Part shown: positions 1-64,000 of the stretch, in pieces
Position numbering within the stretch: the first letter of the stretch is position 1
Layout of the letters: each line of letters begins with the position of its first letter
NCBI GenBank assembly: GCA_946554445.1
Contig: CAMNSD010000001.1
Coordinates: forward strand, 180,411 to 244,410
Direction of reading: 5' to 3'
DNA from: an uncultured Lachnospiraceae bacterium
GTDB lineage: Bacteria > Bacillota > Clostridia > Lachnospirales > Lachnospiraceae
DNA: 64,000 bases
Notes under the pieces: generated by a model
Told to the model about the DNA's origin: nothing
The model's database searches: none
What the model saw: the letters and a program-made list of their open reading frames with translations, nothing else
Program-made: the position numbers and the translations under genes

Positions 1-37
1 CTTTAGGATTATAAATAAAAAGCATTTTTTTATCCAT
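1..37 (-). CDS. Start of a diacylglycerol-kinase-like lipid kinase (partial)
   Basis: Only the first 12 codons are inside the window. They read MDKKMLFIYNPK, which resembles the N-terminal strand and NPKAG nucleotide loop of the diacylglycerol kinase / YegS-BmrU lipid kinase family. A GGAGG ribosome site lies just upstream of the ATG. It runs on the minus strand downstream of the crh-like gene but after a strong terminator, so it probably has its own promoter. The call rests on one short motif, so other proteins with a similar start cannot be excluded. Confidence 0.5.
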   Translation of the reverse strand, partial: MDKKMLFIYNPK

Positions 38-111
38 TATAACCTCCTCGCCGCCTTAGCTGTAAACCGTATAAATTTAAGACAATATTAGCCTTACAAT
101 AATCATATCAA

Positions 112-150
112 AAAAGGAAAAAAAAGAAAAGACGGTCTACCCGTCTTCTC
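112..150 (-). terminator. Intrinsic terminator of the hprK-crh cluster
   Basis: On the minus strand the hairpin AAGACGG / CCGTCTT is followed by a long T-rich tract (TTTTCTTTTTTTT). It lies about 50 bases past the crh-like stop codon and is well placed to end the cluster transcript. Confidence 0.85.
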
Positions 151-201
151 CAATTTCTTTATATTATGCCTGATCAAATGTCACTTGTGCCAGTTATTTC
201 C

Positions 202-456
202 TTACTTCGCGCTCAAGAATTTTTCAATCTCGGCAACAGCCGCTTCCTCATCATTTCCCTCAGCGATCACCGTCACTTCTGCACCACTCTCGAGCCCCAT
301 GCTCATCATACCCATGATACTCTTAGCGTTTACTTTTCTGTTCTCTGAGTTGATGTACACAGTACTCTCGAACTGACTTGCCACCTGCACAAGCATTGCC
401 ACCGGTCTTGCTTCCAGACCAGTTTCCAGTTTGATCTGGATAGACTTTTGAATCAT
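202..456 (-). CDS. crh: Crh-like HPr paralogue with Glu in place of the PTS histidine
   Basis: An 84-residue HPr-fold protein, the usual family length. The regulatory serine region NAKSIMGMMS (around residue 46), the HprK target in Firmicutes, is intact. The PTS phosphorylation site, normally GLHARPA, reads GLEARPVAM, so it cannot be a standard PEP-dependent phosphocarrier. Bacillus subtilis Crh, which also lacks this histidine (it has Gln) and lies beside whiA/rapZ homologues, is the closest precedent. The expected role is a CcpA co-regulator phosphorylated on serine by HprK, encoded in the same cluster. A strong AAAGGAGG site precedes the ATG. Databases will often label it simply HPr. Confidence 0.85.
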   Translation of the reverse strand: MIQKSIQIKLETGLEARPVAMLVQVASQFESTVYINSENRKVNAKSIMGMMSMGLESGAEVTVIAEGNDEEAAVAEIEKFLSAK

Positions 457-470
457 AATATTCTCCTCCT

Positions 471-1373
471 TTATGATCTGATTTTATCAGCAATTTCACT
501 CAGTCTGCGTAACCTGTGATTTACTCCCGACTTCCCCACAGGCGGTTCCAGATATTCACCCAGTTCTTTTAACGCGGCGTCCGGGTATTCCAACCGAATC
601 TCCGCCATCTGCCGCAGATTATCCGGCAGATTCTCAAATCCATACTTATCCCTGATCAACAGGATGTCCTCTATCTGCTTGGATGCCGCCGTCACCGTCT
701 TAGAGATATTGGCCGTCTCACAATTGACTCTTCTGTTGACAGAATTGCGCATCTCCTTCACAATTCGAAGGTTCTCCAGATTCATTAAAGATACATGCGC
801 CCCCATAACGTTCAGAAGATCCACGATGCCGGAGCCTTCCTTTAAATAGACCACATTGTATTTCTTGCGCCTGATGATCTTGGCCTCTATCTGAAATTCC
901 TGCAGAACCGTCTGCAGCTGCACTGCCTGCATCTTCTCATTGCAGACAAATTCCAGATGATAACTCTTCTTTGGATCGCTCATGGAACCAACACTCAGGA
1001 AAGCGCCTCTCAGATATGCCCTGGCACAACAGGAGTTTTTGATCAGAAGAACATTGACTGGTTCGGTCAAATTTAATCCCCTGTCGTCCATCCTGTTAAG
1101 ATGCAAAGCCTGTATAACCTTACCTTCCAGCGCATCATCAGGGATCAGTCTTTCTTTTCCCTGCATAACAGTTTCTATATTAAACGTTTTGCGAAGTAAT
1201 GTAAAGCATTTTCTCACAACTGCTTCATTTTCTGTATCAAGCCTAAGGTGCATATTTCCTTCACCGACAGCTGCACCAAAAAGCAAAAGACCCGTAAGTT
1301 CTGCCAACTGACAATGTCTGGCCGAACTGATATGAGCTGCAAGTTCTTCTTTGACATTTCCGGAAAAAGACAT
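471..1373 (-). CDS. whiA: DNA-binding protein WhiA
   Basis: A 300-residue protein with the WhiA layout: an N-terminal LAGLIDADG-like half (MSFSGNVKEELA start, GLLLFGA, DPKKSYHLEF) and a C-terminal helix-turn-helix half ending GKSGVNHRLRRLSEIA. WhiA acts in cell division and chromosome segregation in Firmicutes and in sporulation in Actinobacteria. It starts 12 bases after the rapZ stop, with an AAAGGAG site, and is followed closely by the crh-like gene, so the three are cotranscribed. In many Firmicutes a yvcK-type gene sits between rapZ and whiA; none is present here. Confidence 0.95.
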   Translation of the reverse strand: MSFSGNVKEELAAHISSARHCQLAELTGLLLFGAAVGEGNMHLRLDTENEAVVRKCFTLLRKTFNIETVMQGKERLIPDDALEGKVIQALHLNRMDDRGLNLTEPVNVLLIKNSCCARAYLRGAFLSVGSMSDPKKSYHLEFVCNEKMQAVQLQTVLQEFQIEAKIIRRKKYNVVYLKEGSGIVDLLNVMGAHVSLMNLENLRIVKEMRNSVNRRVNCETANISKTVTAASKQIEDILLIRDKYGFENLPDNLRQMAEIRLEYPDAALKELGEYLEPPVGKSGVNHRLRRLSEIADKIRS

Positions 1374-1385
1374 CCATTTACTCCT

Positions 1386-2240
1386 TTATCTGACATCCCG
1401 GTGATACAGTTTCGTACCATAGGTTCCATGATCTTTCATCTTTGCATAAAGCTCATTGGCAAGTGTCACGCTCCTGTGTTTACCTCCGGTACAGCCAATC
1501 CCAACCACAAGCTGATGTTTACCTTCTTTCACATAGTTGGGAATCAGAAAATCCAGCATGTCCACCAGTTTTTTTAAAAACTCCGATGCTTCCGGAAATT
1601 CCATCACATAGTCCTGTACCTCTTTATCATTACCAGTTTTATGTTTGAGTTCATCAATATAGAACGGGTTCGGAAGAAATCTGACATCAAAGACCAGATC
1701 GGCATCCGCCGGAATACCATTTTTAAAACCAAAAGATAAAATACTCACAATCAGGGAATTATATTCCTTATTGTGTATAAAAATATTGTCAATCTCTTCT
1801 TTCAATTCCCGCGTTAGGAGATTGGATGTATCAAAGATATAATCCGCCATCTGCCGAATCTCTTTTAAGGTCTCACGTTCCTTGTTCACTCCTTCTATCA
1901 CCCGGCCTTCCGGGGAAAGGGGATGCAGTCTCCTGGTCTCCTTATATCTTTTCAGAAGAACAGCATCCGAGGCCTCCATAAAGAGAATCTCAAACAGATA
2001 TCCGTTCTCTTTAAGCTTTTCTAAAATTCTGCACACCCCGTCAAAGGACTGATCGGCGCGCACATCTATTCCCAGCGCCACCTTATTCACTTCGCTGTTG
2101 GGCATCGCGATCAGTTCCACAAATTTTTCGATCAGTGCTACCGGCAGATTATCCACACAGTAGAATCCCACATCTTCCAGCATTTTCATGGCGGTCCTTT
2201 TGCCAGAACCGCTCATTCCTGTCACGATCACAAATCTCAT
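1386..2240 (-). CDS. rapZ: RapZ/YvcJ-type nucleotide-binding protein
   Basis: The start is placed at MRFVIVTGMSG, eight codons inside the longer ORF, because GGGGG lies a suitable distance upstream and family members begin this way. The protein has the P-loop N-terminal domain, FYCVDNLP, and the C-terminal GCTGGKHRSV motif typical of RapZ. In E. coli RapZ adapts RNase E to the small RNA GlmZ; in Bacillus YvcJ binds nucleotide and has a less defined role. The P-loop reads GMSGSGKRT, so arginine stands where Ser or Thr usually follows the lysine; the reverse-complemented codons (AAA AGG ACC) confirm it. Confidence 0.93.
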   Translation of the reverse strand: MRFVIVTGMSGSGKRTAMKMLEDVGFYCVDNLPVALIEKFVELIAMPNSEVNKVALGIDVRADQSFDGVCRILEKLKENGYLFEILFMEASDAVLLKRYKETRRLHPLSPEGRVIEGVNKERETLKEIRQMADYIFDTSNLLTRELKEEIDNIFIHNKEYNSLIVSILSFGFKNGIPADADLVFDVRFLPNPFYIDELKHKTGNDKEVQDYVMEFPEASEFLKKLVDMLDFLIPNYVKEGKHQLVVGIGCTGGKHRSVTLANELYAKMKDHGTYGTKLYHRDVR

Positions 2241-2272
2241 ACGTATCCCCCATGCCTTTATCAAAAACCGTA

Positions 2273-3184
2273 CTAAAAATCACCCAGAAAAATCACCTCA
2301 GGTTCCAGTGTCACATGGAATTTATCTTTCACCTTCTCCTGTACTTCCTCAATGACTTCACGGATATCCGCCGCCGCCGCATTGCCCGTATTGACTACGA
2401 ACCCGCAGTGTTTGTTAGACACCTGTGCCCCGCCAATCCGATAGCCCCGAAGACCGGCATCCATAATCAGCTTGCCCGCATAATTACCCTCCGGCCGCTT
2501 AAAGGTACTGCCAGCGCTGGGATATTCGAGAGGCTGTTTGCTCTTTCTAAGGCGTGCCAATTCTTCCATCCTCGCGCCGATCTGCGCCTGATCCCCCTCA
2601 GCCAGCTGGAACGTCACTTCCAGCACAATAAACGGTCTGTTCTTGATAATACTGGTACGGTATCCAAATTCCATCGTATCATTGTCAAGTATCATGATCT
2701 GTCCGTTCCGGTCCATCACCCGCACAGACTCCACAATCTGTTTCATCTCGCCATCATAGGCGCCCGCGTTCATAACGATCGCCCCGCCCACACTACCGGG
2801 AATCCCCGCCGCAAATTCCATGCCGGTAAGGCTGCTTGCCTTGGCCGTAGCTGCCGCCTTGGACAGCAAAGCGCCCGCCTTGGACACCATTCGACATCCT
2901 TCCACATGAACCTCAGCCATCGGTCCGTCCATCTTTACGATGATACCCCGGTAGCCCTTATCTCCCACTAACAGGTTGCTGCCGTTCCCCAGAATAAAAT
3001 ACTCCTGTTCTACCTGGTTCAAATAGGGGATCAGCTTCGCAAGTTCTTCCTCTGTCTGAACGATAACGATACACTCCGCCTCCCCGCCCACACGGAACGT
3101 GGTATATCTACTCATCGGTTCGTGAAATAATAGCCTCTCATCAGGAACGATCGTCCTGATATATTCATACATCGACGTATTCAA
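2273..3184 (-). CDS. murB: UDP-N-acetylenolpyruvoylglucosamine reductase MurB
   Basis: MurB makes UDP-N-acetylmuramate with NADPH and FAD, the second committed step of peptidoglycan precursor synthesis in the cytosol. At 303 residues it is the short type common in Firmicutes. FAD-site sequences include FRVGG, LGNGSNLL and AGIPGSVGGA; the C-terminal part carries YPSAGSTFKRPEG with the catalytic serine and a late PEVIFLG glutamate. The start is TTG, six bases after AGAGG; the next in-frame ATG, four codons in, is too far from a ribosome site. The 129-base gap to glcK contains no clear terminator. Confidence 0.96.
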   Translation of the reverse strand: MNTSMYEYIRTIVPDERLLFHEPMSRYTTFRVGGEAECIVIVQTEEELAKLIPYLNQVEQEYFILGNGSNLLVGDKGYRGIIVKMDGPMAEVHVEGCRMVSKAGALLSKAAATAKASSLTGMEFAAGIPGSVGGAIVMNAGAYDGEMKQIVESVRVMDRNGQIMILDNDTMEFGYRTSIIKNRPFIVLEVTFQLAEGDQAQIGARMEELARLRKSKQPLEYPSAGSTFKRPEGNYAGKLIMDAGLRGYRIGGAQVSNKHCGFVVNTGNAAAADIREVIEEVQEKVKDKFHVTLEPEVIFLGDF

Positions 3185-3313
3185 TCTCTACCTCTGCTTC
3201 TTAAACTTCCTGTTCTATCTATATTCTCTCTTAGCATGTTCTGTTCCGCATAAATTATGTACAAGGCACATGCTATCCCTAACAAGTGCCCTGTCTATAA
3301 ATGCTGTTTTATT

Positions 3314-4252
3314 TTAATCCAAGACCATCCGCGCGGCACCATAAATGCCCGCATCATTACCAAGCGTAGCCAACGCAAATTTTGCGTCCTTGCATCCGTG
3401 GAACACCGTCCTCTCAAAAGGCGGTTTGATATAATCAAACAAAATCTCCCCGGCCTTAGACACGCCGCCGCCAATCACAAAGATTTCCGGATTGACCACA
3501 CCTGCAATGACTCCCAGCCCCTTTCCAAGATACTCACCAAAAGCACATGCCACCTCGATTGCAAGCCCGTCTCCCGCCTTAACAGCGTCGAACACCGTCT
3601 TGGCAGATACTTCGCCCGTCCGCAGGACACTGTCCTTATCACTGGCCTTTAAAGCCCTGTTCGCCAGTCTGGTGATACCCGTAGCGGAAGCATACTCCTC
3701 AAGGCATCCAAAATTACCACAGTTGCAGGCCTCCGTCTCATTATCCTCCACATGAATATGGCCAATCTCGCCGCCAGCCCCTGTAGAACCGGTCATGATT
3801 TCACCATTGATAATGATACCGCCGCCCACGCCGGTTCCCAGTGTAACCGCCACCAGATTCTTATGCCCCTGGCCACCGCCTTTCCACATTTCGCCCAAAG
3901 CCGCCACATTGGCGTCATTCCCGCACTCCACTCTCATACCATCCAGAAGCGTGGTAAGATTCTCCTTGAGGTTAAACATGTTCCAGCCAAGATTAACGGC
4001 CCTGTGCACGATACCATAGCCGTCTACCGGTCCCGGCACCCCGACGCCCACGCCTGCCACATCTTCTTTGATGATAGATTTCTCCGCCATTTTAGCCTTG
4101 ACACTTTGCGCAATGTCAGGAAGGATCAACTCCCCGCTGTTTTCTGTCCGCGTGGGAATTTCCCATTTATCGACTACCATACCGTTTAAATCAAACAACC
4201 CCAGTTTAACAGTGGTACCGCCCACATCTATCCCAAATACATAACTTTCCAT
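3314..4252 (-). CDS. glcK: ROK-family glucokinase
   Basis: Phosphorylates glucose with ATP in the cytosol. DVGGTTVKLGLFD is the ATP phosphate-binding loop, GNDANVAALGE holds the catalytic aspartate, and ACNCGNFGCLE is the ROK zinc-binding cysteine cluster. The length (312 residues) suits the family. The track starts at a TTG two codons upstream; the ATG is preferred because GAGAGGGG lies eight bases before it. Its place between hprK and murB links glucose entry into glycolysis with catabolite signalling. The upstream 114 bases contain three tandem AATAAAA-type runs of unknown meaning. Confidence 0.93.
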   Translation of the reverse strand: MESYVFGIDVGGTTVKLGLFDLNGMVVDKWEIPTRTENSGELILPDIAQSVKAKMAEKSIIKEDVAGVGVGVPGPVDGYGIVHRAVNLGWNMFNLKENLTTLLDGMRVECGNDANVAALGEMWKGGGQGHKNLVAVTLGTGVGGGIIINGEIMTGSTGAGGEIGHIHVEDNETEACNCGNFGCLEEYASATGITRLANRALKASDKDSVLRTGEVSAKTVFDAVKAGDGLAIEVACAFGEYLGKGLGVIAGVVNPEIFVIGGGVSKAGEILFDYIKPPFERTVFHGCKDAKFALATLGNDAGIYGAARMVLD

Positions 4253-4366
4253 CTCCAATACCCCTCTCTTTCCTTTTTGGTTTTTATTGGTTTTATTGAT
4301 TTTTATTGTTTCCTATCAATACTTATCTTTTAATGCTTATCTCCCTGACAGCATCCCGGTCTAGCA

Positions 4367-5305
4367 CTATTCGTCCTCTTCCCGTCCCCGCGCCAAGGAG
4401 TTCTGTACCCGTTTGTACAACTCCTGCGCCGCATTATAACCCATCTTTTTCTGACGGTGATTGACTGCGGCCGATTCACAGATGATCGCCAGATTACGCC
4501 CCGGCCTGATGGGAATATTATGACAGACTACCTTATTGCCTAGATACTCCGTGTATTCTTCCTCCAATCCAAGACGATCGTACTCTTTATCCTTATCCCA
4601 GTCCTCCAACCGAATGACTAGGTCAATATTCTGTGTGTCCCTGACGCTGGAAGCGCCAAACAAAGCCTTCACGTCCACAATACCGATACCGCGCAGTTCA
4701 ATAAAGTGCTTCGTGATATCCGGTGCGGAACCAATCAGCGTATCCTCGCTCACTCTCCTCAATTCCACCACATCATCCGTCACCAGACGGTGTCCTCTCT
4801 TGATCAACTCAAGCGCCGCCTCGGACTTACCAATGCCACTCTCGCCCGTAATCAACACACCTTCACCATATACATCCACCAACACACCATGCACCGAGAT
4901 ACAGGGCGCAAGCTTCACATTCAGCCAACGGATAACTTCTGCCATACACGCGGAAGTGGCCTTCTTGCTCATCAAAAGCGGTACACCGTATTTGACCGCA
5001 ATCTCCCGGAACAGATCGTTCGGATACAGTTCCCGACAGAATACAATACCCGGAATAGGGTTATTTAACAATTTTTCATAAATCTCCCTCTGCCTGTCCT
5101 GCTCCAGGGCATTCATATACGAATATTCCACAAACCCCACAATCTGCAGGCGCGTTGTCTCAAAATGTTCAAAATACCCCGCCATCTGTAAGGCCGGCCT
5201 GTTGATATCCGGCTGTGTCACCTTGATTTTGGAAATATCAATCTCCGGTGTAAGATTCTCCCACTTGAATTTCTCGATTACTTTTGTCAGATTAATGCTC
5301 GCCAT
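4367..5305 (-). CDS. hprK: HPr kinase/phosphorylase
   Basis: A 312-residue bifunctional enzyme that phosphorylates and dephosphorylates the regulatory serine of HPr and Crh in response to glycolytic intermediates. The P-loop GESGIGKSEAALEL (about residues 154-167), the following RGHRLVTDDVVELRR segment, the ELRGIGIVDVK family signature and C-terminal PIRPGRNLA are all intact. A GGAG site precedes the ATG. It is the promoter-proximal gene of the cluster, and its likely substrate, the crh-like protein, is encoded at the far end. Confidence 0.96.
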   Translation of the reverse strand: MASINLTKVIEKFKWENLTPEIDISKIKVTQPDINRPALQMAGYFEHFETTRLQIVGFVEYSYMNALEQDRQREIYEKLLNNPIPGIVFCRELYPNDLFREIAVKYGVPLLMSKKATSACMAEVIRWLNVKLAPCISVHGVLVDVYGEGVLITGESGIGKSEAALELIKRGHRLVTDDVVELRRVSEDTLIGSAPDITKHFIELRGIGIVDVKALFGASSVRDTQNIDLVIRLEDWDKDKEYDRLGLEEEYTEYLGNKVVCHNIPIRPGRNLAIICESAAVNHRQKKMGYNAAQELYKRVQNSLARGREEDE

Positions 5306-5347
5306 TTCCTTCTCCTTGTGATCGGTGTGATAATATTTACTAATCCA

Positions 5348-5371
5348 AACCTGCGTCTACTATATTATAAT
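5348..5371. repeat. Leader repeat, copy 1 (upstream of hprK)
   Basis: This 24-base stretch beginning AACCTGCGTCTA matches 20 of 24 positions with copy 2 at 5440-5463. On the minus strand each copy reads as an AT-rich -10-like sequence (TATAGT or TACAAT) followed by AGACGCAGGTT, suggesting a duplicated promoter/leader segment ahead of hprK. Confidence 0.6.
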
Positions 5372-5401
5372 CACAAATGCTGTAATCCTTGGCAACTTCA
5401 G

Positions 5402-5424
5402 CAAGAATTGCATCGCAATTCTTG
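5402..5424. repeat. Perfect 10-bp hairpin
   Basis: CAAGAATTGC and GCAATTCTTG flank a three-base loop. It directly abuts a second perfect hairpin, which together resemble a paired REP-like intergenic element. No T tract follows on either strand, so a simple intrinsic terminator is unlikely. Confidence 0.65.
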
Positions 5425-5450
5425 AGACGCAGGTTGCCGAACCTGCGTCT
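5425..5450. repeat. Perfect 11-bp hairpin, second of a pair
   Basis: AGACGCAGGTT and AACCTGCGTCT flank a GCCG loop. Its right arm is the start of leader repeat copy 2. It could be a protein-binding site, an RNA structure in the hprK leader or a REP-like repeat; the sequence alone does not decide. Confidence 0.65.
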
Positions 5451-5463
5451 ATTGTATCATATT
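5440..5463. repeat. Leader repeat, copy 2
   Basis: Begins AACCTGCGTCTA like copy 1 and differs at four positions. It overlaps the right arm of the second hairpin and ends just before the yoeB terminator. Confidence 0.6.
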
Positions 5464-5484
5464 AAAAAAGGGGGCGCAATACAG
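5461..5484. repeat. Direct repeat flanking the toxin-antitoxin pair, left copy
   Basis: ATTAAAAAAGGGGGCGCAAT followed by ACAG matches the right copy (6160-6185) with one substitution and two single-base length differences. It forms the 3' arm and T tract of the yoeB terminator. The matching piece beside uvrC suggests the module lies between two copies of a former uvrC-side terminator. Confidence 0.6.
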
Positions 5485-5507
5485 GACTGTTGCCCTGTGC
5501 GCTCCCC
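5463..5507 (-). terminator. Intrinsic terminator after yoeB
   Basis: On the minus strand GGGGAGCGCACAGGG pairs with CCTGTATTGCGCCCCC and is followed by TTTTTTAAT. It starts a few bases past the yoeB stop and insulates hprK from the toxin-antitoxin transcript. Confidence 0.88.
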
Positions 5508-5511
5508 TGTC

Positions 5512-5772
5512 TCAATCTTCATAATGTCCTTTGCAAGACGCTATAATGACAGCCCCATCCTTTTCTCGATAAACAATCCGATTAACTTCGTCGATTCTTC
5601 TGCTCCACCATCCACTCAAATTATTCTTCAATGGCTCCGGTTTCCCAATTCCTTCGTAACAATCTCTTTGTATATCTTTAATCAATGTATTGATTCTTTT
5701 TAATATCTTCTTATCCTGTATCTGCCACTCGACATACTCTTCCCAGGCATGTTCCTCCCAAAGTATTTTCAT
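5512..5772 (-). CDS. yoeB: YoeB-type mRNA interferase toxin
   Basis: An 86-residue Txe/YoeB-family protein. MKILWEEHAWEEYVEWQ, RINTLIKDI, GKPEPLKNNLSGWWSRRID and a C-terminal CKGHYED are the family hallmarks, with the catalytic-type Glu, Arg and His retained. YoeB toxins cleave mRNA at the ribosomal A site. The start lies three bases after the antitoxin stop, so translation is coupled. A terminator follows at once. The length is normal and no sign of decay is seen. Confidence 0.92.
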   Translation of the reverse strand: MKILWEEHAWEEYVEWQIQDKKILKRINTLIKDIQRDCYEGIGKPEPLKNNLSGWWSRRIDEVNRIVYREKDGAVIIASCKGHYED

Positions 5773-5775
5773 ACA

Positions 5776-6036
5776 TTAATCCTCAATCAGTTCATGCTCA
5801 ACAAGAACCGCTTTCCCTGATTCAATATCGCCTATCACTTTCTTTAAATAAGCCATATTACTGTCAGAATAAAAAGGATCTACGGATACATCAAAAGGAA
5901 TTCTTTTTTCCCTCGTCATTTTCTTCGCAAATATGGTAAACGCTGCCGTCATACTCAACCCTAAATCTTTGCAGGTTTCTTCCATATTCTTTTTCAATTC
6001 CTCATCCATCCGAAAATTAATCATTGCCTGTGCCAT
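5776..6036 (-). CDS. relB: RelB/DinJ-family antitoxin
   Basis: An 86-residue antitoxin. The N-terminal MINFRMDEELKKNMEETC segment is the ribbon-helix-helix DNA-binding part, with GLSMTAAFTIFAKKM as its second helix; the acidic C-terminal tail (IESGKAVLVEHELIED) would neutralise YoeB. AAGGAG precedes the ATG. It is the first gene of the pair and would repress its own promoter, as usual in type II systems. Confidence 0.9.
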   Translation of the reverse strand: MAQAMINFRMDEELKKNMEETCKDLGLSMTAAFTIFAKKMTREKRIPFDVSVDPFYSDSNMAYLKKVIGDIESGKAVLVEHELIED

Positions 6037-6069
6037 ATCTGATACTCCTTTTCCCTTTTCTATAATTTT

Positions 6070-6098
6070 ATAATATCACTCACCCATTTATTTGTAAA
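6070..6098 (-). promoter_or_regulatory. Promoter of relB-yoeB
   Basis: On the minus strand TTTACA and TATTAT are separated by 17 bases, about 35-60 bases ahead of the relB start. The AT-rich flank would be a natural place for autorepression by RelB. Confidence 0.65.
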
Positions 6099-6159
6099 GC
6101 ATTTGTTATATATATGCTTTACATTATTATTTTCAATTTCTGTAGCAATATTCTTAAAA

Positions 6160-6185
6160 ATTAGAAAAGGGGGGCGCAATAACAG
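6160..6185. repeat. Direct repeat flanking the toxin-antitoxin pair, right copy
   Basis: ATTAGAAAAGGGGGGCGCAA, continuing TAACAG, lies directly after the uvrC stop (minus strand). It matches the left copy but lacks the partner arm needed for a hairpin, so uvrC seems to have lost its own terminator stem. Confidence 0.6.
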
Positions 6186-6189
6186 TTTT

Positions 6190-8058
6190 TCATCTTTCTT
6201 CCGCCCGGAAAAACTCATAAATCTGTTTCCCGATATGTTCCGGAATCTCCGGCACCTCGCACAGCCGCTCCACCGATGCTTCTTTAATCTCATTAATGGA
6301 GCCAAAATGCCGCATCAACGCCTTCCGTCTGGCCGGCCCCACTCCCGGAATCTCATCCAATACAGACTTCACCTGGGCTTTGGAGCGCAGTGACCTATGG
6401 TACTCGATGGCGAAACGATGGGCCTCATCCTGAATCCTGGTGATCAGTTTAAAGCCCTCCGAATGGGTGTCAATGGGAATCTCCACATTCTGATAATACA
6501 AACCTCTGGTGCGGTGGTTATCATCCTTCACCATCCCGCACACCGGAATATCCAAATGCAGTTCCGCCAGCACCTGCAGGGCAATATTCACCTGCCCCCT
6601 GCCGCCGTCCATCAACAGCAGGTTCGGGAACTTGGTAAAGCTGCCAAAAGCATGGTCCACCTCTTTACGGGTTAAATCTTCTTTCTCTTCCATACCGTGT
6701 ACAAACCGTCTGGTAAGTACCTCCCGCATGCAGGCGTAGTCATCCGGCCCGGACACAGACTGAATCCGGAACTTACGATAATCGCTGCGCTTGGCCTTTC
6801 CCTTTTCAAAAACTACCATGGAACCCACATTGGCAAAACCGCTGATGTTGGAAATATCATAAGCCTCCATCCGGCTCACATCTTCTAACTCAAGAAGCGC
6901 CGCAATCTCTTTCATGGCGCCGATCGTGCGCCCCTCTTCCCGGCGGATGCGCTCCTTATCCTGGCTCAAAATGAGGTTGGCGTTCTGCGCCGCCAATTCC
7001 ACCAGTTTCTCCTTCGCACCCTTTCTTGGCACCCTGATATATACCCGACTTCCCTTTCTGGCGGAAAGCCATTTTTCCAGAATCTCTAAGTCCTCTATCT
7101 CCTCCTGCAGCATCAGTTCTTTGGGAATATAAGGTGTTCCCGCATAGAACTGTTTGACAAAATCCAGAAGAATCTGGGCTGTATTATATCCCTCCACATG
7201 TGTCATATAGAAGTGTTCCCTGCCGATTAGCTTGCCATCCCGGACAAAGAATACCTGCACCACCGCGTCATGCTCATCCTTCGCCAGGGCAATGATATCC
7301 TTATCCTCCCCGTCGCTGTCCGTAATCTTCTGCTTCTGGGCCACGCTCTTGACGCTGTTATATAAATCCCGGAATCTGGCGGCCTCCTCAAATTCCATAT
7401 TTTCTGACGCCAATGTCATTTTTTCTTCCAAATCTTTCAGAATCGGTCTGTAATTGCCATTCAAGAAATCCAGCGCCTGCTCCACCTTTTCCCGGTATTC
7501 TTCCTTACTGATATAACCCTGACAGGGCGCCGCACACTGTTTGATATGATAATTCAGACAAGGCCGTTCCAGGCCGATGTCCCGCGGCAGTTTCCGGTTA
7601 CAGGTCTTAAGCTGATACAATTTGTTCATCAGATCAATGGTATCTTTTACCGCCGCCGCACTGGTATAGGGGCCAAAGTATTTCGACCGGTCCTTTTTCA
7701 TTTCCCTAGAAAAAAGAATCCGCGGAAACTCCTCCCCCATGGTGACCTTGATGTAAGGATAGGTCTTATCATCCTTGAGCATGGTGTTGTACTTGGGGCT
7801 GTATTCTTTGATAAGGTTATTCTCCAACACCAGTGCCTCTAACTCGGAATCTGTCACGATATACTCAAACCGTGCGATCTGTTCCACCATCTTGTCAATC
7901 TGCGGGCCCCTTCCCACGATCTTACGAAAATAGGAGCGCACGCGATTGTGCAGATTTACGGCCTTGCCCACATAGATGATCGTATCATTCCCGTCATGCA
8001 TCAGATAGACGCCCGGTGAGTTCGGGAGTTTTTTCAGTTCTTCTTCAAAATCAAACAT
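6190..8058 (-). CDS. uvrC: Excinuclease ABC subunit C
   Basis: A 622-residue UvrC, full length. It makes the dual incisions in nucleotide excision repair with UvrB. The N-terminal GIY-YIG nuclease ([21 protein letters not shown]), the UVR domain near residues 200-240, the RNase H-like 5' nuclease core ([32 protein letters not shown]) and tandem helix-hairpin-helix motifs ([21 protein letters not shown]) are all present. An AGAGGG site precedes the ATG. Its 3' end lies at the right-hand repeat of the toxin-antitoxin block. Confidence 0.97.
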
Positions 8059-8100
8059 CTTCTTTTCCCTCTGCCAGTTTTATCTATCATAAATTGTACT

Positions 8101-8140
8101 GGAATAAACAGGGCAAAGTCAATCATAGACTTTGCCCTGT
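8101..8140 (-). terminator. Terminator after ftsH
   Basis: A 13-bp perfect stem, ACAGGGCAAAGTC / GACTTTGCCCTGT, lies about ten bases past the ftsH stop. The minus-strand tail (TTTATTCC) is only a short T run, so termination may be partial. Confidence 0.7.
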
Positions 8141-8151
8141 ATTATGCCTTC

Positions 8152-10536
8152 CTATTTATCTTCCTCAGACGTCCTGTCCGGCGCCTGGGAAAACAATCCC
8201 CGGTTTCCAGACGGAATTTGCTGCTGTGACGCCGTCTGGCTGTTCCCATTATATTCGTTCGACGCCTGCTCTCCATACGGCTGCTGGTTACCAGCCGCAT
8301 ACTGTGTTTGAGACGCCTCAGCCTGTGCCTGTTCTGCAGGCTTTACACTGCCCGTTGACTGTTCTCCAGACTGTAGACTTCCTGCCGGCTGACCGTTTGC
8401 GCTATATCCTGCCGATGGCACTCCGTTCGTTATTTGTTCTCCAGACTGTAAATTTCCTGCCGCAGAATCGCCTGCCGGCTGATTTGCCGTTGTCTGGCCA
8501 GATGCATCCCCGGATTGTCCCGTCGTTGTTTTTTCTTCCTTCTTATCCTTAAACCTCTCGGTCTCTTCCTCCGCAGGTTCCGGCAGGCCCTTTTCCTTCC
8601 GGAAAATCTTCATAAATTCCTTGCCTGTAATGGTCTCTTTCTCTATCAGATACGCCGCCAGTTTATCCATGATCTCACGGTTTTCCTTCAGAAGCTTTTT
8701 GGCCTTCTTATAACTGTCATGCAGCAGCTTCATGACTTCCGTATCAATATCCGCCGCCGTCACATCCGAACAGGTCAAAGACGCCCTGCCGTCCAGATAT
8801 TGGCTCTCCACCGTTGCCAGTCCCATCAGCCCAAATTTCTTGCTCATACCGAACCGGGTTATCATGTTACGTGCAATGCTGGTCGCCTGTTCGATGTCAT
8901 TAGCCGCGCCGGTGGTCACCGTATCAAACACAATCTCTTCCGCAGCTCGTCCGCCTAAGAGGCCCACCAGTCTGTCTCGCAGCTCCGCCTCGGTATCCAG
9001 ATATTTCTCTTCCTCCGGCACATGCATGACATAGCCAAGAGCGCCCATCGTTCTGGGAACAATCGTAATCTTCTGTACCGGCTCTGCATTCTTTTGCAAA
9101 GCGCTCACCAGGGCATGGCCTACTTCATGATAGGAGACAATCTTACGCTCCTCCTTACTCATGATGCGATCTTTCTTCTCTTTGCCCACCAGCACCTGCT
9201 CTACCGCGTCAAACAAATCCTTCTGGCTCACATACTCCCTGCCCATCTTCACGGCATTAATAGCCGCTTCATTGATCATATTGGCCAGGTCGGAACCCAC
9301 GGCGCCGGAAGTAGCCAGCGCAATCTCATTTAAATCCACCGAATCATCCATCAACACATCCTTGGAGTGCACTTTAAGGATTTCCACACGTCCCTTTAAA
9401 TCCGGCTTATCCACGATAATCCGTCTGTCAAAACGTCCCGGACGCAGAAGCGCCTTATCCAAAATCTCCGGCCTGTTGGTGGCCGCCAGAATAATGATAC
9501 CCTTCTTACCGTCAAAGCCGTCCATTTCGGAGAGAAGCTGGTTTAAAGTCTGCTCCCGCTCCTCATTGCCGCCGCCATACTTGGTGTCACGACTTCTGCC
9601 GATGGCGTCAATCTCATCAATAAACACAATACAGGGGGCATTTTTCTCCGCCTCCTTGAACAGATCACGGACACGGGATGCACCCACACCTACATATAAC
9701 TCAATAAAATCCGAACCCGACAGGGAAAAGAACGGCACGTGCGCCTCGCCCGCCACCGCTTTGGCGAGCAGTGTCTTACCGGTACCGGGAGGGCCTACCA
9801 AAAGCGCTCCCTTGGGCAGTCTCGCGCCAATCTTGGAATATTTGCCCGGATTATGCAGAAAATCTACCACTTCCACCAGAGATTCCTTGGCCTCGTCCTC
9901 ACCTGCCACATCTTTAAAGGTAATGCCTGTCTCTTTCTGTACATAAGCCTTTGCCGTGCTCTTGCCCACACCCATGGGACCGCCTTTGCCGCCCATGCGC
10001 CGAAACAGCAGACTCAAAAGCCCCCACATCAAAAGGACAGGTAAAATATAATAAAGCAGTACCGTCATGATCACGCTGGAACTGTCCGAAACCTCTTTAT
10101 GCATCTCCACATCATGTTCTAACAGACGCTTGGCCAACGTGGCATCATCTTCCATCTTACCGGTATAATAGGTGATGCTGCTCATACCGTATCCGTAAGA
10201 AAATGGAGATTTCGTCTGTGCTGATTTCGGATAAATCTCAATCCGGTCAGAGCCAACCGAAACCTTCTCCACTTTACCTTCTTCCACCATCTTTACAAAC
10301 TCATTGTAAGTAATCTCCTGATTGGTCGCACCCGTCAGCATTTTCATAAACAGACTGATACATAACAGGGTAACTAATGCCGCCACCACCAGCATGATCA
10401 GACTCTGTTTGCGGGGATCACCGCCATTTCCATTGCGGTTTCCATTCCCGTTCGGGCCTCCCGGACCGCCATTATTACCGGGGCCACCCGGACCAGGGCC
10501 GCCGCCGTTATCATATTGGTTCATATTATCTTCCAT
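8152..10536 (-). CDS. ftsH: ATP-dependent zinc metalloprotease FtsH
   Basis: A 794-residue membrane AAA protease that degrades unassembled membrane proteins and regulators. In order: a Gly/Asn/Pro-rich cytosolic N-terminus of about 40 residues, two membrane segments around an extracytoplasmic loop, an AAA domain with GPPGTGKTLLAKAVAGEA and IVFIDEIDAIG, SRH (TNRPEILDKALLRPGRFDR), and the zinc site HEVGHAL. After the core, about 130 residues are low-complexity Gln/Ser/Asn/Gly with repeated QSGEQ-like units, far longer than in most relatives. GTGAGGA precedes the start. No ftsH-neighbour genes (tilS, hpt) occur here. Confidence 0.96.
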   Translation of the reverse strand: MEDNMNQYDNGGGPGPGGPGNNGGPGGPNGNGNRNGNGGDPRKQSLIMLVVAALVTLLCISLFMKMLTGATNQEITYNEFVKMVEEGKVEKVSVGSDRIEIYPKSAQTKSPFSYGYGMSSITYYTGKMEDDATLAKRLLEHDVEMHKEVSDSSSVIMTVLLYYILPVLLMWGLLSLLFRRMGGKGGPMGVGKSTAKAYVQKETGITFKDVAGEDEAKESLVEVVDFLHNPGKYSKIGARLPKGALLVGPPGTGKTLLAKAVAGEAHVPFFSLSGSDFIELYVGVGASRVRDLFKEAEKNAPCIVFIDEIDAIGRSRDTKYGGGNEEREQTLNQLLSEMDGFDGKKGIIILAATNRPEILDKALLRPGRFDRRIIVDKPDLKGRVEILKVHSKDVLMDDSVDLNEIALATSGAVGSDLANMINEAAINAVKMGREYVSQKDLFDAVEQVLVGKEKKDRIMSKEERKIVSYHEVGHALVSALQKNAEPVQKITIVPRTMGALGYVMHVPEEEKYLDTEAELRDRLVGLLGGRAAEEIVFDTVTTGAANDIEQATSIARNMITRFGMSKKFGLMGLATVESQYLDGRASLTCSDVTAADIDTEVMKLLHDSYKKAKKLLKENREIMDKLAAYLIEKETITGKEFMKIFRKEKGLPEPAEEETERFKDKKEEKTTTGQSGDASGQTTANQPAGDSAAGNLQSGEQITNGVPSAGYSANGQPAGSLQSGEQSTGSVKPAEQAQAEASQTQYAAGNQQPYGEQASNEYNGNSQTASQQQIPSGNRGLFSQAPDRTSEEDK

Positions 10537-10643
10537 GAGGAATCCTCACTTTCTTATTTTCCTGGTATCTATATACTCTATATCTTCTGCTGTCACAGTT
10601 TTTTTCACAAACTTTCATATCTGTTCCAACTACACTATTTACT

Positions 10644-10672
10644 ATTATAGGGAAGGAAAAATCATAAATCAA
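10644..10672 (-). promoter_or_regulatory. ftsH promoter
   Basis: On the minus strand TTGATT and TATAAT are 17 bases apart, about 110 bases upstream of the ftsH start, leaving a modest leader. The match to the sigma-A consensus is strong. Confidence 0.75.
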
Positions 10673-10768
10673 TAAGAGAATTATGAATTTGTGAACACAA
10701 GTATTAAAGTATTATAAAGTTTTTTACAAAAATTATGTTTTAGTCTGGATTTTCCCCAAATTATTCTC

Positions 10769-10774
10769 TATAAT
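10769..10774 (+). promoter_or_regulatory. Probable -10 element of the pyrG promoter
   Basis: TATAAT lies about 30 bases ahead of the leader hairpin. The matching -35 region (TGGATT) is weak. An alternative pair, TTGTGA and TATAAA, lies some 55 bases further upstream. No GGGC-type run, the sign of CTP-sensitive reiterative start in Bacillus pyrG, is visible at the expected +1. Confidence 0.45.
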
Positions 10775-10803
10775 AATATGAGATATTGCTTTTTATTATA
10801 TAG

Positions 10804-10847
10804 AATTCCTCCGCTTATCCAAAGCTGCGAAGGAATTTACCTTTTTT
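10804..10847 (+). terminator. Attenuator-like hairpin in the pyrG leader
   Basis: AATTCCT pairs with AGGAATT and CGC with GCG inside one stem (one mismatch), and six T residues follow after four bases. It sits between the probable promoter and the pyrG start, the position of the attenuator that controls pyrG by CTP supply in Bacillus. The 5' arm carries CCTCCGC, which could pair with upstream G residues, but the anti-terminator is not evident. Confidence 0.65.
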
Positions 10848-10874
10848 ATTACACTAGGAAACTTCTCGAAAGGC

Positions 10875-12494
10875 ATGGACAAGCAGATGGCAGTAAAATA
10901 TGTATTTGTAACAGGCGGCGTTGTATCTGGTCTCGGCAAGGGGATCACAGCCGCATCACTGGGAAGATTATTAAAAGCACGTGGTTACAAGGTGACCATG
11001 CAGAAATTCGATCCCTATATCAATATTGATCCCGGCACTATGAACCCAATCCAGCACGGTGAAGTGTTCGTCACAGAGGACGGCACCGAAACAGATCTGG
11101 ATCTGGGACATTATGAGCGTTTTATTGATGAAAATCTGGATAAGAACTCCAATGTAACTACCGGCAAAGTTTACTGGTCAGTGTTACAAAAAGAACGCCG
11201 GGGCGATTATGGCGGCGGCACCGTACAGGTCATTCCCCATATCACCAATGAGATTAAGAGCCGGTTCTATCGTAACTTTACGGATCAGGACACCCGCATC
11301 GCCATCATCGAGGTGGGCGGCACAGTGGGCGATATCGAGAGCCAGCCCTTTTTAGAGTCCATCAGACAATTCCAGCACGAAGTTGGCCATGAAAATGCGA
11401 TTCTGATCCATGTGACGCTGATTCCCTATTTAAGTGCCTCCCAGGAACTTAAGACTAAGCCCACTCAGGCCAGCGTCAAAGACCTTCAAGGAATGGGTAT
11501 TCAGCCGGATATTATTGTATGCCGCAGCGAACACCCTCTGGATCAAGGTATTAAAGATAAAATTGCGCTGTTTTGTAATGTGCCGAATAACCGCGTCCTG
11601 CAGAATCTGGATGTGGAGCACCTCTACGAGGCGCCCTTGGCCATGGAAAAAGAACATCTGGCGCAGGTGGCTTGTGAGTGCTTGAATCTGGACTGCCCGG
11701 AACCCGATTTGGCAGACTGGAAGGCTATGGTGGAATCCCTGCGGACTCCCACCGGAGAGGTGACGGTTGCTTTAGTAGGTAAGTATACACAGCTTCATGA
11801 CGCTTATATCAGTGTGGTAGAAGCCTTAAAACATGGCGGCATTTCTAACCGCTGTGTGGTGGATATTCGATGGGTAGATTCCGAAACTGTCACTACGAAA
11901 AATGTAGCGCAGCTTTTGGATGGCGTAAACGGTATTTTAGTACCCGGTGGTTTTGGCGACAGAGGCATCGAGGGCAAGATCAACGCTATCACCTATGCAA
12001 GAGAACACCGGATTCCTTTCTTGGGTCTCTGTCTCGGTATGCAGCTTGCCATTGTGGAATTTGCCAGAAATGTGATCGGTTACAACGATGCCCACAGTAT
12101 TGAACTGGATCCTTCCACCACCCATCCTGTGATTGCACTGATGCCCGACCAGAACGGTGTAGAGGATATCGGCGGCACCCTGCGTCTGGGTTCCTATCCT
12201 TGTGTGCTGGACAAGGCTTCCAAAGCATACGCCCTTTACGGAGAAGAGACTATTCATGAGAGACACAGACACCGTTATGAAGTCAACAACGATTATCGAG
12301 CTGTCCTCACAGAGAAAGGTATGCGTCTTGTAGGTTTATCCCCAGATGGACGCATTGTTGAAATGTGCGAATTGCCAGATCACCCGTTCTTTGTTGCCAC
12401 ACAAGCACATCCGGAATTAAAATCCCGGCCCAATAGACCACATCCGCTGTTCAAGGGATTTGTAGAAGCGGCGCTGGCACAAAAGAAGCTGTAA
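10875..12494 (+). CDS. pyrG: CTP synthase
   Basis: A 539-residue enzyme that aminates UTP to CTP using glutamine. The synthetase domain begins [24 protein letters not shown]; the C-terminal glutamine amidotransferase domain has the nucleophile elbow [11 protein letters not shown] and the later His-Pro-Glu ([10 protein letters not shown]). Two starts are possible: MDKQMAVKY at the listed position, just after AAAGG, or MAVKY four codons later, which fits the family better but is far from any ribosome site. It stands alone between ftsH and a terminator. Confidence 0.96.
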
Positions 12495-12516
12495 AATCGT
12501 TTTAAACTTGGAATAA

Positions 12517-12557
12517 ACAAGGCGGAACTTCTTTGATCAGTGTTCCGCCTTGTTTTT
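12517..12557. terminator. Bidirectional terminator between pyrG and the histidine kinase
   Basis: ACAAGGCGGAAC and GTTCCGCCTTGT form a perfect 12-bp stem, followed on the plus strand by TTTTT. On the minus strand the stem is followed by TTATTCC, so it could also end the convergent two-component transcript. Confidence 0.88.
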
Positions 12558-12576
12558 AATATTATCTTATTTTTCC

Positions 12577-13827
12577 TCAAAAGCCCTTTTTTGTCACCCT
12601 AAACTCCGTCAGACAATAACTCCCGCCCTCCTCACAATTTCCAAACCAAATCTTTCCGCCATGGGCCAAAACAATTTTCTTTACGATCTGCAATCCATGA
12701 ATATCATGTCCCGATGCACCCCTTTTCCTGTTACGCAGTCCATGCAGAATTTCTTCGGAATAACCCATACCGTTATCTGCATAACGGATACGACATTTCC
12801 CCTTCTCTTTCCACATGGATATCTGGATTCTCACTGTATCATTCTGTCCGCCGTGTTTGAGACTGTTGTTGATCAGATTGCGAAACATTCGCATAAAAAG
12901 CTGTCTGTCTGCCTTCACGCACACACTCTCTGCGTCTGATGCAATCTGCACATCTAGCTCTAATTGTTTTTGCCGGGAATCATTTAAAAACTCTACAACT
13001 ATATTTCTGATGATTTCCGCCGGACGGACCTTTTCCCTTCTAAGCGCCTGCATAGAATATTCCAGCTGGGACGTTAGATTCAAATCTGCAATCAGTTCCT
13101 TCATCACCATACTCTGATGCCGAATCATGTCCGCCTGCTGTCTTGTCTCTTCTGGCAGACCTTCCTCATGTTCCAATGTATCCGCATAACCCATCACCAC
13201 GGATAAAGGCGTGCGGATATCATGGGAAACACCCGCAATCCATTCAATCCTAGCCTGTTCTTTTTTTCTGGTGTAGCGCCTAGTAAAAAAGAAAGCTAAC
13301 ACCGTGATCCAAGCAATGTTGATTAAAAAGTAATACCACCAGATTCTCTTGACAAAATCCATCCAGGAAATAGAAAATTCCAAATTATACTTCCAGACAG
13401 TATCCTTTTGCAGACCTACTACCATAATCTGATCTTCCCATACTCGAAGCTGCACAGGATATCCTTTCAAATAATAACGTGTCATACGGGCAATATCCGT
13501 CCGTGTATAAAACTCCTGCACTTCCTCCGGTTTTCGTATGCTCCATATCACCTGCCCGCTTGCATCCAAAAGCATCGCCCATTGATCCTGCTCAACAAAC
13601 TCCTGCTCCATTTCTTCTGCAAGCACATAACCATTTTCGGTAAGCGTAAGGGCTTCTATGACATCTCCCCCATGAATATAATCTATATCCATATTTTTTA
13701 AAGCCAAAATCCCCACTATAAAAAATACAATATTCAATATCCCCACCAGCAAAATAATCATGGTCAGCATAGCGACTCCATATAAAAATAATCTGATTGC
13801 TTTTTTATAATTATATTTTTGGCCCAT
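12577..13827 (-). CDS. Sensor histidine kinase
   Basis: About 416 residues. Two membrane segments (roughly residues 15-40 and 150-172) bracket an extracytoplasmic loop of about 110 residues; the HisKA box GVSHDIRTPLSVVMGYADTL and the HATPase box NLINNSLKHGG, ADNGMGYSEE and GLQIVKKIVLAHGG follow. The ATG ten codons inside the ORF is preferred because GAGGAAAGAG lies before it. It follows its response regulator by about 70 bases. The layout, and the immunity-type ABC transporter beyond the inserted cassette, suggest it senses a peptide antibiotic or cell-envelope damage; the ligand is unknown. Confidence 0.85.
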   Translation of the reverse strand: MGQKYNYKKAIRLFLYGVAMLTMIILLVGILNIVFFIVGILALKNMDIDYIHGGDVIEALTLTENGYVLAEEMEQEFVEQDQWAMLLDASGQVIWSIRKPEEVQEFYTRTDIARMTRYYLKGYPVQLRVWEDQIMVVGLQKDTVWKYNLEFSISWMDFVKRIWWYYFLINIAWITVLAFFFTRRYTRKKEQARIEWIAGVSHDIRTPLSVVMGYADTLEHEEGLPEETRQQADMIRHQSMVMKELIADLNLTSQLEYSMQALRREKVRPAEIIRNIVVEFLNDSRQKQLELDVQIASDAESVCVKADRQLFMRMFRNLINNSLKHGGQNDTVRIQISMWKEKGKCRIRYADNGMGYSEEILHGLRNRKRGASGHDIHGLQIVKKIVLAHGGKIWFGNCEEGGSYCLTEFRVTKKGF

Positions 13828-13895
13828 TTTCTCTTTCCTCGCGCTGCGTTCCATAACAAGACCACAAATTTTCCATTGGAAATTAAGTATTCAAT

Positions 13896-14621
13896 TTATA
13901 TCAGCCGATACCCCAATCCTCTCACCGTCAAAAGGTATTTCGGATGAGAAGGATCCTCCTCGATCTTTTCCCGCAGCCTGCGGATATGGACAATCAGCGT
14001 ATTTTCATAACCATAATTTTCTTCTTGCCAGACCGCCTCACACAAAGCATCAATCGTCACGATTCTTCCCCTTTCCTGCGCCAGCTTCTGTAAAACAGCA
14101 TATTCTTTTGCTGTAAGGGTAATTTCGGTATCTGTTTCTTTGGTATCAGAGTTCTCTTCCCTATGCCAATACACTACCCCGCTTCCCATATCCACACGAC
14201 ACGCACCCAGTACAACCACATCTTCCTCCCGCACATCCTTGGCCCGATACACACGCTTCAACACCGCCTTTACCCGCAAGATCAATTCCTCCGGTAGAAA
14301 AGGCTTTGTGATATAGTCGTCCGCGCCAAGGCCTAAGCCCCGCAGTCTATCCTCATCTTCATCCCGCGCGGAGAGAAAAATAACCGGCACCTGCGAATCC
14401 TTTTGCAAATCTTCAAAAAGAGAAAATCCATCCCCATCCGGCAGCATCACATCCAGAAGGACCAAATGTGGTGTCTCTTTACGAAATAATTCTCTGGCCT
14501 GCCTGCAGTCCGCCGCCGTGATCACATTATGAAAGTTTGCCCGGTGTAAAAAGCCACACACCATTTCCCGCAATGTTTTCTCATCATCCACCAATAAAAT
14601 TTTATATTCATTTATATACAT
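13896..14621 (-). CDS. OmpR-family response regulator
   Basis: A 241-residue regulator. The receiver domain has the acidic pocket (ILLVDDEK), the phospho-acceptor in LVLLDVMLPDGDGF and the conserved lysine in DDYITKPFLPEEL. The C-terminal winged helix carries LTAKEYAVLQKLAQ and ENTLIVHIRRLREKIEEDP. It is the first gene of the two-component transcript and probably controls the immunity-type ABC operon at 16.9-19.4 kb. Its upstream region contains one copy of the 24-bp repeat that also precedes that operon. Confidence 0.9.
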   Translation of the reverse strand: MYINEYKILLVDDEKTLREMVCGFLHRANFHNVITAADCRQARELFRKETPHLVLLDVMLPDGDGFSLFEDLQKDSQVPVIFLSARDEDEDRLRGLGLGADDYITKPFLPEELILRVKAVLKRVYRAKDVREEDVVVLGACRVDMGSGVVYWHREENSDTKETDTEITLTAKEYAVLQKLAQERGRIVTIDALCEAVWQEENYGYENTLIVHIRRLREKIEEDPSHPKYLLTVRGLGYRLI

Positions 14622-14742
14622 CTAAAATGTTCCCGCCTCTCCGTCTCAAAAAATATAACGATGCTCTCTGCCTCCAATTTGTCCAGTGTGCTTTTATTTA
14701 TCATTATATTACTTACCATATTTCCAGAAAAGATATACTCCC

Positions 14743-14766
14743 GTTTCTTAAGGTAAATGTAATCTC
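14743..14766. repeat. 24-bp exact direct repeat, left copy (boundary of the defence cassette)
   Basis: The repeat contains TTCTTAAGGTAAATGTAATC. It is identical over 24 bases to 16765-16788, and the match stops abruptly on both sides. This copy lies in the upstream region of the response regulator; everything between the two copies is the ATPase/TOPRIM-like pair with its own terminator. Confidence 0.9.
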
Positions 14767-14792
14767 AAAAAAACAGCACCTGCAACGGTGCT
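14767..14792 (-). terminator. Terminator of the defence cassette
   Basis: On the minus strand AGCACC, a six-base loop and GGTGCT are followed by GTTTTTTT. The 5' arm overlaps the stop codon of the TOPRIM-like gene and the T run abuts the left 24-bp repeat, so the cassette carries its own transcription end. Confidence 0.8.
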
Positions 14793-15303
14793 ATTTTCTT
14801 ATCAGGTATTTATCTAATACATTCAAAATATTACTTCGACATGCCTTGATTGTGTCATCTGATAATTCTTTCACAGACATTTCCTCAATCTTCCTTTTTC
14901 TTCTAAATGCTTCTGCCTTCTGCACTTTAGCAGAATCCGGAATTTTCTTACCCCAGAATACTTCTTCCACATCATGGCAAAACCATATCAGATCATAGTC
15001 ATTTCTTTTACAAAATTGTTGAATATCATTAAGTTCTTTGGCATGTTTTGTGTCCTTCTCATACTCGTCTGTATCAATACAATAAATAACCTTGGTCTCG
15101 CCTTGTACATAGTCCTTAGTCTTCCGGCTGATTTCTTTCAAAACACTACTGGCACAATATTTCGATTTAGTCTTCATATACACAATGCTGATTTTAACCT
15201 GATTACTTTTCTGATACAGATAATCAATCGTCTCTTTCATATAAATGTAGTCAGTATTTGCTCTTTTATTTGTCTCCAAACACAATATCATTTGTATCGC
15301 CAT
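14791..15303 (-). CDS. RloB-like TOPRIM-fold protein of a two-gene defence cassette
   Basis: A 170-residue cytosolic protein. Three blocks match the RloB pattern: an N-terminal strand with acidic residue (ILCLETNKRANTDYIY, compare ILIVCEGEKTEPNYF), a central DxD (IYCIDTDEYEKD), and the later DYDLIWFCHDVEEVFW (compare the RloB NPCFEIWLL block). These are the acidic positions expected of a TOPRIM-type nuclease. It starts six bases after the ATPase stop with GGGGAG ahead of it, so the two form a pair like RloA-RloB or the PARIS proteins AriA-AriB. A role as the toxic effector in phage defence is inference; substrate and trigger are unknown. Confidence 0.65.
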   Translation of the reverse strand: MAIQMILCLETNKRANTDYIYMKETIDYLYQKSNQVKISIVYMKTKSKYCASSVLKEISRKTKDYVQGETKVIYCIDTDEYEKDTKHAKELNDIQQFCKRNDYDLIWFCHDVEEVFWGKKIPDSAKVQKAEAFRRKRKIEEMSVKELSDDTIKACRSNILNVLDKYLIRK

Positions 15304-15309
15304 ACTCTG

Positions 15310-16647
15310 CTACTCCCCAAAAATCCCTACAAAGTCTGTTGCATCTATATTGAATGGTGAATCTTCAATCATGCCATTCTTATAACAGTTTTCTGGCGAC
15401 GCGTTGCCTCTGGACGTCCATGGAACCAAATGGTTATCACTAGATAAGAAATCTATGGAATTTCTGTTCTCTTTTAGTACGTTCATGGGATCTAAATTAT
15501 GTGTGGTGAAGCATAACTGCCCTTTGCCATAATACATAAAATATTCAATCAACTTGCACAGATACACATCATTTAAATTAGCATCCATCTCATCGACAAA
15601 CACAATTCCACCCGTACTGGCAGATTCAAAACAATCAAAAAGTCTAATCAGTTTTTTAATACCCGTACTCTCAAATTCTTTATTAATTATATAGTCACCG
15701 TAATTGAGATTTAGGTCACATACATATACTTCGCCATTTTCCTTAGCATCAATATCTATGGATACTAGATCCGGTTTAAAGATCTTGATAAACTGTGCCA
15801 ACCGATTTACTTTTTTCTTATATCTCTTAAAATACGTTTTTACTACATACTTTTCACTAACACTGGCATATATATTCCATCTGTCTTCAATTGCAAAAAG
15901 ATTATCCATAAGTTCTTTCTGCTCTACTCCTTCTTCCTTTAAGCGCCTTTGTAAAAAATATAATTCATGTTGGTCTTCTGCTGGAATATATATATTCATA
16001 AACAAAGGTGCAAAAGAAATCAGCATCATATAAGCAAAAAAATCTTCATCAAAAAAATCTTTTTGGGGCACCGCAATTTTTTTTGTATTTGTAATATATA
16101 GATAGATAAATGACTGCATAGACAATAAATTTGTGGTCACCTTTTCTATGACTTCCTTGGCTTTCTCAATACAAGAAATATAAATCAGTTCTCCCTCTTT
16201 GCATTCAAAAAGCGTCTGGTATTTATCGTTGGGATAGTTTCCATTTTTCACCTTTAATACTTCAGATTTAATTTCATATAGTCCATTATTATTTTTTCCT
16301 AAACAGAATGAATACTTAAAGATAACCAGTCTTTTATCTGTCCCAATAAGAAACTCACATGCAAATCGAAACCTATGTGTTGTTTTATTGATAATTTCAT
16401 CCAAAAATTTCTGTGTCTGCGACTCCATCAGATAATTGGTCTCTATGACTAAATCTTGAAAAATCTTGACGGCCGTCATAAGCGCGGATTTCCCGGAACC
16501 ATTTTCACCATAAATGGCTTTTACCCTATATTTGTCGGGATTAAAATTTTTATCAATTGTTTTTTTATAAAAATCCAGACGCACATCCTCTTTGATACAT
16601 TTCACACCGGAAACCGTAAGATTTAACAAATAAAGTTGATTTGCCAT
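15310..16647 (-). CDS. RloA-like ABC/AAA15-family ATPase of the defence cassette
   Basis: A 445-residue soluble ATPase. The Walker A motif is IYGENGSGKSALMTAV (about residues 44-59), a signature-like FESTGIKKLIRLF follows near 330, Walker B is IVFVDEMDANLN, and the switch histidine is in LCFTTHNLDP, an arrangement typical of SMC/OLD-like AAA15 ATPases. Such proteins sense phage components and hold a nuclease partner in check in PARIS, Gabija-like and RloA systems. AGAGG lies ahead of the ATG. Low-GC composition and AT-rich codons contrast with the adjacent ABC genes and fit recent transfer. Confidence 0.8.
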   Translation of the reverse strand: MANQLYLLNLTVSGVKCIKEDVRLDFYKKTIDKNFNPDKYRVKAIYGENGSGKSALMTAVKIFQDLVIETNYLMESQTQKFLDEIINKTTHRFRFACEFLIGTDKRLVIFKYSFCLGKNNNGLYEIKSEVLKVKNGNYPNDKYQTLFECKEGELIYISCIEKAKEVIEKVTTNLLSMQSFIYLYITNTKKIAVPQKDFFDEDFFAYMMLISFAPLFMNIYIPAEDQHELYFLQRRLKEEGVEQKELMDNLFAIEDRWNIYASVSEKYVVKTYFKRYKKKVNRLAQFIKIFKPDLVSIDIDAKENGEVYVCDLNLNYGDYIINKEFESTGIKKLIRLFDCFESASTGGIVFVDEMDANLNDVYLCKLIEYFMYYGKGQLCFTTHNLDPMNVLKENRNSIDFLSSDNHLVPWTSRGNASPENCYKNGMIEDSPFNIDATDFVGIFGE

Positions 16648-16764
16648 TTTTTATACCTCTTTTTATAATATTATTTCCATATACTATAAAAATATTACAA
16701 AATGTATTTTTTTCTATCTGTATTATATAGGCTTTTGAATCAAAAAGCAACGAAAATAAAAAAT

Positions 16765-16788
16765 GTTTCTTAAGGTAAATGTAATCTC
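16765..16788. repeat. 24-bp exact direct repeat, right copy (boundary of the defence cassette)
   Basis: Identical to 14743-14766. This copy lies about 135 bases ahead of the immunity-type ABC operon, in the position of a regulator-binding or promoter segment. Joining the outer flanks of the two copies would restore a single intergenic region between the divergent two-component and ABC operons. Confidence 0.9.
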
Positions 16789-16922
16789 TCCTTCATCATC
16801 ACGTAAGCCAGCCATTGTATCCTAAATCTAACAGAGGTCGCAAGCTTCAACAATACCCAATGGCAAACATAAGGTTTACCGCAAAAAGGCAGAAAATTCA
16901 ACACAGGAAAGGACGATACACT

Positions 16923-17843
16923 ATGTCAACACAAAATCTGGTAGAAACTCATAATCTCACAAAACAATACGGTAAAATCCGCTGTGTCAACAGCGTCAAT
17001 ATGCAGGTAACATCCGGCGCTATCTATGGTTTCTTAGGGCCCAACGGCGCCGGCAAATCCACCACCCTCAAGATGATCCTCGGCCTGGCCAGGCCTACGG
17101 ACGGTAATATTACCCTCTTTGGCATACCAGTCAATGAAAAAAACCGCATCAAACTCCTCACCCAGACCGGTTCCCTGATTGAATCTCCCAGTTACTACGG
17201 CCATCTGAGCGGAGAGGAAAATCTGCGCATTATCCAAACGCTCAAAGGCTGTTCCGCAAAGGATATTGATGAGGTATTAAAAATCGTCCGTTTAGACAGC
17301 GCCCGTCATAAACTTGTCAACCACTATTCTCTCGGCATGAAACAGCGTCTCGGTCTGGCCGCCGCCCTACTGGGATTCCCAAGGCTTTTAATTCTGGACG
17401 AACCTACAAACGGCCTGGATCCGGCCGGTATCCAGGAGATGCGGGAACTGATCCGCTCCTTGCCTGGCGCTTATGGTATGACCATCCTGGTCTCCTCCCA
17501 CCTGCTCAGTGAGATCGATCAGATGGCTGACCATGTAGGCATTATCCGTCAAGGGGAATTGGTCTACCAGAACACATTGGCTTCCCTGCATTCCCACGCC
17601 AAATCCCAAATTGCACTGCGCGTCAGCCACACGGCTATCGCCGCGGATCTGCTCCGCGAAGATGGAATCGACATTTCGCTGGAGGAAGATTACCTGCTGT
17701 TTCCCATGATAGATGACGCCTATGTAGCTAATCTGTGCAGGCGGCTCATCGTCCAGAATATATCTCTATACCGTGTAGAAAAACGAGAGACGAGTCTGGA
17801 AGATATTTTCTTATCCCTGACAGGAAAGGAGACCAGTTTATGA
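16923..17843 (+). CDS. ABC transporter ATP-binding protein, lantibiotic-immunity type
   Basis: A 306-residue ATPase. Walker A FLGPNGAGKSTTLKMILGL, Q-loop TQTGSLIESPSYYGHL, signature HYSLGMKQRLGLAAALLG and Walker B LLILDEPTNGLDP are intact, with a C-terminal extension usual for BcrA/NisF-like subunits. The ATG at MSTQNLVETHNL is chosen over the longer ORF start because AGGAAAGGA lies before it. Its stop overlaps the next start (ATGA). With two non-identical permeases it would expel or displace peptide antibiotics at the membrane. No lantibiotic precursor or modification gene lies nearby, so it is resistance-only. Confidence 0.92.
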   Translation: MSTQNLVETHNLTKQYGKIRCVNSVNMQVTSGAIYGFLGPNGAGKSTTLKMILGLARPTDGNITLFGIPVNEKNRIKLLTQTGSLIESPSYYGHLSGEENLRIIQTLKGCSAKDIDEVLKIVRLDSARHKLVNHYSLGMKQRLGLAAALLGFPRLLILDEPTNGLDPAGIQEMRELIRSLPGAYGMTILVSSHLLSEIDQMADHVGIIRQGELVYQNTLASLHSHAKSQIALRVSHTAIAADLLREDGIDISLEEDYLLFPMIDDAYVANLCRRLIVQNISLYRVEKRETSLEDIFLSLTGKETSL

Positions 17844-18592
17844 TCACACTCAAAACAGAATTTCAAAAGATAAAAAGAAGAAAAATCGGACTGACCATGT
17901 CAGTCCTGATCAGCGTACAGTTTGCATGGTTTCTCTGGGCCACGAAAAATCCAGATGAAAAAGAACTTGCCCAGGGTTGGATGAACCTGCTATATACCCT
18001 GCCATTACTCAATGTCATTATGATGCCTACCTTTATGTCCGTGCTTGCCTCCCGTCTCAGCGACCTGGAACACAAGGGCAATACTTATAAACAGCTTAAG
18101 ACGCTGCGCCGACCGGGCATTCTTTTTGACGCCAAGGCAATCTGCGGTCTGCTTTTCGTAGCCGCCATCTCCATTGGACAGATGCTCTTTTTGCTGATTT
18201 TAGGATACTGTCATCATTATACGGGAAATCCGGATATGCATTATTATGCACTATCCCTGATTCTAAACTTCGCCTGCTGTCTTGCCTTGTACCTGCTGCA
18301 GCTGGATCTGTCCCTGCTTTTCTTTAATCAGATGATCCCTCTGGTGATAGGACTGTGCGGCTCCCTGCTGGGATTAATATTGATGTACATTAAAATGTAT
18401 TCGTTTCTGCCCTGGGGCGGATTTTTATCCTGCACGCTGGTGGGAATGGATTGGAATATTGAAACCAGAGTCGTAACGCTCTTTTACAGGGAGCATTCTA
18501 TCATAGAATATTGCGCGATGGGAATGGTCTTTATTTGGATTATCGTTTTTTATACGACGGGCAGAATCGCATTCACACGCAAAGAAGTCTGA
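17840..18592 (+). CDS. ABC permease, MutE/EpiE-like immunity subunit
   Basis: About 250 residues with six hydrophobic segments of the ABC-2 type. The start MITLKTEFQKIKRRKIG overlaps the ATPase stop by four bases, showing tight coupling; the longer track ORF is an extension through the ATPase gene. The N-terminal basic stretch followed by a membrane segment and the SVLASRLSDLEHKGNTYKQLKTL loop are typical of NisE/EpiE/MutE-like immunity permeases. It would pair with the next gene as a heterodimeric channel. Confidence 0.8.
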   Translation: MITLKTEFQKIKRRKIGLTMSVLISVQFAWFLWATKNPDEKELAQGWMNLLYTLPLLNVIMMPTFMSVLASRLSDLEHKGNTYKQLKTLRRPGILFDAKAICGLLFVAAISIGQMLFLLILGYCHHYTGNPDMHYYALSLILNFACCLALYLLQLDLSLLFFNQMIPLVIGLCGSLLGLILMYIKMYSFLPWGGFLSCTLVGMDWNIETRVVTLFYREHSIIEYCAMGMVFIWIIVFYTTGRIAFTRKEV

Positions 18593-18649
18593 CGAAATAA
18601 GGCAATCTAATGAAACAGAGAAGTCTCATGAAATGAGGAGGAAACATAC

Positions 18650-19387
18650 ATGAATACATCTTATCAAAAGGCTGTTAAAGCCGAACGATTAAAACTGAGA
18701 CGAAGCCCGGTATGGCTGGCTTTTTTTGCGCTGCCCATAATATCCGCCTTCTTCGGCACCGTCAATTACAAGATCAATATCTCTATCCTGAAGTCGGAAT
18801 GGTACAGTTTATGGAGTCAACACACCCTGTTTTTATGTTATTTCTTTATGCCCGCGCTGATCGGCACTTACTGTTCCTATCTTTGGCGTCTGGAACACAC
18901 GCACCACAACTGGAACAGTTTCCTGACCGCTCCTGTGCCAATCGTCAGCCTTTATCTAGGCAAACTAACGCAGGCCATATTCATGGCGGTATTGGGAAAT
19001 GCATGGATTTTCCTGTTGTTTTATGTATGCGGTAAATTTGCGGGCATCAAAAGTTCCTTTCCACCGGAAGCTTTGGAATGGTTCCTCTGCGGCCTCCTTG
19101 GTACAGTTGTCATCTGTTGTGTACAGCTTTTACTGTCCCTGATCATCCGTTCTTTCGCCATTCCCATCGGTATTGCTCTCTTAGGCGGCGTCCTGGGGCT
19201 TATGATGACCAACCGGGATCATGGGCTGGACTACCCTTATTCTATCTATTGTATGGGCATGCGCGCCAACAATCCCAGCATGGAAGTGAATATACCGACT
19301 CTGGTGATCAATTCCCTTGGTTATATCATCATCTTTGCCACCCTGGCAGTCCTGTATCTGCGCAAGCGGGAGATTGCTGCCAACTAA
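18650..19387 (+). CDS. ABC permease, MutG-like immunity subunit
   Basis: A 245-residue ABC-2 type permease with six hydrophobic segments. KAVKAERLKLRRSPVWLAFFALP, SYLWRLEHTHHNWNSFLTAPVP and a polar C-terminal RKREIAAN are typical of the NisG/MutG group. ATGAGGAGG lies before the start. The 57-base gap to the previous gene contains two short repeated AAT/GAAA runs but no terminator. It is the last gene of the operon, closed by a bidirectional terminator. Confidence 0.8.
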   Translation: MNTSYQKAVKAERLKLRRSPVWLAFFALPIISAFFGTVNYKINISILKSEWYSLWSQHTLFLCYFFMPALIGTYCSYLWRLEHTHHNWNSFLTAPVPIVSLYLGKLTQAIFMAVLGNAWIFLLFYVCGKFAGIKSSFPPEALEWFLCGLLGTVVICCVQLLLSLIIRSFAIPIGIALLGGVLGLMMTNRDHGLDYPYSIYCMGMRANNPSMEVNIPTLVINSLGYIIIFATLAVLYLRKREIAAN

Positions 19388-19396
19388 AAAGATATG

Positions 19397-19430
19397 AAAA
19401 ACGCTGGTCAACTTAATGATCAGCGTTTTT
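19397..19430. terminator. Bidirectional terminator after the ABC operon
   Basis: AAAAACGCTGGTCA and TGATCAGCGTTTTT form a 14-bp stem (one G-T) around a six-base loop, with T runs on both strands. It serves the ABC operon and the convergent small gene. Confidence 0.9.
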
Positions 19431-19440
19431 CAAGTATATT

Positions 19441-19650
19441 TTATTTTTGTTGGTCTAGCAATTCTTTCAACGCCTCGTCGCCCACGCTCACCCAGACGTC
19501 CTCCTCTTCCTCATTCAATCCAAGGTACTCCCGCAGAGTCACTGGCGCTTCGCTGAATCCCCAGTCTTGGCTGTAATCGTCAATCTCTTCGAACTCTATC
19601 TCCCCTGCCAGGTACTTTTCTTTAAATTTTTTCTCTGTATTTTCCACCAT
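19441..19650 (-). CDS. Small acidic protein of unknown function
   Basis: About 69 residues, strongly acidic, with KKFKEKYLAGEIEFEEIDDYSQDWGF and LREYLGLNEEEEDVWVSVGDEALKELLDQQK. The ATG six codons into the ORF is preferred because GGGGAG lies before it. Single-copy proteins with this look are common in Lachnospiraceae, but no function is known to me. It is convergent with the ABC operon and followed by the shared terminator. Confidence 0.65.
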   Translation of the reverse strand: MVENTEKKFKEKYLAGEIEFEEIDDYSQDWGFSEAPVTLREYLGLNEEEEDVWVSVGDEALKELLDQQK

Positions 19651-19709
19651 TCTTCTTTCACTCCCCATATTTCTTTTGCTAAAATCTTTCTAAGTTAAAT
19701 AGTCTAATT

Positions 19710-20630
19710 CTATTTCAACCCGTCTTCCCGCGCCTTCTTCTCCACCATCTCGTAGGTGGGCGTAGGCACGCCGTACTTCCTGCCCATTCGCACCACTTCA
19801 TAAATCAGCCCGTCAATCTCCGAAGGTTTGCCGGCATAGATATCCCGCTGCATGGATGTGCTCGCCGTAGGATTCAATGAATCCAGAATCTGCAGATTGG
19901 TAGTCACGATATCTATCAGGAAAGGAACTTCCATTGCCACTGCCAGCGCGTCCACTTCCCTCATCAGCTTCACAAATGTATCCCGGGAATCCCCTGTCTT
20001 CTGTACTTCCCCTGCAGAAACATGATAATAGAGACCACAGGCTGCCATAGGCGATACATAAGCAAATTTCTGCAGGGCATCCCGTCTGATATTATCCGAC
20101 AATACTCCCTCAATGCCGCTCTCTTTTAAATCCTTGGCCACTTCAAACAATTCCGGCCTGAGTTCTTCTTTCTCCCGCACACCATACACAATTCGAAAAA
20201 TATCCCCATTCTGCCAAATCGTACCCGGCTCTTTGATTTCTGCTGCCACATAGATACATCCATCCGTCACAAGCAGATCCGGCAATTCCTTCTGTAACCT
20301 GCTTCCAGTGCCATAGATATTTAGGATTGGAATAACGATTGTTGTCTTCTTCGCCACACGTCTGATAAAGGGTATCACATCTTCCAAGGAATAACCTTTC
20401 ACACACACAAAGATAATGTCCGGCTGTTCATCATAATGCTCCATATCCACAGCCTTCACCGGGAAAACCGTATAATTCCCTTTTTTTGTGGTCTCCATTT
20501 TGAGACCTTCTTCCTGCATTTTCTTTAAATGTTCTCCCCTTGCGATGAGCGTTACGTCTTTGCCAGCCTCTGTCATATAAGCTCCAATGCTGCCGCCGGT
20601 ACCGCCCGAACCGATTACCAAATACTTCAT
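19710..20630 (-). CDS. Ketopantoate reductase family (ApbA/PanE-like) oxidoreductase
   Basis: A 306-residue NADPH-dependent reductase. The Rossmann motif IGSGGTGGSIGAYMTEAGKDVTLIARG opens the protein; the C-terminal domain has the helical core with KFAYVSPMAACGLY and PSEIDGLIYEVVRMGRKYGVPTPTYE, including the substrate-binding region. The start follows GGGAGG and drops 32 codons from the track ORF. No pantothenate genes (panB, panC) are nearby, so a role in coenzyme A synthesis is likely but not certain; related 2-ketoacid reductases are possible. Confidence 0.85.
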   Translation of the reverse strand: MKYLVIGSGGTGGSIGAYMTEAGKDVTLIARGEHLKKMQEEGLKMETTKKGNYTVFPVKAVDMEHYDEQPDIIFVCVKGYSLEDVIPFIRRVAKKTTIVIPILNIYGTGSRLQKELPDLLVTDGCIYVAAEIKEPGTIWQNGDIFRIVYGVREKEELRPELFEVAKDLKESGIEGVLSDNIRRDALQKFAYVSPMAACGLYYHVSAGEVQKTGDSRDTFVKLMREVDALAVAMEVPFLIDIVTTNLQILDSLNPTASTSMQRDIYAGKPSEIDGLIYEVVRMGRKYGVPTPTYEMVEKKAREDGLK

Positions 20631-20832
20631 AGAAACCTCCCGTTGCCTTTCATCCCATAATCTGTATATTACCAGCAAACGACACGACACCGCTCCTCTT
20701 CGCGTTCCTGACGCCTGCCGCCACACTCACATTTTATCTGATTCTTCCATGAATGACAAGTGCAAACCCTATGTCTGACACTGTGCTCATATCAATCTGA
20801 AAAGATAAAAACTTCTGACTCATAAATGCTGC

Positions 20833-20861
20833 TTGACACTTTTATAAAATAGGTACATAAT
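20833..20861 (+). promoter_or_regulatory. Promoter of the Mrp antiporter operon
   Basis: TTGACA and CATAAT are separated by 17 bases, about 50 bases ahead of mrpE. The rest of the 284-base gap between the divergent panE-like gene and mrpE holds nothing else I can identify. Confidence 0.85.
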
Positions 20862-20914
20862 AGCTACTGTTACTAATACCTCTTTTTAATAGGTAGAAAC
20901 TTTTTCGGAGGAAG

Positions 20915-21385
20915 ATGAAAATGTTTGTACTTTTTTTCCTTATTTGGGTTATTTTTAACGGTCAGTTTACTCTTGAAATCGCCCTCTTTGGCGTTGCTAT
21001 CGCCGGGGCAATGTACTGGTTTATCTGTAAATTCCTGAATTACAAGTTCAGTTACGATCTTTTTTTCTTAAAAAAGGCACCCCTTTTAATTCACTACTTG
21101 ATAACGCTCATTCTTGAAATCTTAAAGGCAAACGATGCCGTTTTTAAGATGATCTACAGCGCGCAATATGAACTGGAACCGGCCGTCGTTCATTTTAAAA
21201 CGAATCTGCGCACTACTTTTGCACGGGTGATCTTGGCTAATTCCATCACGCTGACGCCGGGTACGATCACGGTTTCCCTGGAAGATGATGTATACACGGT
21301 GCACTGTCTCGACAAGGAACTTGCCAAAGGTATTGATTCCTCTGTTTTTGTAAAACTTCTGGAAAGAATAGAAAGGATGGACTAA
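20915..21385 (+). CDS. mrpE: Mrp antiporter subunit E
   Basis: A 156-residue membrane subunit with N-terminal hydrophobic helices followed by a soluble C-terminal part. FFLIWVIFNGQFTLEIALFGV and the later LANSITLTPGTITVSLEDDVYTVHCLD are family hallmarks. Two starts, ATGAAAATG, are possible; GGAGG is better spaced for the second. It is the first gene of a ten-gene operon; in standard Mrp operons E comes after A to D, so the order here is rearranged. Confidence 0.93.
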   Translation: MKMFVLFFLIWVIFNGQFTLEIALFGVAIAGAMYWFICKFLNYKFSYDLFFLKKAPLLIHYLITLILEILKANDAVFKMIYSAQYELEPAVVHFKTNLRTTFARVILANSITLTPGTITVSLEDDVYTVHCLDKELAKGIDSSVFVKLLERIERMD

Positions 21386-21386
21386 C

Positions 21387-21722
21387 ATGGTATACCACAC
21401 GATCTATATTGCGATGTTGATTTTATTATCCTTCATGCTGTTAGCCTGCCTGATCCGTGCTGTCAAAGGCCCTCTGATTGCCGACAGGCTGATGGCTGTC
21501 AATATGATGGGCACTATGGTCATGGTCATGATCGCCGTCCTCGCGCTGATGCTGCAGCAGGGATACCTTGTAGATATTTGTCTCATCTATGCAATGATCA
21601 GCTTTCTGGCCGTCGTTGTCCTTTCCAAGGTATATATTGGCATCTACGAAGAAAAACAACGTGAGAAGAAATCTCACAAGGAGGAGACTGGAAAGGAGGA
21701 TCTGCCTGATGGAAACGCTTGA
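21387..21722 (+). CDS. mrpF: Mrp antiporter subunit F
   Basis: A 111-residue protein with three membrane helices. LACLIRAVKGPLIADRLMAVNMMGT and DICLIYAMISFLAVVVLSKVYIG match MrpF, the subunit that lines a cation path in the complex. It starts one base after the mrpE stop and overlaps mrpG. The charged C-terminal tail (EEKQREKKSHKEETGKED) is longer than usual. Confidence 0.93.
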   Translation: MVYHTIYIAMLILLSFMLLACLIRAVKGPLIADRLMAVNMMGTMVMVMIAVLALMLQQGYLVDICLIYAMISFLAVVVLSKVYIGIYEEKQREKKSHKEETGKEDLPDGNA

Positions 21723-22098
21723 ATGGATTAAAATAGGTATCGGATGCACTTTTTTGCTCTGTGGGATTGCCATCTTTTTTACAGAATTGTTTGGCGTTTT
21801 TCACTTTAAATATGTGCTCAACAGGATGCACGCCGCTGCTATGGGCGACACGCTGGGAATCACTTCCTGCTTGATCGGGCTGATGATCTTTTCCGGTTTT
21901 AACTATACTACTTTAAAAATTTTATTGATCATTATTTTCTTATGGTGTGCCTCTCCGGTCTCTTCCCATGTGCTTGCAAGGCTGGAAGCTGCCACCAACG
22001 AAAATCTGTCCGAGCACTGTGAAATTTATGAAGATCTCAGCGTCCTCGAGCAGGAACTTGCCGACCGCGAAACGGCGGAAAAGGAGGAGATAGAATGA
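21709..22098 (+). CDS. mrpG: Mrp antiporter subunit G
   Basis: About 129 residues with three membrane helices. GCTFLLCGIAIFFTELFGVFHFKYVLNRMHAAAMGDTLG is the characteristic MrpG block. The start METLEWIKIG, after GGAGG, overlaps the mrpF end by 14 bases; the longer track ORF is read-through in another gene. The acidic tail overlaps the next start by four bases. Confidence 0.93.
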   Translation: METLEWIKIGIGCTFLLCGIAIFFTELFGVFHFKYVLNRMHAAAMGDTLGITSCLIGLMIFSGFNYTTLKILLIIIFLWCASPVSSHVLARLEAATNENLSEHCEIYEDLSVLEQELADRETAEKEEIE

Positions 22099-22400
22099 CG
22101 GCTTTTCAAATTATTTTGATGGGACTATTGATCATCTGTGCAGTCTCTGTCAGTTTTTCCAAAAATCTGCTGAATTCCGTCCTAATCTATATGTCTTTCA
22201 GTCTGGTTATGTCCTTATTGTGGATTTGTCTCGAATCCCCAGATCTTGCCATCACGGAAGCGGCCGTCGGCGCAGGGATCACCAGCGTCCTGTTTTTCGT
22301 GACGCTCAAGAAAATACATGCCATAAACGTGGCTGAAAAGGAAGAAGAACAGAAAGCTACTCAACGTAACTTGCCTGAGAATGGAGGAAAAGATGAGTAA
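22095..22400 (+). CDS. DUF4040/MbhD-like antiporter subunit
   Basis: A 101-residue membrane protein with three helices. LLNSVLIYMSFSLVMSLLW and SPDLAITEAAVGAGITSVLFFVTLKKI are the DUF4040 (MbhD) pattern, which in classical MrpA is a C-terminal domain of the large subunit. Here it is a separate gene, as in archaeal and clostridial Mbh/Mrp systems. It overlaps both neighbours. Confidence 0.9.
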   Translation: MTAFQIILMGLLIICAVSVSFSKNLLNSVLIYMSFSLVMSLLWICLESPDLAITEAAVGAGITSVLFFVTLKKIHAINVAEKEEEQKATQRNLPENGGKDE

Positions 22401-23373
22401 AAGAAAACCCGCAGAGGAATATCATAAAACATTTGCCTTTCATTTTTTCAGTTGGCTTCGAGGAGAAAAGGATCCATATCTGGGAAATGTGGAGATGAAA
22501 CCACAGAAGGAATATGAACCTGATCCGGAACTACATCTTCGTCATGAAAAGGAACACGACGCCATTCTGGATAAAGTTTACGATATGAAGCACAACAGGG
22601 CATTAGGGCTTTTTCACCGCCTGTACCAGGCTACAAGTATTCTTTTTTGTCTGTTCCTGATGGCACTCCTTTTGGTGACTATTTCTCATCTGCCTGCCAC
22701 CGGCGCAGCCGTAAAACCCGTCAACAATGAGGTGGCCGCCCGTTATATCGAAAGCGGACTGGAAGAGACCGGCGCCGTGAATATCGTGGCTGGTATGATC
22801 CTGGACTATAGGGCCTTCGACACCCTGGGGGAATCCCATGTCCTTTTTGTGGCTACCATTACGGTTTTGATCATGCTTCGTCTGGACAAGAATAAGAAAG
22901 GTGAGCCAAATCCTTTAACCAAAGATATGAACCCTAACGACCGTATCTACGAGCCCAAAAATGATGCTATCTTACAGATGGTGGCGTCTTTTCTGGTGCC
23001 GATCATTATCATCTTTGGCATTTATATCATATTGAACGGACATCTGGGCCCCGGCGGCGGATTTTCCGGCGGCGCAGTCATCGGCGCAGGACTGATCTTA
23101 TATCTGAACGCCTTTGGTTTCGGCAAAACGGAGCGGTTCTTTACGGAAAAGACTTATAAATGGATCTGTTTCTTTTCCCTCTCCTTCTATTGCCTGGCCA
23201 AAAGCTATTCCTTTTATACAGGCGCGAACCATCTGCACAGCATCATCCCCAAGGGAACGCCCGGCGCGATTCTCTCGAGTGGTCTGATCCTGCCCCTCAA
23301 TATTGCTGTGGGCCTGGTAGTAGCCTGTACGATGTATGCTTTTTATGCTATGTTCCGCAAAGGAGGATTTTAA
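22393..23373 (+). CDS. MbhE-MnhB fusion antiporter subunit
   Basis: About 326 residues. A hydrophilic N-terminal part of some 70 residues (YHKTFAFHFFSWLRGEKDP, many His and Glu) precedes an MbhE-like segment (ILDYRAFDTLGESHVLFVATIT) and then the MnhB domain (GHLGPGGGFSGGAVIGAGLIL). Two modules normally separate, or part of MrpA and MrpB, are thus fused. The GGAGGAAAAG site fixes the start at MSKRKPAEE. The cytosolic N-terminal extension is unfamiliar to me and could contact partner proteins. Confidence 0.85.
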   Translation: MSKRKPAEEYHKTFAFHFFSWLRGEKDPYLGNVEMKPQKEYEPDPELHLRHEKEHDAILDKVYDMKHNRALGLFHRLYQATSILFCLFLMALLLVTISHLPATGAAVKPVNNEVAARYIESGLEETGAVNIVAGMILDYRAFDTLGESHVLFVATITVLIMLRLDKNKKGEPNPLTKDMNPNDRIYEPKNDAILQMVASFLVPIIIIFGIYIILNGHLGPGGGFSGGAVIGAGLILYLNAFGFGKTERFFTEKTYKWICFFSLSFYCLAKSYSFYTGANHLHSIIPKGTPGAILSSGLILPLNIAVGLVVACTMYAFYAMFRKGGF

Positions 23374-23374
23374 G

Positions 23375-23749
23375 ATGGGCCCGAACCTTTGGATCAATTA
23401 TGGGGAGGCTGTAGCCGCAATCTTATTCTGTATTGGTTTCACCAATCTCCTCCTGCAGACTAACCTGATCAAAAAAATTATTGGCTTAAATATCATGGAC
23501 AGTGCAATCTATCTCTTTTTGGCGGAAAAAGGATATATTGCCGGCAGGACTGCGCCTATCGTCACAGATGGCGTGACCAATGTGGAAGCCTATATCAACC
23601 CCATTCCCAGCGGTCTGGTGCTGACCGGTATCGTGGTGTCTGTATCGGTGTCGGCGCTCATGCTGTCCTTGACCATACGTCTCTATATCAGATACCATTC
23701 CCTGGACCTGGATGAGATTGCCGCGCAGTTAAAAAAGGAGGGAAGATAA
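23375..23749 (+). CDS. mrpC: Mrp antiporter subunit C (NuoK-like)
   Basis: A 124-residue, three-helix protein of the NuoK/MrpC family. NLLLQTNLIKKIIGLNIMDSAIYLFLAEKGY carries the usual polar and charged residues, and INPIPSGLVLTGIVVSVSVSALMLSLTIRLY is the typical final helix. GGAGG precedes MGPNLWINY; the track ORF begins 13 codons too early. Its stop is adjacent to the next GTG start. Confidence 0.92.
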   Translation: MGPNLWINYGEAVAAILFCIGFTNLLLQTNLIKKIIGLNIMDSAIYLFLAEKGYIAGRTAPIVTDGVTNVEAYINPIPSGLVLTGIVVSVSVSALMLSLTIRLYIRYHSLDLDEIAAQLKKEGR

Positions 23750-25243
23750 GTGGATTTTGTCTGTAATTTTCCGTTTTTTTCCATCCTGATCAGCCTCTTT
23801 TCGGGCACCATATGTTCTATCCTTCCGGAGAAAGCTGCCAAAGCGGTAAACCGGATAGTGATCGCAGCAGTAGGCGTCATGTCTGGGATATTGCTTTTGT
23901 ATCTGCTGGGTACAGGTGAAAGTTTCGTCTACTGGATGGGACACTTTCCGGCCCCCTGGGGCAATGAAATCCGGGCTGGCGTCCTGGAAGCGGGCATGGC
24001 ATTGTTTTTCTGTATCATCATGTATTTGTCCATGGCCGGCGGCGCGCACAAACTCTTTGACGAGGTGGAAGAGAGCAAACACAACCTGTACTATATCCTG
24101 ATCAATCTGCTCTTGAGTTCCCTGCTGGCGCTGGTCTACACCAACGATATGTTTACGGCCTATGTCTTTGTGGAGATTAACACGATCTCCGCCTGCGGCC
24201 TGATCATGATCCGTCAGGTGGGCCGCACGATCGAGGCCGCCGTGCGTTATATGATCATGAGTCTGCTGGGCTCAGGACTTTTCCTGTTTGGTCTGTGCAT
24301 CATGTACGATCTGACCGGACATCTTTTGATGAGCAATATCAAAGAATCCGTGGCTCTCCTGATACAGAATGGAGAATATCAGATTCCCCTGATCGTCTCC
24401 GTAACTTTGATGTGCATTGGTCTGTGTATTAAGAGCGCGCTGTTTCCTTTTCATGCCTGGCTGCCGGATGCCTACGGCTACTCCACAGTATCTTCGGCGG
24501 CAATCCTGTCGAGCCTGGTATCCAAGGGATATATCTTCCTGTTAATCAAGATTATCTACCGAGTTATCGGTTTTGATATTTTTAACAGTACCAGGATCAT
24601 CGATGTGCTGTTTGTCTTCGGACTGATGGGGATGATCTTCGGCTCCTTAAGCGCCATTAAGGAAAATGACATCCGCCGGATGATCGCTTATTCTTCCGTG
24701 GCGCAGATTGGTTATATCTATATGGGCTTTGGTATGGGTACGCAGGCCGGTATGGTGGCCAGTGTCTTCCATATCCTCTCCCATGCAGCCACCAAGTCCC
24801 TGTTATTTATTGCTGCCATCGGCCTGACGGAGGTATCGGGCGGCAGTCGTAAGTTTATCGACCTGACCGGGGCCGGATACCGCAATAAATGGGCAGGTGT
24901 GGCTTTCACCGCCGGTTCCCTGTCAATGGTGGGCGTACCCTTGTTTTCAGGCTTTATCAGCAAGTTGCTGTTCGCCCAGGCCGCCGTACAGGTGGAGGGC
25001 AAAATGTTGGCGACACTAATCGTCTTAGGCATCAGTACGGTCTTAAACGCCATCTATTTTATGAAAACAGTGATTCGCATCTATGCCACAACAGGGGATA
25101 CTTCCTATCCTTGTATTACCTTTAAGGATATGAAAGTCCATGCGATAGTATTGATATTTTTTATTTTGTTAAATATAATCCTGGGCGTCAACTCCCAGCC
25201 AATCGTGAATATGATCGAGCAGGGACTTGCCATGTTCGCATAA
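23750..25243 (+). CDS. mrpD: ND-like antiporter subunit 1 (MrpD family)
   Basis: A 497-residue protein with about 14 membrane helices, starting at GTG after GGAGG. The TM5 glutamate (TAYVFVEINTISACGL) and the TM7/8 lysine (CIKSALFPFHAWLPDAYG) of the proton path are present, as is HAATKSLLFIAAI. It keeps the MrpD fingerprint best of the four large subunits and is the most likely D subunit. A hydrophobic proton or cation channel in the plasma membrane, it would work with the next three paralogues. Confidence 0.9.
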   Translation: MDFVCNFPFFSILISLFSGTICSILPEKAAKAVNRIVIAAVGVMSGILLLYLLGTGESFVYWMGHFPAPWGNEIRAGVLEAGMALFFCIIMYLSMAGGAHKLFDEVEESKHNLYYILINLLLSSLLALVYTNDMFTAYVFVEINTISACGLIMIRQVGRTIEAAVRYMIMSLLGSGLFLFGLCIMYDLTGHLLMSNIKESVALLIQNGEYQIPLIVSVTLMCIGLCIKSALFPFHAWLPDAYGYSTVSSAAILSSLVSKGYIFLLIKIIYRVIGFDIFNSTRIIDVLFVFGLMGMIFGSLSAIKENDIRRMIAYSSVAQIGYIYMGFGMGTQAGMVASVFHILSHAATKSLLFIAAIGLTEVSGGSRKFIDLTGAGYRNKWAGVAFTAGSLSMVGVPLFSGFISKLLFAQAAVQVEGKMLATLIVLGISTVLNAIYFMKTVIRIYATTGDTSYPCITFKDMKVHAIVLIFFILLNIILGVNSQPIVNMIEQGLAMFA

Positions 25244-25255
25244 GGAGGTGATGAC

Positions 25256-26725
25256 ATGTATCCGATTCTTTTACCCATACTCTTTCCCATCCTCGCCGGG
25301 CTCTGTCTCCTGGTCTATAGAAAGGACCTGGAAAGAAAACTGCTCACCGGAATCACAGGAAGCTGTCTTGTCATCACCGGCGCACTGGTAATCAGCGTGC
25401 TGGCTCTGGCAAAGAAAAGCCTTATCCTGTTTTATCTGACCGAAACACTGCCAATTTATTTCCAGATTGATGAGATAAGTGTCATCTTTTCTGTTCTGAC
25501 AGTGGTCGTCTTTGTCTGTGCAGGCTTTTTTGCTTTTGCCTATATGAAACATGAACAAAAGGAAAAACGTTACTATGGGTTTTATCTGATAGCATTCGGC
25601 GTGTTAAACGGGCTCTGCTTTGCAGGAAACCTAATCACCTTTTATCTGTTTTTTGAATTGCTGACGCTTTCCTCGTTTCCTCTGGTACTGCACACAGGCA
25701 CCAGGGAAGCAATTATGGCCGGATTAAAATATTTATTTTACTCCCTGTGCGGCGCCTATGCATCCCTGTACGGTATTTATTTTCTCTATCGGCACTGCGA
25801 TACTTTGACTTTCACGGCAGGAGGCATTTTACAGGCTTCTCCGGCATCACCGGACGGCCGTTTCCTGCTGCTTGTCGCTTTTTTGATGATTTTGGGCTTC
25901 GGTGTAAAGGCCGGCATGTTTCCTATGCACGCCTGGCTCCCCACCGCCCACCCGGCAGCACCGGCACCAGCATCCGCCGCTCTCTCCGCTGTCATCGTCA
26001 AGGCCGGCGTGCTGGCCCTGATTCGGGTTATTTACTATATATTTGGCGCAGACTTTCTGCGGGGAAGCTGGGTGCAGACCGCCTGGCTTACCCTGGCACT
26101 AGTCACTGTCTTTATGGGCTCCATGCTGGCCTACCGGGAACCAGTCCTAAAAAAAAGACTGGCCTACTCCACCGTCAGCCAGCTTTCCTATATCCTCTTT
26201 GGCCTGGCGGTAATGGATCAGGACGCTTTTATGGGCGGACTCCTGCATGTACTGGCGCACGGCTTTATCAAAGGCACTCTCTTCCTGATTGCCGGAGCGA
26301 TCATCTTCACCACCGGCAAAACGAGAGTGGACGAACTGCACGGCATCGGTAAGGAAATGCCACTTACCATGTGGTGTTATACTATCGTATCCCTGGGGCT
26401 GATTGGCATCCCGCCCACAGGCGGCTTTGTCAGCAAATGGTATCTGGCCATCGGCGGACTGGCTGGCGATATTGGTATCTTCCGCTATATCGGCCCGGCT
26501 GTTTTGCTAATCAGTGCACTGCTCACCGCGGGCTACCTGCTGCCGCTTACCATCCGGGGCTTTTTCCCTGGTGCAGACTACGACTACAATGCATTACAGA
26601 AACGGGAACCGGCGCGGCTTATGACAATACCGATTCTATTTATGACAATACTGTCGGTTTTAATTGGTCTGTTTCCCAATATCATCACCGATTACCTGAC
26701 GAAATTCGTCAGCAGTCTATTATAA
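25256..26725 (+). CDS. ND-like antiporter subunit 2
   Basis: A 489-residue ND2/ND4/ND5-type subunit with about 14 helices. TFYLFFELLTLSSFPLVLHTG supplies the TM5 glutamate, GVKAGMFPMHAWLPTAHPAAPAPASAALS the broken helix, and HGFIKGTLFLIAGAIIF the later lysine. It follows the previous gene by 12 bases with GGAGG. Annotation pipelines may call it MrpD or complex I subunit 5; I see no redox-partner residues, only the antiporter core. Confidence 0.85.
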   Translation: MYPILLPILFPILAGLCLLVYRKDLERKLLTGITGSCLVITGALVISVLALAKKSLILFYLTETLPIYFQIDEISVIFSVLTVVVFVCAGFFAFAYMKHEQKEKRYYGFYLIAFGVLNGLCFAGNLITFYLFFELLTLSSFPLVLHTGTREAIMAGLKYLFYSLCGAYASLYGIYFLYRHCDTLTFTAGGILQASPASPDGRFLLLVAFLMILGFGVKAGMFPMHAWLPTAHPAAPAPASAALSAVIVKAGVLALIRVIYYIFGADFLRGSWVQTAWLTLALVTVFMGSMLAYREPVLKKRLAYSTVSQLSYILFGLAVMDQDAFMGGLLHVLAHGFIKGTLFLIAGAIIFTTGKTRVDELHGIGKEMPLTMWCYTIVSLGLIGIPPTGGFVSKWYLAIGGLAGDIGIFRYIGPAVLLISALLTAGYLLPLTIRGFFPGADYDYNALQKREPARLMTIPILFMTILSVLIGLFPNIITDYLTKFVSSLL

Positions 26726-26741
26726 GAAAGGAGAAGCCGTT

Positions 26742-28205
26742 ATGATCATCTGTATTATTTTACTGCCCATCATTGCCGGGATACTGGTTCCTCTGCTTCC
26801 CTTTCACAAAAGATGCCATAAGGAGATTTTCCTGGAGGGCGCCGTTATCCTAAACAGTATTCTGGTATGGTATCTGCTGTTACATCATTCCGAGAGCACC
26901 TTCCTGCTGGCCCATTTTACTGGTGACCTAAACATCAGTTTCCGGGTGGACGGCATGAGTATGGTATTCGCCGGCCTGGTCTCCGGGCTGTGGCCTTTTG
27001 CCACCCTCTATGCCTTTGAATACATGACAAAGGAAAAACATGAGAATTCCTTTTTTCTCTTTTATACCATGACCTATGGCGTGACACTGGGCATCGCTTT
27101 TGCCGCCAATCTGTTGACCATGTATTTCTTCTACGAACTGCTGACTTTGGTCACCGTTCCCCTGGTCATGCACACTCTGACCAGAGAGGCCGTCCTGGCC
27201 AGCCGCAAATATCTCTATTATTCCCTGGGCGGCGCCGCCTTTGCCTTCATCGGCCTGATCATGGTCATTGTCTATGGCAACACGACGGACTTTATCCTGG
27301 GCGGTGTGCTGGATCTGGCAAAGATTGGAGACAGGACCAATGTCTTATTATTAATCTATGTTATGGCCTTTATGGGCTTCGGCGTCAAAGCAGCCGTCTG
27401 CCCCTTTAACTCCTGGCTCCCCCAGGCGGGTGTGGCTCCCACGCCTGTCACTGCCCTTTTGCATGCAGTAGCTGTCGTGAAATCAGGCGCTTTTGCCATT
27501 ATCCGGCTGACCTATTACAGCTTTGGTACAGAATTTCTGCGGGGCACCTGGGCCCAAACTACTGTTATGATTGTGGTGATGTTTACCATCGTATATGGCT
27601 GCAGCCGCGCAGTCAAAGAAACCCACATCAAGCGCCGACTGGCATATTCCACCATAAGCAATCTGTCTTACATTCTTTTTGGGGCAGTTATTATGACACC
27701 GCTTGGGCTGACAGGAGCCATCACCCACCTGGTATTTCATGCTGTGATGAAGATTTCTTCCTTCTTTTGCGCCGGCGCCATCATGCATCAGACAGATAAG
27801 CGCTATGTACATGAACTAAACGGTCTGGGCTATAGGATGCCCTGCGTATTCGGTATTTTTACGATTTCCGCTCTTGCCCTTATGGGCGTACCGGGGCTGG
27901 CCGGCTTTATCAGCAAGTGGAACCTGGCGCAGGCGGCAGTGGACAGTCAGAATCCTCTGGCCTATGGGGGCATTGCCTGTCTGCTGATATCAGCATTGTT
28001 GACGGCAATCTACATGCTCTCCATTGTGGTGCGTGCTTTCTTTCCCGGGAAAGATTTCGATGACAGTTCCCTACAGGATGCACACGATCCCAACTGGAAA
28101 ATGCTCTTACCGCTTTTTGTATTTACCGTGTTTATTATTTTATTTGGCATCCATTCCCAGTCGATTGTAAATTTCTTTTATGACGTAGCTGCCGGGGTAT
28201 ATTAA
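26742..28205 (+). CDS. ND-like antiporter subunit 3
   Basis: A 487-residue paralogue of the previous subunit. TMYFFYELLTLVTVPLVMHT and HAVMKISSFFCAGAIMHQ keep the key Glu and Lys; GFGVKAAVCPFNSWLPQAGVAPTPVTALLHAVAVVKSGAFAI is the broken-helix region. GAAAGGAG precedes the ATG. The cysteine after CPF and in SFFCAG differs from its siblings, but no functional claim follows. Confidence 0.85.
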   Translation: MIICIILLPIIAGILVPLLPFHKRCHKEIFLEGAVILNSILVWYLLLHHSESTFLLAHFTGDLNISFRVDGMSMVFAGLVSGLWPFATLYAFEYMTKEKHENSFFLFYTMTYGVTLGIAFAANLLTMYFFYELLTLVTVPLVMHTLTREAVLASRKYLYYSLGGAAFAFIGLIMVIVYGNTTDFILGGVLDLAKIGDRTNVLLLIYVMAFMGFGVKAAVCPFNSWLPQAGVAPTPVTALLHAVAVVKSGAFAIIRLTYYSFGTEFLRGTWAQTTVMIVVMFTIVYGCSRAVKETHIKRRLAYSTISNLSYILFGAVIMTPLGLTGAITHLVFHAVMKISSFFCAGAIMHQTDKRYVHELNGLGYRMPCVFGIFTISALALMGVPGLAGFISKWNLAQAAVDSQNPLAYGGIACLLISALLTAIYMLSIVVRAFFPGKDFDDSSLQDAHDPNWKMLLPLFVFTVFIILFGIHSQSIVNFFYDVAAGVY

Positions 28206-28232
28206 GCAACGCAGCACAGAAACGAGGACAAT

Positions 28233-30365
28233 ATGAGTATATTACTTTACAGTACAATTTTGCTGCCCATGGCGGCGGCCATTCCATGTTATGCGATCGG
28301 GCGGTCACATAAAGCTGCAAGAGACTACCTGGCCGATGTCGTGACAGGCATCACCTTCATCCTGTGCCTCTGTCTAGCCATACAGACAGTTACCAACCGC
28401 AATGCCTCCGGAATTCTGATGGAGATTCCTTATATCTGCGGCATGGGACTGCACTTTACCCTGGACGGTTTCCGGGGCCTCTATGGAACGATTGCCGCTT
28501 TTATGTGGTTCATGAGCACCCTCTTTTCCAGGGAATATTTTAAACATTACCGGAACCGCAATCGGTATTATCTGTTCCTGCTTTTGACCTTGGGCGCTAC
28601 GGAAGGCGTATTTTTCTCGGCGGACTTCTTCACTACTTTTATTTTCTTTGAAATTATGTCCTTCACCTCCTATGTCTGGGTGGCGCATGATGAGAGAGAG
28701 GAATCTCTGCGGGCCGCTGGCACCTATCTGGCTGTGGCCGTGATTGGCGGCCTAGTGATGTTAATGGGTATCTTCCTTTTATATGATGTGACGGGCACTT
28801 TATTCTTCCGCGACCTGACAGGTGTGTCAGATAGCTTTATAAATAATCCTGCTAACCTTACGCAGCTCTGGACAGCCGGCTTGTGTCTGCTGTTTGGATT
28901 CGGCGCCAAAGCCGGCGCCTTTCCCCTGCATATCTGGCTGCCAAAGGCCCACCCCGTGGCGCCTGCACCGGCATCCGCCCTGCTGTCCGGTATCCTGACC
29001 AAGGCAGGCATGTACGGCATCCTCATTCTGACCGCCTATCTTTTCCTGGGCTCTTCCCTCTGGGGCGGACTGATTCTGGCCATCGGTGTATGTACCATGG
29101 TGATTGGCGCCGTGTTGGCCCTACTATCCATGGATTTAAAAAGGACGCTGGCCTGTTCTTCGGTATCTCAAATTGGCTTTATCCTGACAGGCGTCGGCAT
29201 GTCCGGCCTGCTTGGCACGGAAAATACACTGGCTATGCGCGGAAGCCTGCTTCATATGGTGAATCACTCGCTGATTAAACTGGTACTCTTTATGGCGGCG
29301 GGTATAGTTTTTATGAACGTGCACAAACTGGACTTGAACGAAATCCGTGGTTTCGGCCATAAGAAACCGCTCCTCAATTATATTTTCCTGATGGGCGCCC
29401 TGGGGATCGGCGGCATCCCCCTCTGGAACGGTTATATCAGTAAAACTTTGATTCACGAAAGTATTGTGACATATATCAACTTAAGCCACTCCGATGCAGT
29501 CACAGGTCTTTTCTCCGCCTCATTCATGAAAGGTGTGGAATGGATCTTCCTTGCAAGCGGCGGCCTGACCATTGCCTATATGGCCAAACTCTATGTCTGC
29601 CTTTTCCTGGAAAAAAACAGCAATCCGACCATACAGGCTGCATATGACAATATGGGCAAACACTATATGAATAAAGTAAGCGCTTCTGTTCTGGCTTTGA
29701 GTGCCACATTACTGCCCCTTATGGGATTTTTCCCGGGTATTATCATGAACGGTATCGCCGATATGGGACAGGAATTTCTGCAGATAACCTCTCTGTCAGA
29801 GTCGTTTTCATACTTCTCCCTGACAAATTTAAGAGGCGCTGCTGTCTCCCTGGCCATCGGGGCATTGGTTTACTTTACCGTAGTACGGCTTTGGCTGATG
29901 AAGCAGACGGATTCAAATATTCCTGCCCGGATATACATTGATTGTCTTCCCCGTTGGATGGATCTGGAAGAATTACTTTACCGGCCTGTCCTGCTAAATA
30001 TCCTGCCGGCTACTTTTGGTATGATCTGCCGGCTTTTGGACAGCCTTGTAGACACCATAGTGGTAGTGCTCCGCAAAACACTCTTCCGGGACAGTAAGCT
30101 GCCCCATGAATTACCCCAGGGCACTGCCTTAACCCATATGTGCGCCGGAATTGCCGCAAGTTTTCAATGGCTTGGCAACCGGACCATTCATCGAAAGCAT
30201 CCCAGAAACAAGGATTACGATCATAAATTTGCCCTGTTTTATGAGGAGTTCAGTGAGAACAGCATGATGATTGCCAGAAGCATGTCCTTTGGCCTGTTGC
30301 TCTTCTGCGTCGGACTGATTCTGACAGTTGTCTATCTATTTATTAAGGATGTGTTTGGCATGTGA
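28233..30365 (+). CDS. ND5-like antiporter subunit 4, with long C-terminal extension
   Basis: A 710-residue subunit, the largest of the four. The antiporter core (TTFIFFEIMSFTSYVWVAHDE, GFGAKAGAFPLHIWLPKAHPVAPAPAS, NHSLIKLVLFMAAGIVF) is followed by about 200 residues with a lateral amphipathic stretch and a last membrane helix (SFGLLLFCVGLILTVVYLF), resembling the piston-like helix of NuoL and MrpA. It is thus a candidate for the MrpA-type end subunit. The operon closes with a strong terminator just after its stop. Confidence 0.85.
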   Translation: MSILLYSTILLPMAAAIPCYAIGRSHKAARDYLADVVTGITFILCLCLAIQTVTNRNASGILMEIPYICGMGLHFTLDGFRGLYGTIAAFMWFMSTLFSREYFKHYRNRNRYYLFLLLTLGATEGVFFSADFFTTFIFFEIMSFTSYVWVAHDEREESLRAAGTYLAVAVIGGLVMLMGIFLLYDVTGTLFFRDLTGVSDSFINNPANLTQLWTAGLCLLFGFGAKAGAFPLHIWLPKAHPVAPAPASALLSGILTKAGMYGILILTAYLFLGSSLWGGLILAIGVCTMVIGAVLALLSMDLKRTLACSSVSQIGFILTGVGMSGLLGTENTLAMRGSLLHMVNHSLIKLVLFMAAGIVFMNVHKLDLNEIRGFGHKKPLLNYIFLMGALGIGGIPLWNGYISKTLIHESIVTYINLSHSDAVTGLFSASFMKGVEWIFLASGGLTIAYMAKLYVCLFLEKNSNPTIQAAYDNMGKHYMNKVSASVLALSATLLPLMGFFPGIIMNGIADMGQEFLQITSLSESFSYFSLTNLRGAAVSLAIGALVYFTVVRLWLMKQTDSNIPARIYIDCLPRWMDLEELLYRPVLLNILPATFGMICRLLDSLVDTIVVVLRKTLFRDSKLPHELPQGTALTHMCAGIAASFQWLGNRTIHRKHPRNKDYDHKFALFYEEFSENSMMIARSMSFGLLLFCVGLILTVVYLFIKDVFGM

Positions 30366-30416
30366 TAAAAGGGTGCCGCTCATTCATCGAATTTGATGAT
30401 TTTGCGGCACCCCTTT
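30366..30416. terminator. Bidirectional terminator between the antiporter operon and the GLUG protein
   Basis: AAAGGGTGCCGC and GCGGCACCCCTTT form the outer stem (one bulge) and TCATC/GATGA an inner one. T and A runs at the ends let it act on both strands between the convergent transcripts. Confidence 0.8.
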
Positions 30417-30441
30417 ATGGCATTATTCCTTATAAAATCTT

Positions 30442-33400
30442 CTACGCTTCTTCGGCATCTGGAACAACTCTTCTTTTCTTTTTCTTCCTTCTACTTACCA
30501 TGATTATCACGAGCAGGGCAATAACTGCCACGCCCCCGATTATGATATAGACCAGATAATCCATAATCCCGCTTTGCACATTGCAGACTACAATCTCAGC
30601 CTCATTTCCATCAATGGTAAACAGGTGATATATTCCCATCATCTCTGTTTCCATTTCAGTCCATCCGCTGCCGTTCTTTAAATAAATCACTACCCCCTCG
30701 GTCTGGCCCTGCGGCGCCTGATATCGAATCTGATGTTTTTCGCCGCCATCATCAGGACAAACAATCTGCCAGTGTTCCAATACATCTTCCGGTTCCATAC
30801 CTGCTATGACAATTCCCGCTGTATCGCACTTTGTATCTTGCAATTGGTCTTCCGCCTTGAAGGCGCCATCCACCAGAAGCGCCGACTGTCCATTATCCCG
30901 CATCTGGCTTCCTGCCAGCGTCGTCAGATAACGCACATATTCTACTGTCACATCCTCATCCGACAGGACTCTATCAATCTCCTTGATATCCCAGTCGGCA
31001 TAGAATCCTTCCTTCACCGGTATATTCGGATACTGTTCTGTTCGCAGACTGCTGCCATAAGGACAGTCCAAACGATAGACTTCCTCCTCATCCGCATAAA
31101 ACGTAATGCGCATCATGCGAAATCTTGCCGGCAATCCTTCTATCTCCAATAACTCTCTATACGTCAGAGGCTCCGCCTTGCCGCTGTAACTAATCCTATC
31201 AATACCCGCAATCTCTTCCGACACGAAATAATTATTCAGCACATCTTCTTCACTGTTCACCTGACCTGCGATAGCTCCATAGAAAGCTGTCGCCTCCTTG
31301 ACACAGACCATGGCAATGCTGTTCTCTATCCCATTTCCATAACCCGCAATCCCTGCTACGTATTCCCCGCCGGATACCATACATTTGGCATAGCCGTTAG
31401 TAATATGGGACAATGACTGTCCCGCAATGCCACCCACATAGTCTCCTGATTCGCTCTCTATCCTGCCATAATTTTCACATCGCAAGATAGTTCCCATCTC
31501 CTGAAGACCGGCAATACCGCCTGCATAACTCTTCTGTGCCGTCACTGTGCCGTCATTGACATTCTGCCTGAGAACGCATTTTGTCAGGAATGTGGAATTG
31601 GCCCTGGCGTCCTCGATACCAGTCACATCACCTTCCAAGTCAAAGTCATATTCTATGGCCATTGTCCCCGCAATACCCGACACATTGATATCTGCTTTAA
31701 CAATTCCGGTATTCACACAATCAGCGATGGTGGCGTCTATGCTTTCCTCCGCATTTTCCTGGGAATTATCCTCATAGATGCCGGAGTAGTCCATATCCAA
31801 AACCCCATCCAGCGCATCTGTATACAACAGCATAATCTCACTGAACTGATCGTTGATATCCGTCAAGTCTTCTCCCAGTAAATCGCTGGAAGAAGACATC
31901 TCATCGTTCAAGTAGCCCATATTCTCTGAGATACTTTTCAGATTAGAATTCAGACTTCCCGTGGTAGAACGATAATCTCCTCCCAACTGTGGAAATGCAA
32001 TGTCCCCCTTCTCATTCAGCGTTCTAAAGATGTCCTTAACCTGGCCGCCTGCCGTTTCCAGATTTTCCGTGGCATCTTTGGCCGAATCAATGGCATCGCC
32101 CAGACTTTCCCTGGCGTCCTCTGTCATCTCATCGGTATGCCTTGTGGCAATATCCGAAATGGTATCCAGATAATCTCTCATGTCTTTCTCGTAGCTTTCC
32201 GTACTGCCGGACCATTCTATATAACGATCATCTGCATAATTGGAAGCCCCCTGTTCAGCATCAGACTTCTCATCTTTCATCATCTGCGCCGCATCGTCCA
32301 GAAGTTCCCGGTCTAATTCACCCTGTTCCCCATCGCCGGGAAATGAAGCCGTATCGTCCTCATCCATCCGATCCGGGTATCCAAGCCAGTGTACCCACTC
32401 TGTCACTTCTATATAGTCTTTCGGACTTCCTTTTGCACTAGCCCAATCCTTATCCAGACCATCCACTTCTACAATTGGTCTCAAATCAAGTTCATGGGGA
32501 TCGTTATTCTTGTATTTATCTTCTGAAAATCTAATTTGATCAATACAGTAATTCTTATACGCCCTCATATAATCGGCGTAATCTTCGGCATGCTTCTCCG
32601 ACGCCTCCTTCATTGCATCTTTCGCCGTGTTGTATTCTTCCTGTTCCTCCGGCGTCATATACTGATAGATATCCATGGAATCAACCATATCTGCCAATTC
32701 TTTGGCCGCATCCTTCACATTGCCGGCCGCATCCTTGCCCTGATCTATCACGCCATCGTCTTTGGCCGTCTCCTCTATCACATAGTCAAAACGGTTGATC
32801 GCTTCATTGACGGAATCCACCATCCCGTCCGTCCACTCCACCGTCCTATCGGCAAGAAAATAAGTGTCATCCAACGCCTTGTCGGCAAAGTCCTGAATCA
32901 CCGTCAGCCGGTTAGAAAGCGTGTCAGATTCATTCCCCGCGTCATCCAGCATCTTCCCAATCTGATCGTGCAGGACATCGATATGATCCGATAACTGTCT
33001 CACAATATCCTCGGACAGGTCTACGGCGATATAAGGCTCCGCCTGCCCTACAATACCGCCCACATCCTTACGGCCATAGACAATACCTGTATTTTCACAG
33101 GCATGTATATAACCGGACTGCCGGCCCGCGATACCGCCCACGTTATAGCCCACGTGCTCATAGCCGATCGTGCCGGTATTTTTACACCCCTGTATGATAC
33201 CCGTGGAAAGTCCTGCAATACCGCCCGTATCCACATTGCTCTGAACAGCCGACGCTTTCTCCGCTCTGTCGCTGTTATCCTCCGGATTCAAAAAACCGGC
33301 CTTGTACTGCTCCAGATTGATATCTTCCAAAGATTTTCCTTTATCTTCGTTAAAAATATTCACATCCGCCTGATTGAGACAGCCCACAATATTACCCACA

Positions 33401-34170
33401 TTATGTCCCGCAACACCGCCGCTGTAATGTGCTCCCGTAATCGTGCCGCTCGCTTTACACTCCATGAGGATACCGCTCAGTTCATTGATTCCCACAATGC
33501 CGCCCACATAGTCGTTGCCCTCTATGACACCCTCAAAGGCGCAGTTTAAAAGAATACCTCTGTTATCCCCTACAATGCCGCCTACCACCATCTGTTTACC
33601 GGAGGGCCTGACCGTCCCCTCCACTCTCAGATTCGCAATAACCGCCGTAGGCTGGGTATAGCAGAACAATCCCACATAAGACGTGGAATCCCGAACTGCC
33701 AGTCCGCTTATGGTATGTCCCTGTCCGTCAAAATATCCGCCAAAAGTCGGTATGGATACAAACTCACCGCCGGAAATTATAATGTCCTCTTCCAGATACA
33801 CTTTCTTATTCTGGGACCAAGTATCCAGCCAGCAATTTCTGGAAAACGCCTGCAGGTCTTCCAAATCTTTTATATGTATCTCTACCCACTCTATCTCTTC
33901 ATCATTATAGGAATCAATCGTCTCGTTGGCGTCCTCTACGCTGGTGACTTCCTCCTCCACGGTAGTCTCCTCTTCCTCCGCCCAGACATTCATCACCGGC
34001 AGAATACCAATCAACACCGCCAGCATCAAAGACATTCTTCTCTTGTGATGTTGTAAAAATTTATTTCTACGCCTGTCCGAGTCCGCAAAGCGGATCTCAA
34101 AATCAAAATTCCTACGCCTACCCGAATCCGCAAAGCGGATCTCGTGATCGAACTTGTTCGATCTATTCAT
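30442..34170 (-). CDS. Giant membrane-anchored GLUG-repeat protein
   Basis: A 1242-residue exported protein. Residues 1-45 are repeat-derived and highly basic; a signal segment (MSLMLAVLIGILPVMNVWA) follows. GLUG-type repeats (VGGIVGDNRG, GGIAGLSTG, VGGIVGQAE) fill about 195-400 and 810-970. Between them lies a long acidic helical region likely to form coiled coils. A last membrane helix near 1203-1226 and a basic tail anchor it. Its start overlaps the MmpL stop by eight bases and uses the GGGAGGTGG site there, so it is translationally coupled with the exporter. It may be a surface adhesin or an accessory to the exporter; neither is shown. Confidence 0.75.
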   Translation of the reverse strand: MNRSNKFDHEIRFADSGRRRNFDFEIRFADSDRRRNKFLQHHKRRMSLMLAVLIGILPVMNVWAEEEETTVEEEVTSVEDANETIDSYNDEEIEWVEIHIKDLEDLQAFSRNCWLDTWSQNKKVYLEEDIIISGGEFVSIPTFGGYFDGQGHTISGLAVRDSTSYVGLFCYTQPTAVIANLRVEGTVRPSGKQMVVGGIVGDNRGILLNCAFEGVIEGNDYVGGIVGINELSGILMECKASGTITGAHYSGGVAGHNVGNIVGCLNQADVNIFNEDKGKSLEDINLEQYKAGFLNPEDNSDRAEKASAVQSNVDTGGIAGLSTGIIQGCKNTGTIGYEHVGYNVGGIAGRQSGYIHACENTGIVYGRKDVGGIVGQAEPYIAVDLSEDIVRQLSDHIDVLHDQIGKMLDDAGNESDTLSNRLTVIQDFADKALDDTYFLADRTVEWTDGMVDSVNEAINRFDYVIEETAKDDGVIDQGKDAAGNVKDAAKELADMVDSMDIYQYMTPEEQEEYNTAKDAMKEASEKHAEDYADYMRAYKNYCIDQIRFSEDKYKNNDPHELDLRPIVEVDGLDKDWASAKGSPKDYIEVTEWVHWLGYPDRMDEDDTASFPGDGEQGELDRELLDDAAQMMKDEKSDAEQGASNYADDRYIEWSGSTESYEKDMRDYLDTISDIATRHTDEMTEDARESLGDAIDSAKDATENLETAGGQVKDIFRTLNEKGDIAFPQLGGDYRSTTGSLNSNLKSISENMGYLNDEMSSSSDLLGEDLTDINDQFSEIMLLYTDALDGVLDMDYSGIYEDNSQENAEESIDATIADCVNTGIVKADINVSGIAGTMAIEYDFDLEGDVTGIEDARANSTFLTKCVLRQNVNDGTVTAQKSYAGGIAGLQEMGTILRCENYGRIESESGDYVGGIAGQSLSHITNGYAKCMVSGGEYVAGIAGYGNGIENSIAMVCVKEATAFYGAIAGQVNSEEDVLNNYFVSEEIAGIDRISYSGKAEPLTYRELLEIEGLPARFRMMRITFYADEEEVYRLDCPYGSSLRTEQYPNIPVKEGFYADWDIKEIDRVLSDEDVTVEYVRYLTTLAGSQMRDNGQSALLVDGAFKAEDQLQDTKCDTAGIVIAGMEPEDVLEHWQIVCPDDGGEKHQIRYQAPQGQTEGVVIYLKNGSGWTEMETEMMGIYHLFTIDGNEAEIVVCNVQSGIMDYLVYIIIGGVAVIALLVIIMVSRRKKKKRRVVPDAEEA
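34069..34099. repeat. Tandem repeat unit 1 inside the GLUG gene N-terminus
   Basis: TACGCCTGTCCGAGTCCGCA and the following AAGCGGATCTC match unit 2 with three differences in 31 bases. TCCGC AAA GCGGA is a small palindrome. In the coding frame it reads EIRFADSDRRR. Confidence 0.8.
34113..34143. repeat. Tandem repeat unit 2 inside the GLUG gene N-terminus
   Basis: The second unit, 44 bases from the first, reads EIRFADSGRRR in frame. The unit and its ATCCGCAAAGCGGAT palindrome look like a dispersed intergenic repeat that has become part of the coding sequence. Confidence 0.8.
34146..34163. repeat. Palindrome GATCGAACTTGTTCGATC
   Basis: A perfect 8-bp inverted repeat with a two-base centre, right after the GLUG gene start. 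Its 16-base core ATCGAACTTGTTCGAT occurs again at 51736-51751. Confidence 0.75.
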
Positions 34171-36664
34171 GGTCCGCCACCTCCCTGCTCGCTAATTCCG
34201 CAGACACCGTGTCCGCCATCTGTCTGTATTCTTCCTCCGAAAGCTCCGTCACATCACCGGCCTCCACATAGGCGCTTACATTACCTCTGACAATGGCCTT
34301 CATCGTACCGGTCACAACACCGTCAATCCTGCCGCGCACCAGACCGTCCACCTTCATCAGCCCGGTCGCATTCTTCGTGCGGATCGGCATGTTCATCACA
34401 AAGGCCGTCTTCTCTATAATCTTATCACCCACCAGAAGAATCTGCGGCAAAACAAACATGGTTATCAGAATAGAAATCGAAGTCCCTCGTCCCAAAGATT
34501 TTCCAATACCGAATATCGCTGCATTGGAAGTCAGCTTACCAATCAGGAACCCGGCCACCACCATCATGGTTCCGGATGTAATGATTGTCGGAAAAGCCTG
34601 ATTCATGGCATCTATGATGGACTGTTTCCTGCCGTTGGTCTCCCGCAGTTCCATATACCGTCCCGCTATGACGATGGCATAGTCGATATTGGCGCCCATC
34701 TGAATCGAACTGACAATCAGATAGGACATAAAGAAAATGTTGTCATGCTGCAGTGCCGGCACTGAGAAGTTCAGCCAGATACACCCCTGAATCACCGCAA
34801 TCAAAAGCACCGGCATACCTGCGGATTTAAAGGTAAACAATAATACCACAAGCACCGTCAAGATAGACAGGATATTGGTCACCAGATTGTCCCGCCCGAA
34901 AGTCTTTTGCAAATCGTACTGGCTCACTGACTCGCCGCAGACCAGAACCTTACCGCTATAATATTTCCCCGCAATCTCATGTATTTTATCGAGGAAAGCA
35001 AAGGTCTCCGCACTCTCCTCCGGGAGCGTCAGATAGACCAGCATACGGCTGTAATTTTCTCCCTGCAGCTGATTCTTGGCAAAGTTCATCTGCCGGTAGG
35101 CGTCATCCAGGGTATCCTGCAATTCATCATCCAACGTGACGTACCCTTCCTCCACCTCTTCATAGACAAACATAAACATGTCGATCAGAGACACCTTATA
35201 TTCCGGAAGTCCATTGACTACTTTCGCATAATCCTCATCATTCACAGCATACGCCGCATAGACCAGTTCCGCCACCTCATAATCCAGATCAATCAATTCC
35301 GAGAACTGTCTGGGCGTCAGCTTATCCGTCAGGCAATAACCGTCCATCGCCTCTATATTGGTAAGCCCCATAGTATAATCTACTTCTGGGCAGGCCTCCA
35401 AATCTTCTAACAGTTTCGCTTCTTTCTCATAATCTCCCGCCGGTACAATGAGTGCCACCATATTGCTGGCGCCAAAATTTTCCGTCTGCATCTCCTCTGT
35501 TTTCTGGATGCTGTTCTGAATCGGCGGCGTGATCGTTGTATCGCCAAACACATACGGACAATCCTTCGACACCATATAGGCTCCCACGATCACTACTACA
35601 AAAAGCGGCGCCACAACATGCCTCGTTGCGTAATCCAGTTTGCCCACAAACGGGATATCCGGGATGAAATTCTTATGCTTCGTGCTGTCCATCCACTTGG
35701 AAAACAACATAATCACACCCGGCATCAACAGGAACACAGATCCCAACGCCAGGAAGATAGATTTGATCAGACACATGGACAAATCCGGCCCCATCTTATA
35801 CTGCATAAAGCCCATGGCTATCAGACCGCCTATGGTGGTCATCGAACTGCCGCAGATTTCCGGGATTGCTTTGCTCAGGGCAATAATGATGGCTTCTCTG
35901 GATTCCAGATTCGCATGTTCTTCTTTATATCGGTTAAGGAGAATAATCGCATAGTCCACCGACAGCGCAAGCTGTAATACCACAGTAACCGAATTGGACA
36001 CAAAGGAGATCGTCCCAAAAATAAAGTTGGTCCCCATCTGCAGGATCGCCGCCGCCACAAACGTGAGCAAAAGCACCGGCACCTCCGCATAAGCCTGTGA
36101 TGTGAGCAAAAGCACCGTCACCACCACCACAGCTACTAAGACAACGATGACATTCATCTCCTCCGCGATCAGTTCCGCCTCGATGTCTCCCAATGTCGTA
36201 GACAGATAATAATCATATCCATCGAGTTTTTCCTTAACACGATCCAGTACTTCCAGACACCGGTCATCTTTCTCGTCATAGTCAAAAGTGACATTATAAT
36301 AGGAGGAACCATTATAATAATGTTCCTCCGTATCGTCATAATCCACCGAAAAAATTCCCGGCATAAATTCCAAATCGCGCCCAATCGTCTGTGCCTGCTC
36401 GTACGACACATTGGCAACCATTATATTACAGGTTCCATATGTAATAAATTCCTGTTCCATTAAATCCAGGCCCTGCTTCGTCTCCGTAGAGTCCGGCAGA
36501 TAATGGGACATAGAATTCTCCACATTAACCCAGTTTCTGGAAATGGCAGAAAAAATGATCAAGATCCCAAACAACAGGAAAAACAGATTGCGCTTATCCA
36601 CAATAAACCCGCAGATCTTGAGCATTGCCTGATTGCCGCCCTTTTTTGCCTTTTGTTCATTCAT
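34163..36664 (-). CDS. MmpL/RND-superfamily exporter
   Basis: An 833-residue membrane protein with twelve predicted helices arranged as two repeats, each a helix, a large outside loop and five helices. FGTISFVSNSVTVVLQLALSVDYAIILLNRYKEE and DNIFFMSYLIVSSIQMGANIDYAIVIAGRYMEL are the two sterol-sensing-like cores with the proton-relay DYA residues. The family exports lipids, drugs or hydrophobic compounds using the proton gradient. GAGAGGTG precedes the ATG and a strong promoter lies upstream. Its coupling to the GLUG surface protein suggests a joint envelope function; the cargo is unknown. Confidence 0.9.
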   Translation of the reverse strand: MNEQKAKKGGNQAMLKICGFIVDKRNLFFLLFGILIIFSAISRNWVNVENSMSHYLPDSTETKQGLDLMEQEFITYGTCNIMVANVSYEQAQTIGRDLEFMPGIFSVDYDDTEEHYYNGSSYYNVTFDYDEKDDRCLEVLDRVKEKLDGYDYYLSTTLGDIEAELIAEEMNVIVVLVAVVVVTVLLLTSQAYAEVPVLLLTFVAAAILQMGTNFIFGTISFVSNSVTVVLQLALSVDYAIILLNRYKEEHANLESREAIIIALSKAIPEICGSSMTTIGGLIAMGFMQYKMGPDLSMCLIKSIFLALGSVFLLMPGVIMLFSKWMDSTKHKNFIPDIPFVGKLDYATRHVVAPLFVVVIVGAYMVSKDCPYVFGDTTITPPIQNSIQKTEEMQTENFGASNMVALIVPAGDYEKEAKLLEDLEACPEVDYTMGLTNIEAMDGYCLTDKLTPRQFSELIDLDYEVAELVYAAYAVNDEDYAKVVNGLPEYKVSLIDMFMFVYEEVEEGYVTLDDELQDTLDDAYRQMNFAKNQLQGENYSRMLVYLTLPEESAETFAFLDKIHEIAGKYYSGKVLVCGESVSQYDLQKTFGRDNLVTNILSILTVLVVLLFTFKSAGMPVLLIAVIQGCIWLNFSVPALQHDNIFFMSYLIVSSIQMGANIDYAIVIAGRYMELRETNGRKQSIIDAMNQAFPTIITSGTMMVVAGFLIGKLTSNAAIFGIGKSLGRGTSISILITMFVLPQILLVGDKIIEKTAFVMNMPIRTKNATGLMKVDGLVRGRIDGVVTGTMKAIVRGNVSAYVEAGDVTELSEEEYRQMADTVSAELASREVADHE

Positions 36665-36692
36665 TGCTAAACACCTCTCTCATTTAGCAAGA

Positions 36693-36721
36693 AATATAGC
36701 ACTGTGTTAAAACCTTGTCAA
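36693..36721 (-). promoter_or_regulatory. Promoter of the MmpL-GLUG operon
   Basis: On the minus strand TTGACA and TATATT are 17 bases apart, about 30 bases ahead of the MmpL start. Confidence 0.85.
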
Positions 36722-36734
36722 TCATTGGAACGGC

Positions 36735-36768
36735 AAAACTATACATTCCTATGAAATTGTATAGTTTT
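36735..36768 (-). terminator. Hairpin across the stop codon of the small membrane protein gene
   Basis: AAAACTATACA and TGTATAGTTTT form an 11-bp stem with a 12-base loop that contains the stop codon. The T run is only four long, so it could be a weak terminator or an operator; its position between the end of one gene and the next promoter favours terminator. Confidence 0.5.
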
Positions 36769-37258
36769 TACTATCTTTCCCGAATAACTTCCTCATCTTC
36801 TCCAAGGTATTTCTCGCCGATAAATAAAAGATGCTTCTGAATGCCCACTGACCACAGCACAGCATCAGCCCCGCCCAGTATAAAAAGTAGGTATCACTTC
36901 TATCGGCATGAAATGCCAAAATCCCTTTTAACATAAATCCTGCGGCTGCTAAATGCCATAACACGTAGCATAACGACATATTCCAACGCATTCTAATCTT
37001 AATCGAAATGATGGATATTCTGCCCTTCATCCTTATGTCCCCTGTTACGACCGGCAGGGCAAATAATTGAATATTATACATTTTTTCCGGATGAGTTACC
37101 TTAAACCCAGCTGTGTTTACTTCGCCCACAAACTCCGGCTTTTTCTTCCAAAAACGATATTCCTTCCGTGGAATCGTTACTGCACTGAGCGCTTCACAGA
37201 TCTCATCCGGACTCATTTTGGATACAATAGCTTCGTCCCTTGAAGGAAATAGAATCAT
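36749..37258 (-). CDS. Two-helix membrane protein of unknown function
   Basis: About 169 residues. A soluble N-terminal half (SRDEAIVSKMSPDEICEALS, with FWKKKPEFVGEVNTAGFKVTHP) precedes two hydrophobic helices (residues about 95-150) and a basic tail. MILFPSRDEAI is taken as start because AAGGGGAA lies before it. The gene follows the symporter by ten bases and is probably cotranscribed. I do not recognise the family. Confidence 0.65.
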   Translation of the reverse strand: MILFPSRDEAIVSKMSPDEICEALSAVTIPRKEYRFWKKKPEFVGEVNTAGFKVTHPEKMYNIQLFALPVVTGDIRMKGRISIISIKIRMRWNMSLCYVLWHLAAAGFMLKGILAFHADRSDTYFLYWAGLMLCCGQWAFRSIFYLSARNTLEKMRKLFGKDSKNYTIS

Positions 37259-37268
37259 AACGTTCCCC

Positions 37269-38666
37269 TTACAGCGAAATCCACCCCAATACATTAGCTA
37301 TCGAACTGAGCAGTATAATGGCAATACAGATCGGCGCCAAGTATTTCAAGAAAAAGTAGTACAGCTTTTTCCTGTGAAATGCAGATGAAATCTCCACTTC
37401 CTCCTCAATCTTCTTAAATCCGACCACACGCAAGATAAGGAAACATGTGGCCAGCGCACCGATTGGCATCATAATCGAGTTGGTCAGGAAATCAAAGAAA
37501 TCCAAGAACTGCATACCTAAAATCCTAATCCCATCCCAGACTCCATAACCAAGCGCCGATGCGGAACCCAAAACAAAAGTCACGACCACCATAATCAGAC
37601 AGCTTTTAAAACGACTCAAATGCAATTCATCCTGCAAGGTAGCCACACTCGCTTCCATGATCGAAATAGCACTCGTCAGCGCCGCAAACAAAAACATCAG
37701 GAAAAAGGCAATCGCAATAATCGTTCCTCCACCCATGTTGGCAAATATTTTGGGCAATGTAATAAAGGTAAGGGAAGGACCAGCCTTCAAAGTAGCCATA
37801 TCCCCACCGGAAAAGGCAAAGACCGCCGGAATGATCATCAATCCGCCTAACATTGCGATACCCGTATCAAAAATCTCCACCTGCGAAGTACTCTTCTCAA
37901 TATCCACATCCTTACTGATATAAGAACCATAAGTATAAAGCACGCCCATCGCAATCGACAGGGAATAGAACATCTGCCCCATGGCCGCCACCACCGTCAT
38001 CCAGGAAAAGTCCTTAAAGTTTGGAATCAAGAAATATTTCACACCATCCAGTGCGCCTGGACGAGTCATAACATATATTGCCACAAAAACAGCCAGGACA
38101 ACCAGCACTGGCATCATGACCTTGGTCACACGCTCCACGCCCTGTTCCACACCTGCCAAGATTACCGCAAACACAAAAAAAGAGAATAATAAAAACCATA
38201 ACTCTACACTGCCGGATGACGCAATAAACTCGGGAAAATATCCATCCCCAGCCAACATCCCCGCATGTCCAAACAGATACTCGATCAAGAATTTGAGAAC
38301 CCAGCCGCCGATCACACAATAATATGGAACGATGATCATCGGCACTACCGCATTGATCCATCCCCCAAAATGAAACGGCAGACTCTTCCCGAAACAGTGA
38401 AACGCGCCCACGGGCCCTTTCTTCGTCATACGCCCCAGCGCCGTCTCCGATACGATCAACACATATCCAAAGGTAACCGTTAAAAGCAGATAGACTAACA
38501 AAAACATACCGCCGCCATATTTCGCCGCCAAATAGGGGAACCGCCAGATATTGCCCAGCCCTACCGCAGAACCTGCAACCGCTAAAACATAACCGATACG
38601 TCCCGAAAATTTTCCTCTCATTCCAGCCTTCTTTTCTGATTTCTTATCAGATGCTGCTTCCCTCAT
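37269..38666 (-). CDS. Sodium:neurotransmitter symporter family (SNF) transporter
   Basis: A 465-residue transporter with about eleven to twelve helices. GYVLAVAGSAVGLGNIWRFPYLAAKYGGG is the NSS signature that holds the Na+ and substrate sites. Bacterial members such as LeuT and TnaT import amino acids with Na+. The ATG after TTGGAGG is preferred to a TTG five codons upstream. Sodium dependence fits the nearby large Na+/H+ antiporter, but the substrate cannot be told from the sequence. Confidence 0.92.
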   Translation of the reverse strand: MREAASDKKSEKKAGMRGKFSGRIGYVLAVAGSAVGLGNIWRFPYLAAKYGGGMFLLVYLLLTVTFGYVLIVSETALGRMTKKGPVGAFHCFGKSLPFHFGGWINAVVPMIIVPYYCVIGGWVLKFLIEYLFGHAGMLAGDGYFPEFIASSGSVELWFLLFSFFVFAVILAGVEQGVERVTKVMMPVLVVLAVFVAIYVMTRPGALDGVKYFLIPNFKDFSWMTVVAAMGQMFYSLSIAMGVLYTYGSYISKDVDIEKSTSQVEIFDTGIAMLGGLMIIPAVFAFSGGDMATLKAGPSLTFITLPKIFANMGGGTIIAIAFFLMFLFAALTSAISIMEASVATLQDELHLSRFKSCLIMVVVTFVLGSASALGYGVWDGIRILGMQFLDFFDFLTNSIMMPIGALATCFLILRVVGFKKIEEEVEISSAFHRKKLYYFFLKYLAPICIAIILLSSIANVLGWISL

Positions 38667-38701
38667 AAGTACAACCTCCAATTTTGATAATATTACGTTA
38701 T

Positions 38702-38731
38702 ATTATAACTTTATACTTCTAGGTTTGTCTA
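38702..38731 (-). promoter_or_regulatory. Promoter of the symporter gene
   Basis: On the minus strand TAGACA and TATAAT are 18 bases apart, about 35 bases upstream of the start. Confidence 0.75.
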
Positions 38732-38796
38732 CTGAAACCTATTATTATTCTTTTCTAATGCTTTTCCATAAAGTTTTTCTATAAATTAATTTATCC

Positions 38797-38825
38797 TTGA
38801 CAAAACAACATCTATGACGCATAAC
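38797..38825 (+). promoter_or_regulatory. Promoter of the C39-like protease gene
   Basis: TTGACA and CATAAC are 17 bases apart, followed by a leader of about 100 bases to the ATG. Confidence 0.65.
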
Positions 38826-38929
38826 AAAAGTGATACAAGTATTGCAAAACAAGAGGAATATATCTATAGGACTGAAAAAGGATGAGTGTATGCACGAAGT
38901 AATTGATTACAGGAGCGTATAGAAAGCAA

Positions 38930-39535
38930 ATGAAAAACAAAAAAATGATACTAAGATTACTGGCATCGGCGGCAGCAATCTTAAGCATAGCAGTCATGTT
39001 TCTAGGATTCCGGCTTCGCAATGGTGTGACGATCCGGGCAGGTGAGACGGAAATACCACCCCATGATGTGATAACTTACCGACAAGACGATACACGGTGG
39101 GCCAACGATACACTGGGCGATTCTTCCTTTACAATGAAATCATCCGGATGCCTGGTATCCTGCATCGCATCGGCAGTCAGTATGGAAAGCGGAACGGAAA
39201 TGACACCGGGAGAATTAAACAAGATTTTCACGAAATCCAATGTTTATGACAAGGAAGGAAACGTTCAATGGACAGCCATCGACCAGATGGAAGGATACGC
39301 CGCACAGGCCTATCCCCGCGTATCCCAGCAGGAGATTGAGCAATGTCTCCTGACCGGCCACTATCCCATTGTACGCGTGAGAGTAAATGCCATCGGCAAT
39401 TTCCATTATATATTAATCGCAGGCACAGAAGATGGAGATTATATCTGCATGGATCCGCTAAAAGATGAGCTGACCAGATTGTCACAGTATGCCGGAAGAG
39501 TATACGCTGTGCGTATGGTGCAGGTTGATGCGTAA
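38930..39535 (+). CDS. Exported C39-like cysteine peptidase
   Basis: About 201 residues: an N-terminal basic segment and hydrophobic helix (ILRLLASAAAILSIAVMFLG) that would act as signal anchor, then a papain-like domain. The catalytic cysteine is in KSSGCLVSCIASAVSM and the histidine in GNFHYILIAGTEDG, with a following Asp in MDPLKDEL, as in peptidase C39-like proteins. The upstream TTG start in the track is discarded for the ATG. It stands alone with its own promoter. Substrate unknown; cleavage of surface or secreted peptides is plausible. Confidence 0.75.
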   Translation: MKNKKMILRLLASAAAILSIAVMFLGFRLRNGVTIRAGETEIPPHDVITYRQDDTRWANDTLGDSSFTMKSSGCLVSCIASAVSMESGTEMTPGELNKIFTKSNVYDKEGNVQWTAIDQMEGYAAQAYPRVSQQEIEQCLLTGHYPIVRVRVNAIGNFHYILIAGTEDGDYICMDPLKDELTRLSQYAGRVYAVRMVQVDA

Positions 39536-39589
39536 GCCTTATAATATATCGCATCCTCATGCATCTCGTTCCTTCCCCGTATTATGCTT

Positions 39590-40234
39590 TTATAGCTTCA
39601 ACTCCACCTGAATACTGCCGTCAAGTGTTTCCAACTCCTTTTGAAACGCCGGCCCATCGGTGACCTTCCCCACAATACTGCCGTAATGCGTAGGGATTAC
39701 AGCCCTTGGCTTTATCTGTGCAACATACTCCGCCGCCTGCTTCCAATCCATTGTATAAAATCCCCCGATGGGAATCATCGCCACATCACACTGTACTTTC
39801 ATGATATCCTCATTCACATCCGTATCCCCGGATACATAATAACGGATATCATCCAGCGTTACCACATATCCCTGCCACTTCTTCCCTTTCGTGTGAAAAG
39901 GCTTTAACTTATTGTAAGCCGAAACCGTTTCTATTAAGATCCCCTGCTTCTCATGTGTTTCACCCGGCTGGTAAAATATACAATTCTCCGACGCGATACC
40001 CGACTCGGAAAGCGCCTTCTTTTTCATGGACTCCGGCGCTACAAGACAAGTATCATTCTTCTTAATTTTCGCGATGGATTCCGGTTCAAAATGATCGTAA
40101 TGCTCGTGAGTGATAAAGATAAAGTCGGCATCATGCGTGTCTGCCTGCACCTGATACGGATCAAAGTACAATATCCTTGAATCCTCGATACGGATGCTGC
40201 TTTGCGTATTGACAGTTATATTGGTTAAATTCAT
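39590..40234 (-). CDS. MBL-fold metal-dependent hydrolase (UlaG-like)
   Basis: A 214-residue metallo-beta-lactamase-fold protein. FIFITHEHYDHFEPES is the HxHxDH metal motif; later VSGDTDV and IPTHYGSIVG provide further ligands. The short length and layout resemble the UlaG-like YtkL/UPF0173 group rather than true beta-lactamases. It lies 18 bases ahead of the LysM lipoprotein start region on the same strand. Physiological substrate unknown. Confidence 0.88.
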   Translation of the reverse strand: MNLTNITVNTQSSIRIEDSRILYFDPYQVQADTHDADFIFITHEHYDHFEPESIAKIKKNDTCLVAPESMKKKALSESGIASENCIFYQPGETHEKQGILIETVSAYNKLKPFHTKGKKWQGYVVTLDDIRYYVSGDTDVNEDIMKVQCDVAMIPIGGFYTMDWKQAAEYVAQIKPRAVIPTHYGSIVGKVTDGPAFQKELETLDGSIQVELKL

Positions 40235-40252
40235 TCAGATATCCTCCATTCT

Positions 40253-42673
40253 TTAATTTTCAAATTGTTCCCTGGCCGCCTCAAACAGATTGTGAAGATA
40301 AGGGTACTCCCATTGGTCCGCACCTACGTTGGGACCTGCGTCATCGCCCCATCCCATACCCGGCTTGCCACCATAATCAGTGAAACTGGCCGCCATATAA
40401 CGAACGGTATTCACCAGCACAGTGTTCGGCTCCTGCTTACGCACGCCAATTACTTCCGCCATATTGTCTTTACCAAACTTGAAGAAATCCACATATTCCA
40501 GAATTTCCTCCCCCGTATCATATTCGAAGGAATACCCGTACAAATCACAGCCATCCTCCATATGGTACTTTTCAAAAGTAAGGTTCGACACTCTTCCCGG
40601 ACAAAGTTCTTCGCTGCACCGTATCGCCTCCGCCTGAAATGCTTCCCAAGCCTCCCGTTCACGAAATGGATTTTGCTCCACAGGATTGGTTACCGGTAGG
40701 CTGTGAATCTGATTCTCTTCCTCCCAAGACACATAACTCACATCGCCACGCAGGAAATAATGGGCAAATCCATACGGCTGTTCAATCTGAAAACTTCCCT
40801 CAGATCTCAAACCACCCCTGGAAGACGGATCTTTACGGATATAGGAAATCTCTGGTATAAATACCGTCTCGCCTACCAGCAGATAATCCGGATCCTTCGG
40901 CGCATCCTCAGAGCGCACGATTGTCGTCCACTGATATCCGCTTCCATAAAAACGTTCGCTGATACGCCAAAGACTGTCTCCTTCCTGCACTTCATATTCT
41001 ATCATCTTGTCACCCGTGAGTTTGATATAATCCTCCGGTTCAACTCCCTCCGGCAACTCCTGAGTGAGCGCAAAAGAATCTCTCCGTTCCCGTTTAGTCT
41101 TTTCCTCCTGCTCCTCCTCCGTCAAGCCATTTGCTACTGCCTGTCTGCTGTTTTCCACCTCTTTTTCCGTCTTACGCACAAACTCTTCCGTCTGCGGATC
41201 CCAGAGCAGATAGGAGGGCGGTGTATAATCATCCTCCATCGCTTTTAATCCGCTCATATGAACTGGTGCACCGACTCGCATATCTGCATAACCGTCACCG
41301 TTTAAGTCCGGGTAGGTAATCGTATCCGGCAGTTCAATACTCAAAGATAGGCTGCGCTCCTGCAGCACTTCGCCGGTCTCCATATCCGTCACTGTCATGT
41401 CGTAAGGTTCATCCATGCAAAAACCGTTTAAGAGATAGTAGCGAAGCTCCGTATCCTCTTCCTCGGCAGACATTTCCTGTTCTTCCACGAAAGTCTCATT
41501 TTCGTCTTCCGTCAGAGAACTGGCAGCGGATATAATGGTATCTTTTCTGACATCATACAAATAATCGTCAAAAGTGAATTCTTCTTTCCCATCCTCCGGT
41601 GCAAGCGAAAAGTGCAGGGAGAGCATCCTACCGTTTTCCATAAGCGGCAGCTCGTAATCAGCCTCCACAAGCAAGCCGAAATACCGCATAATCCCTTCGT
41701 CTCCGGCGGATTCCCAATTCTTATCAATTCCACGAACTTCCCGAAAACTGCGCTTCGGATCCTCCAACTCGGTCAGCCGCTCTTCATGATCGATCCAGTA
41801 CAGGTTTTCCTCCTCCAGCCCCCAGCCACTCCCCAAAATGCCATAGCGCTGGAAAATATCTTGAAACACATACTCCAATGTTTCATCATCTTCCGATGGT
41901 GCGTTCAACAGGGTAAGCCCGTATGCCGTCCGGTCCTTTACATAAAGATTAACCCTTGAGTTCCGGCTGTACGAATAGGAAAACTCATAGCCATCCTCCT
42001 CTTCCAGCGTTTCCTGTATATAGTAAAACAACTTCCCGTTGTCTACGCTACATGCTGACAGAGGATGCTCCTCCGAATCAAATTTTCTTTTCAGAGTATG
42101 GTACAGATCGAGAGCGTAGTCATTCTCCGTCATGGGGAAAGTATAGTACAGAAAGTGAAGCGCGTCCCCATCCGTTTCCTGCACAGCGGCCTCATTTAAC
42201 GCTGTTTCCATTTCCGCAAGAGAATCATAATACCACCATGTCACATCCGACTCCCCCGCGAACTGAAAAGCCCAAGGTTCACCCCATTCGGCTTCCAACA
42301 TTTCTCCCTCATAATCCTTTATCGTAATTTCCGCACCGGCATAAGGACTTACGGAAATATGTTCATATAGATACCCGCTAAGTTCCTGTACCGCACAGCT
42401 GTCATGCTCCACCGGCCATTCCTTCGGCTCTTCCTCTGTTTCCGTGCTTCCCGTTTCTTCGCCAATATCATCCTCTTTAGAAAGTTTTCCCATATCCAAG
42501 CCATCTCCGGTGTCGGAATCTTCCCCGCTATTAGGATTCCCTTCCGTCTCTCCTGAAGGTGCACCGCAAGCCACAAGCAGCAAAGCAAGCATAGCTATAA
42601 CAATGAGGCTGCTTTCTCTTTTTTTGTTCCGTCGTTTTCTTGCGTTTAAATCTTTTTTATTATTTTTTGCCAT
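40253..42673 (-). CDS. Large lipoprotein with a LysM domain
   Basis: An 806-residue lipoprotein. A basic N-terminus and the lipobox LLVACGAPSG direct it to the outer face of the membrane. About 70 residues of Glu/Ser/Thr linker follow; residues 555-605 form a LysM-like unit (YEVQEGDSLWRISERFYGSGYQW, PDYLLVGETVFIP) that should bind peptidoglycan. The long middle part is rich in Glu and Asp, and an FG-GAP-like YPDLNGDGYADMRVG precedes the LysM. GGGAAGG lies before the ATG. A role as cell-wall-linked surface protein is inference. Confidence 0.8.
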   Translation of the reverse strand: MAKNNKKDLNARKRRNKKRESSLIVIAMLALLLVACGAPSGETEGNPNSGEDSDTGDGLDMGKLSKEDDIGEETGSTETEEEPKEWPVEHDSCAVQELSGYLYEHISVSPYAGAEITIKDYEGEMLEAEWGEPWAFQFAGESDVTWWYYDSLAEMETALNEAAVQETDGDALHFLYYTFPMTENDYALDLYHTLKRKFDSEEHPLSACSVDNGKLFYYIQETLEEEDGYEFSYSYSRNSRVNLYVKDRTAYGLTLLNAPSEDDETLEYVFQDIFQRYGILGSGWGLEEENLYWIDHEERLTELEDPKRSFREVRGIDKNWESAGDEGIMRYFGLLVEADYELPLMENGRMLSLHFSLAPEDGKEEFTFDDYLYDVRKDTIISAASSLTEDENETFVEEQEMSAEEEDTELRYYLLNGFCMDEPYDMTVTDMETGEVLQERSLSLSIELPDTITYPDLNGDGYADMRVGAPVHMSGLKAMEDDYTPPSYLLWDPQTEEFVRKTEKEVENSRQAVANGLTEEEQEEKTKRERRDSFALTQELPEGVEPEDYIKLTGDKMIEYEVQEGDSLWRISERFYGSGYQWTTIVRSEDAPKDPDYLLVGETVFIPEISYIRKDPSSRGGLRSEGSFQIEQPYGFAHYFLRGDVSYVSWEEENQIHSLPVTNPVEQNPFREREAWEAFQAEAIRCSEELCPGRVSNLTFEKYHMEDGCDLYGYSFEYDTGEEILEYVDFFKFGKDNMAEVIGVRKQEPNTVLVNTVRYMAASFTDYGGKPGMGWGDDAGPNVGADQWEYPYLHNLFEAAREQFEN

Positions 42674-42734
42674 ATATTACCTTCCCGCATATATTGGGCT
42701 ATCATTGCATCTTTATCCATCCAAAGAATGATGC

Positions 42735-43112
42735 TCATTTCCTAAGATTATTTTCCTTGTCAAAGAAAGCTTTGTTTAGCGCAGCATATTCTTCTTCCGA
42801 ACATATCAGTTTACACTTTTTCTGATATTCCCTGGACCGCTCCAACATATCGTTAATCTTTTCACACGGAAACTCTTTGCATTGATTACATTTTTCAACA
42901 CCATGCATACTTGTACAATCAACCAACCCATATGTACAAGATTTATGTGAAGAACAACCTGTGCAGGCAATTTCCTCATTCGATACCACCTTATCCCGCC
43001 AGCCAACCCTGTACCACAGTTTTGCAACATTTGTTAATTCCGTTTCGCTTTTGGCGTTGTACCTCGGACACTCTATACAATTATCTCCACATAAAGTAAT
43101 GATTTCTTTCAT
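42735..43112 (-). CDS. DUF3795-like cysteine-rich protein
   Basis: About 125 residues with eleven cysteines: LCGDNCIECPRY, CTGCSSHKSCTYG, DCTSMHGVEKCNQCKEFPCEK. The CxxCxxCP-type arrangement matches the DUF3795 family, a likely zinc- or iron-sulfur-binding group of unknown role. MKEIITLCGDNC is chosen as start because GTGAGGA lies ahead. It stands alone between the lipoprotein gene and a divergently unrelated regulator. Confidence 0.75.
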   Translation of the reverse strand: MKEIITLCGDNCIECPRYNAKSETELTNVAKLWYRVGWRDKVVSNEEIACTGCSSHKSCTYGLVDCTSMHGVEKCNQCKEFPCEKINDMLERSREYQKKCKLICSEEEYAALNKAFFDKENNLRK

Positions 43113-43201
43113 ACGATTCCTCACAATTTTCAATTACAAAAATATACATATATTATACTATAATAAACTTTGATTTACATTAGGATTCTTTCCTATACCA
43201 T

Positions 43202-43233
43202 AAAAAAGAGTATATCACCTGAATGATATACTC
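43202..43233 (-). terminator. Terminator of the XRE-DUF5680 gene
   Basis: GAGTATATCA and TGATATACTC form a perfect 10-bp stem with a six-base loop, followed on the minus strand by TTTTTT. Confidence 0.88.
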
Positions 43234-43262
43234 TCACAATTAATATTCGTATGTCCTCCCTG

Positions 43263-43940
43263 TTATCGAATGACTCCTCCATGAAAATAACACTCGTATA
43301 TTTTTTCATCCATATAAAATATTTCTTCGTATCCCTGAAACCATACAAACTCACCGTCCACTTTACAGTGATAATGGTAATCGCCTTTTGTATATATTTT
43401 TGGTCCGCGAAATGGCATGTCTGCCGGAACCCCTTTCAGCACTTCTTTCAAAAAATCCCCACTGAAGTTTTCACCGACTACACGGCCGGCATAATTCATA
43501 CTCCAAACAGGAATGCCATGCAGCCATACGCCTTCCTCCCCAGAAAAACACTCGCCACCCAAATAAGTATCATAATATTGATAACCGCTATTATCTTGAT
43601 AACAGAAATCGTGTGAATTGATTCTACATGAAACTGTTTTATTATCAGAAGAAGCATAGGTATTCTTTTTCGCTGTCAGAAGAAACTTTATAATCTTATT
43701 AATGTCACTGCCTGTATCTTTACATAGAGAAATATTACATTCATCACCTTCTTTTACGATACGGTCTATCGTCACCCCATAAAGATCACTCAATAAAATC
43801 AAACCGCCCAGTTCCGGGACAGCCTGTCCATTCTCCCATTTGCTGATCGTCTGACGTGCAATGCCTAATTCATCTGCAAGCTGTTCCTGTGAATAACCAT
43901 TTTGTTTTCTCAAAAATTGTAATTTATCCTTTAATTCCAT
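43263..43940 (-). CDS. XRE-family regulator with a DUF5680-like C-terminal domain
   Basis: About 225 residues. The N-terminal helix-turn-helix (LQFLRKQNGYSQEQLADELGIARQTISKWENGQAVPEL) binds DNA; the C-terminal part (YYDTYLGGECFSGEEGVWLHGIPVWSMNYAGRV, YHYHCKVDGEFVWFQGYEEI) matches DUF5680, thought to sense small molecules. The ATG after AGGAGG is used rather than the GTG inside that site. No obvious partner gene is adjacent; target unknown. Confidence 0.85.
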   Translation of the reverse strand: MELKDKLQFLRKQNGYSQEQLADELGIARQTISKWENGQAVPELGGLILLSDLYGVTIDRIVKEGDECNISLCKDTGSDINKIIKFLLTAKKNTYASSDNKTVSCRINSHDFCYQDNSGYQYYDTYLGGECFSGEEGVWLHGIPVWSMNYAGRVVGENFSGDFLKEVLKGVPADMPFRGPKIYTKGDYHYHCKVDGEFVWFQGYEEIFYMDEKIYECYFHGGVIR

Positions 43941-44091
43941 GAACGGCACCTCCTGTATTTACTATGAATTATATCAGGCAAAGTAAACTCAGGCCACCAC
44001 TTCCGAGATACAAAAATGTCATTATGTAATTACATATAAAGATGCCAAAGATTTCACAATATCCTCTGAACGATGCACCGCTTTGGATACA

Positions 44092-45315
44092 TCATACCAC
44101 CTTAAGCGACAATACCACCCAGTCATCCTCCCCCAGATAATAGGGATTGCCGCAGTATGGACAACTACGCTGCCTTGTGGCGTCAAAACTCCCACCACAG
44201 CCGACGCATTGTACCTTTTTAATAGAAAAGCCGAAATCCGCCGCCTTTTTGACAGACTTGCACACCACCATGCGGAACATGTCATCTTTCCTGCTCAATC
44301 TGCCCGTGTCATAAATATCGGACATATATACATCCAGATTCAGATAGCAATATCCATCCTTCACGAAACCTCTGTTCAATCCTATACTTCCTTCATAAAC
44401 GGATTCCACAATAGCAGAAAAATCAGGAGTCTTTTCCTGGCCTTCATAAACGGGTGAGTTCTCTAAATCATCCGTAAAAAGTATTATTTTCAACAGATTC
44501 ACTATTTCCCCGCAAAAATGTTCATAAGAAAAATTCGGATCATAGGGCTTAAGCAGACGATTAAGTTTTTGCTTCGTCCCCGCCACATTGGGGAGTCTGA
44601 CCACCTCACTCGCAGCGCCTATCAATAATTTGACCAGCATACCGAAACTCATAGCTAAATACCCCAAAAAGGCGCCGGGTATGCAACTGACGATCAAACT
44701 TACCAGCAGCCCGCCAAGACCATACGCCAGAATAGTTGCAGGCATACTGATCAAAAAGACCGCCAAAATCCCGCCAAACACCCATCTAAGCATCTTTCGC
44801 TTAAATTCTTTATTATTCATGAAAAAATTATGTTCAAAATAATAATTCGTCACTTTCGGGAACAGGTCAGATATCAGAAAATGAGTATGGCAGTATGGGC
44901 ATCCGTCCAAAAGTGTTTCTATTGAACTGACCGCACCGCAGTTAGGACAATTGTACATCTCCTGCGGTTTCCGCTGATCCATCCAGGTGATTGTCTGAAA
45001 AAAGGTCTGCGGATCTTCTTTTTCATACACCACCTCCCCATTGCGAGAAAAAATAGTACTCTGCAAATAACTGGAATTAGTAAACCTGTTGGTGTAAATC
45101 TGATCTTTATAAGTTATGCCGTAAATATTGTCCAGATGCTCTCCCCGCAACTTGAAACGATATTCCATCTGCAGGGAATGACTGCGCAGACGTTCCCTTT
45201 GCAGTTCCAGATAGTACCTGATATCCTGATTTCCCATGGATGGAACTTTGTCCGTCCTACTCCATTCCTCCAACTCTCTGGCAAAAGTCCTGTAGATTCT
45301 TTCTTCCTCTTTCAT
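44092..45315 (-). CDS. Membrane protein with two zinc ribbons
   Basis: About 407 residues. A soluble N-terminal part with a TIM44-like feel (RTFARELEEWSRTD, RLRSHSLQMEYRFKLRGEHLDNI) is followed by zinc ribbon 1 (YNCPNCGAVSSIETLLDGCPYCHTHF), two hydrophobic helices (WVFGGILAVFLISMPATILAYGLGGLL), a linker and zinc ribbon 2 (VQCVGCGGSFDATRQRSCPYCGNPYYLG) at the C-terminus. GGGGGAG precedes MKEEERIY. Both ribbons probably face the cytosol. Such proteins are common in Firmicutes, function unknown to me. Confidence 0.7.
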   Translation of the reverse strand: MKEEERIYRTFARELEEWSRTDKVPSMGNQDIRYYLELQRERLRSHSLQMEYRFKLRGEHLDNIYGITYKDQIYTNRFTNSSYLQSTIFSRNGEVVYEKEDPQTFFQTITWMDQRKPQEMYNCPNCGAVSSIETLLDGCPYCHTHFLISDLFPKVTNYYFEHNFFMNNKEFKRKMLRWVFGGILAVFLISMPATILAYGLGGLLVSLIVSCIPGAFLGYLAMSFGMLVKLLIGAASEVVRLPNVAGTKQKLNRLLKPYDPNFSYEHFCGEIVNLLKIILFTDDLENSPVYEGQEKTPDFSAIVESVYEGSIGLNRGFVKDGYCYLNLDVYMSDIYDTGRLSRKDDMFRMVVCKSVKKAADFGFSIKKVQCVGCGGSFDATRQRSCPYCGNPYYLGEDDWVVLSLKVV

Positions 45316-45389
45316 AAGATATTCTCCCCCTGGTGTAACCGGCCGCATCTGTGTTGCTTTTATCAATTCTATCTTAAGATTTGGTCTAG

Positions 45390-45737
45390 CTATAGACTAT
45401 AATCTATCCACTGCCCATCTTTTAATATTTCAAGTTGTCCCCATTGTGGATTACCTATATTACGCCCTTTAACTCGTATTGGCAAAAAAGCATCATCTTG
45501 GCAATCTGGTAACGGATCGTCAATCTCTATCCAACCACTTTCATCTATTTCATCCTCCCAATCTTCATAGACAGATTCTACATCTGGATACCATGCATCA
45601 AAAGAACATTGAATCGCATCCATACTACAATACTTAAATAAAAGAACTTCTTTCTTTGTTTGATATAGCATGATTTTGTAAATAAAATCTCTATCATTAC
45701 ATTTTACTGGTTCCTTCAAAATTGCATATTTGCGCAT
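45390..45737 (-). CDS. Small acidic cytosolic protein of unknown function
   Basis: A 115-residue protein with many Asp and Trp residues (FDAWYPDVESVYEDWEDEIDESGWIEIDDPLPDCQDDAF). The composition and fold-like pattern resemble small immunity proteins of polymorphic toxin systems, but no toxin gene is next to it, so the idea is weak. The start has no strong ribosome site. Confidence 0.45.
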   Translation of the reverse strand: MRKYAILKEPVKCNDRDFIYKIMLYQTKKEVLLFKYCSMDAIQCSFDAWYPDVESVYEDWEDEIDESGWIEIDDPLPDCQDDAFLPIRVKGRNIGNPQWGQLEILKDGQWIDYSL

Positions 45738-45810
45738 TATTTTGTTTCCCTCCAGATGAGCATTTAAAGGTTATACTTTTCAAGGAACAAAATTTCTGAA
45801 AAGCATCTGC

Positions 45811-46020
45811 TTAACCGCAAGGTCCCTTTGAATTTTCTTTCACCAGTTTTTCATACTTCAACTGATACTCTATTAGCCGAGGGATATATTCCGGCGGGGT
45901 TCGCCGCCCCGCCTCCCAATCCTCCAATGTGCGGACAGGTATCCCTGTATGAACTGAAAATTCTTTTCTATTCTCGCCTATTTCCTCACGAAGTTCTATT
46001 ATTCTTTTTGCTATATCCAT
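45811..46020 (-). CDS. Small helix-turn-helix protein
   Basis: About 69 residues. RIIELREEIGENRKEFSVHTGIPVRTLEDWEAGRRTPPEYIPRLIEYQLKYEKL is a complete XRE-type helix-turn-helix with little else. GGAGGG precedes MDIAKRI. A single-domain regulator; it might be the antitoxin half of a lost pair, since no partner gene lies adjacent. Confidence 0.7.
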   Translation of the reverse strand: MDIAKRIIELREEIGENRKEFSVHTGIPVRTLEDWEAGRRTPPEYIPRLIEYQLKYEKLVKENSKGPCG

Positions 46021-46135
46021 ATATACGCCCTCCACGCATTGCGATGTATGTATCATAGCACATTATTTGTTTCTTCGCAATGTGCATCCCACTTAAATTT
46101 CCGCAGTCAAAAATTAAATGTGTTAAACTATGTGC

Positions 46136-46164
46136 TTGACAATTCATTGTTTTACAAGTAGAAT
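46136..46164 (+). promoter_or_regulatory. Promoter of the DUF4180 gene
   Basis: TTGACA and TAGAAT are 17 bases apart, about 50 bases ahead of the start, a strong sigma-A match. Confidence 0.85.
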
Positions 46165-46171
46165 GTTGCCT

Positions 46172-46187
46172 TAACTGGAATTTGTAC
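46172..46187. repeat. Inverted repeat flanking the DUF4180 gene, left arm
   Basis: TAACTGGAATTTGTAC is the reverse complement of the right arm with one mismatch (T for C). It lies just downstream of the promoter -10 box, so it falls in the transcribed leader. Confidence 0.6.
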
Positions 46188-46211
46188 TGCAAATGAGGTT
46201 AGGAGGATATT

Positions 46212-46580
46212 ATGAATATTGAACACTTGAAAGACAACGGAACAGACATTGCAGTTATTTCCAGTGAAGAAAAGCTGATTGTTGATACGCAATCTGCTTT
46301 AGATTTGGCTATGACTGTCAAGTATGAAACAAATGCAACAAATATAGTAATCAGCAAATCGGCAGTATGTGAGGAATTTTTTATCCTTAGCAGCGGCATG
46401 GCTGGAGAAATACTTCAAAAGTTTATCAATTATCATGTCAGAATTGCCATTTACGGAGATTACTCACAATATACGAGCAAACCATTAAAGGATTTTATTT
46501 ATGAATCCAATCATGGCAATGACTTCTTCTTTGTATCAACCAAAGAAGAAGCGATTCAGAAGTTGACACAAACACAATAA
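46212..46580 (+). CDS. DUF4180 domain protein
   Basis: A 122-residue protein (MNIEHLKDNGTDIAVISSEEKLIVDTQSALDLAMTVKY, LSSGMAGEILQKFINYHVRIAIYGDYSQYTSKPLKDFIYESN). It matches the DUF4180 pattern, a small family of unknown role found beside regulators. AGGAGG precedes the ATG. It has its own promoter and sits between the two inverted arms, which suggests a small mobile or structured unit. Confidence 0.75.
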   Translation: MNIEHLKDNGTDIAVISSEEKLIVDTQSALDLAMTVKYETNATNIVISKSAVCEEFFILSSGMAGEILQKFINYHVRIAIYGDYSQYTSKPLKDFIYESNHGNDFFFVSTKEEAIQKLTQTQ

Positions 46581-46587
46581 CCATATC

Positions 46588-46603
46588 GTGCAAATTCCAG
46601 TTA
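46588..46603. repeat. Inverted repeat flanking the DUF4180 gene, right arm
   Basis: GTGCAAATTCCAGTTA lies eight bases past the stop codon and pairs with the left arm at 15 of 16 positions. Confidence 0.6.
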
Positions 46604-46861
46604 CTATAAATACTTGTCACAGAAAGATAGTGACACTAAAACAGAAGGGAAAGACCACCTGCGAAGTATCGTTACATTTCAGTAAGACCAGCACCGCGGG
46701 CGCATATGACTAGCAGAAACAAAACTTTTAATCCTACAAGCCAGTCATTCCCACATCAACTGCCAGTTTTAAAATCACCTTTGGTTTCATTCCGATTCCC
46801 TCTCATTTCTAACACATACAGGCGTTCTGTTTTGGGGTTGATAACTCAGGCGTAGTCCTCC
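46604..46861. other. Gene-free stretch with possible minus-strand remnant
   Basis: No ORF of normal length. On the minus strand a short open stretch (INPKTERLYVLEMRGNR) ends in a stop after about 30 residues and starts nowhere clear, which could be the tail of a lost gene. No terminator hairpin was seen for the two convergent genes. Confidence 0.35.
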
Positions 46862-47311
46862 TCAGATACCTTCTCCAAGTTTCTCCGCCTCGCTTCTGTT
46901 CGTTGCCATTCCTACATACGCAAATCCATAGAGCTTTGCAAAGCGGTTCATAGTATACTCGCCCGCCTCCAGCATCCATTTTTCTGGCGAAGCGCCCTGA
47001 AACAGAAAATATAATTTTCTCCCTGAAAACACACCGTTTTCCACCAGCCCATAAAAACGATCCAGCACATTACGCACAGAACCGCAGATATTGTGCCAGT
47101 ATAGAGGCGAGCCGATTACAACCACTTCGGCCTCTTTCATCTTCGCAATAATCTCCACAAGCTGGTCGTCCTCAAACGTCTGTCCATAGCTGCCAATCCG
47201 GTAATCTGTCAGGTTTAATACCTCATACTCTTTCCCTCTCAAAAGTGCTTCCGCCAGCGCCGCCGTATTTCCTTTCTTATTCGGACTTCCGTTGATAAAT
47301 AAAATTTTCAT
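46862..47311 (-). CDS. NADPH-dependent FMN reductase / flavodoxin-like protein
   Basis: About 149 residues. The flavin phosphate loop is FINGSPNKKGNTAALAEALLRG, then VVVIGSPLYWHNICGSVRNVLDRFYG. These are the marks of the flavodoxin-like NAD(P)H reductase family; it lacks the cysteine-rich iron-sulfur tail of some relatives. GGAGGAAAG precedes MKILFING. It is last in the left transcription unit of the LysR region. Confidence 0.85.
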   Translation of the reverse strand: MKILFINGSPNKKGNTAALAEALLRGKEYEVLNLTDYRIGSYGQTFEDDQLVEIIAKMKEAEVVVIGSPLYWHNICGSVRNVLDRFYGLVENGVFSGRKLYFLFQGASPEKWMLEAGEYTMNRFAKLYGFAYVGMATNRSEAEKLGEGI

Positions 47312-47368
47312 CCTGCTTTCCTCCATTTTCTCATATATATTTTTTTATAACTTACAATAACCGGATAC

Positions 47369-48520
47369 CTATTTTCCCTCTGCCCACAGCCAGATCAGCC
47401 CATTATAAATATACTGCAGGGCAGCGTTCCCGTCATGTGCGTTGCCTTCCTGCACCCGGTATGCCAGATTGCCGTCATTTTCATTTGCAGCTTCAATAAA
47501 AATACCGTCAGGCGCATTTATCATCGCCTGAATTTGATTTGTAAAGGCAGCATAAGCAAAATCCTCCGTGCCGGACATGGCATAAATAAAGAAATCCTCA
47601 GAACCATATCCAGCATCCGTCACCAACCGCTCCATGTACACCCCATCAGAGGTCAGATTACCGCTGGACGGTAGGAAATACCGAAAATAGTCCATGCAGT
47701 ATTGAAACGTATGCCATGTGGTGACTGAACCCATAGAAAATCCTGCAAAAGCGCGGTAGCTGCGGCTTCCCATCAACGCCTGCGGGGAAGTCCCCTCTGC
47801 ATAAGTACTGTACTTTCCTTCCACAGCCGGAATCAGGTCATTTAGCAGTTCGTTGTGATAATTGTCCGTCAGCCGCAGTGCCAGACCGTAATCCGCACTG
47901 TCCCCCGGACTCGTATTGTTATAGGTCGGGCATACCACGATTACCGGCGCCATGCTTTTATCCTGTATGGCATGGTCGAGTATGTTCTTTAATTCATGTG
48001 GATTTTCCGGCGTGCCAAGATAAGTTGTCTCATTGCTCCATCCCCCATGCATCAGGTAAAGCACAGGATACGGTACCTCCTCTGAATAATTGTATGGCAG
48101 GTATACATATGCTGTTTTCGTAAGCGGTTCCGTCTGGTCGCCGTAGCTCATGGATTCCCAAGTCTGGTATTCCAACCGCGCCAGTGTACCCTGTTCTGAT
48201 GCCGCCCCGAAATATTCCTTTGGTATCTGGACCAGTTCTTCCGGTATTTGTCCTGAACCCGTCTGTCCATCCATAAGAGCTATCCCTTCCTCTGATAATG
48301 TAGTCTCTGCATTTGCAGTATCCGTATCTGCCGCCTCCATCTGTGTTCTGTCATCAACGGATATATTTTCCTGATTTTCCACACCATTTTGTCCCGTTTC
48401 ATCAGATACCGAACGTTCATTCCTATTTCCTGCAGGTGGTTGTGAACCTCCACAGCCTACTGTATACAGCGCCAGAATCACGCCCAGCAAATAAACTCCC
48501 CATTTCTTTCTGTTTTTCAT
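47369..48520 (-). CDS. Lipoprotein esterase (alpha/beta hydrolase)
   Basis: About 383 residues. A lipobox (ALYTVGCGGSQ) anchors it outside; a 90-residue Ser/Glu/Thr linker follows. The catalytic domain has PYPVLYLMHGGWSN (oxyanion region), the nucleophile elbow AFAGFSMGSVTTWH and a late His in VQEGNAHDGNAALQY, typical of feruloyl-esterase/enterochelin-esterase D-like hydrolases. MKNRKKWG is taken as start. It follows the first copy of the hairpin element and may act on ester-linked plant or host compounds. Confidence 0.82.
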   Translation of the reverse strand: MKNRKKWGVYLLGVILALYTVGCGGSQPPAGNRNERSVSDETGQNGVENQENISVDDRTQMEAADTDTANAETTLSEEGIALMDGQTGSGQIPEELVQIPKEYFGAASEQGTLARLEYQTWESMSYGDQTEPLTKTAYVYLPYNYSEEVPYPVLYLMHGGWSNETTYLGTPENPHELKNILDHAIQDKSMAPVIVVCPTYNNTSPGDSADYGLALRLTDNYHNELLNDLIPAVEGKYSTYAEGTSPQALMGSRSYRAFAGFSMGSVTTWHTFQYCMDYFRYFLPSSGNLTSDGVYMERLVTDAGYGSEDFFIYAMSGTEDFAYAAFTNQIQAMINAPDGIFIEAANENDGNLAYRVQEGNAHDGNAALQYIYNGLIWLWAEGK

Positions 48521-48591
48521 TGTCAACACTCCTATCAATCACTCTTTCGGAATATCCAAACTTCATTTTGCATCACTTTCTATTATTATAG

Positions 48592-48650
48592 AAAAATCGA
48601 GACCTCGTAAGAAGTCTCGATTTGTTTATCAGTTTATACCCCAAGTTTAT
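48592..48650. repeat. Hairpin element, copy A of three
   Basis: AAATCGAGAC and GTCTCGATTT form a perfect 10-bp stem; TTGTTTATCAGTTTATACC and a variable tail follow. Near-identical copies occur at 53977-54045 and 58412-58477. On the minus strand this copy lies between the carboxymuconolactone decarboxylase gene and the esterase gene, and the stem ends in a T run followed by TATAAT. Confidence 0.85.
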
Positions 48651-48658
48651 AGCTGAGA

Positions 48659-48985
48659 TCAGTCTTCTGTCCCATATACTTCCTGAATCATGGGAAATGT
48701 ACTCCACGCTTTCGGCCAGCCGCAGTAAAACGCAAGCTGTGTTACGATTTCCACCGCCTCTTCTTTTGTGATCCCATGTTCCTTTCCAAGCACCAGATGG
48801 GACTTTAATTGTGGGTACAATCCTGCCGAAAAGAGCGCCGCAATGGTGATCATACTCCGATCCCTTGCGGAAAGCTGTTCCTCCCTCGACCATACCTCCC
48901 CAAATAGAATATCATCATTTAATTCCGCAAATTTGGGTGCTAAATCTCCCAGCCTGTCCCTTCCTGCTGTCTGTTTCTTTGCCAT
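48659..48985 (-). CDS. Carboxymuconolactone decarboxylase family protein
   Basis: About 108 residues. LAPKFAELNDDILFGEVWSREEQLSARDRSMITIAALFSAG and LKSHLVLGKEHGITKEEAVEIVTQLAFYCGWP are the CMD fold. It lacks the CxxC of AhpD, so a peroxidase role is less likely than an enzyme role on lactone-like substrates; small members of this type recur in aldo/keto-reductase clusters of Firmicutes. The start MAKKQTAGRD is used after AAAGGTGG. It ends just before hairpin copy A. Confidence 0.85.
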   Translation of the reverse strand: MAKKQTAGRDRLGDLAPKFAELNDDILFGEVWSREEQLSARDRSMITIAALFSAGLYPQLKSHLVLGKEHGITKEEAVEIVTQLAFYCGWPKAWSTFPMIQEVYGTED

Positions 48986-49164
48986 AACTCCATACCACCT
49001 TTCATTTCTTATTATTTCTTCATATTCTCCTGTTTCAATTCGCAGGACATTGTTCCAATGCCCTGCGTTCACATCTGTATTTTCTTAAAATGTCTTTACG
49101 TTCAGTGGATATTCCTTTCTCGGTAAAATACCATGATATCTCCCTGTCTCTGAAAAATACAGAG

Positions 49165-49527
49165 TTAATTTACCAAAGCAGTAAATGTAAACTGAATCAG
49201 CTTCCATTCACCGCTCCGGTTTTGGTAGACCTCTGTGGTCATAAAGTGGTGGGTAGTCTCTTTGCCGCCCAGCAACAGACTATAATCCACATCCGTCATG
49301 CAGATAGAGGTATCACCCCATTCCCTGACTTCCTGCCCGTGAATATCAATCCTTGTGGGCTGGAAAAGCTTTTTATCAAAAGCTTCCATTTCCTCATCCA
49401 AACCACAGTTCATGCCGATGTGGACAAACCAGCAATCCGGATCACTGACTTCACGCATTCCTTTGGAATCTGCCCTCTCCAGCGACTGCCAAAATTTTTG
49501 TGACTGTTCGATAATTTTGTCTTTCAT
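49165..49527 (-). CDS. SnoaL/NTF2-like protein
   Basis: A 120-residue protein of the NTF2 cone fold: ERADSKGMREVSDPDCWFVHIGMNCGLDEEMEAFDKKLF then GDTSICMTDVDYSLLLGGKETTHHFMTTEVYQNRSGEWKLIQFTFT, ending as usual in the family. Role probably substrate-binding or isomerase; unknown here. Neighbours point to the same redox unit. Confidence 0.72.
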   Translation of the reverse strand: MKDKIIEQSQKFWQSLERADSKGMREVSDPDCWFVHIGMNCGLDEEMEAFDKKLFQPTRIDIHGQEVREWGDTSICMTDVDYSLLLGGKETTHHFMTTEVYQNRSGEWKLIQFTFTALVN

Positions 49528-49665
49528 GTTTTTCCTCCTGCAAAAAGCGCCGTGACGCTAATCATACTTATATTTTCTTACTTAATTGTTACCATCTCGA
49601 CTATCGACTCAATGCCTTTTCTCATTCCATACCTGCTCATGCAAGCATGGCAGCCATTTCCCTCG

Positions 49666-50778
49666 TTATTTTTCCATATTATCTTCCCAAAACTGAACCG
49701 CATTGTCAAGCCAGCCTTCCGCTACCGTTCCCTCGCCCAGTCCGAATCCATGCGTCAGTCCTTCAAATACCTCGATCTCGGCATCCACTCCCTGCTCCCG
49801 TATCCGTCTGATCCGTTCTTCCATTGTTCCATAATAAGCAATACCGTCACTTGTACCAACACACACATAAGTCGGCGGTTCCGCTCCTGTCACCTCGGAC
49901 AATCCCGTATACTGCATAATAACGGCGCCCGGTTTCGGATAGTCCGCCCCGCCGAAAGCAGCCGTTCCATAGCTTCCAAGCCATGCCGCCATACGCGCGC
50001 CCGCTGAACCGCCCCAAAGGGAATAATCGGATACATCCACTCCCAATTTCTCCGCATTTTCATGAATAAAAGCGATTGCCCTTGCCAGATCCTCACAGGC
50101 AGTCTGTGCGCCGGGACGATAAATTAAAGCAAACGCATTGTATCCCTTTTTTGACAGTTCCAGTGCATGCGGAAAGCTGTCATGTATGGCTGCCACATAA
50201 ACGAACCCACCGCCCGCATTTGTAATGGCAAATTTTTCTCCGGGCGTTCCTCGGAAAAAGAATAAACCGGTATTCTCCTTTGCTGCATCCGCTGCCTTTT
50301 CTTCCTCCGTGTAAATATCATAAAATATCTGTTCTCCCGATGCCGCCTGTTCTCTCAGATAGTTCGCGATTTCAACCGTCCGGTCAGGACTGACATAAGA
50401 ATACCATGTGAGAATATTTCCCACATCCCCCAAAGTCAGGTTATCGCTGATTGATCTGTCCACCGGAAAAATCAGCCGGCCATACTCACCGAAAACCGGA
50501 TCTCTTATTACATCCCATACCTTTGTATCTGCTGTGAACACTGTTTCACTGCGGCTTGCCTCGTAAATCATCGCGTTGGACGCTCCTTCATCCCAATATG
50601 CCAGCGAACACGGTTCATATCCGTATCCCGGCGTACCTTTCTGCTCAATCTGCTCCGGCAGTTCCTCCACCGGTCCTGTCTGCACGGAGACTGAACTGGC
50701 ATGACCGGATGAAGAACATCCCGCCATGCCAAATGTGAATAATACCATTGTCAGAATCATCAAAACCTTTTTGACCAT
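49666..50778 (-). CDS. Lipoprotein alpha/beta hydrolase (BD-FAE-like)
   Basis: About 370 residues. Lipobox FGMAGCSSSG, linker, then an esterase domain with NAGGGFVYVAAIHD (an HGG-like oxyanion region where Gly-rich AGGGF stands), the elbow SLWGGSAGARMAAWLG, and His in EVFEGLTHGFGLGEGTV. This layout is seen in bifunctional xylan esterase-like and carbohydrate esterase families. MVKKVLMIL is the start. It is an exported relative of the other hydrolases in this region. Confidence 0.8.
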   Translation of the reverse strand: MVKKVLMILTMVLFTFGMAGCSSSGHASSVSVQTGPVEELPEQIEQKGTPGYGYEPCSLAYWDEGASNAMIYEASRSETVFTADTKVWDVIRDPVFGEYGRLIFPVDRSISDNLTLGDVGNILTWYSYVSPDRTVEIANYLREQAASGEQIFYDIYTEEEKAADAAKENTGLFFFRGTPGEKFAITNAGGGFVYVAAIHDSFPHALELSKKGYNAFALIYRPGAQTACEDLARAIAFIHENAEKLGVDVSDYSLWGGSAGARMAAWLGSYGTAAFGGADYPKPGAVIMQYTGLSEVTGAEPPTYVCVGTSDGIAYYGTMEERIRRIREQGVDAEIEVFEGLTHGFGLGEGTVAEGWLDNAVQFWEDNMEK

Positions 50779-50812
50779 ACCCTCTCCCTGCCGCTGTTTA
50801 CAATACAAATAC

Positions 50813-51667
50813 TTATTTCTGGCCGTCTACATCCGGCACCATCTTCACATATCCCTCCAGCATCTGGGGCGTGCTGGTATAATATCTCTTATTCTTATCT
50901 ACAGCCGCCACCTGTGCCATCTCCGCATCAGTCAGAGCAAAATCAAACAAGTTAAAATTATCGCGGATATGGTCAGGGTTCTTAGAACCGGGAATCACTA
51001 TATTACCCGCCTGAATATGCCAGCGCAAAATAATCTGCGCATTGCTCTTTCCATATTTTTCAGCCAGTTCCGTGAAGACCGATTCTTCAATCAAAGCCTT
51101 ATCCCCGTGTCCGAGCGGATACCACGCCTGAATCACTATACCCTCTTTATCCAAAAAGGTTTTCAACTCTCTCTCCTGAAAATAAGGATGCACTTCCGTC
51201 TGCAGAATGGCAGGTTTTACTTCACAGGTGTCCAGAATTTCTTGAATCTGCTCTTTATTGAAATTGGAAAGACCGATTGCTTTTACCTTGCCTGCCTTGT
51301 AAGCCTTCTCCATCAGCCGATAGCCCGCCAGATAATTGCCCGCCGGCTGATGAATCAGAAGCAGGTCGATATAATCGGTATCCAGCCTTTCTAAAGACTT
51401 TTCCACAGCGTCCTCCTGCTCATAGAACGCCGGCCAAATCTTTGTCTCCAAAAAGATTTCCTCTCTGGGTACACCGGACTTTTTCATTGCCCTGCCCACA
51501 GCTTTTTCGTTTACATAGGCATTTGCCGTGTCAATCAGCCGATAGCCGCCCTGCAAAGCGCTTAAAACAGAAGCCTCCGCTTCATCCGGACTTAACAGAA
51601 AAGTCCCGATACCCGCCACAGGCATTTCAACACCATTATTTAATTTCACATATTTTTGCTCATTCAT
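50813..51667 (-). CDS. Aldo/keto reductase, small type
   Basis: A 284-residue NADPH-dependent reductase of the AKR5-like kind. The catalytic tetrad is in RLIDTANAYVNE (Asp, Tyr), ETKIW (Lys) and LLLIHQP (His); GIVIQAWYPLGHG and GSKNPDHIRDNFNLFDF form the cofactor pocket. It would reduce aldehydes and ketones, such as glyoxals. AAGGAG precedes the ATG. It lies third in the middle transcription unit. Confidence 0.93.
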   Translation of the reverse strand: MNEQKYVKLNNGVEMPVAGIGTFLLSPDEAEASVLSALQGGYRLIDTANAYVNEKAVGRAMKKSGVPREEIFLETKIWPAFYEQEDAVEKSLERLDTDYIDLLLIHQPAGNYLAGYRLMEKAYKAGKVKAIGLSNFNKEQIQEILDTCEVKPAILQTEVHPYFQERELKTFLDKEGIVIQAWYPLGHGDKALIEESVFTELAEKYGKSNAQIILRWHIQAGNIVIPGSKNPDHIRDNFNLFDFALTDAEMAQVAAVDKNKRYYTSTPQMLEGYVKMVPDVDGQK

Positions 51668-51735
51668 TTTTGTATTCTCCTTATTATCTTAGTTTTCTTT
51701 TTCAGTCTGTCCGAGTTTACACAGCAAACCTCATA

Positions 51736-51751
51736 ATCGAACTTGTTCGAT
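51736..51751. repeat. Palindrome ATCGAACTTGTTCGAT
   Basis: An 8-bp stem (with flanking A and T) around a two-base centre in the gap between the aldo/keto reductase and dehydrogenase genes. It shares a 16-base core with 34147-34162 and looks like a dispersed repeat. On the minus strand it could also act as a weak terminator. Confidence 0.65.
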
Positions 51752-51777
51752 TTGTTAATGCCGAAGGAATTTATCTT

Positions 51778-52923
51778 TTACATGCACTCCATTAAAATAT
51801 CATAAACCTCATCCCTGCCAAGTTCGCGGGGATTGCATTTGATAATATTGCAGGTATCCGCTACCTTACACAGCACCTCAGGCGAGATTTCCGTCTTCGA
51901 CCGCAGTTCACCCATTTTGGTCGGGAGTCCGCACTCCTTTATAAAATCGCTGAGTGCCTGTACCCCCTCCTCGGCTGTATCTTTACCAAATACAGTTCTT
52001 GCAAACCGCTCAAATTTTTCTTCCGCATCCTTCAGAATATGGCGGTAATAGGCGGGATGGATCACCGCAAGTCCCTGTCCGTGATTACAGTCCGTAAATG
52101 CGCCGAGCTGATGCTCAATCTGGTGTGCCTGAAAGTCCGTAACCCTGCCGGCTTTTAGAATACCGTTCTCCGCCATAGCAGAATCCCACATCAGATTGCT
52201 TCTCGCCTGCATATCATTTACATCTGCAAGCAGACGGCGCATATTGACCACGGTGTTGCGCATGACAGCTAACGCCAAGTCATCAGAAACATTGTCCCGA
52301 TCGGAATTGCCAAGATAGGTTTCCATCGCATGGCTCAGTGTATCAAAAGCGCCGGAAATCACCTGCATTGCAGGAACGGAAGCCGTCAGTTCGGGATCAA
52401 GTACCGCAAAAGAAGCATATGCGCCAAACACACCGGTCTTAATACCTTTTTCCTCATTAGTAATGACTGCTCCGCAGTTCTGTTCGGCTCCTGTGCCGGA
52501 AGCGGTGACCACCGCCCCCATTGGCAGATACTCCGCAGGGAATTTTCCCTCCGAAAACTCCATTTCCCAGATATCCTTGTCAGTCTTTGCCTGTGCTGCT
52601 ATGATCTTGCAACAGTCAATAACAGAGCCTCCGCCTACCGCAAGGATAAAGTCCACGCCCTTTTCTTTTGCCAGCACCGCGCCCTCTTGTACCTTAGCAT
52701 AAGTAGGATTGGGCATAATACCCGAAAAATCTACAACCTCCTTTCCTTCCTTTGCAAGCAACTCCTTCACCCTGTCATAAATGCCATTCTTCTTTAGGGA
52801 AGCGCCGCCATAGGCAAGCATCACTGTCTTTCCATACTGATTTAACTCCGTATGGAGCGCCTTTTCCAAAGAATCCTTCCCGAAATATACTTTTGTGGGA
52901 TACGTGAAAACAAATTCGTTCAT
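51778..52923 (-). CDS. Iron-containing alcohol dehydrogenase (intact metal site)
   Basis: A 381-residue group III dehydrogenase, butanol-dehydrogenase-like. Cofactor region LAVGGGSVIDCCKIIAAQ; metal ligands are intact: Asp and His in GAFDTLSHAMETYLG, His in AHQIEHQLGAF and His in TDCNHGQGLAVIHP. It would interconvert alcohols and aldehydes with NAD(P)H. AGGAGG precedes the start. Its close paralogue at 57182-58351 has lost two of these ligands. Confidence 0.93.
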   Translation of the reverse strand: MNEFVFTYPTKVYFGKDSLEKALHTELNQYGKTVMLAYGGASLKKNGIYDRVKELLAKEGKEVVDFSGIMPNPTYAKVQEGAVLAKEKGVDFILAVGGGSVIDCCKIIAAQAKTDKDIWEMEFSEGKFPAEYLPMGAVVTASGTGAEQNCGAVITNEEKGIKTGVFGAYASFAVLDPELTASVPAMQVISGAFDTLSHAMETYLGNSDRDNVSDDLALAVMRNTVVNMRRLLADVNDMQARSNLMWDSAMAENGILKAGRVTDFQAHQIEHQLGAFTDCNHGQGLAVIHPAYYRHILKDAEEKFERFARTVFGKDTAEEGVQALSDFIKECGLPTKMGELRSKTEISPEVLCKVADTCNIIKCNPRELGRDEVYDILMECM

Positions 52924-52939
52924 TACAACGTCCTCCTAT

Positions 52940-53944
52940 TCATTGACGGCACTTACAGTTCGTTCCGCCAAATACATCCGACATTTCTATGGTATCGAGC
53001 TGTTTATCCAAGACATCAATCTCTTTTTCTGTCAGCTTAATATCCGCTGCCCCGGCGTTTTCTTTTAGCCGGTCTGACTTTCTCGTTCCGGGAATCGGCA
53101 CCAGATACGGCTTTTTACCAAGCATCCACGCAAGGGCAATCTGACCGGGCGTGGCATGTTTCCCTTCCGCGACCATTCTGACCAGTTCCAGCAGCTTCTG
53201 GTTATGCTCCACTGCCTCTGGCGTAAACTGCGGCATCACGCTCCGGTAATCCGTTTCCACCTCAAATTTGGAATCTTTTCCATACTTCGCGGACAAAAAT
53301 CCATTTGCCAGAGGAGAAAATGCTACATAACCGATGTTTAATTCCTCCAATACAGGGAATAGTGCTTCATGCCAACGTGCCATCATGGAATAGCGGTTCT
53401 GAATTGCCGTTACCGGACAGACCGCATGGGCGCGGCGTATGGTTTCTTCGTCAGCCTCGGAAAGTCCCCAGTGGGTGATCTTGCCTTCCTGCATCAGTTC
53501 CTGCATGACGCCTGCTACTTCCTCAACCGGTACAAACGGATCAATACGGTGCTGATAGTATAGGTCAATATGGTCTGTTCCAAGCCGTTTTAAGGAATTT
53601 TCCACCGAAGCGCGGATAACCTCCGGTCTGGAATCCGGCAGCAACGGTTTATTTACCTGTTCGCTGCCCATATCAAAATAAATTCCGAATTTGGTGGCAA
53701 TAATGACCTTATTCCGGTACGGTCGCAGCGCCTCCCCTACCAGTTCTTCATTATGATGAGGATTTTCCAGCGTTCCATAGACTTCCGCCGTATCAAAAAA
53801 TGTATATCCTATGTCCACAGCCTCTGCAATCCGTTCTTTCATTTCTTTTTTATCTGCAGGCGCCCCGTAAGCATGGCTCATTCCCATACAGCCAAGTCCC
53901 ACTGCTGATACCGTCAAATCTTCTCCCAATGTTCTATACTGCAT
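52940..53944 (-). CDS. Aldo/keto reductase, YajO/IolS-like
   Basis: A 334-residue reductase. FFDTAEVYG (Asp, Tyr), IATKFGI (Lys) and DLYYQHRID (His) supply the tetrad; the C-terminal GQIALAWMLGKKPYLVPIPGTRKSDRLKENAGA is the NADP-binding block. GGAGG precedes the ATG. It is the first gene after hairpin copy B and starts the middle unit (this gene, dehydrogenase, second reductase, hydrolase, NTF2-like, CMD). Confidence 0.93.
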   Translation of the reverse strand: MQYRTLGEDLTVSAVGLGCMGMSHAYGAPADKKEMKERIAEAVDIGYTFFDTAEVYGTLENPHHNEELVGEALRPYRNKVIIATKFGIYFDMGSEQVNKPLLPDSRPEVIRASVENSLKRLGTDHIDLYYQHRIDPFVPVEEVAGVMQELMQEGKITHWGLSEADEETIRRAHAVCPVTAIQNRYSMMARWHEALFPVLEELNIGYVAFSPLANGFLSAKYGKDSKFEVETDYRSVMPQFTPEAVEHNQKLLELVRMVAEGKHATPGQIALAWMLGKKPYLVPIPGTRKSDRLKENAGAADIKLTEKEIDVLDKQLDTIEMSDVFGGTNCKCRQ

Positions 53945-53976
53945 AACTTTCCTCCATCTTTTCCTTTACATTTTCA

Positions 53977-54045
53977 GTATAAACAAACCAAGACCTCAAA
54001 AGAAGTCTCGATTTGTTCATCAGTTTATACTTTAAGGTTATAACC
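53977..54045. repeat. Hairpin element, copy B of three
   Basis: AAACCAAGACC and GTCTCGATTT pair with two mismatches on the plus strand but as two G-U pairs in a minus-strand RNA. TTGTTCATCAGTTTATACTT and AAGGTTATAAC follow. It overlaps the track end of the broken esterase, and lies directly upstream of the aldo/keto reductase transcript. Confidence 0.85.
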
Positions 54046-54076
54046 CCATCCTGTATTCCGCTTTGCCGCACTTCTC

Positions 54077-54456
54077 TCATTTCGAAAACAGCCAGCCCAT
54101 GATTTCTTCATCATACGCAAAAAGACCACCACCCCGTGCTCATTCGACATATTTCTTTCCGTGAAGTAATCATGCTCCTTTATATCCAGTACCAACAGCT
54201 TATCTATTTCATCATCGGACAGCCCCTGCTGTTCATATAAGGCATGGAGCGTGTCATAAGCCTCCTGTGTTGGTTCCGAACCATAGTATTCATCGTTCCT
54301 GCCAATGGCAAGATAGACCGGCAGTCTTTGCTCTGCAACCGGCCCATACGCTCCGTCCCACTGGGAGCTGACCTGCATATATGCTGTAAACAGATCCGGT
54401 CTCTTTCCCATCACAATCGACACGGTTTCCCCGCCACCGGAATATCCGTTTCCGTT
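54077..54456 (-). pseudogene. Frameshifted remnant of an esterase (C-terminal part)
   Basis: The minus-strand frame reads GYSGGGETVSIVMGKRPDLF, a nucleophile elbow, then SSQWDGAYGPV and DEYYGSEPTQEAYDTLHALYE, ending KEHDYFTERNMSNEHG. One base short in a G run (about 54132-54135) sends the frame into unrelated sequence; restoring it gives GGGLFAYDEEIMGWLFSK and a stop at 54077-54079. The N-terminal half of the hydrolase is missing; instead the cupin gene runs into it in another frame. It is clearly a decayed gene. Confidence 0.8.
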
Positions 54457-54995
54457 CCTTCTGTAACATACCCCACTCCGCTTTCCTTCTGCCCGGAATC
54501 TCCTTCTATTTGGTGATAACCAATTCCATCCGTAGTTATCAATATCTGCCCGCCCTCATGGATATGCCAGTTACTGATTACCCCAGTATTAAACACTACA
54601 TAATGAAGATCAGGAGCTCCGGCCGCATTGTTATCCCCTATAATGGTTGAAACATATGCCGGACCACTAAATGTATCAGAAGTCAATAGTCCCTCGGCTT
54701 TGGGAAACATAAACGACTGTTTCTCCAATGTTGTTGCGCGTTCCTGATATTCCTCTGTTTCCAGATTCGCATAATACTCATCTGTAACGGATAAATGATA
54801 TACATCGTCATTTGCAATCATCGACGCCAGATATGCCGTTCCTGAAAAACTATCGGAACGGATCGCCTGACCAATCGGAAAAGTTATTTCTTCCGCGCCG
54901 CCCGCCGTTTCATGATTACCTGCTGCATTCCCGCAGCCTGTCATGCAAAAAACCGCTGTAACCAATACTATTCCTGCATATAATAATTTTTTCAT
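54411..54995 (-). CDS. Cupin lipoprotein, C-terminus replaced by esterase-derived sequence
   Basis: About 194 residues. Lipobox CMTGCGNAAG, then two related halves: SDSFSGTAYLASMIANDD and SDTFSGPAYVSTIIGDNN. The second continues LHYVVFNTGVISNWHIHEGGQILITTDGIGY with the cupin HxH-Glu-like metal motif. After GDSGQKESGVGYVTEG the frame is esterase-derived DNA read in the wrong frame (DIPVAGKPCRL), so the second cupin motif is lost. The first half is a truncated duplicate without a metal site. The protein may be nonfunctional. Confidence 0.65.
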   Translation of the reverse strand: MKKLLYAGIVLVTAVFCMTGCGNAAGNHETAGGAEEITFPIGQAIRSDSFSGTAYLASMIANDDVYHLSVTDEYYANLETEEYQERATTLEKQSFMFPKAEGLLTSDTFSGPAYVSTIIGDNNAAGAPDLHYVVFNTGVISNWHIHEGGQILITTDGIGYHQIEGDSGQKESGVGYVTEGTETDIPVAGKPCRL

Positions 54996-55106
54996 AATCT
55001 GTTCCGTCCGTTCTCCGGTTTTGCTTTCAGACCACAAGATTTATAATCTTCGTGGCAGGCCCAGTGATCGCACACTGCACTAACCTCTGCCTCATCCCCC
55101 TTTGTT

Positions 55107-56321
55107 TTAATTCATTCCCCTAGCCTCAAGCCATGCTGCAATATGATCCGCAATCACATCATTATTCAGCTCCTGAAACATAAAATGGCTGTTTCCAGTA
55201 ATTCCTTCATCCGGCAGATAAACTACGGTGCAATCGCCGCCGTCATTGTTGTAGCTTTCCGCGAACTGAAAGGCTCCGTCACGAACTGCCTGCCAGAAGC
55301 CTGTAGACATAATATCCTCCGGCCCATTGTCAATGTAATCTCCAAAGTAAATGGTAATGGGGATGCCTGCCTCCAACAGTTTCTGATACTGTTCTGACCC
55401 CGGCTCCGGTGTTCCACCCGGTTCAATGGCAACAATCGCAGAAATATTCTCCGCCGGCACATCCCAGCCTACCGCACCTCCCTGAGAGTGTGTCACAAAG
55501 ATGGCTTTGTTGCCTGTCATTTCATAAACATCTTCCATTACGGCTCCGAGCGCCGCCGCATCCAGCACCTGGTCAAAATCTCCGGTATTCGGCGTCATCT
55601 GGCGGAAAAACTGATTCTGAGCCTCATCTCCTTCCGGGAACTGGGAACCCTCATACCGCTCTGGCGCTACACGCCTGATCCTAAAATGAGTATACCATGC
55701 CTGATCTCCCGGTTTATAGTCTTTGGAATCTTCGGCCCATGTGTCAAGAAATCCGTCCGCTGTCATGGAAGTAGTTGCTCCCGCCTCACCGCGTCTCGGC
55801 TGATCTACTAAGAACGCCGCATATCCTTTTTTCAGGAATAAATCTGACCATCCGTCCCGTCCGTCCGGAGTTGTCATCCATCCCATACGGGACTGTCCGT
55901 AACCGTGCAGATAGACAATCGGGTTGCCGTTATCATTTGCCGGAATTTGATAAAATACATTGGCGTGGTCCACATGAGCGGTATTTCCCGCGCGGCTTGC
56001 ATCCATCCAGTTCATTGTCGGATCGTATTCTCCTTCCACCGGCTCCGTAACAGTGCCGCCGGAAGAGAACATTCCCTGTTTCGCAATCATCAGAACATCC
56101 TCGTTCCCGTCCGCCCTCACCAATGTGTCCTGCGCGGAGGCCGCCGATGCTTCCTGCGGCATATCTTCCGAAGTACTCTGCTCTGTATTTGCCGCTGCCT
56201 CCTGTTCTGTGCCGGCTACAGCTTCCTGCCTTGTACCGGCTGCCTGAGAACCGCAACCGGTTAGCAAGGATGCTGCCATAGTCCCTGCTAACAATATTGT
56301 TAAAAAAATTTTTTTATGCAT
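55107..56321 (-). CDS. Lipoprotein alpha/beta hydrolase
   Basis: A 404-residue exported hydrolase. Lipobox SLLTGCGSQ, a 50-residue linker with three EQEAxAxTEQ-like repeats, then PIVYLHGYGQSRMGW, a LVDQPRRGEAG segment, the elbow IFVTHSQGGAVGW and a late acid/His pair near EGITGNSHFMFQELNN. AGGGAGGG precedes the ATG. It is the third gene of the right-hand unit and one of four exported hydrolases here; substrate unknown. Confidence 0.85.
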   Translation of the reverse strand: MHKKIFLTILLAGTMAASLLTGCGSQAAGTRQEAVAGTEQEAAANTEQSTSEDMPQEASAASAQDTLVRADGNEDVLMIAKQGMFSSGGTVTEPVEGEYDPTMNWMDASRAGNTAHVDHANVFYQIPANDNGNPIVYLHGYGQSRMGWMTTPDGRDGWSDLFLKKGYAAFLVDQPRRGEAGATTSMTADGFLDTWAEDSKDYKPGDQAWYTHFRIRRVAPERYEGSQFPEGDEAQNQFFRQMTPNTGDFDQVLDAAALGAVMEDVYEMTGNKAIFVTHSQGGAVGWDVPAENISAIVAIEPGGTPEPGSEQYQKLLEAGIPITIYFGDYIDNGPEDIMSTGFWQAVRDGAFQFAESYNNDGGDCTVVYLPDEGITGNSHFMFQELNNDVIADHIAAWLEARGMN

Positions 56322-56388
56322 TTAAAACCCTCCCTGTTTCTCTAATTTTTTAATTGTTTCAGTTCTCTGCAATCTGTCTCTTTCCGTT

Positions 56389-57168
56389 TTACAAATCCAG
56401 GCTTTCCACCCATGCCTGAACCGTTTCCTCGGAGGCGCTGGAGGCAAATCTTGCTCCCTCCAGCCAGTCTCCTGTTCCGGCTGCTTCCGCCAGCAATTCA
56501 CCACTCTCGCCCAGATCAGAACTGGATGAAGTGCAGAACGGAATTACTGTCTTTCCCGTAAAATCATTCGCCGCAATAAAGCCGTCTACCGGCCATGCCG
56601 CGATATGCCACCAGATGGGATAACCGATAAACACCGTATCATAAGACTCCCAATTATCGACGGCAGCTGAAACCAGTTCTACATTTCTTTCATCCTCATT
56701 TTCATGCTCTCTGGTCACACGGCTATTCTTGTCCGTCCAGTCCAAATCATCACTGCTATACGGTTCTACCGGTTCCAGTACAAAAGTATCGGCATCTGTT
56801 GCTGCAGCAATGTAGCCTGCCACACTTTCCGTATTCCCCGTTGCTGAATAGTAAACAACCAATGTCTTTCCACCTTCCGTAGACGATTGATCCGTATTCT
56901 CTGCCGAGATATCCGTACTGTTTTCCGCCTGCTGTTCTGTCTGGCCTGTCGTTTCCTGCCCAGCCCGTGCCTCATCCGACTGATTTCCCGTTCCCTTCTT
57001 TGACAGCGCAGGTGATTCCGGTGTATTTTCCGGCATCACATCTCCTCTTTCCTGACGGGTTTCCGGAGTATTGCTCCCGCTGTGCCGACTACCGCACGCT
57101 GTAAGGCTTGCGGCCAGAATCATTCCTGTTAATAGAGCCATTGCTTTCTTCATCATTTTCTTTCTCAT
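56389..57168 (-). CDS. Lipoprotein-anchored flavodoxin
   Basis: About 259 residues. Lipobox SLTACGSRH, a low-complexity linker of about 100 residues, then a flavodoxin domain: LVVYYSATGNTESVAGYIAAAT (FMN phosphate loop) and YDTVFIGYPIWWHIAAWPVDGFI, CTSSSSDLGESGELL. Most flavodoxins are cytosolic, so an anchored one must obtain FMN outside, or have it inserted before export. AGGAGG precedes MRKKMMKK, 13 bases after the dehydrogenase stop. Confidence 0.85.
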   Translation of the reverse strand: MRKKMMKKAMALLTGMILAASLTACGSRHSGSNTPETRQERGDVMPENTPESPALSKKGTGNQSDEARAGQETTGQTEQQAENSTDISAENTDQSSTEGGKTLVVYYSATGNTESVAGYIAAATDADTFVLEPVEPYSSDDLDWTDKNSRVTREHENEDERNVELVSAAVDNWESYDTVFIGYPIWWHIAAWPVDGFIAANDFTGKTVIPFCTSSSSDLGESGELLAEAAGTGDWLEGARFASSASEETVQAWVESLDL

Positions 57169-57181
57169 AATGTTCTCCTCC

Positions 57182-58351
57182 TTAATAGCATTCCTGAAAA
57201 ATTTCAAAGATTTCCTTGTGCGTCATTTGCTTATAGCTTCCGGCAGAAAGAATACAGGAATCCGCTATCTGCTTCAAATCCGTATTCTCGTCCACCCCTA
57301 TATCACGAAGCGTGACAGGAAGACCGACTTCTTTAATAAACCCAGCCAGTGCTTCCACTCCTTCACAGGCTGTTTCCTCCTCCGTCTTACCCAAGCCCGA
57401 AACTCCCCATACATTAACAGCAAACCTTTTGAACTTGGCACGGCCATTCCTGTATATATGACGATAGTAAACAGGATGCAGTACGGCAAGCCCCTCCCCC
57501 TGATTACAGTCTGTATAAGCAGCAATCTGGTGTTCCATCTGATGACACTGGAAGTCCGTCTGCTTCCCCAATTTCAGGATACGGTTTTCTGCCATTGCTG
57601 CATCCCATATCAGATTACTTCTAGCTGTATAATCCTTTGGATTTACAATAGCTGCCCTTAAGTTTTGTATGACGCTTTTCATCAGAGCCTCTGCAATGTC
57701 ATCAGACACATTATCCTCATCGGGTTTGCTGAAATAAATCTCCATAATACGAGACAGTGTATCAAAACCGTCTGACACCATCTGCCTTCTTGAAACACTG
57801 CAGCTATATACAGGATCAATCAATGCAAATCTGGGATTGCATTTGGGATAATCACGCCCCGTCCTGACCTTCAATGCTTTATTCGTGATGACAGCCTTTC
57901 CATTCACTTCGCTTCCTGTTTCCGGTTCCGTAACAACAGCGCCAAGTGGAACCGGATCAAAATCCATAATGCCGTGTCTTGCAAAAAAATCTTTCCAGAG
58001 ATCGCCGCCATAGACCGCAGCCATAGAAACGGCTTTACAGCAGTCCATTACGCTTCCGCCCCCAACGGCAAGGATAAAATCAATTTTATTTTCCTTTGCC
58101 AGTTTTGCGCCCTCCTGCACTTTTTCATAAGTTGGATTTTCACAAATGCCTGAAAATTCAAACACATTCTTTTCCGCTTGTGTAAGGCTCTCTATGATTT
58201 CATCATAAATACCATTATTTTTGATGGAATCTCCGCCATAACCAAACATTACATTTTTTCCATAATGTTTTACAAGGCAGGCCAAATATTCTTTTACGCA
58301 TCCCTTCCCGAAATATGTCTTAGTGGAATTTTCATAAATAAAATTGTTCAT
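57182..58351 (-). CDS. Iron-type alcohol dehydrogenase paralogue with degraded metal site
   Basis: A 389-residue paralogue of the dehydrogenase at 51778-52923. Cofactor block FILAVGGGSVMDCCKAV is intact. Two of four metal ligands are changed: Asp-Thr-Leu-Ser-Arg (DTLSRIMEIYF) where His is expected and CNQGEGLAVLHP where CNHG is expected; codons CGT and CAG were read directly. The other His (CHQMEHQIAAY) stays. So it may bind metal poorly or have another role. It is the first gene after hairpin copy C. Confidence 0.9.
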   Translation of the reverse strand: MNNFIYENSTKTYFGKGCVKEYLACLVKHYGKNVMFGYGGDSIKNNGIYDEIIESLTQAEKNVFEFSGICENPTYEKVQEGAKLAKENKIDFILAVGGGSVMDCCKAVSMAAVYGGDLWKDFFARHGIMDFDPVPLGAVVTEPETGSEVNGKAVITNKALKVRTGRDYPKCNPRFALIDPVYSCSVSRRQMVSDGFDTLSRIMEIYFSKPDEDNVSDDIAEALMKSVIQNLRAAIVNPKDYTARSNLIWDAAMAENRILKLGKQTDFQCHQMEHQIAAYTDCNQGEGLAVLHPVYYRHIYRNGRAKFKRFAVNVWGVSGLGKTEEETACEGVEALAGFIKEVGLPVTLRDIGVDENTDLKQIADSCILSAGSYKQMTHKEIFEIFQECY

Positions 58352-58411
58352 ACCATACCTTCCCTGTCAGTGCTGCATTATTATCTGTAAATTTTCTGCT
58401 TTCCCTTAGTA

Positions 58412-58477
58412 TAAAAAAATCGAGGCTTCTAAAGAAGTCTCGATTTGTTCATAAGTTTATACTTTTAGGTTACAACT
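58412..58477. repeat. Hairpin element, copy C of three
   Basis: AAATCGAGGC and GTCTCGATTT pair with one G-T; TTGTTCATAAGTTTATACTT and AGGTTACAAC follow. It lies between the lysR stop and the dehydrogenase, the third copy to precede a transcription unit of this region. Confidence 0.85.
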
Positions 58478-58489
58478 TCGTTGTGCCTT

Positions 58490-59377
58490 TTATAATACTT
58501 TTTGCAATGCTGACAAGAATTTCTTTACGGTTGCCGACGGTTCACGGGAATGCAAGAGTCCATAAGGAATAGAATAATCCCATTCAACAGGAATCACTTT
58601 TAATAAAGGATGGACATTATCCCAAACCGAAACTGCCATCAGCACATCATTTCCATTCTCACAGCGGTTAAACACATCCACATTGTAAAAATCAAAATCC
58701 ACAATATGTATCTGGCTGTGGTTCTGCCAAATATCATCGCGTAATCTATCCACATAATGGCTCCAGTCACGATGCATCATCAGCAGGTTCTCCCCATACA
58801 AATCCTGAATCGCAAGTTTACTCTTATCTGCAAGACGATGGTGGATGGATACCGCACAGCACAATGGCTGTTCAAAAAGTTCAAAACCCGCACACTGGCG
58901 CAGGTTCAGCATTGTTTCATCAAAAATCCCTGCCACCACATCAATATTCTGCCCAAGGTTCTTCAGTATTTCCCTTGCATTTTCCGGGGTGTTTTCAAAG
59001 GGAACCAGCTGGAACTTGATCTCTGGGCACAAAGCATGTATCTGTGGCCAGAGTTCCACCAGAACCTGCGCAGGCGTCATCGGTGATGTGCCGATACGGA
59101 TAATGTCTGTGTTTTCCTGCATGGCATTTTTCGCCCATATCACGGAATCCCTGCAATACTGGATAATGTATTTTGTATCTTTATAAAGGGAACTGCCTGC
59201 TTTTGTCAAAGAAAGCCCCCTATGTGTTCTTTCAAAAAGCTGTACTCCTAAATCAGCCTCCAGCAGATTGATCTGTTTTAGGACCGCCGTAGGTGTAATG
59301 TATGCCTGTTCTGCCGCCTTATTAAAACTTCCAGCATCTGCAACACGGATAAATGTTTCCAGTTGTAGATTATACAT
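58490..59377 (-). CDS. LysR-family transcriptional regulator
   Basis: A 295-residue regulator. The winged helix is LETFIRVADAGSFNKAAEQAYITPTAVLKQINLLEADLGVQLFERTHRGLSLTKAG; the ligand-binding domain follows (IRIGTSPMTPAQVLVELWPQ). It is the first gene of the region and the only regulator near, so it probably controls the redox genes; the three hairpin elements are candidate sites. Divergent neighbours are only the mobile remnant, so its own promoter lies in the AT-rich stretch upstream. Confidence 0.92.
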   Translation of the reverse strand: MYNLQLETFIRVADAGSFNKAAEQAYITPTAVLKQINLLEADLGVQLFERTHRGLSLTKAGSSLYKDTKYIIQYCRDSVIWAKNAMQENTDIIRIGTSPMTPAQVLVELWPQIHALCPEIKFQLVPFENTPENAREILKNLGQNIDVVAGIFDETMLNLRQCAGFELFEQPLCCAVSIHHRLADKSKLAIQDLYGENLLMMHRDWSHYVDRLRDDIWQNHSQIHIVDFDFYNVDVFNRCENGNDVLMAVSVWDNVHPLLKVIPVEWDYSIPYGLLHSREPSATVKKFLSALQKVL

Positions 59378-59487
59378 CGCCTCACTGCCTTTCCTTCTGT
59401 ATTATATACCCGAATTTATTATAGTATATAGTCCACCATGAAAACAATATATTCATGCATAAATTAAATCCTGTTTTTATACTTGTT

Positions 59488-59813
59488 CCATTTTCCTTCA
59501 CAGGCTTTCTGAATACGCCTCTCCATTGTCTGCACACGAATATTCTCCCTCTCAATCTATGCATCTGCTGACAGGGCAGAAATCATCAACTTATCCGCAT
59601 CATATGTTTTTCCATCAAAGGCAGTGTAGGCAAATTTTGCCCACACTACTTCTTTTTGAAATTTGCCTTCTTTAAAAATATTTCTCACATGCTTTCCAAT
59701 AACACTTCTGTCACGCTGAAATAATTCTGCCATTTGGTCAATTGACCGCCAGACAGTCTCACCGTCAAAAATTGTTTCAATCTTACACAAACCATCTTTT
59801 GTTGTATAAATTA
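59488..59813 (-). pseudogene. Decayed RhuM-recombinase remnant
   Basis: The minus-strand DNA from 59813 to about 59601 matches the RhuM N-terminus (KIETIFDGETVWRSIDQMAELFQRDRSV) and from about 59600 to 59488 the recombinase (DKLMISALSADA, then ERENIRVQTMERRIQKAC in another frame). A deletion joins the middle of one gene to the middle of the other; start and stops are lost. The same genes lie in the same order, intact, at 60921-63632. The rest of the 59378-59934 gap is AT-rich with one small hairpin (GTATCG CTGT CGATAC). Confidence 0.85.
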
Positions 59814-59934
59814 TCTATGTCTAAATCTGCGCATATTTTTTAAAGAAATCTTGGTGTATTAACACCTATGGAAAATATGAGATGTGTGTATCGCTGTCGA
59901 TACGCGTGTGTAAATATAGCATTTTTTCTGCTTT

Positions 59935-60756
59935 TCACTTGGCATCACCTCCCGGAAGCTGCTTAAGTCCTTCCATGCTGACGATAGCAAGCATCTTCAT
60001 CTGCTTAACCGCAAATTCTCTGAGCAGAACTAAACGTTCCGACATCGCCTTTCCCTGTTCAATCAGAATTGCGTTGTAACTTTCCATATTTGCAAGAACA
60101 AGAAGCTGATTTAGGTTTGCCTCATCACGCATATTGCCTTGCTTGCCCGGATTGCTGTCCCTCCATTGCTTCGCTGTTCTGCCAAACAATGCGACATTTA
60201 AAAGATCGGCTTCGTTGGCATATTTGTATGAAATCTGCTCCGGCGTAAGCTCCGGCGGTATCAGATTGTCTTTGATTGCATCAGTATGGATGCGATAATT
60301 CAGCTTGGCTATCTCACGATTAAGATTCCAGTTAAGAGAAAGACGGCTGTTTTCATCAGACTTCAAACGCTGATAATCCTTTATGATATATAACTTAAAC
60401 TCTGGCGAAATCCAAGATGCAAACTCAAACGCTATATCAATATGAGCATAAATACCTCCGCCATATCTTCCTGATCTTGTCAACAAACCAATTGCACCCA
60501 GCACTTCCGTCCACTCCTTTATCGAAAATACATATGCATTTGATCCCGCATCTTTTTTAAACTTATCGAATTCGATAAGTTTAAAATTCGGATTGTGCAA
60601 TCTCTCCCATAATCCAAGGAACTCAATAACGTCTCGTCCGCGCAGCCAGTTATGAATAGTAATTGACGGCTGTATACTCTTATATTTTGCTATGTCTGTC
60701 AAAGAAATAAACTCGTTCTTAAAATCCGTTGTATAGATACCAATATCAATACCCAC
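59935..60756 (-). CDS. KilA-N domain protein
   Basis: A 273-residue protein. FKNEFISLTDIAKYKSIQPSITIHNWLRGRDVIEFLGLWE and YGGGIYAHIDIAFEFASWISPEFKLYIIKDYQRLK form the KilA-N DNA-binding domain of phage and plasmid proteins; the C-terminal half carries LNVALFGRTAKQWRDSNPGKQGNMRDEANLNQLLVLANMES. A GTG start is used; no ATG is available in frame. Such proteins are often element-borne antirepressor-like regulators. It overlaps the recombinase tail fragment by eleven bases. Confidence 0.82.
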   Translation of the reverse strand: MGIDIGIYTTDFKNEFISLTDIAKYKSIQPSITIHNWLRGRDVIEFLGLWERLHNPNFKLIEFDKFKKDAGSNAYVFSIKEWTEVLGAIGLLTRSGRYGGGIYAHIDIAFEFASWISPEFKLYIIKDYQRLKSDENSRLSLNWNLNREIAKLNYRIHTDAIKDNLIPPELTPEQISYKYANEADLLNVALFGRTAKQWRDSNPGKQGNMRDEANLNQLLVLANMESYNAILIEQGKAMSERLVLLREFAVKQMKMLAIVSMEGLKQLPGGDAK

Positions 60757-60972
60757 TGCGTGAATAGTCTCTTTTTTTCATGATTGATGACATTTGTTTG
60801 GTAATTAGTTTTATAGCTTCCTCAATCTTTTCCTTAGCAATTTGCACATCTTCATTAATTTGAAGCTTACATTTCTCATCCACTGGTCCGTTCAAACCAG
60901 ACATATCCTCCAACGAAAAGTCAACCCTTATCTTTTTCGACTGGATTTCTCCCTTGGAAAGCAAGACACACC
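60746..60972 (-). pseudogene. Out-of-frame C-terminal tail of the serine recombinase
   Basis: This frame reads CVLLSKGEIQSKKIRVDFSLEDMSG, typical of the end of large serine recombinases in Lachnospiraceae, where the recombinase frame gives unrelated CLAFQGRNPVEKDKG. A one- or two-base shift near 60960-60972 explains both. A further 40 residues do not match the usual tail. Confidence 0.7.
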
Positions 60973-62624
60973 GTCTTAACATGCTTATCATCTTCCAAAC
61001 TCAAATTCATATCTTCCTCAATAATCGGAAGCTTGAATTTAATGGATTTTAGCCACTGTCCATTTGGCTGTCTGTTCTCATATATCTGTATTTCGGAAAT
61101 TAATGCTTCCATAAGCTGCCGCCGCTCTGCTTCATTCATCACAGCATACAGCTTTTCAAAATAAATCAATACCTTATAGATATTATCTCCCGTCAATTTT
61201 TCAGCTTCAACTGCCTGCTTCTTTGCCCTTGTTTCAATAAGCTGTGTTTCCACATTCTCTATTTTATCATACATTCGATAGAGCCTGTCATCAAGGTCTG
61301 CTTTCCGTTTGATATAATGTCTGTCATCCGGATCAAGAGAATCAATTTCCTCCGCCAGCTTTAGCTTGACGGCATAATATTGCCGCAACTGATTTTCATT
61401 TGACGCTAGTTCTCCGTCTATTGCAGCAGTATCCACTTTGCTGTTAATCTTCTTCTGCATCATGGCAGCAAACTTAGGATTACCTACTAACTTTACGATA
61501 ACTTCCGCCACCGCATCGTCCAATAATTCCTCCCGCACCTGCTTTTTATAATCGCACTTATGCCCGCGCGTCATGGTACGGTGCTTGCATCCATAGTAAT
61601 AAAAGTCTTTATACTTTGTCCCATCCTTTTTGCGCTTGATGCTCTTATTGCCATACATGCCCGCGCCGCAGACCGGACACTTGACGATTCCCGAAAGAAG
61701 ATGCGTTTTTGTGTCTTTACCTCTGTTTACATGTTCGTTTTTTTTCGCCTGTGCGAGCAGCTTTACCTGTGCCATCTGCCAGACATCTTCCGCAACAATA
61801 GCTTCATGCAGTCCGTCCACAAGAATATAATTATCCTGCTCCACAAGATGATACTCGTTTCGTGTTCCATGAACTTTTTCTGTCTTTCTGCGTCCATAAG
61901 CAATTTTACCGCAATATACCGGATTTTTCAGAATAAGGCGAACCAAGTGCGCATCAAAAAGAGGATTTTTCCCGTTCTGCCTCTGTATCTTGTGAATGCC
62001 GTGATTCTCAAGATATTTTGCCACGCCGTTGGCGCCGATGTCAGTTGTCACATACTGCTCAAAAATGACACGGATAGCGGCTGCTTCTTCCTCGTTAATC
62101 TGAAGTTCTCCATCCACAAGCTGATAGCCGTATGGCGCAAACCCGCCGTTCCATTTTCCCTCGCGGGCTTTCTGGATACGCCCCTCCATTGTCTGCACAC
62201 GGATATTTTCCCTCTCAATTTCCGCAACCGCCGACAGGACAGAAATCATCAACTTACCTGCATCTTTGGAAAAATCAATGCCATCCTCCACGCAAATCAA
62301 GTTTACACCAAAATCCTGCAAAACCTGCAATGTAGAAAGTACGTCCGCCGCACTTCTGCCAAATCTGGACAATTTAAAAACAAGGATAAATGAAACACCG
62401 TCTTTCCCTGATTTGATATCCTCCATCATACGGTTAAACTCCAATCGCCCCTCAATGGACTTGCCGGATTTTCCAACATCCCCATATGTGCTGACAATTT
62501 CATACTCATTATAGTCGGCATATGCTTTCATTCGGGCCTTCTGTGCGTCTAAGGAATAACCATCTGTCTGCATAGCTGTAGATACTCTTGTATATGTATA
62601 AACCTTGATTTTTTGTCCTTTCAT
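60921..62624 (-). CDS. Large serine recombinase, C-terminus frameshifted
   Basis: About 567 residues. The resolvase domain starts KVYTYTRVSTAMQTDGYSLDAQ, with the nucleophile serine in RVST; FKLSRFGRSAADVL and MISVLSAVAEIERENIRV follow. The recombinase domain and zinc ribbon (VKCPVCGAGMYGNKS, YYYGCKHR, HKCDYKK) are intact, then a coiled coil. TGGAG lies before the ATG, 16 bases after the RhuM stop. It should catalyse integration or excision of the element, but the last 15 residues are out of frame. The core is intact, so activity is possible. Confidence 0.88.
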   Translation of the reverse strand: MKGQKIKVYTYTRVSTAMQTDGYSLDAQKARMKAYADYNEYEIVSTYGDVGKSGKSIEGRLEFNRMMEDIKSGKDGVSFILVFKLSRFGRSAADVLSTLQVLQDFGVNLICVEDGIDFSKDAGKLMISVLSAVAEIERENIRVQTMEGRIQKAREGKWNGGFAPYGYQLVDGELQINEEEAAAIRVIFEQYVTTDIGANGVAKYLENHGIHKIQRQNGKNPLFDAHLVRLILKNPVYCGKIAYGRRKTEKVHGTRNEYHLVEQDNYILVDGLHEAIVAEDVWQMAQVKLLAQAKKNEHVNRGKDTKTHLLSGIVKCPVCGAGMYGNKSIKRKKDGTKYKDFYYYGCKHRTMTRGHKCDYKKQVREELLDDAVAEVIVKLVGNPKFAAMMQKKINSKVDTAAIDGELASNENQLRQYYAVKLKLAEEIDSLDPDDRHYIKRKADLDDRLYRMYDKIENVETQLIETRAKKQAVEAEKLTGDNIYKVLIYFEKLYAVMNEAERRQLMEALISEIQIYENRQPNGQWLKSIKFKLPIIEEDMNLSLEDDKHVKTVCLAFQGRNPVEKDKG

Positions 62625-62639
62625 ACCAAGTACTCCATT

Positions 62640-63632
62640 TTAATTTTTATCTGCCTTTTTACCCAATATTTTTATTGAGTCCAAATAGTCCTGTTCCACA
62701 TCGCTTAAAGTACGCTCTTTATATTTCTTATATTCTCTGGTTGCTTTTTCCACAGCCTGCTTATGCGTCACACTTCCACTCCCTGACAATAACTGTTCGC
62801 CGCTCATTGTTAGAATCCGGTCTAAGTGCTTCGCCCAATCTTCCATGGTCATAGCCTGTTCCCGTTCTGCCTGACGTTCTGCAAAATCCAAATATCCCGA
62901 CACAAGCTGCCCCATTGCACGAAGTTCTTTTTCATCCAGATAGTTTTTAGCAGTGACGGCTTCCCGCAAAGTCGGCTGGTTTCCTGCAAACGTGATAAGC
63001 CCCATAAATTCCTTTTCTGCATCCGCCCTTGTATAAATAATTTCCGCCGCCGTCTGCCCATGAATGGCATAATGAATTTTGTTCTGAACCTTCTGAAAAA
63101 ACTGAATGGATATTTCAGCTTTTGGATCATAGTCAATGCTGGTAGCGTAAATCTCCAATACCTGCCTGTAAAACACCTTTTCAGATGCACGAATATCTCT
63201 GATTCGTTCAAGCAGTTCTTTAAAATATCCACCGCCGCCTAATTTTTTCAAGCGTTCATCATCCAGCGCAAAACCTTTACGCATATACTCTTTCAAAACC
63301 CCGGTCGCCCATATCCTAAACAGCGTGCCTTGTTTTGATTTCACACGATAGCCGACAGAAATAATTACATCAAGATTATAAAATTCTACAGGTTTATCTG
63401 AATTTGTAATGTGCAAAATTTGCACATTACCTTCTCTGGAAAGCTCTCCTTCTTCAAATATATTTTTTATATGTTTTGAAATTACAGAACGGTCTCTCTG
63501 AAATAACTCCGCCATCTGTGCCTTTGACAGCCAGACCGTATCGCCATCAAAGATTGTTTCAATCTTTGATAAGCCGTCCTCTGTTGTATAAATTATCATA
63601 TTTGATTTTCCAATTTCTTCTCTATAATCCAT
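62640..63632 (-). CDS. RhuM-family protein
   Basis: About 330 residues. IIYTTEDGLSKIETIFDGDTVWLSKAQMAELFQRDRSVISKHIKNIFEEGEL and VEFYNLDVIISVGYRVKSKQGTLFRIWATGVLKEYMRKGF match RhuM, a virulence- and phage-associated family with Fic-like or regulatory suggestions but no settled role. GAGG precedes MDYREEIG, dropping 18 codons of the track ORF. It lies ahead of the recombinase, an arrangement also seen in the remnant at 59.5-59.8 kb. Confidence 0.88.
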   Translation of the reverse strand: MDYREEIGKSNMIIYTTEDGLSKIETIFDGDTVWLSKAQMAELFQRDRSVISKHIKNIFEEGELSREGNVQILHITNSDKPVEFYNLDVIISVGYRVKSKQGTLFRIWATGVLKEYMRKGFALDDERLKKLGGGGYFKELLERIRDIRASEKVFYRQVLEIYATSIDYDPKAEISIQFFQKVQNKIHYAIHGQTAAEIIYTRADAEKEFMGLITFAGNQPTLREAVTAKNYLDEKELRAMGQLVSGYLDFAERQAEREQAMTMEDWAKHLDRILTMSGEQLLSGSGSVTHKQAVEKATREYKKYKERTLSDVEQDYLDSIKILGKKADKN

Positions 63633-63754
63633 AGTCACCTCATTATTTGATATTTTCACCAACAATGGTTTGGACACTCTTATCATGTTTTATTATATCT
63701 CTTATAACCATCATTAACAAGACGCATCTTTCAATTTTTCGCATGATTATCTCC

Positions 63755-64000
63755 TTATATCAGGTAAATTTTCACTGCATATTCCGGATACCGTATCTGT
63801 ACCGCCTGCCAAAAATAAGGTACATAGGCACAGCAGAATAATTCTTCTACTGTATAAAGTCTGCACTCGTCCACCTGTTCCTCCGCATCATCATAGTCGA
63901 GGATGCTCGGCGTACCGTTGCAGTAAAGGTTATACGCCATCCTGACTACTTTCACGCTCCCGCTGGTCTGCCAGCCTTCATGCAGGCACTCCGTTTTTAC
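63755..64000 (-). CDS. DUF6075-like protein, C-terminal part (runs off the window)
   Basis: The frame stays open from the window edge (VKTECLHEGWQTSGSVKVVRMAYNLYCNG) to YTVEELFCCAYVPYFWQAVQIRYPEYAVKIYLI. HEGWQT, RMAYNLYCNG and APYFWQAI-like residues resemble DUF6075 proteins of integrative elements; the match is from memory. Its presence suggests the mobile element continues to the right. Confidence 0.6.
   Translation of the reverse strand, partial: VKTECLHEGWQTSGSVKVVRMAYNLYCNGTPSILDYDDAEEQVDECRLYTVEELFCCAYVPYFWQAVQIRYPEYAVKIYLI

Follow-up and report, generated by a model that had tools for sequence, protein, structure and literature searches.

We found that the iron-containing alcohol dehydrogenase (Fe-ADH) homologue encoded on the minus strand at 57182-58351 of the window, the whole 64,000-nucleotide stretch of Lachnospiraceae DNA analysed here, is probably a retained pseudoenzyme of the YqhD/YugJ-type Fe-ADH group. 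Its open reading frame starts with ATG, has no internal stops and encodes 389 aa. Over its full length the product matched both domains of the Fe-ADH superfamily significantly, Pfam Fe-ADH (PF00465; 2.9e-38, 131.5 bits, gathering cut-off 31.3) and ADH_Fe_C (PF25137; 4.1e-29, 102.1 bits, gathering cut-off 27), and its closest solved relatives are YqhD/YugJ/butanol-dehydrogenase-type enzymes. In YugJ, the metal is held by Asp194, His198, His267 and His281, His271 touches the substrate site, Lys160 and Gly149 touch the nicotinamide ribose and the nicotinamide, respectively, and the enzyme without metal is inactive (PMC8836905). Because motif and spacing match, we placed these ligands at positions 197, 201, 270 and 284 of the window protein and the substrate His at 274. 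The window protein reads D-R-H-Q at the four ligand positions, with His at 274 (motifs GFDTLSRIME, FQCHQMEHQ and TDCNQGE). It has the fold and the NAD(P) pyrophosphate motif GGGS of YqhD/YugJ-type group III alcohol dehydrogenases, but not the Asp and three His ligands of the metal-dependent enzymes of this group. The relevant features are as follows:

57182-58351, minus strand: Fe-ADH-fold protein with a degenerate metal site (D197, R201, H270, Q284; H274 kept; K152; R163).
57749-57751, minus strand: codon CGT for Arg201, where YugJ has its metal ligand His198; position counted from the start codon at 58351.
57500-57502, minus strand: codon CAG for Gln284, where YugJ has its metal ligand His281; position counted from the start codon at 58351.
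57908-57931, minus strand: NAD(P) loop, codons 141-148, TEPETGSE (TVAGTGSE in the sister group).
51778-52923, minus strand: Fe-ADH paralogue with intact D-H-H-H, 381 aa, 49% identity to the window protein, part of this redox gene cluster.

A preliminary description had reported the loss of two of four ligands and had quoted the motifs DTLSRIME and CNQG for this protein against DTLSHAME and CNHG for the paralogue, and both observations held in the YugJ numbering. The paralogue carries DTLSHAME, FQAHQIEHQ and DCNHG, and its substrate position is also His. Several changes extend that description. The NAD(P) loop of the window protein has Glu in place of Gly144, K152 and R163 occupy the YugJ Gly149 and Lys160 positions, R163 standing in place of a near-invariant Lys, and the same genome holds, on another contig, a second degenerate copy that is 87% identical and has the ligands D-H-R-Q. 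The two copies of this one genome therefore differ in their second lost ligand (R201 or R270) and share Q284. An AlphaFold2 model of the window protein, built from an input alignment of 33 window and locus sequences, reached a pLDDT of 92.7 and a pTM of 0.91, with a somewhat lower value in block 141-150 (81), and its best PDB match was YugJ with NADP and nickel (TM 0.95, 36% identity). The two-domain Fe-ADH fold is predicted to be kept, a prediction that is silent on activity.

Relatives were sampled from the genome contigs and from family, genus, Parablautia-genus and order samples. Ten distinct sequences from Lachnospiraceae gut bacteria formed one clade, with L039 and others being near-identical copies of clade rows that are not counted among the ten. 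Most members come from metagenome-assembled genomes, and isolates include P. intestinalis D8-82 and IMSAGC_005. None of the ten has all four ligands: the window copy is DRHQ, L002, L040, L041 and L043 are DHRQ, L038, L042 and L061 are DHQQ, L121 is HHQQ and L047 is ARRR. The preliminary description had suggested looking for a subfamily in which Arg and Gln are conserved together, and our alignment did not bear this out. Position 284 is Gln in nine of ten rows and Arg in the remaining one, so that His284 is the only ligand loss common to the clade; the second lost ligand varies (R201, R270, Q270, H197, or all four), and we rejected R and Q as joint markers of a subfamily because Arg201 is limited to the window copy and L047. 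The clade was monophyletic in a tree made without the active-site columns (139-152, 194-204 and 266-287; SH-aLRT 99), with L047 branching first. This sister sequence (L047:1464-2630) has kept none of the four ligands, nor the substrate His, and reads A, R, R, R, D at these positions. Its frame is intact, and the adjoining LysR gene product is 91% identical to that of the window.

Homologues with His at both sites, which had been named as evidence against a new or metal-free role, are absent from the clade but present in its closest outgroups, L044 (Parablautia muri) and L045 (74% identity, both DHHH). Since these close outgroups have His at both sites, ligand loss in the clade is derived. The DHHH set was found in 113 of the 118 rows outside the clade. 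Conserved catalytic residues have thus been lost in an otherwise conserved family, and because no clade member keeps four ligands, the clade proteins are likely metal-free. In this respect the earlier suggestion of a new or metal-free role stands as to the metal; a new role is plausible, and from the sequences a non-catalytic one would fit better than a catalytic one.

Could the altered site be an error, or still hold a metal? Several members derive from metagenome assemblies, yet Q284 and the loop changes recur in independent assemblies, in isolates, in two genera and at both loci of the window genome, which makes a sequencing or assembly artefact barely credible; on this recurrence we rejected sequencing error. 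A rearranged metal site, with fewer ligands or with Gln and water replacing His, could draw on D197, H270 and H274 of the window copy, and glycerol dehydrogenases of the wider superfamily bind zinc through a different ligand set (PMC5125639). However, D197 is gone in the HHQQ and ARRR members and H270 in others, Arg at this site is unfavourable for a cation, and no compensating ligand is fixed nearby, with D194 as a possible exception. We consider a surviving metalloenzyme highly improbable.

The residues that clade members have and DHHH rows never show (142 E/G, 152 K/R, 183 S, 194 D and 284 Q/R) cluster in the pocket. The NAD(P) loop varies among members (TEPETGSE, TEMETGSE, TETETGSE, TETETGSG, TEGQTGSE and AGTGNGSE), and H274 is replaced by Tyr in the DHQQ and HHQQ members. 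All five of positions 197, 201, 270, 274 and 284 are changed somewhere in the clade, compared with 19 of 88 other DHHH-invariant positions (p = 8e-4; p = 1e-4 without L047), and 69 of the 93 DHHH-invariant positions are unchanged throughout. Four of these positions had served to define the DHHH rows. We therefore reran the test on every row outside the clade, at a 95% conservation threshold, and the metal and catalytic positions were again enriched, both for the clade (5/5 versus 19/98 other conserved positions; p = 5e-4) and for the window copy alone (2/5 versus 3/98; Fisher p = 0.018). The window protein is full length with the rest conserved, as had been proposed. Given the changes at the YugJ Lys160 and Gly149 positions (163 and 152), hydride transfer has probably been lost on the cofactor side as well. 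Nearly all clade members retain GGGS, N72, D103 and N150, so partial NAD(P) binding is possible.

These same pocket residues bear on a metal-independent reductase of the maleylacetate-reductase kind, passing hydride to an activated C=C bond or to another substrate that needs no Lewis acid. Maleylacetate reductases of the Fe-ADH superfamily are metal-free, with Asn or Arg replacing the Asp ligand (PMC5125639); the residues that touch the cofactor in YugJ (GGGS, D103, N150) are kept in nearly all members, the window copy retains H270 and H274, and an acidic substrate could bind the new basic residues R201 and K152. In the maleylacetate reductase PcpE, however, neither His172 nor Lys238 can be dispensed with, and the family is recognised by its signature motif LHHKLCHTLGG (PMC5741723). 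The window counterpart is FQCHQMEHQIAA, with Gln at the Lys238 position, and membership of the maleylacetate-reductase type was rejected because this signature with its essential Lys is absent. Moreover, metal-free re-use predicts a conserved new pocket, and the pocket observed is variable: it differs between the two 87%-identical copies (R201/H270 versus H201/R270), H274 gives way to Tyr in the members named above, and Gly144 of the NAD(P) loop has become Glu. We therefore regard a new metal-free reductase as rather unlikely.

Within the clade, dN/dS had a median of 0.080 (range 0.069-0.140; 62 pairs at dS 0.3-1.6, the pairs not being independent), compared with a median of 0.059 among DHHH relatives (176 pairs), 0.042 for the adjacent LysR gene within the clade and about 0.05 for the intact paralogue. 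The ratio of dN to that of the LysR gene was about 2.2 for clade genes, compared with about 1 for the others, for which the LysR gene used was not always directly adjacent. Constraint in the clade is thus somewhat relaxed compared with the DHHH relatives. The simplest history for the members with Q284 in common is divergence from an ancestor that already lacked the ligand, and the protein sequence has accordingly been conserved since His284 was lost; with dN/dS at about 0.08 between them, purifying selection has acted after the loss. Eight of the ten distinct members are full length and two are damaged, by a 1-bp frameshift near codon 310 in Parablautia intestinalis (L061, L013) and by a 21-aa in-frame deletion in Lachnospiraceae bacterium IMSAGC_005 (L043/L137).

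The features next to the Fe-ADH gene are as follows:

56389-57168, minus strand: flavodoxin-fold, lipoprotein-like gene (Flavodoxin_4, 2.5e-39), co-directional with the Fe-ADH gene.
58490-59377, minus strand: LysR-type regulator directly upstream of the Fe-ADH gene, a kept neighbour that is 91-97% identical across the clade.
58402-58455, minus strand: hairpin followed by a U-run, terminator-like, between the LysR and Fe-ADH genes (-16.4 kcal/mol, z -5.1).

The Fe-ADH and flavodoxin genes are probably translationally coupled, because the flavodoxin Shine-Dalgarno sequence AAGGAGGAG overlaps the Fe-ADH stop codon. Slow decay, in which activity is gone and the gene is leaving, still open only because little time has passed or because the flavodoxin downstream is coupled to it, could account for the two damaged relatives and for the raised dN/dS and dN relative to LysR, and with this overlap the open frame alone could be selected. 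However, translation coupling could not by itself select amino-acid conservation, and dN/dS of about 0.08 at dS 0.3-1.6 means that the amino-acid sequence is conserved beyond the frame alone. Furthermore, most members are full length, most invariant positions are unchanged, and in L042 and L047, where a longer gap to the next gene leaves no tight overlap, the Fe-ADH frame is intact all the same. Decay is accordingly unlikely. We rejected a pseudogene as the main reading on dN/dS and intact frames, and the two damaged relatives keep decay as a rival. The earlier judgement that this is not simple decay is supported by within-clade dN/dS of 0.07-0.14, mostly intact full-length frames and kept gene order; as for other clear signs of pseudogenisation, the frameshift and the deletion point to relaxed constraint, and most members are free of them.

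The order LysR-FeADH-flavodoxin is usually kept around clade genes, and at the second degenerate copy the gene order LysR-FeADH-flavodoxin-hydrolase matches that of the window. Throughout Lachnospiraceae, the surroundings are a redox cluster of varying content that includes LysR, flavodoxin, aldo/keto reductase, esterase, CMD and FMN-reductase genes. Because the terminator-like hairpin separates it from LysR, the Fe-ADH-flavodoxin unit probably has its own promoter. This hairpin was spotted by eye and folded separately; a consensus promoter and terminator scan of the sequence gave no more matches than shuffles and did not flag it. Where genomes of the window's genus carry a clade gene, a search at E <= 1e-110 showed no additional DHHH member of the degenerate protein's subfamily, only the 49-50% identical paralogue, and the degenerate protein has therefore replaced the active orthologue.

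Some further observations concern the history of the cluster. A near-identical terminator-like hairpin with its flank (tataaact-atgaacaaatcgagacttctt) occurs at 53978-54032, after a truncated hydrolase, and at 58402-58455, after the LysR gene; since both hairpins and flanks are nearly the same, they suggest a duplication or rearrangement in the cluster's past. At 54025-55037 lie two adjoining open reading frames that resemble a cupin-like lipoprotein gene running into the 3' portion of an esterase gene. Near 54425, reading across the junction in the other frame gives a GYSGGG nucleophile-like motif, and it looks as though a deletion had fused two genes out of frame. A serine recombinase (resolvase family), a RhuM-family protein and a further open reading frame near the contig end lie at 59935-63686, where a mobile element probably adjoins the redox cluster. 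Elsewhere in the same genome, G000 contig C47 (13275-24677; L002, L003) carries a second version of the cluster, with LysR, degenerate Fe-ADH, flavodoxin, hydrolase, aldo/keto reductase and intact Fe-ADH genes.

The sequences show that relatives with the ancestral site are ordinary D-H-H-H Fe-ADHs encoded in LysR-FeADH-flavodoxin clusters. A single Lachnospiraceae clade has lost the fourth ligand, His284 having become Gln (Arg in one member), along with the nicotinamide-loop changes; its remaining ligands were altered differently in each lineage, and purifying selection has preserved the other parts of the protein. As a retained pseudoenzyme, the protein would no longer hold the catalytic metal or pass hydride to aldehydes; because the two-domain fold and the GGGS pyrophosphate motif are kept, part of NAD(P) may still bind. 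Most likely it would assist a different redox protein from this cluster without catalysis of its own, whether as subunit, stabiliser or regulator, with the intact paralogue or the co-translated flavodoxin as first candidates, and a non-catalytic job plausibly fits better than a new catalytic one. These findings advise caution against annotating such genes of gut Lachnospiraceae as active alcohol dehydrogenases.

Ligands have also been lost elsewhere in the wider subfamily: AHRH (L141:1264-2430), AHLH (L111:9001-10164), SNHH (L030:4-918, at a contig edge), DYHH (L059:9001-10164, also L123) and DHHY (L090:3194-4357). Each of these five non-clade losses rests on one or two assemblies, and a second AHRH sequence was not found in the genus of G454. 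They are apparently independent, with one or two ligands lost in each, and parsimony on the tree requires at least six ligand losses. The group of the intact paralogue (44 rows) has none, a contrast that is only suggestive because sampling centred on the degenerate protein. A bolder and improbable extension is that in separate Lachnospiraceae lineages (the window clade and those of the five losses above) the aldehyde-reductase slot of LysR-FeADH-flavodoxin clusters has repeatedly given rise to a partner without catalysis of its own, which binds NAD(P) or an aldehyde and regulates an active paralogue or neighbouring redox proteins. If true, the conversion of an enzyme into a regulator would have recurred within a single operon type.

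Kinase and phosphatase pseudoenzymes are well studied. Among open-access full texts, we found no case pairing a pseudoenzyme with an iron-containing alcohol dehydrogenase, and no open paper with the required numbers on metal-ligand mutants of the Fe-ADH family. As far as our searches reach, pseudoenzymes and metal-free superfamily members are known, and a retained metal-site-degenerate clade within the YqhD/YugJ-type Fe-ADHs is undescribed in open-access papers. Because variants with different broken sites and intact 74% relatives occur in similar genomic positions, the order of loss and the remaining function are directly testable.

The window protein shares the fold, full length, GGGS, Asp197 and His274 with the butanol dehydrogenase-type Fe-ADHs Bacillus subtilis YugJ, E. 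coli YqhD and T. maritima TM0820 (7w9y, 1oj7 and 1vlj), and the redox neighbourhood with aldo/keto reductases is alike. Unlike these enzymes, it has R201, Q284, the loop TEPETGSE, K152 and R163. Maleylacetate reductases (cd08177; GraC, PcpE) belong to the same superfamily and also do without metal (PMC5125639), but in these the Asp ligand is lost and a basic pocket and LHHKLCHTLGG are conserved (PMC5741723), whereas in the window clade the motif is absent and the pocket variable. According to a citing paper, the Fe-ADH-like ErcA of Pseudomonas takes part in the regulation of ethanol utilisation (Hempel et al. 2013, cited in PMC12997753), and as cited there it offers a precedent for an Fe-ADH homologue in a regulatory role. 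The gene neighbourhood of the window protein differs from that of ErcA, and the match to NCBIfam NF041833 (ErcA; 6e-38, 130.9 bits) marks a distant relative; we rejected membership of the ErcA family because the score lies far under the equivalog cut-off of 550 bits. Finally, the trypanosome AdoMetDC prozyme (PMC5201418) differs in fold from the window protein, but prozyme-type dead paralogues are, as is probable here, catalytically dead homologues kept by selection beside active relatives.
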